Of a stretch of 64,000 nucleotides of DNA, positions 1 to 64,000 are shown piece by piece. Under the pieces are notes generated by a model that was not told the DNA's origin, ran no database searches, and worked only from the letters and a program-made list of their open reading frames with translations. Origin of the DNA: Aphrocallistes beatrix (Eukaryota > Porifera > Hexactinellida > Sceptrulophora > Aphrocallistidae); NCBI GenBank assembly GCA_963281255.1, contig OY725500.1, forward strand, positions 2,909,184-2,973,183, given 5' to 3'. The position numbers and the translations under genes were made by a program. The stretch's first letter is position 1. Each line of letters starts with the position of its first letter.

Positions 1-609
1 TTGAATAGACAAATTAGAATTTCCTTTTCTTCCTGATATATAATCTTCATACCTTAATTCTTCCAAACTTTTATTTTCATATTCTTTCATTGCTGGAATG
101 CATTCTAACCTAACTTGAACGTTAATTTGTGTGCCACCTTTCATTACTGTGTCCTGAGATTGCACAGCTCTGAATGGAATAGGAGTCCCAGGTCCAGTTA
201 CATTGCTAAAGATTGAGGGTGTTTGATGAAATACTCCATTAGTTTGAGAACTGGTTCCAAGAGTCGGAATTTTGGATTGATTGGAAAAAAACCCAGAATT
301 CCCTAAAGAAGGGAACGAACTAGATGAAATACTAGGGGAAAACGTATTTACAGAATTAAATATATCCCCACGTGATGCATTATTAAAAAATGAATTGGAT
401 GCAGTAGTTGAAAAGGCCGAGGAAAAGAAAGAGTTTCCTACTCCAACAGTAGTGGATGCCAAGGAATTAGTAAAGGAATTATTATTTCCTGAGCCAGAAC
501 TAAATATTCCACGTGATACTGGCAATGCGAACGGAGCTGAAATTTGATTGTGGCCAAAGAGGGATTGTGAGGAATTTGGAACATTGGTACTAGTATTAGC
601 GCCAAACAT
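1..609 (-). CDS. NUP98-like: NUP98-like nucleoporin, 5' coding part (runs off the window)
   Basis: An open minus-strand frame of about 203 codons runs from an ATG at 609-607 to the window edge with no stop. It starts MFGANTSTNVP, then has a long Ser/Asn/Thr/Phe-rich stretch, then a segment at about residues 145-200 matching the Gle2/Rae1-binding (GLEBS) motif of NUP98: DTVMKGGTQINVQ, then CIPAMKEYENKSLEELRYED, then GRKG. Vertebrate NUP98 has the GLEBS at a similar distance from its start, which supports this start codon. NUP98 lines the nuclear pore; its GLEBS docks the mRNA-export factor RAE1. Only two FG dipeptides (MFG, LFG) are visible where several FG/GLFG repeats would be expected. No splice site is needed within the visible part. 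The remaining FG region and autoproteolytic domain would lie beyond position 1. A diverged paralogue is possible. Confidence 0.85.
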   Translation of the reverse strand, partial: MFGANTSTNVPNSSQSLFGHNQISAPFALPVSRGIFSSGSGNNNSFTNSLASTTVGVGNSFFSSAFSTTASNSFFNNASRGDIFNSVNTFSPSISSSSFPSLGNSGFFSNQSKIPTLGTSSQTNGVFHQTPSIFSNVTGPGTPIPFRAVQSQDTVMKGGTQINVQVRLECIPAMKEYENKSLEELRYEDYISGRKGNSNLSIQ

Positions 610-687
610 CAAAATAAATTTCGAAATATTAGCAAAAACAAAATATGAAATAATCTAGAACAAAAAATAAAAGCATTATTATGGGCA

Positions 688-800
688 CAAGCGCGATTCG
701 CTTGCTTGCGCTTCGCAGCTAGCAGACATTTGAAGAATTCAGCTGGCAGAATTCATCTAAGGCGACACTTGGGCGCCTACATTGATTAATTATAAAGTAG
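688..800 (-). mobile_element. 3' terminus of a GC-hairpin-ended repeat (family 1-like)
   Basis: Read on the minus strand this ends GCAAGCAAGCGAATCGCGCT, the same terminal module as the elements ending at 8524, 17726, 21513 and 22303. It is preceded by the conserved flank TTAATTAATCAATG and AGGCGCC. The usual 9-bp stem hairpin is eroded here. It lies about 80 bp upstream of the NUP98-like start codon, so it sits in that gene's probable promoter or 5' UTR. Confidence 0.6.
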
Positions 801-1179
801 ATAACATCTTTACCCTTAAAATAAAAAAGTCTAAATGTTCGAGAGAGAAGGATTAAAATTTCTATAGCTGTTCCTTATCATTATGCGACAAAAGTATGAC
901 AACGCGATTTTCGACATCGTATAACTTGATGATTTCCCGCTTTTTCGTTCTATTTTTCGGACCCCTAAAACTATATTTTTTTGTCCTTGTTGCTTTATTT
1001 TGGTACTATGGGGTAGCAAATAAAGTAAACTAGATATGATTTAAATTTAGAAGCTTTGTTCATATAGTATGTTCCAAAATTTATACAGTGAAGGGGGCTC
1101 TACCATTATGATGTAAAGCCAAAAACAAAAAACCGACTTTGAGATCCTGTAACTCAAAACTTCTCCAAATATCGTCGAT
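801..1179. other. AT-rich interval without a recognised gene
   Basis: No coding or RNA gene is supported. A stretch at about 1095-1165 (CTACCATTATGATGT and following) recurs at about 55925-55990, so at least part is dispersed repeat. The short minus-strand frame at 831-1019 has no recognisable motif. Confidence 0.5.
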
Positions 1180-2242
1180 CATAGCCTACTATAATAATGC
1201 CTCACACTAAAATAACCAAGGATGCGGTAATAGCCGACTGAATTAATAAACGATTAGCGTAAAATCGTTAACCATGTAGGATAGACATTAAGAATGTATT
1301 ACAGGCATATATAAACATGGCATCAAAGTATATATATCCGTTGTCAAAATTTCGATTAGTCATATAATTGCGCAACAGGTCATTTTAAGCACGATTTTGG
1401 CAATTTTCCAAGCTGTTTCAAGCCTACTTCTAAATGTTATCAAGGTAGAATTTTTTGTGTAGAACTAAGAATAGTACAAGTTCTTTTGAAAAATTTAGAA
1501 TTTGTCAATTGAATGTTGTTCATTCCTACGTTGCTATGGTAAAGCATTTTGTTCCGTTTGAGCCATATCCTCCAAACTGTAAGTTCTAGGTCTTCAAATT
1601 TGATCGTATTTGATAGGCAATTGGCTACTTCCTATTAGATAATAATACAATTTAAACTTCTGAATTCACAGACTATAGAGTTATGCGGCAATTTAGTGTT
1701 TTGGTCACATTCTTAAAATCAAACCATAACGCAAAACTCGCTGAATTTAGAAGATCAAGTTGTATTATCACCTAAAAGGAAGTAGTCCATTACCTATCAA
1801 ACACGATCAAATTTGAAGATCTAGTTACTACATTTTGCACGAAATGGCCCAAACTGACCAAAATGCTTTGCCATAGCAACCCAGGAATGTAACAACATTC
1901 CATTGAAAAATTCTAAATTTTTCAAATCAACTCGTACTAATCTTGGTTAAACACAAAAATCACACCTTAATACCATTTAGAAATAGGGTCAAAACTGCTT
2001 GGAAAATGGCTAAAATTGTCCTTAGAATGACCTGTTGCGCAATGATGTGATGACTAATCGAAATTTTTCCAACGGATATATGTACTTTGATACCATGTTT
2101 ATATATATTGGTAATATATTCTTAATGCCTATTCTGCATGGTTAACGATTTTAGGCTAATCGTGTATTACTCCATTCGGCTACTACTTCATCCCTAGTCA
2201 ATAATTTTCAGCCTACTGTGAGGCATTATTAGAGTAGGCTAT
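1180..2242. mobile_element. Fold-back element FB1 with about 500-bp inverted arms
   Basis: The left arm starts CATAGCCTACTATAATAATG and the right arm ends with its near-complement; the arms pair almost throughout and meet near 1710. No coding region is seen, so this is a non-autonomous long-inverted-repeat element. Both arms contain a variant of the core CATTCCTAcGTTGCTATGG (1531 and, inverted, about 1880) found in the other fold-back families. The arm sequence is clearly related to FB2 at 16340-18304 (shared runs around ACTTCCTATT and TAATAATACA). Confidence 0.8.
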
Positions 2243-2245
2243 GCG

Positions 2246-2578
2246 TCAATATATATTTCAAATTGCTGGAAATTCAATGCTGGACACGAAATCAAAATCA
2301 AATGATAATCTGACATGTTTGAAAAAGTTATAGATCTGGGATTCCGGCGGATACTATCGGATGTGGTTATTTTTGGGTCGCCAAATTTTCTAAAGGGTTG
2401 TAAGCATATTGTGCCCGATTTCTTCCTTGTAAAATGACTAAAATTTTTTAAAAAAATTTTATCTGTTGAATTATTTCAATTATTGATGCATTTTTGCAGA
2501 TAACTCTGCGATTCAAATCTGCACTGAACAAATAAATTAATCGGTTGAAAAAGTCGAAAGTTATAGGAAATGCCAACC
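2246..2578 (+). mobile_element. Truncated copy of TTAA fold-back family D (right half)
   Basis: From CAAATTGCTGGAAATTCAAT to AGGAAATGCCAACC this matches the right half of the complete family D copies at 48738-49927 and 60892-62273. Its terminus CCAACC is followed by TTAA, and that same TTAA also begins the TTAACCCGT element to the right. Confidence 0.7.
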
Positions 2579-2757
2579 TTAACCCGTGGATGACATAGTG
2601 ATATTTTTCCACGTGGTTGCCAAAGTGGGGTCAATAAATACCCCAAATTAAAAATGGAATAATTGGCACAATATAGGGAATATTGGAAAAAGGAGAACAT
2701 ATAATGCATACAAAATAAATATTCTATCGAGTTGACAATCTAAAAAGAACATTTGAA
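2579..2757 (+). mobile_element. TTAA-CCCGT terminus of a piggyBac-type element
   Basis: TTAACCCGTGGAT begins here, followed by a short region with GGGGT...ACCCC pairs leading into the 46-bp array. TTAA is the piggyBac target duplication and CCC is typical of piggyBac ends. The inverse end, ATCTACGGGTTAA, closes the second 46-bp array at 39150. This may be the left end of the element whose transposase lies at 4901-6577. Confidence 0.5.
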
Positions 2758-4588
2758 TCGGGTACCAAAAGACCCCACTATGTCGTTTGTGCAATAAGTT
2801 CACTGGGGTGCCAAAAGACCCCACTATGTCGTTTGTGCAATAAGTTCACTGGGGTACCAAAAGACCCCACTATGTCGTTTGTGCAATAAGCTCACTGGGG
2901 TATCAAAAGACCCCACTATGTCGTTTGTGCAATAAGTTCACTGGGGTACCAAAAGACCCCACTATGTCGTTTGTGCAATAAGTTCACTGGGGTATCAAAA
3001 GACCCCACTATGTCGTTTGTGCAATAAGCTCACTGGGGTACCAAAAGACCCCACTATGTCGTTTGTTCAATAAGCTCACTGGGGTATCAAAAGACCCCAC
3101 TATGTCGTTTGTGCAATAAGTTCACTGCGGTACCAAAAGACCCCACTATGTCGTTTGTGCAATAAGTTCACTGGGGTATCAAAAGACCCCACTATGTCGT
3201 TTGTGCAATAAGTTCAATGGGGTACCAAAAGACCCCACTATGTCGTTTGTGCAATAAGCTCACTGGGGGTATCAAAAGACCCCACTATGTCGTTTGTGCA
3301 ATAAGCTCACTGGGGTACCAAAAGACCCCACTATGTCGTTTGTGCAATAAGTTCACTGGGGTACCAAAAGACCCCACTATGTCGTTTGTGCAATAAGCTC
3401 ACTGGGGTATCAAAAGACCCCACTATGTCGTTTGTGCAATAAGTTCACTGCGGTACCAAAAGACCCCACTATGTCGTTTGTGCAATAAGTTCACTGGGGT
3501 ATCAAAAGACCCCACTATGTCGTTTGTGCAATAAGTTCACTGGGGTACCAAAAGACCCCACTATGTCGTTTGTGCACTAAGCTCACTGGGGTACCAAAAG
3601 ACCCCACTATGTCGTTTGTGCAATAAGTTCACTGGGGTGCCAAAAGACCCCACTATGTCGTTTGTGCAATAAGTTCACTGGGGTACCAAAAGACCCCACT
3701 ATGTCGTTTGTGCAATAAGCTCACTGGGGTATCAAAAGACTCCACTATGTCGTTTGTGCAATAAGTTCACTGGGGTACCAAAAGACCCCACTATGTCGTT
3801 TGTGCAATAAGTTCACTGGGGTATCAAAAGACCCCACTATGTCGTTTGTGCAATAAGCTCACTGGGGTACCAAAAGACCCCACTATGTCGTTTGTTCAAT
3901 AAGCTCACTGGGGTATCAAAAGACCCCACTATGTCGTTTGTGCAATAAGTTCACTGGGGTACCAAAAGACCCCACTATGTCGTTTGTGCAATAAGTTCAC
4001 TGGGGTATCAAAAGACCCCACTATGTCGTTTGTGCAATAAGTTCAATGGGGTACCAAAAGACCCCACTATGTCGTTTGTGCAATAAGCTCACTGGGGGTA
4101 TCAAAAGACCCCACTATGTCGTTTGCGCAATAAGCTCACTGGGGTACCAAAAGACCCCACTATGTCGTTTGTGCAATAAGTTCACTGGGGTACCAAAAGA
4201 CCCCACTATGTCGTTTGTGCAATAAGCTCACTGGGGTATCAAAAGACCCCACTATGTCGTTTGTGCAATAAGTTCACTGCGGTACCAAAAGACCCCACTA
4301 TGTCGTTTGTGCAATAAGTTCACTGGGGTATCAAAAGACCCCACTATGTCGTTTGTGCAATAAGTTCACTGGGGTACCAAAAGACCCCACTATGTCGTTT
4401 GTGCACTAAGCTCACTGGGGTACCAAAAGACCCCACTATGTCGTTTGTGCAATAAGCTCACTGGGGTATCAAAAGACCCCACTATGTCGTTTGTGCAATA
4501 AGCTCACTGGGGTATCAAAAGACCCCACTATGTCGTTTGTGCAATAAGTTCACTGGGGTATCAAAAGACCCACATGTCGTTTGTGCAC
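2758..4588 (+). repeat. 46-bp tandem satellite, about 40 units
   Basis: The unit is GGGGTACCAAAAGACCCC followed by ACTATGTCGTTTGTGCAATA and AGTTCACT, 46 bp in all. Most variation is at a few sites (TACC/TATC/TGCC, AGTTC/AGCTC). The GGGGT...ACCCC ends can form a 5-bp stem. Blocks of variants recur with the same order, for example around 2900-3600 and 3750-4450, which suggests higher-order duplication of about 870 bp. The array ends abruptly in a hairpin-family terminus at about 4600. The same unit is found inverted at 37696-39110. Confidence 0.95.
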
Positions 4589-4640
4589 GAAGTGTTCGTC
4601 CAAGCCGCGAAGCGCAAGCAAGCGAAGCGCCTTGTTATTT
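4589..4640 (+). mobile_element. Fragment of a GC-hairpin-ended terminus fused to the satellite
   Basis: CCGCGAAGCGCAAGCAAGCG followed by AAGCGCCTTGTT matches the 3' end of hairpin-ended families 1 and 2. The last satellite unit runs into it without a spacer, so the end was either captured by the array or inserted into it. Confidence 0.6.
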
Positions 4641-4900
4641 AAGAACAGTGATCAAAGTATTATTGTCAAATTTTGTCCCAGTCTGGTAAAGCGACAAGAT
4701 TAACTATTAATGCATGAATTATAAATGCAATCTACATGTTTATAGTGTTAAGTAGAAGAAAATAAATAGTATTCGTTATGTAGTAATTTTCAAATTCTAA
4801 AAAATGAGAATACAATGTTAGCATTAATTGATAATTTATAAAAATATAACGAATACATGGAAGAAAAGAATAAAAGTACTCAATTGTGGCATACTTTTAT

Positions 4901-6577
4901 TCACTTAAGAGAGACTAGATCTTCACACTGTAAGCATACTAGTAAGTTCTTTGAATGAATCTGGCACACTAAAGTATCGCACATGAAGCAACATCTTTTT
5001 ACTTTTTTATCTTTTGATCTTTTACAGAAAAAACATCTCCCCCTAGGTAAATTTTTCGCTTGTACATCGGAGTATTCTATTGCTAAATCTGAGGAACTAT
5101 GTACTGGAATCGGAATTTCAGGAGTTGTTAGATCAGAATGAATCCCAGTCCCAGACTCAGATTGAATAGATTGAGGGGTTTCATTTATTGGTAAACCAAT
5201 ATCTTCTGACAGAGATTCAGGAGGGACTTCTTGTGTAGGGGCTACATGGGGAAGAATACTACCTGAGCCAGATACAACCAATTGCGAATCACCTACTCTA
5301 TCTAATAAGGATATCGTATGCAAATACGAATCCTCGCATAATTTTATCATGAAGTCCATTGACAGTTTCACGTCCCTATGGAGATATCTATAGTCAGGGG
5401 ATGACTTTCTGCGTTTGATGAGAGGAGTGACGAGTTGGTGTCCCAATTGATAGAGGAAATCTTTTCGATTCTTTTGCTTAACTAATAGTGAATTAGGATA
5501 CTTTAGCTGATAAATGACCCACGCTGCATGAATGGCAAATGCAATTAAGTCAGAGAATATGACGCATGGCCATCGTCTGGTCGAACGGTAAGGTCTAAAT
5601 GCGGTTATTTGTTGATCTAAGGAGTCAACCCCGGACTTTTGTTTATTATAATCTTGTATAACTTTAGGTTTTCTTTTAATATCATCTGCTGTTTCGGTAG
5701 TGTGATGAAAATTTGATAATAAAAGGACATATAGATTTTTCTTCCTGATATAAGAAATCATTGTATTTCCCTTATACGAAATAAATTTGGATGAAAATTC
5801 AGGAATTCCCTTTACGATCTTCATGATTTTTGGAATCTCTTTCCTATTTGATCTCATTGTTCCAAAATATAGAATTTTCTTTTCTGCAAATAATCTCTGA
5901 CTTAGAGGTAGAGGTGAAATAGTTGTCTCCAACCAATATTTGTCCTGGGCGAAGATTTTCTGCCAATCGACAAACCAAATCTTCAGTTTTATTGGGAAAC
6001 CGTGCTTTACCTAAGTAAACTTCAATAACTAATGGATAATATGTTTTCGAGTCGGCTATAATCCACAACTTTAACCCGTATTTCCCAGGCTTGGATGGGA
6101 TATATTGGCGAAACGAACACCTTCCACGATAACGAGCTAGACGTTCGTCGATTGTTAAGAACGTACCAGGTGAATAATATTTGAAAAGTGATGATTTTAC
6201 ACTTTCAAAAACCCAACGAATTGGAGCCAGTTTATCAGTTTTCAGCCTCTCCATTCGAGTGCTGTAATCGTCAAATCGTAGGTATCGAGAAAAACTTTTT
6301 AAACGTTCCCTTGGCATTGTAGCTTTGAATATTGGGCGTGATTTATTCGGGTCCTCCGAGTATAACTCGTTGATTGGTTCCTTGTTAGCCCGAAACACCC
6401 CAGTAAGAATAAGAAGCCCCAAATACGCATCTAATTCCATCAAAGAAAATGTATTTAAGTGTGATTTATTTCCAACAGCGGTAGCAGGGTTTTCACTCAA
6501 AATATCATTTAACTTCTTGTTGGTCATATCCAGGATATGTTGGCACAGCTCTTTATGAAAAAACAACTTGAAAATAT
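4901..6577 (-). CDS. piggyBac transposase, main exon (one frameshift)
   Basis: Translation gives a piggyBac DDE transposase core in two frames (6577-5900 and 5932-4901). Catalytic segments are visible: TIDERLARYRGRC (first Asp), GKYGLKLWIIAD, VGDNYFTS (second Asp) and DYNKQKSGVDSLDQQ (third Asp). The C-terminus is the Cys/His-rich zinc domain (RCFFCKRSKDKK through LVCLQCEDLVSLK). A single frameshift near 5905 follows VGDNYFTS; otherwise the frame is open for about 558 codons. The exon probably begins at 6577: on the minus strand a pyrimidine-rich run ending TTGGTGTAG precedes ATATTTTCAAG, giving the conserved IFKLFF. An AATAAA overlaps the stop at 4901. A matching first exon lies at 26711-27023. 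The near-intact frame suggests a young copy or past selection. Confidence 0.9.
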
Positions 6578-7157
6578 CTACACCAAGGATAAAAAGGATA
6601 GAGTTACAACATATTCCGACAGGAAACAAACAGGGCCGCTCCCAGGAATAAATACTGGGAGTATGCAGCCGAAGCGAGTCAAAAAGGGTGTTTGGGGCTT
6701 TGCCCCCCAGCGATTTTTTGGAAATATTGTGACAAAATGATCGATATATATATATGCCGAATGAAATCTGAAATTTGCCCACTGTGCAAAAATTTGGGGT
6801 ACGGCCCTTGTAGGGGTTCATTAGGGTGCCCCCCTAATGAACCCCTACAGCCCTGACGTTGATACCACCAGCATTTAGTCATTTTCCAAATCAGTCATCA
6901 AAATCTTCCATAATGGAATGCGAAACTGCCGACTGTTAAAAAAGTGGGGTGGGAGGGGCTGTCACCCCCCCACACCCCCCCATAGGACAGACCCTGGCAA
7001 CAGACAGTTAAAATACAAATGAATCTAAATAGTACTGTTGCATGACGGTTCAACTACCTGCACAGTGGGTTATTATTGCCAATTACTAGTATTAGGGTTT
7101 AAATGAAAAACTTGATGAGATATCGACATATATTGTATTATTGAGTCGGGCCGCCGG
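6578..7157. other. Non-coding interval with a strong perfect hairpin
   Basis: Directly 5' of the piggyBac exon on its strand, so intronic if the exon call is right. It contains GC-rich runs (TGGGGCTTTGCCCCCCAG near 6692; C-rich runs near 6970) and the 18-bp stem hairpin described separately. No gene is recognised. Confidence 0.5.
6809..6849. repeat. Perfect 18-bp stem, 5-base loop hairpin
   Basis: TGTAGGGGTTCATTAGGG, loop TGCCC, then the exact reverse complement. It is the strongest short perfect palindrome noted in the window outside the satellite arrays. It could be a collapsed miniature element or the scar of a fold-back insertion; no run of Us follows to suggest a terminator. Confidence 0.85.
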
Positions 7158-7717
7158 TAGGGTTGGAAAAAATCATGATTTTAAAAAAAAAATCAAAAAT
7201 CATGATTTATTTGATTTAAATCAGATTTATTTGATTTAAATCAGATTAATTTGATTTAAATCAGATTTATTTGATTTAAATCAGATTTATTTGATTTAAA
7301 TCAGATTAATTTGATTTATATTAGATTTTTATATATTTTTATCTATAATCATTTAGTCTTCTGTTTATTTTTATCTACTCATAATCAAATAGAATTCTAG
7401 AATAAACTTAACATTATCTACGTATAATAGAATGTTTTAGTGAAAAAAAACGAAAAATTAGAATAAATATTAATGAAGAAAGCAAAAATTAGAGTATGTA
7501 TTAATGTACGTAGAACTAGAAGAAATTATTTTTGAGTATTCAGCAGCTTGTATATAAATACTAATTTTCCTGCTTTAGCTATACCTAATCTATTCCTAAC
7601 TTTTGAATGTACAAAAGCCATCACACTTTTATCAAATAAGAAACAGGAAATATATTCCAAAAAAATCAAATAACAGGATTTTGATTTTTTTAAGTGATTT
7701 AAATCAAAACAACCCTG
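7158..7717 (-). mobile_element. hAT element remnant with transposase C-terminus
   Basis: The ends read TAGGGTTGG on the left and CAACCCTG on the right, a hAT-like inverted pair continued by AT-rich subterminal sequence containing TGATTTAAATCA. Inside, on the minus strand at 7526-7640, is the conserved hAT C-terminal segment HSKVRNRLGIAKAGKLVFIY. The rest of the transposase is lost. No 8-bp target duplication is recognisable, so one end may be eroded. Confidence 0.65.
7202..7325 (+). repeat. 21-bp tandem repeat, about six units
   Basis: The unit TTTATTTGATTTAAATCAGA plus T, with one-base variants (TTAAT), repeats inside the left end of the hAT remnant. Each unit contains the 12-bp palindrome TGATTTAAATCA, a possible expanded subterminal transposase site. 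Confidence 0.85.
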
Positions 7718-7953
7718 ATTATTGTTATATAGCAACTTGACTATTGCGGTTACTCTGATGTGGTCAAATTTGTCGTATCATTTCCTGTTTAAAAATTATG
7801 ACGTCACTATTTTCCATATATGGTATTAAATTGTTAATTTCTGCTAACTTGTATTTCCAACTGTGTAGTAACAGAATAGATTATATTGTCTAACAATAGA
7901 TCTAACCAACATTTAATTTAACAGTCAGTTATAAATCTACCAATTATGCTATA

Positions 7954-7987
7954 TCCTTACTATTAAAACTCGATTAATGTATATTTA

Positions 7988-8033
<46 letters not shown>

Positions 8034-8524
8034 ACGAATTGATTGAAGAAACTGCCAGGCGCAGAAAGCTGATTTTTGGCATGTGGGAGTATTTTGGCTA
8101 TGGCTCCAGTAAGTTCTGAGTTCAGAGCAAAATGTCAACTCATCATGGAATTATGACGTCATTGTAACATTTTTCAAAGTTAAGCAACACAGTTATTCGG
8201 GCATAACTCAGCCATTATAGGAGATAGAAGGCTGAAATTTTAATAGAATATGTATACTAACATATCTCACATATGATGCAACTATCATCAAAAAATGATG
8301 ACTCATCACTTTGCTATGACGTCATCATTACTCATCAAAATTATAAAAATTGACAAATACGGTGCTTTTTTGTGCGATATCTATAATAATAGTAGGAGAG
8401 ACGTATTTAGAGATGTTACCTCCCATTTAATTAATCAATGGTGACTACAGGCGACCGAAGGGAGCCTCCGGCGGACACGAAGTGTCCGCCAGCCGCGCAG
8501 CGCAAGCAAGCGAAGCGCGCTTGT
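7954..8524 (+). mobile_element. GC-hairpin-ended non-autonomous element, family 1, copy 1
   Basis: It starts A|TCCTTACTATTAAAACTCG, has an AT microsatellite, then GTAACGAATTGATTGAAGAA, a conserved body, and a GC-rich 3' end: GGCGGACACGAAGTGTCCGCC-type hairpin (9-bp stem), then CAGCGCAAGCAAGCGAAGCG, CGCTTGT. TC start after an A, no terminal inverted repeat and a 3' hairpin recall Helitron-like non-autonomous elements, but the last bases are TTGT, not CTRR. No coding region. Confidence 0.75.
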
Positions 8525-8582
8525 GCTATATATAAGCTAATCTTAACATAACTATGATTTCAGTATGACATTAATTACGATA

Positions 8583-10741
8583 TTACTCATCACTAACACT
8601 AACAATTTCTGTTAGATATTTGACTAGCTTATCAATGGAAGCCTGTGGATCCGATTCGTGGTTTGTGGACACATTTTCAATATCCTCCTTGTTTTTTCGG
8701 TAATTTTTTTGATACCCCACTTCACCGCAGAGTGAACAGACAAGAATTTTCCTGAAACTTTCGTTCAATACGGGACAGCCATAAACGAATAATCTCATGG
8801 CAATATCACTTAAGCCAAGGAATGAATCTGACTTCCTACTCAGACATGTAGAGAATTCTCTTATTAATTTATGACCTTGCTCAAGTCCTTCTTCTGAGTT
8901 ATTACAGAGGCCGATATGATCATTTCTCTCAATGAATTGGAACGTATGTGCCAAAAGTTTATGCAACGTATCGCTAACTGAAACCCATGGAAAGTTTTCC
9001 AAAATCATAATATAAGTATTTTGACTTATGACACGAAATCTTTCTACATTCACGCGCTCATTACTATTGGCAATTTTGAGCAGCGCAGATAAGTTAATGT
9101 GAATTTGAGATAGGATACCTTTGTAAGCTGGTGGTACAAAGGAAAGCGGAATTGAAAAACATGGTTTTTTGTAAGAAAAGAATATCCTAGTCATATTTCC
9201 AGTGCTTGTAGTGCCACTTCCTCCGGGTTGATCAAATGGCAAGTTTGTTACTTCATTAATGCGGTTGCAAATCAATGATTTATAGTCTCGAACTGATTGA
9301 TCTTCTGACCACTTAGATTTACCAGCTGCATTCTTGTAAACAACATTCAAGAACCAATCCAAGATTCTAAGATAAGAATGCAATGGAGCAGCTGGGACCG
9401 TCGATGATGCTTGCAGGTTCGTGTGTAATTCCACTTCTCTGAGCAGATTTATAACTCAAGAGTTCTTTTCCCTCAGAAGTCAGTTCACGGATTGTGTCTT
9501 TAATATCAGCTATCGAACAATCCAATGGAAGGCCGCATACAACTTTTGATAAGTTGTTGATATCGCTACGGTCTGATTTGCAAGCGATACATGGAGCACC
9601 ACCCTTTCCTGTCATCACAGACAATGCCTTACTATCGAACATAGAAGCTATAATCGACATATTGATTTGACCATTTGTATAATCAAACCCATTGCTGTGA
9701 AGTGAACTAATTTCACAATTCTGTAACTGAATCAATATTTTCTTTTTGACAAATTAATGCAACTGGTTGATTGGAAAATGGTGGATTTGGATGGCGATTT
9801 TCCCAGAGAACGTTTCAAAAATGATCGGAAACCTTAAGTGGTGACACCATGAAGAAAATGAAATGTGATCGGTCAATATTCAAGTTAGAAAGGAGGTTAG
9901 AGGAAGAATGGTTTCTGGAACCATCCAATCCATGTTTAATTTCAGAAATTTAAAGGATAAAAGTGTGGTGCTGGTAAATAGAAGTGGAAATTTCCCATTG
10001 TTCGTTGAAAAAGAGAAGTGACATGGGAGATGTATGATATGTAAACTCCTATAGGGTTTGAATTATTTGGATACCAATTAAATGTTGGTACAAAAGAGTT
10101 TCGAAACGAGCGAATTTGTTCCCAAGTAGACAGATTTAAACCATCTGATAGAAGATAATATCTCAGCTCTGTCCATTTGCTCCTTCCCAGCTTAAGATGA
10201 TAAGCTTTGAAGGTAGATTTTTCAGGGGAAACTTTCTTATTTACACTTTCTGGTTCTTCTCCAGAATAGATTTTCCAGGCAATATTTGCGATATTTTTCA
10301 ACCCGATTTCTTCAATGGCCACAATGTACAAGAGCAGTGCAATATACCTAACAACTGAAATATTTTCGAGAGATGCAAATTACGGATAGAACTTAATATC
10401 CCAATTTGATCTAACCTGTTTTTCTTTGATCGGATTTGAAGGTCATCTAGCGGTTTTCTCCTCTCAATATTTGGATCGATTTTGAAATCGAAATCAATAG
10501 AAGGTTGAGTTTGCTGACTGGTAACCTGAGGCTCCATTATTTCCCATGGAATATCAACACTCCACCACTCACCCTCTAGTTTATCTACTGACTTTTTACT
10601 TTTCTTGACACTCTTAGTGATCTTATACACCGAAGAGTTTACGAAGGGTTTCAAATCTTCCTGAAGATTGAGGACTGATACAATGTTTTGAACAGTTAGA
10701 TGGATGTTATTGATTTTGCGGTCGTTTTTAAGAACAAACAA
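8583..10741 (-). pseudogene. RAG1L: RAG1-like transposase, decayed
   Basis: Minus-strand frames line up in order with the RAG1 core. At 10440-10400 KPLDDLQIRSKKNRLDQI resembles the nonamer-binding region. At about 10200-10060 LSTWEQIRSFRNSFVPTFNW matches the segment before EWQPP. At 9940-9920 IKHGLDGS matches the first catalytic Asp (KESCDG). At about 9683 NGFDYTNG matches the second (GTGYDEK). A CIAC zinc pair lies at about 9595. VVYKNAAGKSKW matches EVYKNP..RKRW. HKLLAHTFQFIERNDHIG with NSEEGLEQGHK (about 8881) matches the segment of the third catalytic residue. A CSLCGE pair sits in the C-terminal tail. At least three frame changes (about 10330, 9740, 9440) and an in-frame stop near 9815 show decay. 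The zinc region and GLEQGHK favour RAG1-like over Transib. No RAG2-like kelch gene or terminal repeats were found. Confidence 0.85.
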
Positions 10742-10977
10742 TTCTATTATTTTTAAACACTATGTTGTCACCTTAATCTGGTGCGAAATTTTTGATCTGA
10801 TAGCTTAAAAATCGTAAAATAGTGGTGCATATAATTTTTGTGTGTTCATTTTACCAAGAAAACTTAAATTGACAACAGTATTTATTATAGTTCCGAAATA
10901 CATTGAACTTTAACTATAGTCATTATATAACGCTATTTATAGAAAAACTTCCAGCCGCAATTATGACCTTAGAAAAT
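10742..10977. other. AT-rich interval between the RAG1-like gene and the MULE end
   Basis: Nothing coding is seen. If the RAG1-like element has a right terminus it should be here, but I cannot point to a matching pair of ends. Confidence 0.4.
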
Positions 10978-11243
10978 GGCATTAGTCCTACTTTATTCTA
11001 ATGTAGGCGTTAGTCCTACTCTTAGAAAATAGCATTAGTACTACTCTTTTAAAATTAAAGTATTAATTTGTGCCACCCCATAATTTCTAACGTATTATAT
11101 TATGAAGTTATAAAGAAAGTAACGATGAAGCTTTATTATGAAAGTATAATGAAATTGTAGTGAAAGTAATGATGAAGTGATGAAAGTTGCTGAAAGGAAA
11201 AATATTGAAAGATTCTGGTAGTAGTTGAAGATTGGTTTAATAA

Positions 11244-11720
11244 TCAGTTCAGAAATATTTGTATCTTGTCTACGATTGCTGCTCTGCAGGTTGGACAGGT
11301 CTGAGCCGTTTCTGTTATAATGTTGCTACACTGGGTGCAACAGTTAACATGTTTACATGGCAAGAAAAGCCATGTAAACTCACGCTCAGTAAGAAAAACT
11401 ACACATAAATTTCTAACCGGTGATTCTTGCCTTTCTTCTTCTTCATCACTCTCATCCGTAATATCTGAAATGGATATGATGCTAGAATCATCCAAAGTAA
11501 TTGAGTAAGTTAGAGAGCGGAATATAGAGGCTAAAAATTCCCATGGAGTATAGATGCCATTAGTAAGTTTTTCTTTGCAGTCTTTCCTGTATTCAAAATC
11601 GAGCATGACTTGTCTTATCCTTGACCTACTGATTTCTCTTCCTAATTGTAATCGATAAATCTGATTTTCGTAATCTGCTATTACATCATTTAGAATTGCC
11701 TTGAATTTCCAAATTCGCCA
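11244..11720 (-). pseudogene. MULE transposase C-terminus with IAP-type RING
   Basis: The frame opens upstream of its first Met: WRIWKFKAILNDVIADYEN, IYRLQLGREISRSRIRQV, then an acidic linker (ITDESDEEEERQ), then a C-terminal RING: NLCVVFLTEREF, LFLPCKHVNCCTQC, TCPTCRAAI. The PCxH..C..C..CPxCR pattern is that of IAP/MUL1-like E3 ligases; the second ligand of the first CxxC pair is Phe (CVVF), so metal site 1 is incomplete. It is the downstream half of the MULE coding region at 14990-15840, now separated by the LINE. A RING on a transposase could recruit ubiquitin machinery, which is inference. Confidence 0.7.
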
Positions 11721-11724
11721 AATT

Positions 11725-12110
11725 CACTTCCGAATCCTAATTCTCCTCTTCTTCCTACTCCACCACAACCACCAACCATTCCTCACTATAGGCCTACACC
11801 TCTCCTCCCTCTTCCTTGGAGGCCTATCTCCTCACTCAGCTCGCACTCTCCTAGTATAAATAGGATCGAGTCAGCTGATCTTCCACTTCCGAATCCTAAT
11901 TCTCCTCTTCTTCCTACTCCACCACAACCACCAACCATTCCTCACTATAGGCCTACACCTCTCCTCCCTCTTCCTTGGAGGCCTATCTCCTCACTCAGCT
12001 CGCACTCTCCTAGTATAAATAGGATCGAGTCAGCTGATCTTCCACTTCCGAATCCTAATTCTCCTCTTCTTCTACTCCACCACAACCACCAACCATTCCT
12101 CACTATAGGC
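11725..12110 (+). repeat. 159-bp tandem monomers at the 5' end of the LINE
   Basis: Starts at 11725, 11884 and 12043 each read CACTTCCGAATCCTAATTCT; two full units and a partial third are present. Each full unit includes CTAGTATAAATAGGATCGAG, a TATA-like box. This resembles promoter monomers at the 5' end of some L1 elements. Confidence 0.9.
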
Positions 12111-12117
12111 ATATACC

Positions 12118-12891
12118 CTCCTTGATCGTGCTAGGTCAGCACATCGTCAGGGTGGAGGCACTGCACTTCTCTGTCGTGATTCCTTCACGCTGAAGTGCAA
12201 TGCATCTGGTGAAGTATCATCTTTTGAGTTCTCGGACTGGACTATCTCTTCTTCTGAAATCTCCCTTCGTATTATCCTAATTTATCGGCCTCCCTACTCA
12301 AGGAATCATCCTATTTCTATTTCTACCTTCCTTGATCAGTTTTCTTCTCTCCTCGGACCCATCCTCTTATGCAAGGAGCCCCTAATAATAACTGGAGACT
12401 TCAATAGCCATGTTGACATCCCGTCTGAGTCTTTACAGTTCTCCGAGCTCCTGCGTTCTCTATCTTTGATCCAGCATGTGAATCAGCCAACTCATGAGAA
12501 GGGTCACATTCTCGATCTAATAATATCCCGTTCTGCAGACAACATCATCCTCTCTGATCCCTCTCCTGTCCATCTATTCTCTGACCATTTCTCCATATCT
12601 TGTAGTCTCTCGCTTTCCAAACCTTCTCTTTCCTCTCGGGAGGTTACCTATCGTTCCAAATCCATCAACCTCCCAATCTTTCTTGCTGATCTCGCTTCCT
12701 CTAATCTATGTGCTAGCCCACCTGATCATCTTGAGGAAATTATTGTATTATATAACAGCACCCTATCCTCTATCTATGATCAGCATGCTCCTCCGCGATC
12801 CAAAACCATAGTCACCCGTCCCCGTGTCCCTTGGTTCACCAGTAGCATCAAGCAGGCCAAGCGAGTGAGAAGGAAAGCTGAACGGAAGTGA
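12118..12891 (+). pseudogene. LINE endonuclease-region ORF, 5' part
   Basis: Reading from about 12118: GGGTALLCRDSF, IYRPPYSRN, then GDFNSHVD (about 12397), then HILDLIISRS and SDHFSISCSL. These are APE-type endonuclease motifs. The amino end of the domain (the usual ETWL segment) is missing, replaced by the monomer region. The frame stops at 12889-12891 with TGA. A further 190 bp, broken by stops and frame changes, joins it to the RT frame. Confidence 0.75.
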
Positions 12892-13080
12892 CGCCAGTCT
12901 AATGACCCTGACCATTTGGCTGAATTCAAGCATCAGAGGAATCTTGTGACTGACCTGATGAACAGGGAACGTCAGTCAGTCCTGTCATGACCAGCGCTCA
13001 CTCTTCCGTAAGGCTAACACACTTCTCGGCTTACGCCAGCAACAGGTCCTACCACCTCATGCTGATAAGGCTGCTCTTTC

Positions 13081-14752
13081 TCAGGAACTCGCCAACTTCT
13101 TTGTTCTTAAGGTAGATAACATCCGTTCCACCATTGATTCAAGTGCATCGTCGTCTTCCGTTACCCCCTCAGATAATTCAAACATCAAATTCCAACATAC
13201 TTTCCACCAATTCAAAGAATTATCTGAGGAAGAAATTGTTTCCCTTGTTTCCTCTGCTCCTAATAAATCTTGCATCCTCGATCCTATCCCAGCATCCTTG
13301 GTCAAATCATCTCTACCCATCCTAGCGCCCATCCTTACGAAAATCGTAAATGGTTCCCTCTCCACTGGTCATTTTCCTTCTCCCTGGAAGCGCCATCATC
13401 TTCCCAAACTTAAAAGACCAAATCTTGATCCCATCTTCTCTAACTATCGTCCACTTAGCAATCTTACTTTCATTTCTAAGATCACTGAGAGGGCCGCTTC
13501 CATCCAGCTCGTGAATCATATTACATTACATCATCTCTTCCCCGGGACGCAGTCTGCCTATCGTAAACACCACAGTACGGAGACTGCGCTCCTGAAGGTC
13601 ACAAACGACATCCTCCTCAGCATGAATCGCCAACACGTATCCCTTCTGGTTCTTCTTGATCTTCGCTCAGCCTTCGACACCGTCGACCATACCATCTTAC
13701 TCAACCGTCTCCAGTCTCATTTCGGCATTTGCGGCTCTTCTCTGTCTTGGTTTGAATCTTACCTCACTGGTAGGACTCAATTCGTCTCGATTAAGGGTTC
13801 TAATTCCTCCAATATCCCGGTCCAACACGGAGTTCCTCAGGGTTCTTGTCTTGGTCCGCTTCTCTTTAGCCTCTATACTAGTCCTCTATTCGACCTCATT
13901 AGGTCCCACCTCCCCGACATGCACTGCTATGCCGACGATACTCAGGTCTATCTTTCTTTTAAACCCGGTTCCATCTCTTCTGAAGAATCTGCTTTCTCCG
14001 CCATCCAATCTTGCATCTCCGCGATCCGTTCCTGGCTCCTCATCAACAAGTTGCTTATCAATGACACCAAGACTGAGTTCCTTATAATAGGGACTCGTCA
14101 ACAACTATCTAAAGTTCAAACTGATAGCATCTCTGTTGGTGAGTCGAGAATCTCTTCTTCCAAAGAAGTACGGAATCTTGGAACTTAGCTCGACAATACC
14201 CTCTCAATGTCTACTCAGGTCAGCAAAGTTGCCTCCTCCTCCTTCTATTAGATCTATAACATCCGGCGTATTAGAAAGTATCTCTCTAGGGAAGTCTGTG
14301 AAACTCTTGTTAATTCTCTTATCACATCTCGTCTTGATTATTGTAACAGTCTCTTGTATGGTTGCCCCTCATCCCTCTTAGCTCGACTCCAGCGAGTCCA
14401 GAACAGTGCAGCCAGGCTTATCTACAATGTCTCTCGTACCTTTTCGTCATCTCCTCTTCTTATTAACCTCCACTGGCTGCCTGTTAAACATCGTATCCTC
14501 TTCAAAATCCCCCTCATAACTTACAAAGCCATCCATATTCTTGCTCCGGACTATATCATCCAGCTCATACAGGTTAAGTCATCCAATCGTACTCTACGAT
14601 CATCCAACGCCATCCTCCTTGAGCATCCTACTATCAAATCTTCCAAAACTCTGGGTGATCGTGCATTCACTTTAGCTGCGCCTGTTGAGTGGAATCTTCT
14701 GCCTCCGAGCATTCGGAATGCCCCCTCCTTCTTCTCTTCAAAAAACTCTTGA
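13081..14752 (+). pseudogene. LINE reverse transcriptase ORF
   Basis: The RT frame runs to 14188, where a TAG follows RNLGT (family sequence normally has a Trp-like codon here), and continues in other frames with TLVNSLITSRLDYCNSLLYG, RLQRVQNSAARLIYN and LHWLPVKHRILFKI, the conserved C-terminal segment of this clade. The catalytic YADD is intact at about 13929. Stops and frame changes make the copy inactive as it stands. Minus-strand frames here are shadows. Confidence 0.85.
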
Positions 14753-14989
14753 AAACTCATCTTTTTCGTATCGCGCACGACACATCCACTTAAATTAATT
14801 TCAATGCATATACATACCTTACAAGCATACATACACATACATACGCATACAACACATACATACGTACATGCATAACACACACCTACTTTTATTGAATTGT
14901 ACAGCGCACTTGAACATATTAATATGGAATCTGCGCTATATAAATGTATATTATTATTATTATTATTAATTCTCGATTATTTCGATAGC

Positions 14990-15838
14990 TTGAGACCAAT
15001 CCACACTTTTGTATAGTTTCCAGATTGATTGAGTTAAATGGAACCAACATCCATATATTCTTGCTCCTGGATAGATATGCTTAAACGCGTTCCGAGATCC
15101 TTTTTCCCAATCAGACATTATGTTTGTTGGTTGTAATTGTGGGATAAGACTGTATTTTTAGGATTACTGCTGTATAGAGTTCCTCATCTTTATGAGTCAT
15201 CAAACAATGAATTGCTGGGAGACTGTGTCTTCCAATCGTTAGAAAAATAGTGAACAACTGCTGATAGAATAGTCTTGGTATAACATAAAACGTGCCATCA
15301 AATTGAATGTTAATAATGTCTCATATCATATTGTATATTTTTTCCGAAAAGAAAATCACAGCTATTCTCTCGTCTAATATGATTGTAGACCTAAAATTCA
15401 TTGCAAAATTTGTTGTTGGTAATTGCTCACAAAATGCAATTGCAGACTTCGGTATAGTCGGTTGTGATAACCTTCTCGCTCTAAACATTAGAGATTCTTT
15501 GAAAGTTATTCTATGAGCTGCGGGATCAGACCTGGTAACATCATTAAATACGTCGCGAAGGTTGCCGTGAGAAGTGCTTGCCCTTTTCCTGCATCGTGAT
15601 TTTAATGCAAACACTTCTGAGTCATAGATACCTACTTGATTATTATGCTCTGACTTTAGATATACTAAATTAAGTTCGGTATTCATTTTAGCCGTCCCTT
15701 TGCACCCATTCCTGAATAAAACACATTTTAGGTAATGCAATCAGATTTTTTTCTGTAAAAATATCGAAATCCATCAGGAGTTGTGATGGCTTTACCTCCT
15801 TTGCGTTTGTATTCTTCAATATAATATTCCATAAATTT
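14990..15838 (-). pseudogene. FLYWCH zinc finger and MULE transposase core, upstream half
   Basis: A minus-strand ATG at 15838 begins MEYYIEEYKRKGGKAITTP, DGFRYFYRKKSD. After a frame change near 15745 comes the FLYWCH finger: CVLFRNGCKGTAKM, HNNQ. Then RKRASTSHGNLRDVFNDV; an in-frame TGA near 15321; QFDGTFYVIPRLFYQQLFTI, the first MULE catalytic block; IHCLMTHKDEELY; SDWEKGSRNAFKHIYPGARI; and YGCWFHLTQS, the CxxH block. The coding region is cut by the LINE at about 14968 and resumes at 11720. At least two frame changes and one stop make it a pseudogene. Confidence 0.8.
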
Positions 15839-16565
15839 AGATAGCAATAGTAAATAACTCGAATAAGAATAAGATGTTATGCATGTTGCACGATATTGTA
15901 TTCAACGTGAACTGAGTATACATACTAGTAGTTGTTGATAAACACATTGACTTGTATAGATTTGACAACAATCGATGATTAACAAAAGCGAAACTAATAC
16001 ATATATGCACTTGTATGATTAACAGCAAGTCGATAAAAATAAATAATTCAATAATAGAAGTATGGGATTACTTATCTTTCACTGAGTGACAGGTCAGTAA
16101 TCCCATATTTGTATGGGGAATACACATTTTCTGTTATTTTATTACTGAGTAACAATCACTCAGTGACAGATAAGTAATCCCTAGAAGTACGTATTAGACA
16201 TAGTCTTAAAATATAATAAAAAAATATTACTTTAAGGTGGAAGGACTAACGTCTACATTAGGACTAATTCAATTTTATAAGAGTAGGACTAACGCCTTCA
16301 TCTGAATAAAGTAGGACTAATGCAAATTTAGGAGTAGGACCATGGCCTACTTAATATATGGCTAAATATGTTACCGAGGTCAGTTTTTGATGAGTGGAGA
16401 TATTTATCAGCGTATAATTCGAAAAATATGCATGATAGGCAATATAAATATATTACCTTCATATATAAATATGACATCAAAGTACGTATTAGTAAAAATG
16501 CTCAAAAATGTGATTAGTCATCATGTGGTTATGAAATGTGTTATTTTTAGAACAAAAAATGTTAT

Positions 16566-16690
16566 TTAACCCGAGCACGTCCAGGAATGTTGAATTGAAA
16601 GTGAAAGTTAATTGAAAGTAAACTGAAAATGAAACTGAAAGCTGGGTCATTTCTATTTATACCTTTGACCCCAAGTAATCCTCGGGTTAA
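16566..16690 (+). mobile_element. TTAA-flanked piggyBac-type MITE, 117 bp
   Basis: TTAA-CCCGAG...CTCGGG-TTAA. The right arm of FB2 has the empty site (a single TTAA at 18073-18076), which proves insertion with TTAA duplication. Inside are GAAAGTGAAAG-type runs and GGTCA-TTTCTATTTATACCT-TTGACCCC, a TATA-like box (TATAAATAG on the minus strand) framed by an inverted GGGTCA pair. Confidence 0.88.
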
Positions 16691-16941
16691 ACATGTTTTA
16701 GACATAGTTTTCAACTATTGTGAAGTTTGATTGTTATGCATAATAACAAAAGGAGATAGTTGATTGAAAAAATGTGTATTATATGATCGGAATGTGGATG
16801 CATTCCTGTGTTGCTATGGAAACGCATTTTCCTATATTAGAGCCATAACTCGAAAATATGAGTGCTATTGATAAGAACTTGATACCAGTCGTTCGGCAAT
16901 AGTTGACTTCCTATTGACTAATAATACACTTCGGTGCAGTA

Positions 16942-17726
16942 TCTTATATATTAAAATGCTAGGATTTTTTTTGTTTTTGTGTGTGTTTGTCCGAATTGAT
17001 TGAAGAATTGGGAAGTCGTAGAGGTGTAAAAATTTGCATGTAGGTGTCAAATGATATGCCTACGATTAAGTTCTAAGATCTAAGCGAAATTTTCACATCT
17101 CTGCAAAAAAAATGGAAAACAATTTTTCGCACCTTTTCTATACAAAATAAATGACTACACTATTACAATAGAAATCATTGTACCGGTACGCCACTACAAT
17201 AAATAGATCGTCATTGTTATTAATACTTCAAAGCCACAACTTATGTTTGATATCTTAAATATATTATAGTGTATGGCTATAAAAAAGATTAGCTGCATAT
17301 TTTCACACCTTTATATACATATTTTCACACCATTTGATGAATTTTGAAAATAATGCTAGAGACTAGCTTCCAACGGGTGACATGGGGTTTTCAGGGGTGT
17401 AGATTTCGAATATCATATTTTCAGATCTATATGATAATTATTTGTTTACTTTTGTTTACAATAGATACATAAAGTAAACAAATTACAAAAATGGGCTAGA
17501 AACTTGCTTTCAACGGTTGACATGGAGTTTGTAGTGCTGTATATTTTGAATATTATATTTTCGGATCCATATGAGAAATTATTCGTCGACCTTTGTTTAC
17601 AATATTTATTTAAAGGAAAAAAATCCAAAATATGTTTGATTGAGTGACTCCAGGCGCCCGCAGGGCGACTCTGCGGACACGCAGTGTCCGCAAGCCGCGC
17701 AGCGCAAGCAAGCGAAGCGTGCTTGT
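16942..17726 (+). mobile_element. GC-hairpin-ended element, family 2, copy 1
   Basis: It starts A|TCTTATATATTAAAATGC, then TTTTTGTTTTTGTG and GTCCGAATTGATTGAAGAAT. The 3' end has CTGCGGACACGCAGTGTCCG then CGCGCAGCGCAAGCAAGCGA and GCTTGT. The other FB2 arm gives the approximate empty site (GTGCAGTAAATTCAATAG), showing no obvious target duplication, as expected of a Helitron-like insertion. Confidence 0.75.
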
Positions 17727-18372
17727 ATTCAATAGATCTTGAGTTATGTTGATATTTGGAGAAAAAAATATGATCTATCTCAAATTCTATAACTGTGAAC
17801 AACTCAAGATCTATTGAATTTACTGCACTGAAGTGTATTATTAGTCAATAGGAAGTCAACTATTGCCGAACGACTGGTATCAAGTTCTTATCAATAGCAC
17901 TCATATTTTTCAAGTTATGGCTCTAATATAGGAAAATGCGTTTCCATAGCAACACAGGAATGCATCCACATTCCGATCATATAATTAACATTTTTTCAAT
18001 CAACTATCTCCTTTTGTTATTATGCATAACAATCAAGCTTCACAATAGTTGAAGACTATGTCTAAAACACGTTTAAATAACGACATTTTTTGTTCTAAAA
18101 ATAACAAATTTCATAACCACATGATGACTAATCACATTTTTGAGCATTTTTACTAATACTTTGATGTCATATTTATATATGAAGGCAATACATTTCTATT
18201 GCCTATCATGCATATTTTTCGAATTATACGCTGATAAATATTTCCACTCATCAAAAACTGGCCTTCTCGGTGACATATTTAGCCGTATATTAAGTAGGCC
18301 ATGGTAGGACTAACGTCTACAAATCAGGATTAGGACTAACGTCTTCATATGGAGTAGGACTAACGACGCGTC

Positions 18373-19837
18373 CCCGGTTTAACTACCCTCATGTTATGGC
18401 TTCGCTAAGTTCGCTTTTTATACTTCCTATATTACACACATCAAATATCAAATTATACAATACAAGGTAACTATAAGCTAAGTTGACTAATTCATGAATT
18501 ATTAGAAGAATTACTGAAAATTCAAATCTATATATTTCAAATAAATATAATCCCATCTTTTTCTAACTGAAATATCCGGTAGATTTAATTTAAGTAACTT
18601 TTGTAAGCCGTTTTATCTAATCCCTCTTATAATGTTTGAAATTTTGAGTACTTCATGATTTGAATAATTCATAATTCTTCGCCATTTTCAATGAATTAGT
18701 CAAATAAGACTATAAGTATAAACATAGGAATACATAATCATGAATGTCTTCTTCATTTATAATGAACATTAAAAATAAAATAATATTTTGAAGGGTTGTT
18801 TTTCGATTTTTAACTACTAAGTAAGAATTGGACATTTATGTCTAAGTAGTTAAGAAGATTATATAACTTCTAATAACTTAGCTCAACATCAGAGGCTTAT
18901 ATTCGTGTGATAAGCACCTATTTTAAACTCTATGCTTCGCATGTGCAGATCTCCGCCCCAAATTAACCAGGAAACCGCTTGTATGATTAGTAAACAAATG
19001 AATATTCTTGACTAAAATTGAAAACATTCATAATTATCTATTATATACACAAACAATCTACAAGGAGATAACGTATTTCAAATGCTAAATAATGCTCAAT
19101 AGAAATGGGGAAGCTGATAATGTCCTATGATTCAATCGGAATTTAGCATGCGACTTAGTCCAGAATTTGCTCTGCGATAATTTAAATTTCGGAATTTCCA
19201 ACTACTCTAAGGAATTTGTCCTAAGATAATTTCGAGTTCGGAACTAGTGCTACGACTCAGGTACGGAATTTGCCCTAGGCTGATTTAGAGTTCGGAATTC
19301 GTGCTACGAATGGCGGAACATGCTCGTGGGAAAAAGGACAACTTCAGGCGATTTAGACAAACCTAAGAAAGCATAAAAAACCATAATATCAGTTATTGCT
19401 AGCGGAGTAATCGAAGCGAACGAAGGTATGATTTAGTCACAAAGTACTTATGGTAGAACTGTAACCGGATTATAACTTTTATACTCAGGCCAGATAGCGG
19501 CAAATATTCCTTTGAATAGGTTGATTGAATAAGCCCGAAATATACTTCGGAATAAGGCTGAAATATCCATATGAAATAAGGCCAAATAATATTCAATACT
19601 GGAATAAGGAAGAATTTTCAAATCCGGAATTAGGACAAATAATTTTCAGAACTGGAATAAGTCCATCGCTTATAGAATTACGGTAATCAGTATAATAAAT
19701 TTTATCCTTTTTTTATAGTTATGTGTAATTCATACACAGTTTTACTTGCATACACCCAAGTGATCATCCAAACGCTGGTTTGACCAGCATTTGTAGCCTA
19801 AAATTGTATTACCATAATTTTAAATTGTGAATATATC
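18373..19837. repeat. AT-rich interval with degenerate short tandem repeats
   Basis: No gene is recognised. At about 19140-19310, diverged units of about 60 bp around GGAATTTGYCCTAAGATAAT and GAGTTCGGAA recur three to four times. At about 19550-19680, GGAATAAGGCC-like units recur. These resemble worn subterminal repeats of a MULE-like element; similar units (complement) lie at 63830-63990. Confidence 0.5.
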
Positions 19838-20038
19838 CAGTGCCGGATTAAGGTATGTTGAGGCCCCTAAGCTAAATGAGTGTCGGAGGCCCTCGAATGA
19901 GTTTTTATAGGGTGTAAACAAGGGCGGCGCTAGCGCGCCACCACTGATGGAGCTGAAACGGGCTGAATATTTTTTTAAGGGGCTGACACAGCTAACTGTT
20001 ATTTAGAGCAAATATTCATTTGTACTTTTTTTTTCAAA

Positions 20039-20347
20039 TACAGTGGGACCTCTGTAATCTGAGACTCGTTGGCATACGAAAAATATGTCTAATTATCGAG
20101 GTAATTTTCAATGTATACTACTTAATTGGGACACTGTGTCCCAACCAATAAATGACAATTTTGGACAAGAAATTCTACCAAATTTACCACTAACTGCCAA
20201 ATTTCTGCCTTTTACGGGAACAAAAATCTCCAAATGTCTTAAGCCGTATACAGTTAATGAGAATACACCAATCTGGTTAAAAATCAGTGTCGCATTATAT
20301 AAGTGTTCCAGATTTTCAAGGTGTCGAATTACGGAGGTTCCACAATA
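20039..20347. mobile_element. pogo/Tc1-like MITE
   Basis: TA-CAGTGGGACCTCTGTAAT at the left, ATTACGGAGGTTCCAC-aaTA at the right. The inverted ends and flanking TA fit a pogo/Tigger-type miniature. The 91-codon plus frame spanning it has no recognisable domain. Confidence 0.65.
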
Positions 20348-20427
20348 CTCATTTTCCTAAGAAAAGATTTCTTTTAAGAAATTTAAGTATTCTCAGTAGT
20401 AACGATATAATGACGATTCGATACTAG

Positions 20428-20532
20428 TAAAGTGCAACTTCGATTATCTGAAGGTCGATTAACCGAACTTTAGCCTATCAGAACAGTTTTGTTTGGTCCC
20501 AAAGAGTTTGGATAAACCGAGGTTGCACTGTA
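20428..20532. mobile_element. pogo/Tc1-like MITE, 105 bp
   Basis: TA-AAGTGCAACTTCGATTAT at the left, ATAAACCGAGGTTGCACTG-TA at the right; TA flanks, inverted ends, no coding. Confidence 0.65.
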
Positions 20533-20952
20533 ATTAGTATTTTCAAAAAGAAAATAATATTGGTATTTCTACAGTAAGGATGAATTTATTGTCCTTGACT
20601 ATGGTCGACAAATTTTGAAGAACAGTTGTTTACAATAACTACGGTGTTAGTGTACTTTTACAAGCAAGTTTCGAAATTAAAATTTGGAGAAAGGTGATAC
20701 ACCCGCTTAGGACTGATGGGGCTAACTAATGGGGCTGACGAATATTTAGATGGGGCGCTAGCCCCATGCTAGCGCCGCCACTGGGTGTAACCAAAATTCC
20801 GAAGAGATCGGACATAAGTATTCATTATTGTTACTTACGAGTTACGACCTTGCATGCTCCTAAATTTTTTTCTTCTGGCGAGCAATATTTATAAGGAAAG
20901 TAGTTATAAAATGAAGGTAAAGGCTATCTATAACTAAATTGATAACACAACA

Positions 20953-21513
20953 TCCTTACTATTAAAACTCGATTAATGTGTATATATGTGTATATATATA
21001 TATATAGTATATATATATCTGTAACGAATTGATTGAAGAAACTGCTGGTCACAGAAAGCTGATTTTTGGCATGTGGGAGTCTTTTGGCTATGGCTCCAGT
21101 AAGTTCTGAGCTCAGAGCAAAATGTCGACTCATCATGGAATTATGACGTCATTGTCACATTTTCAAAAGTTAAGCAATACAGTTATTCGAGCATAACTCA
21201 GCCATTATAGGAGATAGAAGGCTGAAATTTTAATAGAATCTGTATACTAACATATCTCACATATGATGCAGCTATCATCAAAAAATGATGACTCATCACT
21301 TTGTTATGACGTCATCATTACTCATCAAAATTTTTAAAATTGATAAATTTGGTGATTTTTCGTGCGATATCGATTATAACAGTAGGACAGACGTATTTAT
21401 AGATGTTATCTCCCTTATATTTAACCAATGGGACCCCAGGCGACCGAAGGGAGCCTCCGGCGGACACAAAGTGTCCGCCAGCCGCGCAGCGCAAGCAAGC
21501 GAAGCGCACTTGT
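20953..21513 (+). mobile_element. GC-hairpin-ended element, family 1, copy 2
   Basis: Same start (A|TCCTTACTATTAAAACTCG), body and 3' hairpin module as the copy at 7954-8524, closely similar along the whole length. Ends AAGCGCACTTGT. Confidence 0.8.
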
Positions 21514-21545
21514 AATATATTAACTGGAGAATACACCTGCTGGTA

Positions 21546-22303
21546 TCTTATACTATATTAAAATGCTAGGATTTTTTTTTTGTTTGTTTGTTTGTTTGTC
21601 CGAATTGATTGAAGAATTGGCAAGTCGTAGAAATACGAAAATTGGCATGTAGGTGTCAAATGATGAATCTAGGATTAAGTTCGAAAAGCTAAGCGAAATT
21701 TTCACACCTCTGCAAAAAAAAATGGAAAACAATTTTTCACACCTTTTCTATTCAATACTATGTACGGCTTCAATCTCACAATAGAAAAATTATACGACAA
21801 TATTGTAGGCTGTAATTGTAATTAATACTTCAAAGCAATAACTTATATAAATGTTTCAATTATATATTATCGTGTATGGCAGTTAAAAAGGTTATTTGTA
21901 TATTTTCACACCTTTATATACATATTTTCACACGATTTGACGAATTTTGAAAATTATGCTAGAAACTAGCTTCCAACGGTTGACATGGGGTTTTTAGGGG
22001 TGTAAATTTCGAATATCATATTTTCAGATCGATATGATAAATTATTTGTTTACTTTTGTTTACAATAGATACATAAAGTAAACAAATTACAAAAATAGGT
22101 TAGAAACTAGCTTCAGGGGTGTAGATTTCGAATATCGGATCCATATGAAAAATTATTCGTTGACGTTTGTTTCCAATATATATATAAAGGGAAAAAAATT
22201 CCAAAAATAGTTTAGATTGAGTAACTCCAGGCGCCCGCAGGGCGACTCTGCGGACACGCAGTGTCCGCAAGCCGCGCAGCGCAAGCAAGCGAAGCGCGCT
22301 TGT
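21546..22303 (+). mobile_element. GC-hairpin-ended element, family 2, copy 2
   Basis: Starts A|TCTTATACTATATTAAAATG; ends AAGCGCGCTTGT. Closely similar to 16942-17726. Separated from copy 2 of family 1 by only about 30 bp. Families 1 and 2 share the starts (TCYTTA..TATTAAAA), the GAATTGATTGAAGAA box and the terminal module, but little of the body. Confidence 0.8.
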
Positions 22304-22663
22304 ATTTATGAAATACATATTTTTCAAATTAACAATGGATCAATCATATAAAAGATATGTATTTCCCTGATTATTTACCATTTAATAATAGTAGAAGATT
22401 GGTCCAAAGATCTAAATATGGTAATTCAACACGCTGATTCCGAATTCCATACTCTTGAATGTATACCGATAAAATCTCCTCCAGTATTTTATTCCTTTTA
22501 ATAATATTTACTCAACCTAAAATTAAGCGAAACAAATTGAACTTTATATGGACTCTATATAAGCATACTAAATCGTGAATATATTGTTTTATTCAATCCG
22601 AACGGAGCGAGGAAAATATACAATTACAACCTTTTCCGACAGCTTAGACTATTTTAATTAATG

Positions 22664-22915
22664 AATTAATTAATTAAAATACGCGGTTGCCTAGGAATGT
22701 TGAAATTTAAATTTAAAGTTAACCCTGGAACAACTTGGGAAATTGAAAGTGAAAGTTAATTGAAAGTGAAAATGAAAGTGGGGTCATTTCTATTTATACC
22801 TTTGACCCCAAAGTCGTTCCAGGGATACATATTATTAATTCAATTTCAACTTCAATTGAAACTGGGATTTTTCTATTTATACCCAGATGCTTATTCGGGT
22901 AAATTAATTAATTAA
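22664..22915. mobile_element. TTAA-rich MITE with a second TTAA MITE inside
   Basis: Outer flanks are (TTAA)n runs on both sides; inside is GCGGTTGCCTAGGAATGTTG, also found inverted at 31042-31062. Nested at 22723-22824 is CCCTGGAAC...GTTCCAGGG, preceded by TTAA; it carries the same TATA-in-GGGTCA-palindrome block as 16566-16690. Confidence 0.65.
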
Positions 22916-22939
22916 TTAATTATTTTTGTTTCAAAAGTG

Positions 22940-23060
22940 GAATTAATAATTGGAGGCACTATGTGTATTGGGACAAAACCTAACCTTTCATTGTGCTTCC
23001 AATTATTGGTGCCATATTTTGACCAAATTTAATTGATAGACTAAGCTGTCGTCACAGGGT
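22940..23060. repeat. GGAGGCAC palindromic repeat, copy
   Basis: AATAATTGGAGGCACTATGT pairs with a complement at about 22995-23020 (GCTTCCAATTATTGGTGCC), followed by ATTGATAGACTAAGCTGTCG. The same unit occurs at 33925-34060 and related GTGCCTCC...GGAGGCAC inverted pairs at 23790-23850, 24945-25030 and 31190-31230. Confidence 0.65.
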
Positions 23061-23354
23061 GAAATTCTATATTTTTTATTTTGTCATCAATTTACTGGTA
23101 ACTATGACAGTGATCATTCATAGTACTGTACTGTAAAAACTGATCACTGTCATATAGCTGAAAGTCTTAAATTACTATTCTAGAACATTGATTATAATCA
23201 TTAATTAAATGAAATATATTCGGAAGCTCCCAAAAAGTGGGACTGCCAAGGCTTCCCCTACTCTGATGGCATTGACAGTAATTCAGGCCCAACTTGCGAG
23301 GCCCCCAAACTATAGCTTAGTTAGCTTATAGGGTAATCCGGCCCTGAATATATC

Positions 23355-24205
23355 GTGCTTATTGTGCGAATTAAAATTATCGATTCATTATTATCCTAGA
23401 AATTGATATAAACTTTCTATTAAACTATTATTATTGACATTTATTGTATCATTCTATCAGAAAATAAACCGTTTTCTTTCGACATTTAGCTAGTTTCACT
23501 TTGGGATGCAAATCTAATTCGATTATTCCATTCCAATTGACAATCCAATCCAATTGATATCGTCTATCAAGAAATTTATCGATTTTCATTTATATTTATC
23601 AATATTTTTTCGTTTTTTATCGAATTAAAAAAATATTTCATTGAGGTTTAGCTATGATACTTAAAAATGAAATTCGAATAAGAATATCAAAAAATATCGC
23701 TGAATGTGCGTAGAAAAAATCCAATCGATACAAAATTCAGCGATGGATAATAATAAATTATCTCGATTGGATTGGATTGGCATCCCTACTAAAAATCAAT
23801 AGTGCCTCCAATGACATTGACGGAGGCACAGGTGGTAATTTTATTTTTTTTTTCAGATAAAATACAATTACATCGACCAATCTATATTTTGCATGATTCT
23901 TTAATTCATTATCATTTACTAATAAACATCGTGTAAATCAGGGTTTCTTCAATCGGGTCATGTCGCATTAATAGGATTTCGAAACGATTATAACGTTGGA
24001 GCCACCATAATGAACAAGGGGTCCATTTCAGTCGTTCTTAATTAGCGATAAATATGCCTGTAAAGAAATGATAACAGCAATTAATCAGTTAAGCTGGTTG
24101 CTCCTGTAGAATTAAGAAGTTCAAGATAGTTTTCACTTAGTGGGACGTGAATTCATGACTCACACAGGGCCTGGGGGCTTGAACACGTTCGAGCAACGCT
24201 GGGAT
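23355..24205. other. AT-rich interval, no gene recognised
   Basis: Contains runs such as CCAATCCAATTGATA near 23545 and a GTGCCTCC...GGAGGCAC repeat at about 23793-23836. Nothing else is supported. Confidence 0.4.
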
Positions 24206-25915
24206 AATTAAATGAATTAAATATATTATTATATGCTGAATCAAAATACCTTAGTTATCGTTGATGTAATCAAGAAGAATATTCATCCATTGTTGAGACA
24301 TACTGTTAGAATAAGTAGTTCATATATTTGGTAAATAAACTTGACTTAGTTATCCTTACGTATAAGAGAAAGGAAATTAGAATTGAAAACAATTCTAACT
24401 GAATACATAATTCGCGATTCATCTATTTATACGTCAGATTCGCATTGGGAGGTAAATCAATTCATACAATAGAAGCCTACTAGTTATAACAAGTAGGAGT
24501 AATTAATTATTTAAGTCTTTTGAATGGAAACAATTATCACACAATGAGTGGTAATTGTTCCACTAGTTAATGGTGGATTTATAGGGAACTGACGAAGAAA
24601 ACAAAAATTCTTGAAGTGCTATCCGACGCAGAATTTTTTTGTCAATCTTTTCATGTAAATTCATATTTTAATATAGCCGCATTAATTCACGGGGAAGCAA
24701 AACGTAAAATGTGTCACAAATGTGTCACAATGTGTCGGATAAAAAATCGTATGCCCAGGTGATCATCAGACAGTGATGTACTATCTACCTGCAAAATTTC
24801 AGCAAGCTAAGTACAACGGTGTAGGCAGGGTGCCGTCTACGGAGATAACAAAAAACAAAAAATAAAGGCAACCATTTCAATACATACTGGGCCTACTACA
24901 AGTAGTCGGCATAGTAAAGAAAAATATAAAATTACAACCTGTGCCTCCGTCAATGCCATCGGAGGCACTATCAGTTAGTTTATCAGGGATAAATAGTGCC
25001 TCCAATGGCATTGACTGTGGCACAGGTTGTAATTTTATATTTTTTTCGCATAAACATTGTTAGTTCTATCAGAATACTGTCGTAATATTCTTGAACAATT
25101 TAAAGAGAATTAAGAGGTGAATACAGTCGACTCTGCTTAATCGGTCCACCTGTTAATTCTCCGCTTAATCGGTTCAAACTTGCAAGAACGAATAAAGACA
25201 CCCTGGGATAATTAAATGAATTATTTATATGTACCATTATTATTTATTAAATCAAAATACCTTTAGTTATCGTCAATGTAATCAAGAAGAATATTCATCC
25301 ATTGTTTAAACTTACTGTTAGAATAAGTAGTTCATATATTTGGTAAACAAACTTGACTTAGTTATCCTTCCAAAAGAAAAGGAATTTAGAATTGAAAACA
25401 ATTCTAACTGATTCAATACATAATTCGCGATTCATCTATTTATACGTCAGATTCGCATTGGGAGGTAAATCAATTCATACAATAGAAGCCTAGTAGTTAT
25501 AACAAGTATGAGTAATTAATTATTTACAAGTCTTATGAATGGAAACCATTACCACACAATGAGTGCTATTTGTTCGACTACTTTATGGTGGATTTATAGG
25601 GAACTGATAAAGGAAATAAAAATTCTTGAAGTGCTATCCGACGCAGAATTCTTTTGTCAATCTTTTAATGTAAATTTCATATTTTAGTATAGCTGCATAA
25701 ATTCACTGGAGCTTAAAACACAAAAGGTGTCACAATGTGTCGGATAAAAAATCGTATACTCAGGTGATCATCAGACAGTGATGTACTATCTACCTGCAAA
25801 ATTTCAGCAAGCTAAGTACAATGGTGTAGGCAGGGTGCCGTCTACGGAGATAACAAAAAAATAAATAAAGGCAACCGTTTCAATACTGGGCCTACTACAA
25901 GTAGTCGGCACAGTA
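24206..25915 (+). repeat. Roughly 700-bp direct duplication with a spacer
   Basis: 24206-24905 and 25203-25915 match along their length, from GGATAATTAAATGAATTA, through AATCAAGAAGAATATTCATC, GGTAAATCAATTCATACAAT, TGTGTCGGATAAAAAATCGT, to GGTGCCGTCTACGGAGATAA. The spacer holds GTGCCTCC palindromes and, at about 25120, CAGTCGACTCTGCTTAATCG, a pogo-type end. Differences are small indels and substitutions, so the duplication is not very recent. Confidence 0.85.
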
Positions 25916-26297
25916 ATAAATAAAGGCAACCATTTCAATACTGGGCCTACTACAAGTAGTCGGCACAGTAATAAATAAAGGCAACCATTTCAATACTGGG
26001 CCTACTACAAGTAGTCGGCACAGTAATAAAGGCAACCATTTCAATATACTGGGCCTACTACAAGTAGTCGGCACAGTAATAAATAAAGGCAACCATTTCA
26101 ATACTGGGCCTACTACAAGTAGTCGGCACAGTAATAAAGGCAACCATTTCAATATACTGGGCCTACTACAAGTAGTCGGCACAGTAATAAATAAAGGCAA
26201 CCATTTCAATACTGGGCCTACTACAAGTAGTCGGCACAGTAATAAATAAAGGCAACCATTTCGATACTGGGCCTACTACAAGTAGTCGGCACAGTAA
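25853..26297 (+). repeat. About 55-bp tandem satellite, eight units
   Basis: The unit is AATAAATAAAGGCAACCATT, TCAATACTGGGCCTACTACA, AGTAGTCGGCACAGT; short forms lack AATA or carry an extra TA. The array grew from the end of the second 700-bp duplicate: the first duplicate has one unit at about 24863-24913. The 104-codon minus frame across it is only the repeat translated. Confidence 0.9.
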
Positions 26298-26681
26298 CAA
26301 CTTATTTAAAAGAAGGGTAATAAAAATATTACTAGTTCACTCTCAATTGACTATTATTAAATTTATTCCATGTTTCACGACCCGTAAGCTGGATCGACAT
26401 CGAAAAGTGTGGGGGAGGCACTCATGACCCCACTTTGGCTAATTGTACGCCTATGCTATGGTCGTACCATAACTTGATGGTGCTGGTCATAACTGGTCAG
26501 GGGTACCAGTTATGGTCGGCTATAATTGGTCCGAGGCGGTTTCAGAGACTTTATTCTTACGTATTGACGAGTGTTTAGCATACTAGCTATAACGCGCCTC
26601 CAGCTGTGTTCCGGGCCAAGAGCTAAGGCCAGGACCAGTTATGGCACCCGGACCATTTAAAGTGGTATTACAGTCCGAATC
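26298..26681. other. Interval with inverted ATAACTGGT motifs, no gene
   Basis: GGTCATAACTGGTC and GTACCAGTTATGGTC (about 26486-26518) form an imperfect palindrome, with a further ACCAGTTATGG at about 26635. No coding is supported. Confidence 0.4.
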
Positions 26682-26710
26682 TTAAAGATCACAACAATCA
26701 ATAAACAAAC

Positions 26711-27023
26711 CTAAAATGGAAATAGCAGATTCATCATGATGTTTTGGTGTATAATTAATGTGAGGATAATCATCACAAGGCTCCACTCCATTTACCCAAT
26801 CTATACCATTGGCACTCAAATCAATGTCCACATCCATGCGAGAACCAGTATCAGAATCGCTACTTATGGCATCAGTAGCTTCTTCGTCGTCGGTAAAAGA
26901 ATCTGAAATACTACTTGAAGAATATGACTGATCATCAGATAAATAGTCTGCATCTGAGTCATATGTATCAAGGGTGGGAATGGTTTCGAAAGAAACAGTT
27001 CGCTTTCTTTTCCTTGTTGCCAT
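26711..27023 (-). CDS. piggyBac-type transposase first exon (candidate)
   Basis: From an ATG at 27023 the minus strand reads MATRKRKRTVSFETIP, then a long acidic Ser/Asp region (SDADYLSDDQSYSSSS, SDSFTDDEEAT), then DWVNGVEPCDDYPHINYTP. Basic start, acidic middle and an aromatic segment before the core match the amino end of piggyBac transposases. It runs 104 codons plus one base to a possible donor, TTTTAG|GTTTGT, at 26711/26710. That phase fits the acceptor at 6577, where G + AT would make Asp of DIFKLFF, close to the LDFFKLFF family motif. If not spliced, the frame ends at 26682. It could instead belong to a second, otherwise lost copy. Confidence 0.5.
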
Positions 27024-27201
27024 AATAAATGTAAATATACTAAACAATAAACAAGAGTGCAAGGTTTATCATTGATATACATCACAGTAATACCTCTAAG
27101 ATTTACCATATCCAAGGGGCAGAACAGAGAATTGATTTGTACTATTTGCAGAAATATATGTATAGCAGCTGGAATAGTGTAGAGCAGAAGATATAAATTA
27201 A

Positions 27202-29642
27202 GGTTGGTGTTTCCCATGCGAAACTTGTTTTTTATTAAAAATGTGCCCAAATTGCTTTTTTATCATTTTTAGATCCTTATAGAGGTTCTAAACAATAATC
27301 CCGACTTTTATAACTCCAGCCCCAATATTTCGCCACTTTGAGCCACTTGTATCACCTGGTGTCGCCCTAAAAACGACACATTTTAAGGTTGGTGTTTCCC
27401 ATGCGAAACTTGTTTTTTATTAAAAATGTGCCCGAATTGCTTTTTTATCATTTTTAGATCCTTATAGGGGTTCTAAACAATAATCCCGATTTTTATAACT
27501 CCTGCCCCAATATTTCGCCACTTTGAGCCACTTGTATCACCTGGTGTCGCTCTAAAAACGACACATTTTAAATGCGAAATGTCCCACAGCTCTAACTTCT
27601 TTAAACAGTGCTAGATCATCTTTTTAATGCTGAATTCATGCTCAGCACTGGATTTCCAGCAATTTGATATATATATTGACCATATTTGGAAACATTTTTG
27701 TTTGACCGTGCCTAGCAACGGCCAGGAATTTTTTAACATTCCTGACCGTTGCTAGGAAAAGGCAACCAAAACTATTTCCAAATATGGTCAATATATATAT
27801 CAAATTGCTGGAAATTTAGTGCTGAGTACGAACTCAGTATTAAAATAACGACCTGGCATAGTCAAATAAAGTTATAGGTATGGGATTTCGGCGGAAACTA
27901 TCGGACATGGTCATTTTTGGGCCCCCAGTGATAACTGTCAACTTTTTCACACTTTTGAAGGTGTCATGATGTGAAAATATTTGATATGCCATATTTTGAA
28001 GTTAAGCACTACAATAAGTTGTTGATTGAGGATGTTTTGATGTTATATATTATCAGAATTCCGTAAAAACAAATGGAAATCAAGCCTTTCCGAAGAAAAT
28101 TGCTTTGTAGCATGTTTTTAACACTCAAAAAAATCAATTTTACAACGGAGGAATCTCTAGTTACAAAAGTCATAGAGTAAAAAACTCGATTGTTTTGGAA
28201 AGATCTCGTCACGTAGAACAAAATGATAGAGATAGATTTTCGATATTCTACTATAGAAAAAAGTTAAAATATTTTTCCTTTCGAAAATCTGCCTCTAAAT
28301 TTTGTATAAACGAAATTTGAAAGAAAAAATTATTTAGGTTAAAATTGAAAATTCTATTCCTATTATTTTCTTTATTCAACCATTTTGTGTAAGAATAATT
28401 GAGTAAAAGAGGCATAAGGCATTGAAGTTTCCTTGAATGTCCTCTATAAATTAGGTCATTTGGGAAAAAAATAATTTTTCTCTTACTTCTTGGGCTCCCG
28501 AAAAGTGTATTTTTGCAGATAACTCAACGAGAACAGTTTCCACAAAAAACTTCAGAAGAAAATAATGAAAACTTTAAAAGTTAGTTCTGGAAGGAAACAC
28601 CAACCTTAAATGCGAAATGTCCCACAGCTCTAACTTCTTTAAACAGTGCCAGATCATCTTTTTAATGCTGAATTTATGCTCAGCACTAGATTTCCAGCAT
28701 TTTGATATATATATTGACCATATTTGGAAACATTTTTGTTTGACCGTGCTTAGCAACGGCCAGGAATTTTTTCACATTCCTGACCGTTGCTAGGAAAAGG
28801 CAACCAAAAATATTTCCAAATATGGTCAATATATATATCAAATTGCTGGAAATTTAGTGCTGAGTACGAATTCAGTATTAAAATAACGACCTGGCATAGT
28901 CAAATAAAGTTATAGGTATGGGATTTCGGCGAAAACTATCGGACATGGTCATTTTTGGGCCCCCAGTGATAACTGACAACTTTTTCACACTTTTGAAGGT
29001 GTCATGATGTGAAAATATTTGATATGTCATATTTTGAAGTTAAGTACTACTATAAGTTGTTGATTGAGGTTGTTTTGATGTTATATATTATCAGAATACC
29101 GTAAAACAAATAGAAATCAAGTCTTTCCGAAGAAAATTGCTTTGTAGCCTGTTTTTAGCACTTAAAAAAATCAATTTTACAAAGGAGGAATCTCTAGTTA
29201 CAAAGGTCGTAGAGTTAAAAACTCGATGGTTTTAGAAAGATCTCGTCACGTAGAACAAAATGATAGAGACAGATTTTTGATATTCTACTTTAGAAAAAAG
29301 TTAAAATATTTTTCCTTACGAAAATCTGCCTCTAAATTTTGTATAAACGAAATTTGAAAGAAAAAATTATTTGGGTTAAAATTGAAAATTCTATTCTTAG
29401 TATTTTCTTTATTCAACCATTTTGTGTAAGAATAATTGAGTAAAAGAAGGATAAGGCATTGAAGTTTCCTTGAATGTCCTCTATAAATTAGGTCATTTGG
29501 GGAAAAAAATATTTTTCTCTTACTTCTTGGGCTCCCGAAAAGTTTTTTTTTGCAGATAACTCATCGAGAATAGTTTCCACAAAAAATTTCAGGAGAAAAT
29601 AATGAAAACTTTTAAAGTTAGTTCTGGAAGGAAACACCAACC
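27202..29642. mobile_element. Fold-back family C element (outer copy A), interrupted by copy B
   Basis: TTAA-GGTTGGTGTTTCCC at 27198 and GGAAACACCAACC-TTAA at 29646 bound the element. Its sequence jumps from 27386 to 28606, where another family C copy sits. No coding is seen. The TTAA duplication with GG...CC ends is more like Kolobok-type than piggyBac-type ends, which start with CC. The middle holds a palindrome of CTAGCAACGGCCAGGAAT and its complement. Confidence 0.85.
27387..28605. mobile_element. Fold-back family C, complete copy B, inside copy A
   Basis: GGTTGGTGTTTCCC...GGAAACACCAACC with TTAA at 27383-27386 and 28606-28609. The other copies have the uninterrupted site CACATTTTAAATGCG, so the TTAA was duplicated on insertion. 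Length 1219 bp. Copies C (49932-51148, inverted) and H (62400-63618) are the same length within 2 bp. Confidence 0.9.
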
Positions 29643-29646
29643 TTAA

Positions 29647-30055
29647 GTTCACGAAAGGGTTCAATACCAATATATAACAAGGAAAATATTTAACACTTAT
29701 GGGTCAAGGCTTTATGGATCTGATATTGAATATTTGAATAAGCGGTCCTATTCTATCAATTTGGTTAAGAAATAGACAAATAGTCAAAGTTGTTCTTTGC
29801 CACAAGGGGCCATTCAAACGTTACGTAACGCTACCTAGGGAAGGGGGTGTCGAGCAAAGTGTGACAGCTCAATTCTTTTTATATTACAAAACTGTCAAAA
29901 TTAGGAAGATTTTGTGTTACCGTTTGAACGGTCCCCAATGGTTCCAGTTCTGTGTGCATATTTATGCCCTTTGGCCCCAATAAATGGGCCAAATTTGAAA
30001 ATATTGTAGTCACTAGACAGAAATTTAAAAAAATATTCAACCTCACTTCGATAAT
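29647..30055. other. Interval without a recognised gene
   Basis: Holds an inverted pair around CCATTCAAACGTTACGTAAC and GTTACCGTTTGAACGGTCCC (about 29810-29935), so part is probably another small inverted-repeat element (TIR about 15 bp). Nothing coding. Confidence 0.4.
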
Positions 30056-31110
30056 CGAGAATTATCCTCAAAAACCGATCCAAAAGGGCCTGTTAAACCT
30101 AACAGGGAGGGGGTGTTATGATGTTGGTACGGGGCGGGTTAAGCCTAACTGAGAGAAAGAGAAGGGCTGTCTAATGCTCTCTATTCCCAGGCCTGTTTAA
30201 ACGTGCATAGCTCAGTCAGTTTTGCAGCTACAGGCATGGTATTACACAACTCTGATGGGGTCATTTTTGACCCCAGACTAAAACATTTGGTAGATTACTA
30301 TGGGGTCATTTTTGACCCCAGACTAAAACACTTCGTCGATTACTATGGGGTCAAAAATGACCCCACACCAAAACACTTCGTCGATTACTATGGGGTCAAA
30401 AATGACCCCACACCAAAACACTTCGTCGATTACTATGGGGTCAAAAATGACCCCACACCAAAACACTTCGTCGATTACTATGGGGTCATTTTTGACCCCA
30501 CACCAAAACACTTCGTCGATTACTATGGGGTCAAAAATGACCCCACACCAAAACACTTCGTCGATTACTATGGGGTCATTTTTGACCCCACACTAAAACA
30601 CTTCGTCGATTACTATGGGGTCATTTTTGACCCCACACCAAAACACTTCGTCGATTACTATGGGGTCATTTTTGACCCCACACTAAAACACTTCGTCGAT
30701 TACTATGGGGTCATTTTTGACCCCACACCAAAACACTTCGTCGAATACTATGGGGTCAAAAATGACCCCACACCAAAACACTTCGTCGATTACTATGGGG
30801 TCAAAAATGACCCCATAGTAATTGGTGTCGCGATTTTGAGTGGGGTCAGAAATGACCCCATTGTGATTGGTGTCGCGATTTGTGTGGGGTCAAAAATGAC
30901 CCCATAGTAATTGGTGTCGCGATTTTGTGTGGGGTCAAAAATGACCCCTTGGGCTAAGTATCCGTGAGGTTAATTAAAACCCTCGCCTGGCTAGGTCTCA
31001 AAAGTATAAATAGAGAAAACCCCACTTTCATTTTCACTTTCAACATTCCTAGCCAACCGCGGGTTTTAACAGGCCCTTTTGGATGGTGTTTTTGGAAATA
31101 ATTTCCGATT
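30056..31110. mobile_element. Inverted-repeat element containing the 45-bp satellite
   Basis: ATCCAAAAGGGCCTGTTAAA at 30078 pairs with its complement at about 31065-31087; pairing continues imperfectly outward for another 20-30 bp. Inside lie the palindromic satellite and, at its right, a small inverted unit TTAAAACCCTCGCC...GCGGGTTTTAA (30977-31070) with a TATAAATAG box, related to the TTAA-CCC MITEs. Confidence 0.75.
30257..30952. repeat. 45-bp palindromic satellite, 16 palindromes, array reverses direction
   Basis: Each unit has an 18-bp palindrome plus a 27-bp spacer. The palindrome is either GGGGTCATTTTTGACCCC (T form) or its complement GGGGTCAAAAATGACCCC (A form). In order: T T A A A T A T T T T A A A A A (one A form has a G). 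The spacer ACACCAAAACACTTCGTCG-ATTACTAT is in one direction up to about 30815; after that the 27-bp spacers begin ATAGTAATTGG and end GTGT, close to the reverse direction. Period 45 is a multiple of three, so long frames across it are artefacts. Confidence 0.9.
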
Positions 31111-32419
31111 GATAACAACGTTAAATTCAAATTGTTAAAATGTAAAATTTCAATCTGTGGTGACAGGTCAGTCTATTGATAAAATGTGTGAAGTGGCACT
31201 AGTAATAGGAGGCGCTATGTATATATGGAATAAGTGTCAATATCTAGTTTTCATGGTGTGATTTTCTCTAGCCAGCTTACTAGGTAAAAACACCTCTTTT
31301 AGATGTTAAAGTCTAGTAGTATACTAGGTATTAACGCCTGTTATAGGCGCTAAAAACCTAGTAATTTACAATTAGTAGGCTTAGATGCCTGTAACAGGAG
31401 GAAGGTGGATACTCACACACATACTTCTGAAAAGTACCGTTAGATACAAATTAGTAGATATCTGAAATTTCAATTTCAATTTAGAAATTTCAGGCATCTT
31501 ACTAAATTAGAAACAAACAGAATTTGCCTAATATACAGTCACCTCCGCTTAATCGGGACACATCGCTTCCAGGCACTTTGTCCCGATTAAGCGGAGTTCC
31601 CAATTAACTGGAGAAATTCCCCAATTCTACTATATAGTAGCATTTCCCTATTTTCTGACTCCCAGACCCCCTAAAGCTAACCACTTGCCATTCCTAACCA
31701 AAGTATAAATCAGTGTTTCTCAATCATTTTCGTTTACCGTCTACTTAAGCCGTTCAAATTTTTCCAGCGCCCCTTCTCCTAATTCTGAATAACCTACTAT
31801 GACAAATTTAGACCACACATGTATTCTTTTGATTATGTATCAATTCTAATAGTAAAATGAGGACCATTATTCTTTCACAATCAAGAAGTTATTTATTAAA
31901 TATCTCGATGTCCCTGATTAATGGGATCCCTGACATTGGCGCCAGGGTAGCCAACTTTTTTCTGGCCCAAAGCGTGATATTATGTCCTATTTTTTAGAAA
32001 AATCGTGAGAAATCTATTATAAAGCGTGAGATATTGGCTAAAAAACGTGATAAATGAATTATAGCCTCAATCAGTAGTATATTAAGGGTTTTATTTAGCC
32101 TCTAACCCGTAATTCTTTGCAAAATATCTATTTTGGTAAAAAATGTGTAGAATTACTAAAAACCAATGATATTTAACATGATATAATTATATATTGTGAT
32201 GCTAAATTATAAAATTTACTGATTCAAGACCAAGATTAAAATAGTTAATACTAACTAGTGTTCCTCGTTATATTCTTTTTGTAACTTTCTGTGACCGTAT
32301 AATCAAGTCGCTACTTGGCTCAAACTTATAACATGGCTCAGGTACGGCCAATTTGATAGTCCTAATACAGTAGTGCTAAATACAAAAACTGGTAACTAAA
32401 TTTTACGTACAATTTTCCT
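31111..32419. other. Interval with pogo-type MITE ends, no gene
   Basis: 31541-31610 carries CAGTCACCTCCGCTTAATCG and, inverted close by, CCCGATTAAGCGGAG, a compact pogo-type miniature or half. A GGAGGCGC palindrome half is at about 31190. Otherwise AT-rich and unassigned. Confidence 0.45.
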
Positions 32420-32599
32420 ATACAGTGGACTCCGCTTCATGGGGATTGGGGAGGCCGGTTAATCAGGACACTTTTTCATCAATAATTAGGACCCAAACCA
32501 TATTAATAATACAAAAGTTTTTCGGTTAATCAGGAGCTCCGCTTAATCGGGACAAAAGCTCTGGAACAAACGTGTCCCAATTAACCGCAGTCGACTTTA
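32420..32599. mobile_element. pogo-type MITE
   Basis: TA-CAGTGGACTCCGCTTCATG at the left and TTAACCGCAGTCGACTT-TA at the right: imperfect inverted ends of the CAGTCGACTCCGCTTAATCGG type that recurs at 25120, 31541, 43770, 44450 and 47020. TA flanks, no coding. Confidence 0.6.
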
Positions 32600-33413
32600 C
32601 AGGGTGGCTCATAGGTTCTGTGACATTTTTTCGAACCCATTAATTTTAGTTTCTATTTGGATAATAAGACAGTTAATCAAATTTATTTTATTACTAGATA
32701 TTCAACATCAGTTTTTCATTAGTAATTTCCATATAAAATTCCATTATAGTATTGTGTAGCTAATGGAGAGAGAACGCTGTGCTGTAGTTGAATTATTTCA
32801 AGAGGACCATAAACCGAAGGAAATTTCCAAAATGCTCAAAATGCCCAGGGGAAGAAGAATGTTTGTTCCCAGGACCATTAAGAGATACTTGGAGACTGGA
32901 ATTGTTGAGGATAGGGCCAGGAATGGACGTCCGTGTTCTGTTGTGACCCCAAAGGTGCGCAAGGCGGTGCGGGAACAGATTCTAAGAAATCCCTGTCGAT
33001 CTATGCATAAAATGGCATCAGTCATTAAAATATCCCGCCGATCTGTTCAAAGGATCGTTAGAGACCATTTAGGAATGAGATCATTCAAAAGGAAGAAAGT
33101 TCACTTCCTTACTGACAAGATCAAGGGAAAGAGACTGGTTAGGAGCAAGGGTCTGTTAAAGCGGCACGCTATTCATGGGATGAACAAAATTCTTTTTTCA
33201 GACGAGAAATTATTCACGATAAAAGAAACTAGCAGTGCTCAAAATGACAGAATAATTTTATCTAGTGCTCATGCAATCCCAGAAGAGTTGAATTACGTTG
33301 CGCGAGTTCAAAAACCACTCTCTGTCATGGTTTGGGCTGGGGTTTCGGGGATTGGTCGGACATCCCTGGTTATTGTTCCACCAGGAGCTATTGGCGCTCA
33401 CCTGCAAGTTTAG
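32598..33413 (+). pseudogene. Tc1/mariner transposase, 3' truncated
   Basis: A left terminus TA-CAGGGTGGCTCATAGG at 32598 precedes an ORF from 32763. The protein has a paired helix-turn-helix DNA-binding region (RCAVVELFQEDHKPKEISKM; ISRRSVQRIVRDHLG) and the start of the DDE domain with FSDEKLFTIKE (first Asp), QNDRI and VMVWAGVS. It stops at 33413 before the second Asp (QDGAPAH) and the Glu, and no right terminus is seen, so the copy is truncated. About 217 residues of an expected 340 remain. Confidence 0.85.
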
Positions 33414-35004
33414 CCACATCTGGTTTAAATTTTTGAAAAAAAAGCATTGTCTTTGTTACTATGGTCAGGATGTTTTATCTTGTTCTTTCCATCGTGATAG
33501 TTTCATTGCTTCATTGAAAATGACATGTTCACAAATTACATACATAGGAAGTTGACAATTAGATGGTGAAGGGATAAAGCCATAGCGTAAAAAATCGACG
33601 GGATGTTATTTAGTTCTTGTGCATGTGATAATCGTAGTTGGTGATATAATAAATTTGAGATATATTCGAATATTTCTAATATTTTTAATATTCTCCAATC
33701 CCATATATCAGTGGTGTCAAACCGTTTCAATTTATAGGCCAATTTCAGATTTTACAGGACTTATTACACTGTGGCCCGTAGTGTAATAATTATATAATAA
33801 AATAAATTTACAATTTTTCATTAGTGTAATGTCAGTGTGGTTAATTTCTATATTATTATATCGTAAACTAGGAATTTCGATTTTTGAATAATGTTTCAAT
33901 AATGTTTTGTTAATTTAATTTGAGTAGGCACTAGTAATTGGAGGCAATATGTGTATTGGGGACAATCATAACCTTTCATAATGCCTCCAATTACTAATGC
34001 CACTTTACTCAATTCAATTCATACGTAGACTAAGCTGTCGACACATATTGTAATTTTAGTTTTTTTAAATATGTTGTACATATATATATATATACGCCTT
34101 AAGGAGACTCTACTATATTTGCATGGTAAATAAAACAAGAAAGTGCTATATTCTGATTGAACACATATTATTACCCAAAAACAGTGAGTATCGCGGTTGA
34201 ATTTTATCCTAAAAAGAATTTGAAAGTCCGTAATCTGTGGGATTTTTGAAAGTTATTTAGAGATAACCCCTTCTAAAGAAGCGAGGAGTGTCTTAGTATT
34301 CACTCTCCTGTCACTCCTTTAGAGATTAAGTACACATGAATTGTGAATTTGTCATCAAGTTGAAAGACAGGTATCATACGTTCTTGAGAATTATCTATAA
34401 ATAAATTTGATGCTCCATAGGAAATTAACTCACGGTAATATTTGGTAAGCACACCCAATAATTCCCAAATGACGGCTCTGTTTACAATATTTTAGCTCAG
34501 TTGCGTAGGATTTTGCCGCGCATTACAAAATCCTAATAATACATTTTGATATAATACTCTCAGGATTATCACGTAAGAATTAAAATGACCATGTAGAGGC
34601 ATATTCATGATTGCGTCACATTCAAAATAGATGAAGTCGGGTGTAAACTATAAGATGGCTATCCTGATTTTACAATAATTTCCCAATTATCGAGTAAAAG
34701 TGAATATTGACAAAACATGTGTCATTAATGATCTGTGCTACTCAGAAACGTGCGAACTTTATCATGATAATTTCTGTATATGTTGTATAGAAACGATTTT
34801 AGATCGTTTCGTATTCTAACATTTTCATCAAATATCAATATTTATCGTTCTACATGGATTCAAAGATGCAGCGATTTTAGAAATTTCGCCAAAATAATGC
34901 TTACTAAGCAAAAAAATGAGCAAATATTGTGAAAATTTTTGCTTGTAAGTAATGACAACATGTATTTCTACAAGTATGTAATGCATGCCAACCTTTTAAA
35001 TTCA
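33414..35004. other. AT-rich interval with one palindromic repeat
   Basis: 33925-34060 is a GGAGGCAC-type palindrome: GGCACTAGTAATTGGAGGC pairs with GCCTCCAATTACTAATGCC, followed by AGACTAAGCTGTCG as at 23040. CAGTGGTGTCAAAC at 33711 resembles a widespread hAT-type end. No gene is recognised in the remainder. Confidence 0.45.
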
Positions 35005-37395
35005 AGGTCATGTATACCACACAGCTGGATTATTACTTCCTCTACCAGATAAACATCCGAAATTCCTGCAAATCTACTTCATGTTAAATGATGCAGAAGA
35101 AACACAACAACGGTGCCACATTATTCCAAGGAGCCAGATATGATATCGTTCATGCACTACAAGCCATGCTACATCTGCACAACAAATATGTTCATTCGTT
35201 TAAATATGCTCTTGAACGAATGCCTGAGTCAGGAGGGGAGTACAAGGTTATAATCAAAGCAGTTAAGACTCCCAAACGCGAACATGAACGCAGATTCAAC
35301 GCACCAGTGAAGAATGAGGTGGCTATCTTGATAGTTGAACAGGAATTTGAAAAAAGAGATATCGTATTAGAAAAACGGAACAGCAGCCTTCTAAGGATTC
35401 CTGAAACCCATCGGGCTTATGATTGTCATCAGTATCCTCTAATTTTTTGGGAAGGACAGGATGGATACAATTTCAAAATTCCTCAATCCAATCCCATAAC
35501 TGGGGCACAAACCAGGAAAGAAAGTTTCATCAATGGACTTCTATGCCTATCACTTTATGATTCGCAATGACAGCTACAACTCCATCCAACGGTGCAGGAA
35601 CTTATTCCACCAATTCGTTGTAGATATGTATGCTAAAGTGGAGACAGAACGCCTACATTACATCCGTCTAAACCAACGCAAACTACGAGTAGATGACTAC
35701 ATCCTTCTCCGTGATTCAATCGCTGCTGATGATGCAGCACGTAATGTGGGGAAATTAGTCATTCTGCCTGCTTCTTTCACTGGAAGTCCACGCTACATGC
35801 ACGAAAGAACACAGGATGCATTGACTTATGTCCGAAATTACGGCAGGCCATATTTGTTCATAACTTTCACCTGCAATCCACTCTGGCCCGAAATATCTAC
35901 CTCATTATTGCCGGGACAAACTGCTCACGACAGACAGGACATCATCGCCTGATTGTTCAGACAAAAATCGTCAAGTTGATGGACCTACTAACAAAGGGAG
36001 CTGTTTTTGGGAAGACATTCTGTCACATGTATTCAATTGAGTGGCAGAAACGTGGGCTCCCACATGCTCATATTATGATCTTGCTCAGCGAGAAGATCCG
36101 ACCAAATATGAGACAGATGCATCAGTGCTGAATTCCCTAATCCAGAAGAAGACCCAGAGCTATACACCATCATACGCAAACAGATGATTCATGGACCTTG
36201 CGGGCCTCTTAACAGAAATTCCCCATGTATGAAGGATGGCCGCTGCACAAAGGACTTTCCGAAGAGATTGTTGAGGGAAACTCAATCTGGTGAAGATGAC
36301 TATCCCAATACAGAAAAAGATCTCCTGATGACGGTGGTTTCTCAGCTACTATACGGCATGGAAACCAAGGAAAAATCACTGTCGACAACAAATGGGTGGT
36401 CAGCTACAGTCCTTTGTTGTGCAAAAAATTCAATGCACTCATCAACGTCGAAAATTGCAACTCCATCAAGTCAATTAAGTACGCTTGCAAGTACATCAAC
36501 AAGGGAACTGACCAGGAAATATTCACACTTCTAACAAGTGACAGAGATGAAATAGCAGATTTCCAGCACGGACGCTACATATGTAGCAATGAAGCCTCTG
36601 GAGACTCTTCAGCTTCCCTATCCAAAGATACCCTAGTGTATTTCATCTGAGTGTGCATCTAGAGAATGGCCAACGCATTTACTTCACTGAAGAAAACTTA
36701 CACCACCCAGATTGAATCACACACCAACTCCACTCTCATTGCCTTCTTCCAGGAAGATGATTTCGCCAAGACTCTCCTCTACGTGAGTGTTCCGGAGTAC
36801 TACACCTGGTGCCCCAGCACTACAAAGTACCACGACGTACCCAAGGAACATTAGTAGAGGGATTTCCTGGAATCAAGGAGAGTGATGCCCTGGGCAGAAT
36901 ATACACAGTTCATCCAAATAACTTTGAATGTTTCTGTCTCAGGCTTCTTCTACACCATGTTCATGGACCTACCTCATTTCACGATTTGAGAACTGTGAAT
37001 GGCCACATTTGTGAAACATTCAGGAGGCATGCAATATGAGGGACCTGTTAGAAGATGATGTACACTGGAATGACACTTTATCAGAAGCAGCTGCTGCAGA
37101 CTCCCCGATCAAGCTGAGATACTTGTTTGCTATCATGATTGCGTCATGTGGGCTCTCCAATTCCAAACAACTGTGGGAAACTCACAAGGGCAGTCTTTCA
37201 GAAGATATTCTCCATCATGTTCAGCAAGAGAATCCATCTATTGAAGTCGTTTTCAGCAACGTCATCTATAACCGAGCACTTCTGTTACTTGAAGAATTGG
37301 TCCTTTCCGTAAGTGGCAAGGTTCTGTAAGATTTTGGCATACCATCGCCAGTTTGTGAAGCCAACACCACAAACCGAGAGCTCTTGCGAGAAAAA
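35005..37395 (+). pseudogene. Helitron Rep domain, decayed and truncated
   Basis: Frames follow the Helitron replication protein: GHVYHTAGLLLPLPDKHPKF (35009), ALQAMLHLHNKYVHSFKYAL, EHERRFNAPVKNEVAIL, ETHRAYDCHQYPLIF, LFHQFVVDMYAKVETERLHY, SFTGSPRYMHERTQDALTYV, LFITFTCNPLWPEI, RGLPHAHIMI with the HUH motif HAH at about 36065, GPCGPLNRNSPCMKDGRCTK, SIKYACKYINKGTD with the Rep tyrosines, TVHPNNFECFCLRLLLHHVH. Roughly seven frame changes and stops break it. It ends after SGKVL...CEANTTNRELL at about 37385, before the helicase domain, where a GTGCCTCC repeat begins. Confidence 0.9.
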
Positions 37396-37695
37396 AAATC
37401 TTAAATTACAGACTGTGCCTCCAGGGAGCATTTTAGCCAAAGGGTTCTAAAATATCATATAAATATAGGTCGAAGACATTTGAAAATGTCAGATTCGAAT
37501 TCTACGCGCCAGATTACCACAGGTTAGCCGGTGGAAGCTAAGCTCTATGACAATATTGATTTTTCATAAAAAGGTGTGAAAATATGATAAATAATTAAAT
37601 TAACACATTATAGCGTTCATCAACCAATAGAATTGCACCCTATACAAATGCATTACAGTGTGATTGGAATTATTTACTAGCCATTTGACCAATTA
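37396..37695. other. Spacer between the Helitron remnant and the satellite
   Basis: AT-rich; includes GACTGTGCCTCCAGGG (GGAGGCAC family) at about 37408 and CATAAAAAGGTGTGAAAATA (family 2-like piece, inverted) at about 37566. No gene. Confidence 0.4.
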
Positions 37696-39110
37696 ACATA
37701 GTGGGGTCTTTTGGTACCCCAGTGAGCTTATTGCATAAACGACATAGTGGGGTCTTTATATACCCCAGTGAGCTTATTGCACACAAACGACATAGTGGGG
37801 TCTTTATATACCACAGTGAGCTTATTGCACAAACGACATAGTGGGGTCTTTTGGTACCCCAGTGAACTTATTGCACAAACGACATAGTGGGGTCTTTTGG
37901 TACCCCAGTGAACTTATTGCACAAACGACATAGTGGGGTCTTTTGATACCCCAGTGAGCTTATTGCATAAACGACATAGTGGGGTCTTTTGATACCCCAG
38001 TGAACTTATTGCACAAACGACATAGTGGGGTCTTTTGATACCCCAGTGAGCTTATTGCACAAACGACATAGTGGGGTCTTTTGATACCCCAGTGAGCTTA
38101 TTGCACAAACGACATAGTGGGGTCTTTTGGTACCCCAGTGAACTTATTGCACAAACGACATAGTGGGGTCTTTTGATACCTCAGTGAGCTTATTGCACAA
38201 ACGACATAGTGGGGTCTTTTGGTACCCCAGTGAACTTATTGCACAAACGACATAGTGGGGTCTTTTGATACCCCAGTGAACTTATTGCACAAACGACATA
38301 GTGGGGTCTTTTGATACCCCAGTGAGCTTATTGCACAAACGACATAGTGGGGTCTTTTGATACCCCAGTGAGCTTATTGCACAAACGACATAGTGGGGTC
38401 TTTTGGTACCCCAGTGAACTTATTGCACAAACGACATAGTGGGGTCTTTTGATACCTCAGTGAGCTTATTGCACAAACGACATAGTGGGGTCTTTTGGTA
38501 CCCCAGTGAACTTATTGCACAAACGACATAGTGGGGTCTTTTGATACCCCAGTGAACTTATTGCACAAACGACATAGTGGGGTCTTTTGATACCCCAGTG
38601 AGCTTATTGCACAAACGACATAGTGGGGTCTTTTGGTACCCCAGTGAACTTATTGCACAAACGACATAGTGGGGTCTTTTGATACCCCAGTGAGCTTATT
38701 GCATAAACGACATAGTGGGGTCTTTTGATACCCCAGTGAACTTATTGCACAAACGACATAGTGGGGTCTTTTGATACCCCAGTGAGCTTATTGCACAAAC
38801 GACATAGTGGGGTCTTTTGGTACCCCAGTGAACTTATTGCACAAACGACATAGTGGGGTCTTTTGATACCCCAGTGAGCTTATTGCACAAACGACATAGT
38901 GGGGTCTTTTGGTACCCCAGTGAGCTTATTGCACAAACGTCATAGTGGGGTCTTTTGGTACCCCAGTGAACTTATTGCACAAACGACATAGTGGGGTCTT
39001 TTGGTACCCCAGTGAGCTTATTGCACATACGACATAGTGGGGTCTTTTGGTACCCAGTGAGCTTATTGCACAAACGACATAGTGGGGTCTTTTGATACCC
39101 CAAAATTGGC
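37696..39110 (-). repeat. 46-bp tandem satellite, second array, inverted, about 31 units
   Basis: Unit CTTATTGCACAAACGACATA, GTGGGGTCTTTTGGTACCCC, AGTGAA: the exact complement of the 2758-4588 unit with the same variants (GGTACC/GATACC, GTGAA/GTGAG). Blocks of about 280 bp recur in the same variant order (for example 38095-38370 and 38375-38650). The right side grades into a TTAA-CCCGT terminus. Confidence 0.95.
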
Positions 39111-39150
39111 TGGGGTCTCAAAATACCCCATCGTGGTATCTACGGGTTAA
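39111..39150 (-). mobile_element. TTAA-CCCGT terminus closing the second satellite
   Basis: Read on the minus strand this is TTAACCCGTAGATACCACG, matching TTAACCCGTGGATGACATAG at 2579 for 12 of the first 13 bases and loosely thereafter. It points toward the other terminus, so the two could be the ends of one piggyBac-type element 36.6 kb apart, or of two separate elements. Confidence 0.5.
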
Positions 39151-39915
39151 GGATACTCGCCGCGAAAAATCATACGATTTGGCTTATAGCATACGATGAA
39201 ATTAGAGCTATTAGAGATATTAAGGTTGGAGGGATCCACTAAATGAATTTTTTTCAATATTTTTTTGAAAATTTTAATTTGATTTTTTTAATAGTGATTT
39301 AGTATTAATATTCATCTAAGCCTGTATGAGGATCAAAATTTTCAATCCCGAACACCTCCAAAAGTACATTATGACTAGGATATGATTAATGAAAAATGGT
39401 ATACTTTATTTTCATTTTATCAACATTTCAATATTGGACAAACAAAGGAGTATTTTTAGGCTAAAAGTAAGGTTCAGAAAGGGGTTAATATGATTTAATT
39501 CTTGTATAATAGGGTTGAAACTTACAATCTATCGACCCTGATTTTTTATTTATTGCATAGAATTAAAATGGAAGACAGATTTGGTACAAAAAGTTTGAAA
39601 AAACCCGCTAAAATCAGAGATCAGCAACAATATTCCAATATATTTTTCCAATAAAGCAACTCTATGTGAAAATTCACTCGATAACAAGTTGCAAAATATC
39701 ACGAAGAATCAGAACTGCATTTTCTATCGCGCATACAGGCAGCATGGGCTGTTGAAAGGTTGAGATCCTTGTCAGGAATCTCAGCACAGACTATCTTATC
39801 ATAAATAGTAGGATCTCTAGGTTTCTCCTGTTCTGATAGGATGATCAATATATGCGGAGACCGCGCTTTTGAAACTCAGTGGGTATAGATACGTGAGTAG
39901 TCTCCCTAGAACATG
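39151..39915. other. AT-rich interval, no gene recognised
   Basis: TTAAGGTTGGAGGGATCC at 39218 resembles a fold-back terminus but no partner is seen. The remainder is unassigned. Confidence 0.35.
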
Positions 39916-41051
39916 TTTAATTTCAGTGCAGACTTGATTCGCAGAGTTAAATGCAAAACTGCATTAATAACCGAAATAATTCGACAGATTAAATTTTTTT
40001 TCACAAAAATTGGTCAATTAACAAAGAAGAAATCGGACACAATATACTTTCAACCCTTCAAAAACTTTCAAAATCCTTTCATAAATGGATAATCTATCAA
40101 ATGAACAGACAGATTTTTGAAATTTTGAAAATTGTTGAAAATTCACACAAAAACACCCGAGGAATTTTCTATTTAACAATTTAGACACTGTTTTTTTCAT
40201 AATTCTCTTTTTATTCGTAATATCAAAAATATGTCTGTTCATTTTGTTATACTATTCGAGATCTATCAAAAACCGTAGAGTTTTCGCCCCTATGTTGAAT
40301 TTTAAAAAGTGATCACATTTAAAATTGCTGAAAAAAATTAACAGAAAATAGAATTTAGAAAATATTTATATGTCCCTCAATTTCGATTAGTTTTAACTGC
40401 TTTGGCATATTAAATAACATGCAAATATCCTTATTGGACAACTTATAGCAATACTTGACTTCAAAATATGGTATTTCAAAAATTTTCACCTTCAAAAGTG
40501 TGAAAAACTGGTTATTAATCCTTGGCGACCCAAAAATAACCCCATCCGATAGTATCCACCGGATTCCCAGATCTATAACTTCTTTCAAACATGCCAGATT
40601 ATTATTTGAAGCATCCAGCATCGAATTTCCAACAATTTGATATATATATTGACCATATTTGGAGAATCTTTTGGTCGTCCGTTCCTAGCCACGGCCAGGA
40701 ATTTTATTCATATTCCTGGACGTTGCTAGGAAGCCGCGGCCAAAGGTTTCTCCAAATGTGGATAATATATATATCAAATCCCAAGAAATTTAGTGTTGAG
40801 CACGAATTCAACATCAAAATGATGATCTGGAATGGTTAAAAGAAGTTATAGATATGAGACATTTCGCTTCAAAAATGTATCCTTTTGGGTGACACCGGGT
40901 GGTACAAGTGGCTCTAAGTGGCGAAATATTGTCGTTGAAATTCTAAAAATTGAAATTAATGTTTAGAACCTCTTTAGGGATCTAAAATGATTAAAAAGGA
41001 CTTTTGGCAAATTTTTGATAAAAAACAAAATGCATCTAGGAAAGGCCAACC
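39916..41051. mobile_element. Fold-back family D, copy lacking its left terminus
   Basis: Runs from AGTGCAGACTTGATTCGCAG to GGAAAGGCCAACC-TTAA (41055), in inverted orientation relative to 48738-49927. The centre has CTAGCCACGGCCAGGAAT and TTCCTGGACGTTGCTAGG. The left terminus (GGTTGGCATTTCC type) is missing. Confidence 0.75.
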
Positions 41052-41055
41052 TTAA

Positions 41056-42250
41056 CGCAGATGTCATTAAGCAGTTCACGTAATTTCATTCTAACTACTC
41101 TTATAGTTAAATCTGGACGTTCAGTCGCTTTCTGATTCAATAAAAGAGCAGAAGAAATAAGAAATCCCATTTGAAGAAATCCCATTTCGGGTTACATGTA
41201 AATGTAGTAAATAAATCAGGTTTACAGCATTTCCGTTCAATAGACATACTGTCCTGATAGAGCTCGAACATCTGTCGAGGACTGCCAGTGAAGGACGAAG
41301 GTAGTATGACTCTCTTTCTATACGCCATAAGATTGACGTCACCTGCAGATACTGCATCAGCCAGACCTTTGTACCGATCCACTTCCTGGTTTCTTTATGT
41401 AGTTCTACCTTTGCTGCTCAACTTTAGCGTACATGTCCGCGATATATTGGTGGAACAGTCTGTCAAAGAGATGCAGATAGCTCAGCGAGCTCCTCTCCAT
41501 CAGATGGTAAGAGTTCAATTGCAGTGACACAGCCTTTCCTTCTACTGTGGGGAATGCCCAGGTGCCAGTCGTGATCTCCTGAAGGAAACAATAATACATA
41601 ATGGAGGCTATCGTATGCACAATTGGTTTCAGTGACACGTTTTAAACCTATACGTGCATGCAGCACTATATCCCTGGTAGCCACACATTCAGTGTAGTCA
41701 TCTCCAGGCATTACGACTGCTATTTCGGGAGCAGATGGAGCATTGTAGCATCTCGGGTCTGGTGCACCATCAGCTCTGATGTTCATCCTATCATCCACTC
41801 TCCCTTGACTCTCATCATATCAACACCTTGTCTGAAGTAAGAGACGTAGGAATTTACTTCATGCAGCAAGTTCTGTAGTAGTCGCAGTTCAGGGAGACTC
41901 GCATCTCCAAGGTGTCGCTGGGGATTCTCCAGCTCTCCTTCAGGAGCACCATCATGAATGTAAATTTGTGCAAATGAAGCAACTTCTCTCGCTCGAGGAG
42001 TCAGCTACCCAAAGAAATGATGCACAACACCATGCATACGGAATGTGTATACTCCACACCTAGCGCTAGCTAACTCTTTGTCGAGATTAAAGCCGAGTGA
42101 AGGGAACGCTAGAGCAGAGCTATAGGCTCGAATGTGCTCTCTGAATGCTCTGCCTCGCCTGTCAGTAGCCGTCAGCAGATGCATCAGTAGCTCAGGGGGA
42201 GAAGGTAAGGAGGGAATTACCACCTTCCCAAGCGCAGGCTTCTCTGGAGA
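41056..42250 (-). pseudogene. Second Helitron Rep fragment, decayed
   Basis: Minus-strand pieces in order: FREHIRAYSSALAFPSLGFN, RCGVYTFRMHGVVHHFFG, QIYIHDGAPEGELENPQRHL, LLQNLLHEVNSYVSYFRQGV, MMRVKGEWMIG, LHARIGLKRVTETNCAYDSL, LFHQYIADMYAKVEQQR, RVILPSSFTGSPRQMFELYQ, LFTTFTCNPKWDF and ERPDLTIRVVRMKLRELL. This is the region upstream of the HUH motif of a different Helitron from the 35-kb copy. Several frame changes and stops. It is cut at 41055 by the family D terminus. Confidence 0.85.
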
Positions 42251-42689
42251 GCTCTATTCTGCATAATGAACGGTCTGGTGTTCCTGCTGCGCTTTAACTC
42301 GTTCAGCTTTCTACTGAGAGTTCTGCTTCTCGAAAGAAAGTTAAAATGACAAAAATTGTAAATTTTATCGGTGTCCGAAAAAAGGGGTCAAAAATGTCTG
42401 TTTTTTTGGGAAATCAGGAATAAAATGACCAAGTTAGAAGATATCGAAAAAATGGTAGTCCTACGTTCATCGCCAAATAGTCAGGTCAATATGATTTATG
42501 ACCCCAAAATAATTGCAAGAAATTGTTTTATTGCATTTTTCCGTAGTGTCATGCAAGGTTGAGTCAAATCAATTTGATTTGAAAAAAAACTTTTTTGATT
42601 TGATTTGATTGAGTTGGTTAATAAAAAATGATTGAGTTGATTGATCTGAATGTTGTCATTGAATAAAATAGAATTATCTGAATTATCTG

Positions 42690-42850
42690 AAATTTCATTT
42701 AAATTAATTGAATTGAATTGGATTGAATTGAATTGAATTGAATTGAATTGAATTGAGTTGAATTGATTTGAATTGAATTGATTTGATTTGATTTGAATTG
42801 ATTTGAACTGATTTGAATTGATTCGAGTTATCTGAATTGATTTTTATTTG
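42690..42850. repeat. (TTGAA)n-type microsatellite
   Basis: Imperfect pentanucleotide GAATT/GATTT runs; a second tract of the same kind lies at 43029-43200. The Asn/Phe/Gln-rich frames across both are microsatellite translations. Confidence 0.9.
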
Positions 42851-43028
42851 AATGAACGTATATACTGGAATAGTTGCCGGCCCTCGAACCATCCCCCTCC
42901 AAAAAGAAGGTTCTAAATTTATTGGTTCACTCGTGCGGTTATATTTATCGAAAGCTCTCTTGCATATGTATTGTGAAACATTTACTTTTCTTCAGGGGCT
43001 AAATGCTAAATGGGGCTAAAAATTATCT

Positions 43029-43200
43029 ACGGTATCTGAATTGAATTAAATTGAATTGATTTGAATTGATTTGAATTGAATTGAATTAAATTGAATTGAT
43101 ATGAATTGAATTGAATTGATTTGAATTGAATTGAATTGAGTCGAAATGATTGATTTGGATTGAATTGAATAATTAAAATGAATGAGCTGAACGATTTGAA
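43029..43200. repeat. (TTGAA)n-type microsatellite, second tract
   Basis: Same composition as 42690-42850, separated by 180 bp of unique-looking sequence with ATCTGAATTGA-type margins, possibly one tract split by an insertion. Confidence 0.85.
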
Positions 43201-43769
43201 TAAGCGCAAATGATTGAATTGATTGATCTGGTGTGTTTTATGTAAATGATCAGATGCAATATTACAAAAAAATAATTCAAATCATTGAGTTTGACACAAC
43301 CTTGTACTGTCATGTCTTAAGAGTGACATACTAAAAGTTACCGAAATCGGACTCTCCGAAAGTGGATTGGTACGACTCCGTCTTTGACCCCGGACTATAC
43401 AAATCGCCGGTTTTGAAAACGGATATTTAAACTTTCAAATGATTGCAGATCATTTTTATGTCATATTCGTGCTCAGCATCAAATTTCCGACAATTTGATA
43501 TATACATATATTGACTATATTTTGGGAAATATTTTCTGATCCTCCCTAGCAACGGCCTGGAATGTGAAAATTCCGATCTCCAAGTTTTTCTCGGCTATGC
43601 ATGCTGAGTACGAATTTCTTAATATAAATAGTCTGAATGTTAGTTTTAAAATATTATTACTTACGGCTGGTGACATAAGTGTATTTTGAATGGGAAAAAC
43701 TCATAACTTTGACTCTTTTAACACCTATGATATTTAAAAATGGAAAATTAGATGGGATATATTGTTAAA

Positions 43770-44455
43770 TACACTCGACTCCGCTTGATAGGACCACATC
43801 TGTGAGAGGATATTTTGGTCCGATTAAGAGAGAATCCTATTCAAAATATATAGATATACACTGCCTGAACAAAAGTATTCGTACACCCCATAATTCTCCA
43901 TACAAATAGTTATAATACTGATTTATTTAGCGAGTCTGTATTTAATTGGTAAGAGATACACTTAATTTGACTTCAAATTCGAATTCTCCACATTCAAATT
44001 ACCCACTTTATAAGTTTTAACTTAGTTACTCTTCTTCAAGATTAAGTATTTTCAGCATTTGCTTTCCTATGCCACATGTCGCGAGTGATCACCATTGTCT
44101 ATTATGGCATTGGTGGTATGAGGTGGCGCAGTTTGAAAATTTTAACCTTGTGGGAGTGTAAACAAGTTGAAAGATTAAAAAGTGAGTAATTCGAATATGG
44201 AGAATTCGAATTTGAAGTCAAATTAAGCGTATCTCTTACCAATTAAATACCTTGACTCGCTAAATAAATCAGTATTATAACTATTTGTATGGGGAATTAT
44301 GGGGTGTACGAATACTTTTGTTCAGGCAGTGTACGTGTCTATATTTTCCATTAGCTTCTATGTATGTGTGATAAATAATCCTGTCCTGACAAAAGTGGTC
44401 GGATTAAGCTGTCGGCCCGATTAACCTGTAGTCCTCTTAAGCGGAGTTGACTGTA
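43770..44455. mobile_element. pogo-type MITE split by a Tc1-type MITE
   Basis: TA-CACTCGACTCCGCTTGAT at the left and AAGCGGAGTTGACTG-TA at the right. Without the 475-bp insertion at 43857-44333 it is about 210 bp. Confidence 0.7.
43857..44333. mobile_element. Tc1-type palindromic MITE
   Basis: TA-CACTGCCTGAACAAAAGT and its exact complement before TA at 44333; inverted ends extend about 80 bp and, with gaps, most of the element (both halves contain CTCCACATTC- or AATATGGAGAATTCG-type sequence). No coding. Confidence 0.85.
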
Positions 44456-45060
44456 GATTGATAGATATGCTCGTATTTCAGTTTTATCTTCCGTTTCATC
44501 ATCTGATGCAATTCTTTCGCTCACATTGTCGCAGTTGTTCTCTTGGCATCGTCCGCATACTTGAGAGCTGTTTAGTCCTTGTTTCCTGCAGCTATATCTG
44601 AGACTACTACAGCCAGTAGAACAGTTACAATAAATCATTTTCAGTAGTGTTCGGATGCAGGGTTAGCGTCCATCATGATTGGGATTAGGCTGTTATCTTG
44701 ACAGTCCCATCCCCATCCGTAACCTCCATATCAACAGTCATGCCCTTCCACAACATGACCTGGAAGGAGCTCCTCAGAGAGTGAAATTTCGTGGCAGAGG
44801 CTGTAAGTGGCTGTCTTTCAGGTATCACGAAATTAACAACAGTATAAAGATATACTTCTACTCGGGATAAAGGGAAACCAACCGTATTGTATGACATAAA
44901 GGTTATAAATCAGGCGTTTGAGAACGACATCTATGACAGCCTGCCTTTTCTACATGCATTCGCTCGGTGTGAGAAGTCTGCTCTACACTGGTTGATGAAA
45001 GAGGATTCCTTCTCACAAAGCTGTGCTAGTGTTTTCTGAGGCAATCCAAGATCCAATCGA
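44351..45060 (-). pseudogene. Fragment encoding a TDWGW-like segment and CXC-type Cys-rich domain
   Basis: On the minus strand: TSVEQTSHTERMHVEKAGC (about 44985), then KFHSLRSSFQVMLWKG and DMEVTD-GDG (about 44790-44710), then in another frame IYCNCSTGCSSLRYSCRKQG, LNSSQVCGRCQENNCDNV (44638-44540), then an acidic tail. The CxCxxGCxxxxCxCRKxGLxC pattern, preceded by a WGW segment, is found at the C-terminus of a family of transposon-associated proteins that I recall but cannot name with certainty. At least one frame change lies at about 44640-44690, and some cysteines are lost. Confidence 0.5.
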
Positions 45061-45502
45061 GATGAGAATCAAATTTTAAATTTTATTTGTTTGTTTTCCA
45101 TTAATAATACATTTATGCCACCAGCCGTAAGTAATAATATTTAAAACTAACATTTAGACTATTTATATTAAGAAATTCGTACTCAGCAAGCATAGCCGAG
45201 AAAAACAAGGGGTCACTCGATATGGTTTCTACCAAATTTGGAGATCGGAATTCTCACATTCCAGGCCGTTGCTAGGGAGGATCAGAAAATATTTCCCAAA
45301 ATATAGTCAATATATATATCAAATTGTCGGAAATTTGATGCTGAGCACGAATATGACAATACAAATGATCTGCAATCATTTGAAAGTATAAATATCCGTT
45401 TTCAAAACCGGCGATTTGTATAGTCCGAGATCAACGACGGAGTCGTACCAATCCACTTTCGGATAGTCCGATTTCGGTAAACTTTTAGTATGTCACTCTT
45501 AA

Positions 45503-46310
45503 AATGCAATAAAACAATTTCTTCCAATTATTTTGGGGTTAGGATAATTTGCTTCCTATTCTGACTGACTAAAATAATATGGAACAAATCTTGAAATTTT
45601 CTAACCTCTATCCCAAACCAATTTTGGGTTAAAATTCTGTAAATTTTGAAATATTAAAGTCCCGAGATATAGAGATTTTAAGTTTAGATGTTAAGAAGAA
45701 TGTAGAATGAGTTATTAAAAATGAACAAAAGCATTCACAGACATTTATTCTCATTTATACTGCTGATTTAGGTATATTCGAACCAAATATTTACAAAAAA
45801 TAGCAATAATACCCTGAAAATCCACAAATTTCCTTGAGGTCCCTAACCCCGAATGTTTTGGGATAATTGTGAATAATAATTCATATTCCTAGCACTACGA
45901 AGTATAATCTATCTGTTTAGAATGGTTAAAGACCTTCCGAAAAGTATATTAGGAAGTTAAAGCGAAAGTCTACTACTTTTATTTTCCAAGTTAGGATTTT
46001 CGAAAAATGCTACGTCATCATATGACAAAATCTGAAACTTAACATTCAATAGGGTGTAGTGCAATTATTATCAAAAAATCATATATGTACACTCATAAAA
46101 AGTATATTAGAAATGAGAACTAAGAATTTGTAAATATATTTAGAGAGATAGAGTGAAATCACTTTTTGGACCCTAAATGGGGGTTTTTAACAGAATCTGC
46201 AAGGTCCAAGGCCAGAACTTTCAAAATAACTATCAAAAGTACTCCAATTTTCTGTTTACATTATTAACGACAATTGTATTCTTATTTAGCATATTAGCCA
46301 CATTTGGATG
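45503..46310. repeat. Dispersed repeat R, copy 1
   Basis: Matches, inverted, 55282-55720 (for example GAGGTCCCTAACCCCGAAT against ATTCGAAGTTAGGGACCTC, and TCCCGAGATATAGAGATTTT against AAAATCTCTATATCTCGGG). No coding recognised. Its first 45 bp are also found inverted at about 42510-42560, so FB3 and the microsatellites sit between two inverted pieces of it. Confidence 0.7.
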
Positions 46311-47035
46311 ATTAGATTCGCCATTTTCTAATATATTCAAAGTTCTCCATATAATTTGTATTACAATTAAATCAATGATAAGTCGAGAATTATTTATTTT
46401 TTGACAAAGGAATGTTCGAGGAACCTATATATTTTCGCATATATCCTTTTAGTTAAGAATATAATAGATTATATATCTTCAATTGTTTTTACGATATGAC
46501 ATCGGCCTCTTTCGGGACCATAGAGAGATATTATGCCCGAACTTTACTTATAATAAGCGATATCTCAAGAATTAATGGTCAGATCCGAACAAATTTTTTT
46601 TTTGAAAAGATCAGAATTTTATTTCTGACCCAGTGATCGCTAAATATCTGAGATCAAACTAGCGATTTCCCGAGCATTATATAAATGAACTCCCTTATAG
46701 AGTTATTTTGTTTGGATTTTATTTACCCATTCTTATAAATCTTTGTGTTATATAATCTCCAAAGGTGCCAAAACATTGTTAAGGTCCTTATCATTAAAAA
46801 AATATCAAATAAGTTAAAAACTAATCGGTAAATGAGTCAAAAACCTTTCAAATTTTATTAACGCTAAACTTTAGGGGGTTTACTCACAAAAATCATAATA
46901 AATACCGTCCAAATAGTACTATCAGATGGTTGACCGATCAGTAATACAATGAAATTAGCAATAAAAAATGATGCCGTTTTTATTTGCGCCAGGCAAGGTT
47001 TTTCAAGGGCGGTATCCTTAAGCGGAGTCGACTGT
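46311..47035. other. AT-rich interval ending in a pogo-type end
   Basis: No gene. CTTAAGCGGAGTCGACTG at 47012-47030 is a pogo-type right end without a recognised partner. Confidence 0.45.
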
Positions 47036-47282
47036 TTTCGAAATCTACATCCATAAAAACGTCAACCGTTGGAAGCTAGTTCCTAGCAAATTTTTCAAAA
47101 TTCGTCAGATTGTGTGAAAATATGTATAAAAAGAAAGGTGTGGAAATATGCAATAACCTTTTTGTATTACTATACACTATAATATATTTAAGACATCAAA
47201 CATAAGTTGTGGCTTTAAAGTATTAATAACAATGGAAATCTATTGTATTGTCGTACAGTGATTTCTATTGTGAGAGTGAAAT
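47036..47282 (-). mobile_element. Family 2 fragment, inverted
   Basis: CAACCGTTGGAAGCTAGTTC, TGTGTGAAAATATGTATA and the rest match, inverted, the body of 16942-17726. Neither end is present. Confidence 0.6.
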
Positions 47283-47945
47283 CATCCTTACTATTTAAAC
47301 TGGATTAATGTTTGTGTTTATATAAATAGACATGCGCGCTTCGATTGCTTGTGCTGCGCGGTTGGCGGACACATAGTGTCTGCCAGCTTATTGGAGACAT
47401 AGCCAAAAGACTCCCAAATGTCAAAAATCAGCTTCGTCTACTTGGTAGTTTCTTCAGTCAATACGTTATATACTATACTACACACATACACAAGCACAAA
47501 CATTAATCGAGCTTTAATAGTTAGGATATATATCTGTAACGAATTGTTTGAAGAAACTGCCAACCACAGAAAGCTGATTTTTGGCATGTGGGAGTCTTTT
47601 GGCTATGGCTCCACTATGTCCTGAGCTCAGACGAAAATGTCGACTCATAATGAATTATGACGTCATTGTCACCTTTATTATAATTAGAAATTTCAATTTT
47701 TTGACCATAACTCAGCCATTTTAAGTGATAGAAGGCTGAAATTTTAATCGAATGTGTATATTAATATATATCTCACATTTGAAATAACTATCATCAAAAA
47801 ATGATGACTCATCACTCTTTTATGATTTCACATTAAGCTTTAAAATTTTAAATTTCACAATTTGGGTGATTCCTTGTGCGATATCAATTATAACAGTAGG
47901 ACAGACGTATTTTGAGATGTAACTCCATTATAATTAATTAAAGTG
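47283..47945. mobile_element. Composite of three family 1 pieces, two head to head
   Basis: 47283-47320 is a family 1 left end on plus (A|TCCTTACTATTTAAACTGG). 47335-47525 is a minus-strand short copy with the 3' module (GCGCGCTTCGATTGCTTGTG, then GGCGGACACATAGTGTC) and its own 5' end (CATTAATCGAGCTTTAATAG). 47525-47945 is a plus copy (GTAACGAATTGTTTGAAGAA onward) without the 3' hairpin module. Confidence 0.65.
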
Positions 47946-48737
47946 TCCCCTTGACCTTTCATATAATAGCTAACTTTTTTTTTTAAAATTGAAAAAAATT
48001 GGTCAATTTACATGGAAGAAATCGGACACAATCTGCTTACAACCCTTTAGAAACTTTTCAAATTCTTTCATAAATGGATGATCTAACAAATGAATTATTA
48101 AAAATTCACACTAAAACACCCGAGGAAGTTTCTTTTTAGCAATTTTGACACTATTTTTAGTGCAGCTCCTATAGGGAGATGCCCTTATGGCATGGACGGA
48201 GTATCTCGTCCGTCCGTATGTTTATATGTATGTATGTCCGTACGCGCGCTACTGCGAAATCTAACAGTCCGAATTTACAAAATTTCGCATGTAGGATCTC
48301 TTTATGGTGTAGATGCGCACGTCAACATTTTGACGCAAAATCTCATCACTTCCGGTTTTTACGAGTATATATTCATATTTTAACACCTCTGCAAAGCTTT
48401 GTTTAAAGATCTAAGTAAGATCTCAACGACAAATGTAGGGTATTTCACCACATAGGATCCGATTTTCGCACTTTGAAATTAAAAATATGAATATTTTATT
48501 TTATTGAGTTTTTAACATATGTATATAGTATACATATTTCCACACCTTTCGAAAAAATCTTAATTTGAGTTAAAAGCGAGTTCTCAACGACTAATATAGG
48601 ATATTTTAATGTGTAGATTCCGATTTTACCACTTTTAAAGTGGTCATCTAAGTATTTTATGAGTTTCTAACATAGATATATATATACTGTATATAATATA
48701 CATATATATATATATACATATTTTCATACCTTTTTAA
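47946..48737. mobile_element. Pieces of family D and of a third GTCCGTCCG-type repeat
   Basis: 47990-48150 is a family D piece (GGTCAATTTACATGGAAGAA, GATGATCTAAC). From 48180 follows GGCATGGACGGAGTATCTCG, TCCGTCCGTATG, then TTCACACC-rich sequence and AT runs similar in style to family 2. No gene. Confidence 0.5.
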
Positions 48738-49927
48738 GGTTGGCCTTTCCTATGGGAATTTTGTTTTTTATCAAAAATCAACCAAAAGACCTTTTTAACC
48801 ATTTTTAGATACCTAAAGGGGTTCTAAACCTCAATTTCGATTTTCAGAATTTCAAAGCCAATATTTTGCCATTTAGAGCCACTTGAACCACCTGGTGTCG
48901 CCCAAAGAAGGACACATTTTTGTCTCATATCAATAACTTCTTTAAACAATGTCAGATCATAATTTTGATGCTAAATTCATGGTCAACATTAAATTTCCAA
49001 CAATTTGATATATATATTGGACACATTCGGTGTAATTTTTTGACTGCGGGTCCCTAGCAAAGACCAGGAATGTGAAAAAAATCCTGGCCGCTGCTATGCA
49101 CGGACATCCAAAAGATTCTCCAACTATGGTCAATATATATATCAAATAACTGGAAATTCAATGAGGGACACGAATTGAGGGTTCAAATAATGATCTGACA
49201 CGGTTAAAAAAGTTATTGATCTTGGATTCCGGAGGACACTATTGAATGTGGCTATTTTGGGGGCCTAGCCATCAATGACCACTTATTCACACTTTTGACG
49301 GTGAAAAATTTTCATATACCATATTTTGAAGTTTAGTACTGCTATAAGTTGTCAAATATGGATATTTGTATGCTATTTAATATTCTAAAGCAGTTTTATA
49401 CCGATGGATATTGAGGGGCATATATAAATATTTTTTGAAACCTATTTTCTGGGACTTTTTTTCTGGAATTATAAAGTTAATAACTTTTTGAAAATTCAAA
49501 CTAGGGGCGAAAACTCAACGGTTTCAGATAGATCTCGAAGAGTAGAACATAATGAACAGACAGAATTTTGATATTAGGAATAAAAAGAGAATTATAAAAA
49601 GAATAGTGTCAAAATTACGAAAAATAAAATACCTCGGGTGTTTTGACGTGAATTTTTAACAATTTTAAAAATTTCAAAAATCTGTCTGTTCATTAGTTAG
49701 ATTATCGATTTATGAATGAATTTGAAAAGTTTCTAAAAGATCGTAGGAATATTGTTTCAGATTTTTCCCTGTTATTTGCCCAAAATTTTTAAAATTTTTT
49801 AATCGTTTGAACAATTTCAATTATTAATGCAGTTTTGCAGATAACTCTGCGATTCAAATCTGCACTGAAAAAATTAAATTAATCGGTTGAAAAAGTCAAA
49901 AGTTAGCTATTATAGGAAAGGCCAACC
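48738..49927. mobile_element. Fold-back family D, complete copy
   Basis: TTAA-GGTTGGCCTTTCCTATGG at 48734 and ATAGGAAAGGCCAACC-TTAA at 49931; 1190 bp, no coding. Centre: CTAGCAAAGACCAGGAATGT with CCTGGCCGCTGCTATG. Terminal repeats match family C for GGTTGG and TTTCC but differ at GTG/CC. Confidence 0.88.
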
Positions 49928-49931
49928 TTAA

Positions 49932-51148
49932 GGTTGGTGTTTCCTTCCAGAACTAACTTTTAAAGTTTTCATTATTTTCTTTTGAAATTTTTTGTGGAAA
50001 CTATTCTCGTTGAGTTATCTGCAAAAATACACTTTTCGGGAGCCCAAGAAGTAAGAGAAAAATTATTTTTTCCCAAATGACCTAATTTATAGAGGACATT
50101 CAAGGAAACTTCAATGCCTTATGCCTCTTTTACTCAATTATTCTTACACAAAATGGTTGAATAAAGAAAATAATAGGAATAGAATTTTCAATTTTAACCT
50201 AAATAATTTTTTCTTTCAAATTTCGTTTATACAAAATTTAGAGGCAGATTTTCGAAAGGAAAAATATTTTAACTTTTTTCTAAAGTAGAATATCGAAAAT
50301 CTATCTCTATAATTTTGTTCTACGTGACGAGATCTTTCCAAAACAATCGAGTTTTTACTCTATGACTTTTGTAACTAGAGATTCCTCCGTTGTAAAATTG
50401 ATTTTTTTGAGTGTTAAAAACAGGCTACAAAGCAATTTTCTTCGGAAAGGCTTGATTCCCATTTGTTTTTACGGAATTCTGATAATATATAACATCAAAA
50501 CATCCTCAATCAACAACTTATTGTAGTACTTAACTTCAAAATATGGCATATCAAATATTTTCACATCATGACACCTTCAAAAGTGTGAAAAAGTTGACAG
50601 TTATCACTGGGGGCCCAAAAATGACCATGTCCGATAGTTTCCGCCGAAATTCCATACCTATAACTTTATTTGACTATGCCAGGTCGTTATTTTAATACTG
50701 AGTTCGTACTCAGCACTAAATTTCCAGCAATTTGATATATATATTGACCATATTTGGAAATATTTTTGGTTGCCTTTTCCTAGCAACGGTCAGGAATGTT
50801 AAAAAATTCCTGGCCGTTGCTAGGCACGGTCAAACAAAAATGTTTCCAAATATGGTCAATATATATATCAAATTGCTGGAAATCCAGTGCTGAGCTTGAA
50901 TTCAGCATTAAAAAGATGATCTGGCACTGTTTAAAGAAGTTAGAGCTGTGGGACATTTCGCATTTAAAATGTGTCGTTTTTAGAGCGACACCAGGTGATA
51001 CAAGTGGCTCAAAGTGGCGAAATATTGGGGCTGGAGTTATAAAAATCGGGATTATTGTTTAGAACCCCTATAAGGATCTAAAAATGATAAAAAAGCAATT
51101 CGGGCACATTTTTAATAAAAAACAAGTTTCGCATGGGAAACACCAACC
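49932..51148 (-). mobile_element. Fold-back family C, complete copy
   Basis: Bounded by TTAA at 49928-49931 (shared with the family D copy on the left) and at 51149-51152 (shared with the next family D copy). 1217 bp; closely similar to copies B and H in inverse orientation. Non-coding. Confidence 0.9.
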
Positions 51149-51152
51149 TTAA

Positions 51153-52075
51153 GGTTGGCCTTTCCTATAATAGCCAACTTTTGACTTTTTCGACCGATTC
51201 ATTTAATTTTTTCAGTGCAGATTTGAATCAGAGAGTTATCTGCAAAACTGCATTAATAATTGAAATATTGCAACAGATAAAATTTTTTTAAAAAAAATTT
51301 GGTCATTTACATGGAAGAAATTGGACACAATATGCTTATAATCCTTTAGAAACTTTTGAAATTCATTCATAAATCGATGATCTAACTAATGAACAGACAG
51401 ATTTTTGAAATTTTGAAAATTGTCAAAAATTCACACCAAAACACCCGATGAATTTTATTTTTAGTCATTTTGACACTATTTTTTTCATAATTCTCTTTTT
51501 ATTCCTAATATCAAAAATCTGTCCGTTCATTATGGGCTACTCTTCGAGATCTATCAAAAACCGTTGAGCTTTCGCCCCTATGTTGAATTTACAAAAAGTT
51601 ATCACCTTTATAATTGCTGTATAAAAGTCTGACAAAAAGGATTCAGAAAATTTTTATATAAGCCCCTCAATTCAATTAGTTTTAACTCCTTTAGAATATT
51701 AAATAACATGCAAATCTCCTTATTCGACAACTTACAGCAGCACTCAACTTCAAAATATGGTATATCAAAATTTTTCACCATCAAAAGTGTGAAAAACTGG
51801 GCATTCATTACTGACCACTCAAAAATAACCACATTCGATAGTATCCGCCGGAATCCTAGATCAATAACTTCTTTGAATCATGTCAGAACATCATTTTAAT
51901 TTGAATTCGGGCTCAGCAGTAAATTTCCAGCAATTTGATATAGTATATATTGGACACATTTGGAGAAATTCTTTGGCTGCGGGTTCCTAGCAACGACCAG
52001 GAATGTGAAAAAATTCCTGGCCATTGCTATCCACGGACTGATGCTCGTATGATGTTCTGACATGGTTCAAAGAAG
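51153..52075 (-). mobile_element. Fold-back family D, partial copy
   Basis: Starts TTAA-GGTTGGCCTTTCCTATAA and follows family D inverted until about 52075, past the central CTAGCAACGACCAGGAATGT motif, then breaks into a family C copy. Confidence 0.75.
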
Positions 52076-52079
52076 CTAT

Positions 52080-53786
52080 TGATCTGGGATTTATTTTCTC
52101 TTATTTTCTCCTGAATTTTTCTGTGGAAACTGTTCTCGATGAGTTATCTGTAAAAATACACTTTTCGGGAGCTCAAGAAGCAAGAAAAATTTTTTTTTTC
52201 CCCAAATCACCTAATTTATAGAGGACATTCAAGGAAACTTCAATGGCTTATGCTTCTTTTACTCAATTATTTTTGCACGAAATATTTGAATAAAGAAAAT
52301 AATAGGAATAGAATTTCAATTTTAACCCAATTAATTTTTTCTTTCCAATTTCGTTGCTTCAATATTTAGACACAGATTTTCGTCAGGAAAAATATTTTAA
52401 CGTCTTTCTAAAGTAGAATATCGAAAATCTGTCTCTTTCATTTTGTTCTACGTGACGAGATCTTTCCAAAACCGTCGAGTTTTTGACTCTACGACTTTTG
52501 TAACTAGAGATTCCTCCGTTGTAAAATTGATTTTTTGAGTCCTAAAAACAGTCTACAAAGTAATTTTCTTCGGAAAGGCTTGATTTCCATTAGTTTTTAC
52601 TGTGTCCTAGTATTAAATAACATCTAAACATCCTAAATCAACAACTTATAGAAGTACTTAACTTCAAAATATGACATATCAAATATTTTCACATCATGAC
52701 ACCTTCAAAAGTGTGAAAAAGTTGTCAATTATGACTCGAGACCCAAAATGACCTTGTCCTATAGTATCTGCCGAAATCCCACATCTATAACTTTATTTGA
52801 TTATGCCAGGTCGTTATTTTAATACAGAATTCGTGCTCAGCACTAAATTTCCAGCAATTTGATATATATATTGACCATATTTGGAGAATATTTTGGTTGC
52901 CTTTTCCTAGCAACGGTCAGGAATGTTGAAAAAATTCCTGACCGTTGCTAGGCACCGGCAAACAAAAATGTTTCCAAATATGGTCAATATATATATCAAA
53001 TTGCTGGAAATCTAGTGCTGAGCATGAATTCAGCATTACATAGCCGTAGACAAGGGGGGCTTGGGGGGGCTTAAGCCCCCCCAAATTTTGCCTCATCAAT
53101 TCCTGAAAACATGTATGAAATTATGTTTTTTTATTAATTCATGAAGTTCATAAATTTATTCCGGATATCTTCCAAACACACGCATTCTACCCTCATTACA
53201 AGTAACACATTCATTTCAACACCTATAAATACAAAGTGGAATGAAGCCTAGTAATGAAAACCAGAGATGTGTTAAATATATAACACTATTCGATAGATTC
53301 GTAGATTTAGTATGCCAGAAATTTATGAACTTCAAATTTATCAAACAACTTTAGCTAATACTAGAAAGTATTCTCATTTTGAATGAAACCTAGAAAGTAA
53401 AACAAAGCTGCGAAAATACGATTATAGCATCGGTTCATATTAATTCAAATTGATCACACTGATCAATACTTTGGTCATAATTTAAGTATTCCCACAGTGA
53501 CACCTTTTTAGACGGTTAACCCCCCCAAACTAATAATGTTGTCTACGCCCCTGCTTTAGAAAGATGATCTGGCACTGTAAAAGAAGTAATAGCTGTGGGA
53601 CATTTCACATTTAAAATGTGTCGTTTTTAGAGCGACACTAGGTGATACAAGTGGCGAAATATTGGGGCTGGAGTTATAAAAATCGGAATTATTGTTTAGA
53701 ACCCCTATAAGGATCTAAAAATGATAAAAAAGCAATTTGGGCACATTTTTAGAAAAAAACAAGTGTCCCATGGGAAACACCAACCT
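52080..53786 (-). mobile_element. Fold-back family C, left-truncated copy with a hAT-type MITE inside
   Basis: Begins at ATTTTCTCTTATTTTCTCCT without a terminus and runs to GGGAAACACCAACC-TTAA at 53790. 53041-53557 interrupts it. Contains the central palindrome CTAGCAACGGTCAGGAATGT. Confidence 0.8.
53042..53557. mobile_element. hAT-type MITE
   Basis: TAGCCGTAGACAAGGGGG at the left, GTTGTCTACGCCCCT at the right. Flanks GCATTACA and GCTTTAGA both derive from GCATTAAA of intact family C copies, so an 8-bp duplication with later changes is likely. Near the left end is a GGGGGGGCTTAAGCCCCCCC palindrome. Confidence 0.65.
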
Positions 53787-53790
53787 TAAT

Positions 53791-53934
53791 ATTCCAAAGC
53801 AGTTGAAACTAATATAAATTGAGGGGCTTATATAATTATTTTCTAAATCCTATTTCTGAGACTTTTTTTTAGCAATTATAAAGGTGATAACTTTTGTAAA
53901 AGAAAATGGAGAATCTTATCATGAAATATGTATC
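53791..53934 (+). mobile_element. Family D fragment joined to repeat R
   Basis: ATATTCCAAAGCAGTTGAAA to GGTGATAACTTTTGTAAAAG is family D interior; the last 35 bp (GAAAATGGAGAATC...) match repeat R, which resumes at 55282 after the Tc1 element. Confidence 0.6.
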
Positions 53935-55281
53935 TACAGGGTGGAACATAAGTGCTGTCCTATATCAAATAAATTAGAAATTGCTCTTATTATGCAACAA
54001 TAGGTATAACAGGCTTTATACTTCAAAAATCATTTAAACTATCAATTAGGTCATTTTATATAGCATTTCCAAATTGAACTATTAATTTTTGATATTCATA
54101 TATTGTCTTTATTTCTGACGCTTATTTTTTGCATATGGATGTCAATGACCACAGTTTATAGCTCAGATCTCAGGCAATCGGCATGGTTGTAGCAGGTATT
54201 ACGCAAAAAGAAGTTGCTCAGACCATTAACGTTAGTGAACGTTCGATTAGACGTTGGTACAGCAGTCACAATTCTGAGAAAACGCTAGAGACAAAAGCGC
54301 GGTATGGACGACTGCCGAAATTTCACCTTGTGGCAAAAATCGTAATTGCTAAATCTGTTACTAAAAGAAGGCAATCTACCAGAAAATTGACTAAAAGAAT
54401 AACAAGCATGGGCTACCCGATCACTCACACCACTGTTCGAAGATATTTGGCGAATTCTTTAGGTTTTAAATCTTACAAACGGATGAAAAGGCCGAAACTA
54501 ACGAATCGTCAGAAGGAAAATCGTCTCAAGTTTGCCAGAGAGCGCCAAGAGTGTACTGTTGATGATTTCAAAAGGGTTTTATGGTCAGATGAGTGTCCTT
54601 TTGAGTTATTCTCTATCCCTAATCGCCAAAATGATCGTGTTTGGGCACGAAACCCTGAAGTTGTCCCTCCATGCTACCAGGTGAAATTTCCTCCTAAAGT
54701 CCATGTGTGGGGTATGATGTCACACCAGGCTCTATCAGATTTGCACATTGTACCCAAAGGCCAAACTATAACCGGAGCTTAATATCGTGATTTTATTCTG
54801 ACAAACACTTGTAAGGATGCTCTCAAACGTAGGGCCAAGAAGGGCTCAATCCTAAAACTTGCGATGTCAAGAAACATGTCCGAGATTATCTTTCAACAAG
54901 ATGGCGCCCCCGCCCACACGGCTAAATAGACTCAGGAGTGGTGCGAAAACAATTTCCCCCACTTTTGGAGGAAGGAAGAATGGCCAGGCAACTCCCCAGA
55001 CTTAAATCTTATCGAGAATCTTTGGGAAATCGTGAAAGGCAAGGTCGATGAGATGGGACAACCAAGTGATATTGATACCCTTGTGAAAATATTTAAAAAA
55101 GCGTGGAGTCAGATAGATCCAGACATTTTGACGAACTTGGTGGCAGATATGCCTAATCGTATTAAACTTGTAATAGAAAGATATGGAGATTATATTGATA
55201 AGTGAATCATAGCATACTATAACTTAAAATTCCATTTATTTGACATAACTCAATAGGACAGCACTTATGTTCCACCCTGTA
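53935..55281 (+). mobile_element. Tc1-type transposon, near complete
   Basis: TA-CAGGGTGGAACATAAGTG, CTGTCCTAT at the left and ATAGGACAGCACTTATGTTC, CACCCTG-TA at the right are perfect inverted ends of about 27 bp. It inserted at a TA inside repeat R, whose sequence continues on both sides. 1345 bp, a standard Tc1 length. Confidence 0.95.
54183..55205 (+). pseudogene. Tc1-type transposase with two in-frame stops
   Basis: A single reading frame holds the whole protein (about 340 codons): helix-turn-helix region (GITQKEVAQTINVSERSIRR; RLPKFHLVAKIVIAKSVTKR), WSDECPFEL (first Asp), NDRVWARNPE, VHVWGMMSHQ, FQQDGAPAHTA (second Asp), WPGNSPDLNLIENLWEIVKG (Glu; DD34E spacing). TAA at about 54781 follows QTITGA and TAG at about 54927 follows APAHTAK; there are no frameshifts. 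So it is recently inactive, fitting its perfect ends. The ATG at 54183 may not be the original start. Confidence 0.93.
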
Positions 55282-55960
55282 AATGTGGCTATTATGCTAA
55301 ACAATCAATACAATTGTCGTTGATACGTAATGTTACAGAAAGTAGCACTTCTCTTAATTTTTTTGGAAGTTCTTGCCTTATATCTTTCAGATTCGGTCAA
55401 AACTCCCAATTTGGGGTCCAAAAAGATATCTCTCTAATATTCGAAGTTAGGGACCTCAAGGAAATTTGCGGATTTTCAGGTACTTTTGCTATTTTCCCCA
55501 AAATTTGTTCTGAATCTATCTAAGTATTCAGGATGAATGCGAATAAATGCCTGTTAATGCTTTTATTTATCCTTAATAACTCATTTTACATTGTTCTTAA
55601 CATTTAAACTTAAAATCTCTATATCTCGGGAGTTTAAAATTCTTTAAAATAGAAAAAAGTCAAAATTGGTTTAGATAGAGGTTTTAAAATCTCGACAATT
55701 GTTATATATCATTATGTGATGAACGTAAGACCATTTATTTTCGATATCTCACAACTTAGTGATATTATTGCTGATTACTTTTTTTCAGACCCATATAAAA
55801 TTTACAATTTTTATCACTTTCCTTTTTTTGGTCCTATGAAGTGACAAGTATGAACAAGTATGACTCTATAATTCGATTTTGGAAGTATTTGTTTCCTTGC
55901 ATGTCCTAAAATATTTTGAGTGGCTGCGGGTCTACCATTAGGATGTGCTAGCGAAAAACG
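55282..55960. repeat. Dispersed repeat R, copy 2
   Basis: Inverted match of 45580-46310 up to about 55720. The rest is AT-rich; about 55925-55990 matches 1095-1165. The 69-codon frame inside has no known domain. Confidence 0.65.
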
Positions 55961-56264
55961 AAAAAAACTGACTTTGAGACACTATCTCAAAAACTAGAAA
56001 TGAGAATCTAAAGCGGTTTGGAATCCCTAAGTATTTCTAGAAGGGGATACATGCCCACGCTTAACATTTCTTATTTCTCTCCTTTCATCGATTGCTGTAA
56101 GCCAAATCAAATGTTTTTTTCGGGCAGTACCCTTAAAAACTTCCTTTTTCCAGTTTAATAATGAACCTAAATATCATTGTATTCCTTAGGGTATCTTCAT
56201 AAATTTTTAATATCATCAACATACTTAATTTTGAAAGCTTGGTTTGATAGATATTGTTTATCTT

Positions 56265-56951
56265 ATGGCACAAAATTCTAATTTTAATAATAAGCTTCTC
56301 TCACCAGGAAGTACTTCATCTCATTCTGTTGATGCATTGTTTGGAAAATGTTTACCTCCCGAAATGGATGAACATTCTTTTATTAGGACAATTGAGGGTA
56401 GTCTTAATGAAATCTGTTTAATCTTACCAGGCACTTGTGTTAATGAATGGTTAGCTACGAATACCCTTGGATTTTTTACATTATTAGATCTGATTACGGC
56501 ATCTATTATTGAGTATTGTACTCTTAATAATTGCCCCGAGATGACAGCAGGTGAAACTGTATATTATTGGTATGATGAAAGGAACAAAAAATCCAAACTC
56601 CCTGCACCTAACTATATAAATCTTGCAATGACTTTTATCCAGACCCATCTTCAAGATGAAAATATATTTCCTACAAAATATGGTCATAGATTTTCTTCTG
56701 ACTTTATTTTGGTTATCAAAAGAATGTATAAGCATTTAAACGAAATTATCGCACACCTCTATTACCATCATTTTAATATTTTAAGGGAATTAAGCTTGCA
56801 TTGCTACTTGAATAGCATATTATTGCACTTTGCATATTTTACAAAACATTTTGGTCTATTAGAATCAAGGGAAATCGAACCTTTAAAAGATGTAATCGAT
56901 TTGTTGATTACATATGATACAAATGAATTTGAGGAAAAGAAAGATGAATGA
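56265..56951 (+). CDS. MOB2-like: MOB kinase activator, MOB2-like, single exon
   Basis: The frame opens after a TGA at about 56232; the first ATG is at 56265, giving 228 residues, normal for MOB proteins. The Mob1/phocein fold is complete: LFGKCLPPEMDEHSFIR, NEWLATNTLGFF, the zinc ligands EYCTLNNCPEMTAG (Cys-x4-Cys) and IAHLYYHHFN (two His), YYWYDERNKK, ENIFPTKYGHRFSSDF, HFAYFTKHFGLLESREIEPL. YYWYDER and FPTKYG favour MOB2 over MOB1. MOB proteins bind and activate NDR/LATS kinases. All four zinc ligands are present and no stop interrupts, so it is probably functional. It may be a first-exon-less gene (acceptor-like CCTTAG at 56189) or a retrocopy. AATAAA occurs at about 57210. Confidence 0.9.
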   Translation: MAQNSNFNNKLLSPGSTSSHSVDALFGKCLPPEMDEHSFIRTIEGSLNEICLILPGTCVNEWLATNTLGFFTLLDLITASIIEYCTLNNCPEMTAGETVYYWYDERNKKSKLPAPNYINLAMTFIQTHLQDENIFPTKYGHRFSSDFILVIKRMYKHLNEIIAHLYYHHFNILRELSLHCYLNSILLHFAYFTKHFGLLESREIEPLKDVIDLLITYDTNEFEEKKDE

Positions 56952-57377
56952 AGATCAACGAGAATTTCCATTATTATTTTATGCTTTTGTATATTATATT
57001 AATAATTCTTATTACCCTTATTATTTTGAACTCTAAAATTTATTACATAGTTATTTCAGATAATTATAGAATACGTATATTATAATTTATATAATCTTGT
57101 TGCCTATAATTAATTTAAATTAGTTATTACTTTATTAATACTTATACTTTGTCTTTACCTATGTTGACTAATTAATGTTTATCAATGAATTACTCAAAAT
57201 TTGAAACTAAAATAATAAAAACAACATTTGATATTTCACCTAGGGACTGAGCAATGTTAGAAGTATATAACATGAGCAACCTTTTAACCACTTTTGGGCA
57301 TAGTATCTGCACTAATGTTTGAGATTTTGAATAATTCATTAATTCATAATTCATAATTCTTCATCATCTTTCAATGA
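56952..57377. other. 3' flank of the MOB2-like gene
   Basis: AT-rich; AATAAA near 57210 may be its poly(A) signal. 57300-57370 resembles about 18640-18720, so repeat sequence begins there. Confidence 0.4.
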
Positions 57378-57918
57378 ACAACCGCGCTTCGCTTGCTTGC
57401 GCTGCGCGCAGCTTTGTGTCCGCCGGAGGCTCCCTTCGGTCGCCTGGGGTCACATTGGTTAATTATAAGGGATATACATAGTATCTCTAAATATGTCTGT
57501 CCTACTGTGATAATCGATATCACTCGAAAAATCACCAAATTTGTCAATTTTAAAATTTTTGATACGTAATGATGACGTCATAACAAAGTGATGAGTCATC
57601 ATTTTTTGATAATAGTTGCATTATATATGAGACATGTTAGTATACAGATTCTATTAAAATTTCAGCCTTCTATCTCCTATTATGGCTGAGTTAGGCTCGA
57701 ATAACTCTGTTGCTTAACTTTTAAAAATGTGGCAATGACGTCATAATTCCATGATGGGTCGACATTTTGCTCTGAGCTCAGAATTTACTGGAGCCATAGC
57801 CAAAAAAACACCCACATGCCAAAAATTAGCTTTCTATGACCTGCAGTTTCTTCAATCAATTCGTTACAGATATATATATATATATATATAAACATTAATA
57901 GAGTTTTAATAGTAAGGA
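57378..57918 (-). mobile_element. GC-hairpin-ended element, family 1, copy 3
   Basis: On the minus strand it begins A|TCCTTACTATTAAAACTC and ends AAGCGCGGTTGT after the GCAAGCAAGCGAAGCG module. The 9-bp hairpin is partly lost (GGCGGACACAAAGCTG). Confidence 0.8.
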
Positions 57919-59249
57919 TTAGTCAACTTAGATCTTTACACACTTAATTATTTAAATTTGGAATAACTTGTACGCCGATTTACTAAATATTTACGTACTA
58001 AGTACTTTGCTGTGAAATATTGAAATCAAAAGAATCTTTGATGTTTAAATTTATTCGAAATATCTGCTTCAGTTTGATTTTTTATGATTTGATTTCAATA
58101 CTCTCATTTTAGACCATTTGGGTTCATATTTATTTTCATCTTTAATGTTGTGCCTATAGGATCATGATATACACCTTGCCTCAGTTTTAAGTTGCTTACA
58201 TAATATAATTTTCTGACTTCTAGCAAAGAAACAAAATTTATAATGTCGAAATATGAATTCTTACATACCTGTAATTCATTCAGACTGCATTCCAAAAAGT
58301 CCATCCTGACGTGACAATTTTGAAAACATCAAGTCTGACAAGTGGCAATTCTGCAAAAGTACATTCTAACATGTTTCAACTTCACATTAGACAACTTCAA
58401 AACTTTAAAAAATGCAGTTTCCTCTGCAGGTTTATGTTTTAGATCTAAAATTTGTTGATGGAAAGTTTCATCGCTTGAGAGTTTTTGAAGCGGCTATTCA
58501 TAGATAGGTAGGCGATACTTAGCATGTGTGAACTGGGGCACCCTCTAAAATAAAATAGCCTTTGACCTTTTTTGTAGTAAATTCCCCTTCGGAACAGACT
58601 TTTTTTAGTTCTGTGAAGGGTCAGGACTTAGCCAGGACTCATATATATTGTAGGCTGTTACCCTTGTTTGTGAGCACTCAGTATTTGCTCAGCTTTTACA
58701 CAAATTTCTATTCGGGGCTAGAACAGTCTTCTCAACGGGGTAATATCTGACATTTATTATTTAGAATACTATTATAGTATTTGTATAAGATAATCTTGAA
58801 TAATTCGTGAGTTATCAACAATTGTATTTTTATGAATATTTTCAACCTCACAGCCTACGTTACTATAGCCTATTCACGGTATTTAACCATGGATTATTTC
58901 AAGTCTTATCTGCAAAATACAAACTGTGTAGCATATCTATATTTTACTGAAATTTAATGGAGTGTAATGAATATTAGTACTAAAGAGATGGAAAATTGTG
59001 ATAGTTCTCTCTCTTACTACAAACTAAAATGTATACGAATAGTACTTCATATTAATCATGATCAATCTCCCGTGGTTATGTTGGATGTTGCTTTATCATA
59101 CTTCTTCTTAGCTGGGTGCACTCCCGGTTTTCTCGTGCAATTTCACTCAATTCTTGCCTCTTCTTTACCGTTGTTTCGAGATACTAACTTGGCTGACCCT
59201 GTAACTTTTGTTGGAATATTACCAGTGCTCATGAGCATATCGATTGGTG
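57919..59249. other. Interval without a recognised gene
   Basis: AT-rich with short plus-strand frames (58562-58750, 58967-59260) that show no domain; the second overlaps the Ty3-like fossil on the other strand. Confidence 0.4.
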
Positions 59250-59765
59250 ATCTCGGCTGACGGCCAAACGCCATGTGTGGAGAAATTTTACTCGAAGCGT
59301 TGTCCAGATTATTTCAGTAGAAAGTAATTTCTTGCAACAACGACGGCCAGGAACCCTTTTCTAGGTGGCGTTCGAGCATCGTATCACTTGTTTGACGAAG
59401 TCGATATGTCTTTCGGCCATTCCATCAGACTCCTGGTGTTACGGTGTGGTGTGACGTTTAGTAATCCCTAAGTCGAGGCACAGTTCGTGCACCGCTAACT
59501 CATCCACATTCTTCCCCTGATCTGTGAGCATAATATTTGAATCACCCTATCTACGATAGACCAATCCTTCCATGAATACGTTAACGATGGATGTAGTGGT
59601 CTGGTCTTTCAACTGGATTGCTTCGACGTTATGTGAAAAGAGTTCAACTATGAGTAAGAAGTACCTGTAGCCACCATGTGTCCTAGTCAGCAGGTTAATA
59701 GTAAATTCACCTCCGTTATTTGTCTGGAAGATGTGAGGTGCTCGCATTCCTTCAGCTGACTTTTT
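59250..59765 (-). pseudogene. Ty3-type retroelement fossil, integrase part
   Basis: Minus-strand pieces resemble the integrase core of Ty3/Gypsy-family pol. The fragment is broken in several places, has no recognisable LTRs, gag, protease or RT nearby, and looks old. It abuts the THAP exon at about 59760. Confidence 0.75.
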
Positions 59766-59976
59766 TAAGCACTCTCACCACAATAAACATGCTAAAGCAG
59801 TCCTGGTCATCTGCACTGCTAGGCCCATCTAACCCATCTTCTCTAAACTCCTCCATATCACCAGTTCCATGCTCTCCCATAGCCCCGTCTTCCTCGCCGA
59901 CTTGTTCTGCTGTTCCTCTGGATGTATGGCAATTGGGAATTGGGAGTCCCAATTCACACTCAAATATGAAGAACAA

Positions 59977-60290
59977 TTAAGAAGATTGATGGGCTTGGTA
60001 TTTTCCGAAGATCAGAGGTTTTCTGCAAACTTTCTCCACTGTACCGTCACCCTGGAGAATATCGAAGTGAAGTAGTATATCCTCGTCACAGAAATGTCTC
60101 GCACAGATGAAGACTCTCGCCAATTTCCACGCATCATCTCTATGGAGAAACCTTCGCCATTCATCTTGCATTTCCTTGGACCAATGATTCAACATTTCAA
60201 ACACTGGAACGAAATCAGTGCCGTCGTAATTGGAGCAGCAGTTGGCTACACTACACCTATTTGGCTTACTGCTTAGAAAAATGTACGTGT
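59977..60290 (-). pseudogene. THAP zinc-finger exon
   Basis: Minus strand from about 60290: SSKPNRCSVANCCSNYDGTD, FVPVFEMLNHWSKEMQDEW, RRFLHRDDAWKLARVFICAR, HFCDEDILL, then GDGTVEKVCRKPLIFG and a stop at 59977. CSVANC and CARHF supply the C2CH zinc ligands in THAP order, with the conserved W and HF. No Met precedes it; AG-rich sites (TTTCTAAG, CAG) at about 60263-60270 could be a splice acceptor, so it may be an internal exon. An acidic frame follows directly (59976-59752: EEDGAMGEHGTGDMEEFRED). THAP domains occur in host transcription factors and in P-element and Kolobok transposases; which applies here cannot be decided. Confidence 0.7.
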
Positions 60291-60337
60291 GGATGAATAA
60301 ATTGGAATTAGGAAGAAAATGTATGAAATAATGTAAG

Positions 60338-60525
60338 TACAGTCAGGGTCGCTTATTATGAACCCACCTAATATGAACATTCGTTTATTATGAACTAACC
60401 TCCTGGTCCCAATTTCATTTTTTAGATAGAATTTGTATTGAATCAAGTTCGCTTAATATGAACTATCTCTATTATGAACATATTTTTGGTCCCCTGGTGG
60501 TTCACAATAAGCGACCCTGACTGTA
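60338..60525. mobile_element. pogo/Tc1-type MITE, 188 bp
   Basis: TA-CAGTCAGGGTCGCTTATT at the left and AATAAGCGACCCTGACTG-TA at the right; the interior repeats TTATGAAC-type units. Exact ends and TA flanks. Confidence 0.88.
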
Positions 60526-60891
60526 ATACAATATAAACTACTAACAATAATACTTATCCTAGTATATTGTACACTACATTTTATCGTAGTCAAATGTATT
60601 TCAAACATTATGGTTTGTTTACAAAATAGACTTGAAGTAATCCATGGAAAGGTAAAATTCGTACCGTGAATGGCTAGGCTATAGTTACGTAGGCTGTGTT
60701 TCTATCTTATTGATTGGATCTCCAATATACTTCCGTCCACTTGCGTTTTCAGGATATTCTCTTAAAATTAGTACTACATTGTAGTGAATTATTATAAACC
60801 ATTGCATTTAAAGCGTTTATTAAAAAAACTGCAAACGACCCGTCCGTCCGTCCATCCTGCCCAATGCGGCATATTAAAAATATTTTTTTAA
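60526..60891. other. Interval without a recognised gene
   Basis: Contains CGTCCGTCCGTCCATCC near 60840, a GTCCGTCCG-type piece as at 48210. Nothing else supported. Confidence 0.35.
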
Positions 60892-62273
60892 GGTTGGCCT
60901 TTCCTATGGGCATTTTGGTTTTTATCAAAAATTTGCCAAAAGTCCTTTTTAATCATTTTTAGATCCCTAAAGGGGTTCTAAACATTAATTCGATTCCTAG
61001 AATTTCAATGCTAATATTTCGCCACTTAAAGCAACTTGTACCACCTGGTGTCGCCCAAAAAAGGATTTATTTTTGAAGCGAAATGTCTCACATGCATAAC
61101 TTCTTTGAAACTGTGTCAGATCATCATTTTAATGCTAAATTCGTGCTCAGCGGCAAATTTCCAGCAATTTGATATATATATATTGTACACATTTGGGGAA
61201 TTTTTTGGCTGCGGGTTCCTAGCAACGGCCAAGAATGTGAAAAATTCCTGGCCGTTGCTAGGCACGGACAACCAAACATTTCTCCAAATATGGTCAATAT
61301 ATATATCAAATTGCTGGAAATTCAACGAATTCAGAATTCAAATGTTGATCTGATATTTTCTAGGAAGTGATTGATCTGGGATTCCGGCGGATACTATCGG
61401 ATGTGGTTATTTTTGGGTGGCCAAGGATGAATGACCAGTTTTTCACACTTTTGTTATCGAAAATTTTTGATATACCAGGGTTTCATTTAGGGGATGGCGA
61501 GGGATGGCTCCCGCCATCCCTTGGATATCATTCGCCATCCCTTGACATTTCCAGGGGGAGGATGCTCCCAGACAACCCTATCTCACGCAGTTACGGCCTC
61601 GCCACCCCTTATTCCTCAAAACCCAAATTTTGCCATCCCTTGAGTCAATGTTTAAATGAAACCCTGTATACCATATTTTATTAAGTTAAGTAGTGCTATA
61701 AGTTGTCGAATAAGGATATTTGAATGTTATTTAATATTCCAAAGCAGTTAAAACAAATGGAAATTGAGGGATACATATAAATATTTTCTAAATCCTATTT
61801 TCTGAGACTTTTTTTTTAGCAATTATAAAGGTGATAACTTTTTGTAAATTCAACATAGACGCCGAAAACTCAACGTTTTTGATTGAACTCGAAGAGGAGA
61901 ACAAAATGAACAGAAAGATTTTTGAAATTACAAATAATTAGAGAATTATGAAAAGAATAGTGTCAAAATTACTAAAAATAATATTCCTCGGGTGTTTTAG
62001 TGTAAATTTTTGACAATTTTCAAAATTTCAAAAATCTGTTTGTTCATCATTAGTTAGGTTAGATCATCGATTTATGAAAGAATTTGAAAAGTTTCTAAAA
62101 GGTTGTAAGCATGTTGTGTCCGATTTGTTCCTTTAAAATTTTTTTAAAATCTGTAGAATTTTTCTGATTATTAATGCAGTTTTGCAGATAACTCTGCGAT
62201 TCAAATCTGCACTGAAAAATTAAATTACTCTTTCGAAAAATTGAATAGTTAGCTATTATAGGAAATGCCAACC
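60892..62273. mobile_element. Fold-back family D, complete copy with a MITE inside
   Basis: TTAA-GGTTGGCCTTTCCTATGG at 60888 and AGGAAATGCCAACC-TTAA at 62277. The centre has CTAGCAACGGCCAAGAATGT and CCTGGCCGTTGCTAGG. Interrupted at 61476-61666. Non-coding. Confidence 0.88.
61476..61666. mobile_element. 191-bp MITE with CAGGGTTTCATTTA ends
   Basis: CAGGGTTTCATTTA and its exact complement, flanked by TATAC on both sides; other family D copies have the single site GATATACCATATTTTG. The inside has four GCCATCCCTTG-type runs and a GGGATGGC...GCCATCCC palindrome. Superfamily uncertain: CAGGG ends are hAT-like but the duplication looks like 5 bp. Confidence 0.85.
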
Positions 62274-62399
62274 TTAATGTTTGTCCGAATTGATTGAAGA
62301 ATTTGTCGTCGTAGAAATATGAAAATTGACATTTAGGTTTCAAATGGTGAGTCTATGATTAAGCTCGAAGATGGATACGGGATATCGATATTTCGTTAA
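62274..62399 (+). mobile_element. Family 2 5' fragment between two fold-back elements
   Basis: TTGTCCGAATTGATTGAAGA onward matches the first 150 bp of family 2, without its start or 3' end. Confidence 0.6.
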
Positions 62400-63618
62400 G
62401 GTTGGTGTTTCCCATGCGAAACTTGTTTTTTATTAAAAATGTGCCCAAATTGCTTTTTTATCATTTTTAGATCCTTATAGGGGTTCTAAACAATAATCCC
62501 GATTTTTATAACTCCAGCCCCAATATTTCGCCACTTTGAGCCACTTGTATCACCTGGTGTCGCTCTAAAAACGACACATTTTAAATGCGAAATGTCCCAC
62601 AGCTCTAACTCCTTTAAACAGTGCCAGATCATCTTTTTTATGCTGATTTCATGCTCAGCACTGGATTTCCAGCAATTTGATATATATATTGACCATATTT
62701 GGAAACATTTTTGTTTGACCGTGCCTAGCAACGGCCAGGAACTTTTTAACATTCCTAACCGTTGCTAGGAAAAGGCAACCAAAAATATTTCCAAATATGG
62801 TCAATATATATATCAAATTGCAGGAAATTTAGTGCTGAGTACGAACTCAGTATTAAAATAACGACCTGGCATAGTCAAATAAAGTTATAGGTATGGGATT
62901 TCGGCGGAAACTATCGGAAATTGTCATTTTTGGGCCCCCAGTGATAACTGTCAACTTTTTCACACTTTTGAAGGTGTCATGATGTGAAAATATTTGATAT
63001 GCCATATTTTGAAGTTAAGTACTACTATAAGTTGTTGATTGAGGATGTTTTGATGTTATATATTATCAGAATTCCGTAAAAACAAATGGAAATCAAGCAT
63101 TTCCGAAGAAAACTGCTTTGTAGCATGTTTTTAGCACTCAAAAAAATCAATTTTACAACGGAGGATTCTCTAGTTACAAAAGTCATAGAGTAAAAAACTC
63201 GATTGTTTTGGAAAGATCTCGTCACGTAGAATAAAATGATAGAGACAGATTTTCGATATTCTACTTTAGAAAAAAGTTAAAATATTTTTCCTTTCAAAAA
63301 TCTGCCTCTAAATTTTGTATAAACGAAATTTGAAAGAAAAAATTATTTAGGTTAAAATTGAAAATTATATTCCTATTATTTTCTTTATTCAACCATTTTG
63401 TGTAAGAATAATTGAGTAAAAGAGGCATTAGGCATTGAAGTTTCCTTGAATGTCCTCTATAATTTAGGTCATTTGGGAAAAAAATAATTTTTCTCTTACT
63501 TCTTGGGCTCCCGAAAAGTGTATTTTTGCAGATAACTCATCGAGAATAGTTTCCACAAAAAATTTCAGAAGAAAATAATGAAAACTTTAAAAGTTAGTTC
63601 TGGAAGGAAACACCAACC
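62400..63618. mobile_element. Fold-back family C, complete copy H
   Basis: TTAA-GGTTGGTGTTTCCC at 62396 and GGAAACACCAACC-TTAA at 63622; 1219 bp, same length as copy B. Non-coding. Flanks TTCG and ACGA lie outside the TTAA pair. Confidence 0.92.
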
Positions 63619-63622
63619 TTAA

Positions 63623-64000
63623 ACGATACTTCGCTTCTAATTTGATTGGTAAGTTGTAAACACATTTGAATGTTAGTGTTACAATCATATTGTATCCGCT
63701 ATAGCGTTGTAAAGAATGTTAGAATTGAAACTCAAAGATATATTCACCAGTTCATCATCGAAATAAATATAAATGTTTAATTTTTTTAGTATTTTTTAAA
63801 TAATTTTGAAATTTGAATTAGGATCAACTCCATATTGATATCAAACACGTTTTAGGTCATATTCCTACTTCGAAGGTTTTAGGTCTTATTCCTACTTCAC
63901 ACGTTTTAGATCTTATTCCTATATCAATATTAGGTCATTTTCCTACTTTGGAAATTTCCTTAGGTCAAATTCCTACTTAAATTTTATGTTATTTTCTACA
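63623..64000. repeat. AT-rich end of the window with degenerate tandem repeats
   Basis: 63840-63990 has five or six diverged units of about 28-32 bp around TTTTAGGTCTTATTCCTACT. Units of this kind (TTAGTCCTACT) also form the ends of the MULE at 10978 and 16236, so this may be the edge of another such element. No gene. Confidence 0.55.

Follow-up and report, generated by a model that had tools for sequence, protein, structure and literature searches.

Remains of a Transib/RAG1-superfamily transposase, probably a Transib relic and possibly one of Subgroup I

Transibs are jumping genes and accepted relatives of RAG1, which makes them distant cousins of the enzyme that cuts the antibody genes of vertebrates. 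Both HzTransib and RAG1 are of the DDE type and act on ends that start with CAC and are cut via hairpins, and insertion is accompanied by 5-bp duplications. The PDB entry 6pqn, one of several for this protein and entitled 'DNA-mediated transposase', is HzTransib from Helicoverpa zea, a member of Subgroup II (PMC9435367).

Transibs are already known from many invertebrates; the reported hosts include protostomes, cnidarians and echinoderms as well as fungi (PMC7204232). One or a few copies are typical, and attempts to locate the ends of two fossil sea-urchin relatives failed (PMC4411706). In a survey of mollusc genomes a single Transib element was counted, which argues against Transibs being abundant everywhere (PMC10294476). 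Tao and colleagues (PMC9435367) place most of the previously identified Transibs in Subgroup II. They report that the RAG2-binding part of the zinc domain, alpha11-alpha12, has been retained by RAG1L, by bacterial Transibs and by those of Subgroup I, and that Subgroup II has lost it. They also report a tail termed CTT1 in RAG1L and Subgroup I Transibs. The tail motif Cx2Cx3GHx4C is reported for RAG1L (PMC7204232).

On the minus strand of the window, i.e., of the whole stretch of 64,000 nucleotides that was analyzed, the decayed remains of a Transib/RAG1-superfamily transposase lie at about 8583-10741. They were found to be divided into five pieces in changing frames:

About 10301-10759, minus strand: most N-terminal piece, placed by position only; contains RKPLDDLQIRSKKNRL (10412-10459) and is possibly a candidate nonamer-binding-like domain.
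About 9945-10379, minus strand: N-terminal piece, colinear, placed by position and frame only; probably the region preceding the catalytic domain.
About 9710-9943, minus strand: first-Asp piece with IKHGLDGS and LWENRHPNPPFSNQPV; in-frame stop at 9815-9817.
About 9400-9706, minus strand: second-Asp piece with MFDSK and CIAC, followed by a region of RAG1 length; lies within the frame 9367-9753.
8583-9455, minus strand: C-terminal piece, a frame of 290 amino acids with LH, GSGTT..GN, HKLLAH, the third catalytic residue and the CSLC tail.

The transposase reading is interrupted by at least four frame changes and one in-frame stop, and the copy cannot make transposase protein any longer. Adjacent pieces overlap or almost abut, and the frame changes therefore look like damage and not like introns. 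What remains includes the catalytic residues D, D and E, the zinc residues of CxxC and HxxxxH, and signatures of the Transib type. We consider it very probable that the locus is a defunct Transib, a DNA transposon of the cut-and-paste type, and the genome around it is most likely that of an animal. If it behaved like other members of the family, the living protein would have bound short ends starting with CAC, the ends would have been cut through hairpins formed on the flanking DNA, and the element would have inserted with 5-bp target duplications.

The catalytic and zinc residues, the tail motif and the strings quoted in the earlier note are located as follows:

9917-9940, minus strand: IKHGLDGS, with the first catalytic Asp (D at 9923-9925).
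9670-9693, minus strand: NGFDYTNG, a string quoted in the earlier note.
9628-9642, minus strand: MFDSK, with the second catalytic Asp by alignment (D at 9634-9636).
9580-9591, minus strand: CIAC, the CxxC zinc residues.
9309-9344, minus strand: VVYKNAAGKSKW, likewise a quoted string.
Within 8946-8966, minus strand: HKLLAH, the HxxxxH zinc histidines.
8868-8900, minus strand: NSEEGLEQGHK, with the third catalytic residue (E at 8880-8882).
8700-8738, minus strand: CSLCGEVGYQKNY, beginning with CSLC, a decayed Cx2Cx3GHx4C tail motif.

An earlier note on this DNA had quoted IKHGLDGS, NGFDYTNG, CIAC, VVYKNAAGKSKW, NSEEGLEQGHK and CSLC, and all six are present on the minus strand between 8583 and 10741. 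The note had read three of these strings as the catalytic segments. This holds for IKHGLDGS and NSEEGLEQGHK but not for NGFDYTNG, since the second Asp aligns with MFDSK. NSEEGLEQGHK aligns with SEEASEARNK of HzTransib and SEGNESGNK of RAG1, and its E is presumably the counterpart of mouse E962 (numbering compared with the PDB letters). The first and second Asp are separated by 97 residues in the window, 99 in HzTransib and 108 in mouse RAG1. The residue opposite mouse R848, as read off the alignments, is T in both the window and HzTransib.

The C-terminal piece was compared to the PDB with phmmer, which gave 17 different sequences with E no greater than 1. HzTransib (6pqn) matched with E 6.4e-14, the amphioxus RAG1L (BbRAG1L) with 9.1e-6 and the best RAG1 with 6.3e-4. 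That the locus is a decayed member of the RAG1/Transib superfamily of transposases is borne out. When the five pieces were joined by X into a sequence of 695 letters, the corresponding values were 1.7e-17, 4.6e-6 and 2.6e-3. In this joined search the stretch before the C-terminal piece matched HzTransib weakly (12.7 bits, independent E 0.32). Piece 9706-9400 alone gave one unrelated PDB match (E 1.4), and the two N-terminal pieces, at about 10301-10759 and 9945-10379, gave neither a Pfam match nor a significant match in the joined search; piece 9945-10379 had no significant match by itself either. The nonamer-binding-like segment of the earlier note is thus unconfirmed. The Pfam RAG1 family PF12940 matched the C-terminal piece with E 3e-5 and 22.8 bits, under the curated cut-off of 25, and the joined pieces with E 1.1e-4. 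An AlphaFold model of the C-terminal piece alone had a mean pLDDT of 39.1 and was therefore unfit for a fold search.

Local alignment scores were also set against those of shuffled sequences. The HzTransib score of piece 9943-9710 was reached by none of 500 shuffles and that of piece 9706-9400 by 3 of 500, which is more than chance; the scores against mouse RAG1, the one RAG1-type reference used for these two pieces as the amphioxus RAG1L letters cover the C-terminal region only, were reached by 67/500 and 100/500, respectively. For the C-terminal piece the z values were 36.0 (HzTransib), 19.4 (amphioxus RAG1L) and 11.4 (mouse RAG1), with 0/500 shuffles reaching the score in each case. Thus all three of the C-terminal pieces scored best with HzTransib.

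Over the C-terminal region the window is 29.3% identical to HzTransib (198 aligned positions), 22.4% to amphioxus RAG1L (PDB 6b40; PMC7204232) and 19.5% to mouse RAG1 (9jpu). The latter two values roughly agree with the 'less than 22%' identity reported for Transibs in PMC7204232. Between the references, amphioxus RAG1L and mouse RAG1 are 37.9% identical to each other and 22.8% and 21.1% identical to HzTransib, respectively. A GSGTT stretch before GN is common to the window and HzTransib and absent from mouse RAG1 and amphioxus RAG1L. At the first Asp the window reads DGS, in line with the DG[A/S] shared with HzTransib, whereas mouse RAG1 reads DGMGD.

In a likelihood test with IQ-TREE (LG+G4), made on four sequences, unrooted and over the C-terminal region only, the grouping of the window with HzTransib and of amphioxus with mouse was ahead by 21.8 log units, a result with which a stem RAG1L lineage remains compatible. 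Both other groupings were rejected (p-AU 0.001 each). As far as these aligned sequences go, the test excludes that the window groups with either of the two sampled RAG1-type sequences or falls between them.

The earlier note had described the zinc-region CIAC and a further string as more RAG1-like than Transib-like. Since the database matches, the shuffle tests, the identities, the AU test and the GSGTT stretch all favor HzTransib, this description is unsupported. Placement with Transib, which the note itself had named as counting against its reading, is what we observed, although with single reference sequences in place of Transib profiles; there is also a weak match to RAG1.

The zinc region departs from this pattern. 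The interval between CxxC and LH measures 67 residues in the window, 64 in mouse RAG1 and 30 in HzTransib, an internal frame change leaving a few residues' doubt in the window. The zinc region of the window is therefore not of the HzTransib type, and this, together with the broken state of the copy, is where the window differs from an element that it otherwise resembles in catalytic and zinc residues, and in the GSGTT..GN and first-Asp signatures, and that is its best sequence match. The spacing from the second Asp to the E is 252 residues in the window, 211 in HzTransib and 254 in mouse RAG1, with a few residues' doubt left by the joins; it is RAG1-like because the zinc region is long. From their place, we infer that the extra residues correspond to the alpha11-alpha12 region. 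In the tail, CSLCGEVGYQKNYR has kept three of the five defining residues of Cx2Cx3GHx4C, the H having become Y and the last C having become R. CxxCxxxG occurs 7 times in the 127,996 translated positions of the six frames of the window, the tail copy included, and 0.003 occurrences are expected per 60-residue tail.

Part of the earlier reading thus stands, namely the RAG1-like length of the zinc region, and the tail adds a decayed CxxCxxxG. The score of the zinc-region stretch against the mouse RAG1 region was reached by 196/2000 shuffles and is not significant. A RAG1-like zinc length combined with the tail motif agrees with the description of Transib Subgroup I in PMC9435367. Subgroup I Transibs are reported there to have both alpha11-alpha12 and CTT1; the window, which is likened to them by description, matches the former in length and retains a trace of the latter. 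As a fair guess, the zinc region of RAG1 length and the cysteines of the tail suggest Subgroup I, the Transibs closest to RAG1L. Put fully, the relic may be a single-gene Subgroup I Transib that retained the RAG2-docking zinc stretch and the CTT1 tail and descended from the intermediates that gave the RAG-like transposon, a tentative reading that we regard as slightly less probable than its opposite. Should it be true, intact sister copies in the same animal would show how a RAG1-type transposase used that stretch before it acquired RAG2. Living sister copies of Subgroup I would be somewhat important, since Subgroup I bears on the gain of RAG2 by RAG1, while one further dead Transib copy changes little. 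We regard the locus as an unexceptional relic of a familiar type that may belong to Subgroup I.

The same two features, the CxxC-LH interval of 67 residues against 64 in RAG1 and the CxxCxxxG in the tail, would also be found in a relic of a RAG-like transposon, i.e., the RAG1L of a RAG1L-RAG2L pair of which the RAG2L half was lost. The tail has the CxxCxxxG of the motif reported for RAG1L (PMC7204232), amphioxus RAG1L belongs to the same superfamily, and vertebrate RAG1 has a homologous catalytic core and a zinc region of nearly equal length. The sole relevant Pfam match is likewise to RAG1, although Pfam-A may lack a separate Transib model. However, BbRAG1L and RAG1 match more weakly than HzTransib, grouping with either BbRAG1L or mouse RAG1 was rejected, the window has the GSGTT stretch that both lack and DGS in place of DGMGD, and the RAG1-length region is without significant match to mouse RAG1. 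Neither was a RAG2-like partner found nearby, in agreement with the earlier note: no kelch or PHD match was obtained in any of the 39 window frames of at least 100 amino acids (E up to 1 or 0.01) or in nine read-through stretches of the flanks (both strands of 6801-8602, the plus strand of 10601-12102; E up to 1). We therefore consider a RAG1L relic improbable.

If the host had domesticated a Transib or RAG1L transposase and the frame changes were introns, the gene would be expected to retain the three catalytic residues and the zinc residues, as is the case here. Ordinary introns would not fit between pieces that overlap or almost abut, and one piece has an in-frame stop and the tail motif is without two of its five residues, which leaves this explanation very unlikely.

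It is equally far-fetched that the locus belongs to a RING-plus-core gene of the RAG1 kind, the N-terminal part of which would be the RING frame that lies upstream at 11244-11723, also on the minus strand, since the 17 PDB matches of that frame (E up to 0.01) include no RAG1 chain, the frame ends just past the RING, and the intervening DNA contains a repeat also present at 16259-16329. The RING frame was rejected as a RAG1-type N-terminus, its RING resembling those of MGRN1, XIAP and BIRC. The N-terminal transposase pieces gave no Pfam match to the N-terminal non-core zinc fingers of RAG1.

For the Transib relic, candidate ends were sought among 483 CAC...GTG pairs (left 5800-8583, right 10741-13800) and compared to 50 controls made by shuffling the DNA in blocks of 100 bases. 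The best combined end score was 17, which was reached by 4 of the 50 controls. Of the pairs with all 5 bp duplicated, the best (6396 and 10783) had 11/20 matches and was equalled in 2/50 controls; its left end falls within the piggyBac frame 5847-6833. CACTATTTT at 7805 and 10824 gives a 9-bp match, with one of the five duplication bases agreeing. The candidate terminal repeats are not convincing, being at most marginal relative to the shuffled controls, and the scan misses ends without CAC. Among the 25 of 140 pairs listed in an inverted-repeat search, nothing resembled Transib ends. CACWRTG occurs 94 times in the window against 23.8 expected, an excess caused by two 46-bp tandem arrays that account for 72 of the 94. 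Searches of viral, prokaryotic, phage and plasmid collections yielded no second copy, which is weak evidence because an animal transposon is unlikely to be there.

The surroundings of the relic contain a number of other repeats and elements:

4901-6833, minus strand: two overlapping frames of a piggyBac-type transposase (Pfam DDE_Tnp_1_7).
11244-11723, minus strand: RING frame resembling the rings of MGRN1, XIAP and BIRC, with a stop directly after the RING.
12109-14185: LINE.
35500-36128: Helitron-type frames.
54162-54779: Tc1-type helix-turn-helix pieces.

No link between the RING frame and the transposase was seen. Searches for tRNA (ARAGORN, bacterial setting) and for Rfam families (gathering score) gave no match in the window. 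Nup98 and Mob1 domains show that the window is eukaryotic; its source is probably an invertebrate animal. Directly 3' of the transposase, 7953-8531 is a 579-bp dispersed repeat with a GC-rich end; long related copies were found at 20952-21520, 57378-57890 and 47526-47941, and several further places have shorter fragments rich in GC. The 46-bp-unit tandem arrays at 2760-4587 and 37696-39102 (39.7 and 30.6 copies) share one unit in opposite orientations, the latter array lying about 1.6 kb after the Helitron-type frames. Two adjoining 45-bp tandem arrays at 30255-30948 both have units with a TGGGGTCA-4-TGACCCCA palindrome.
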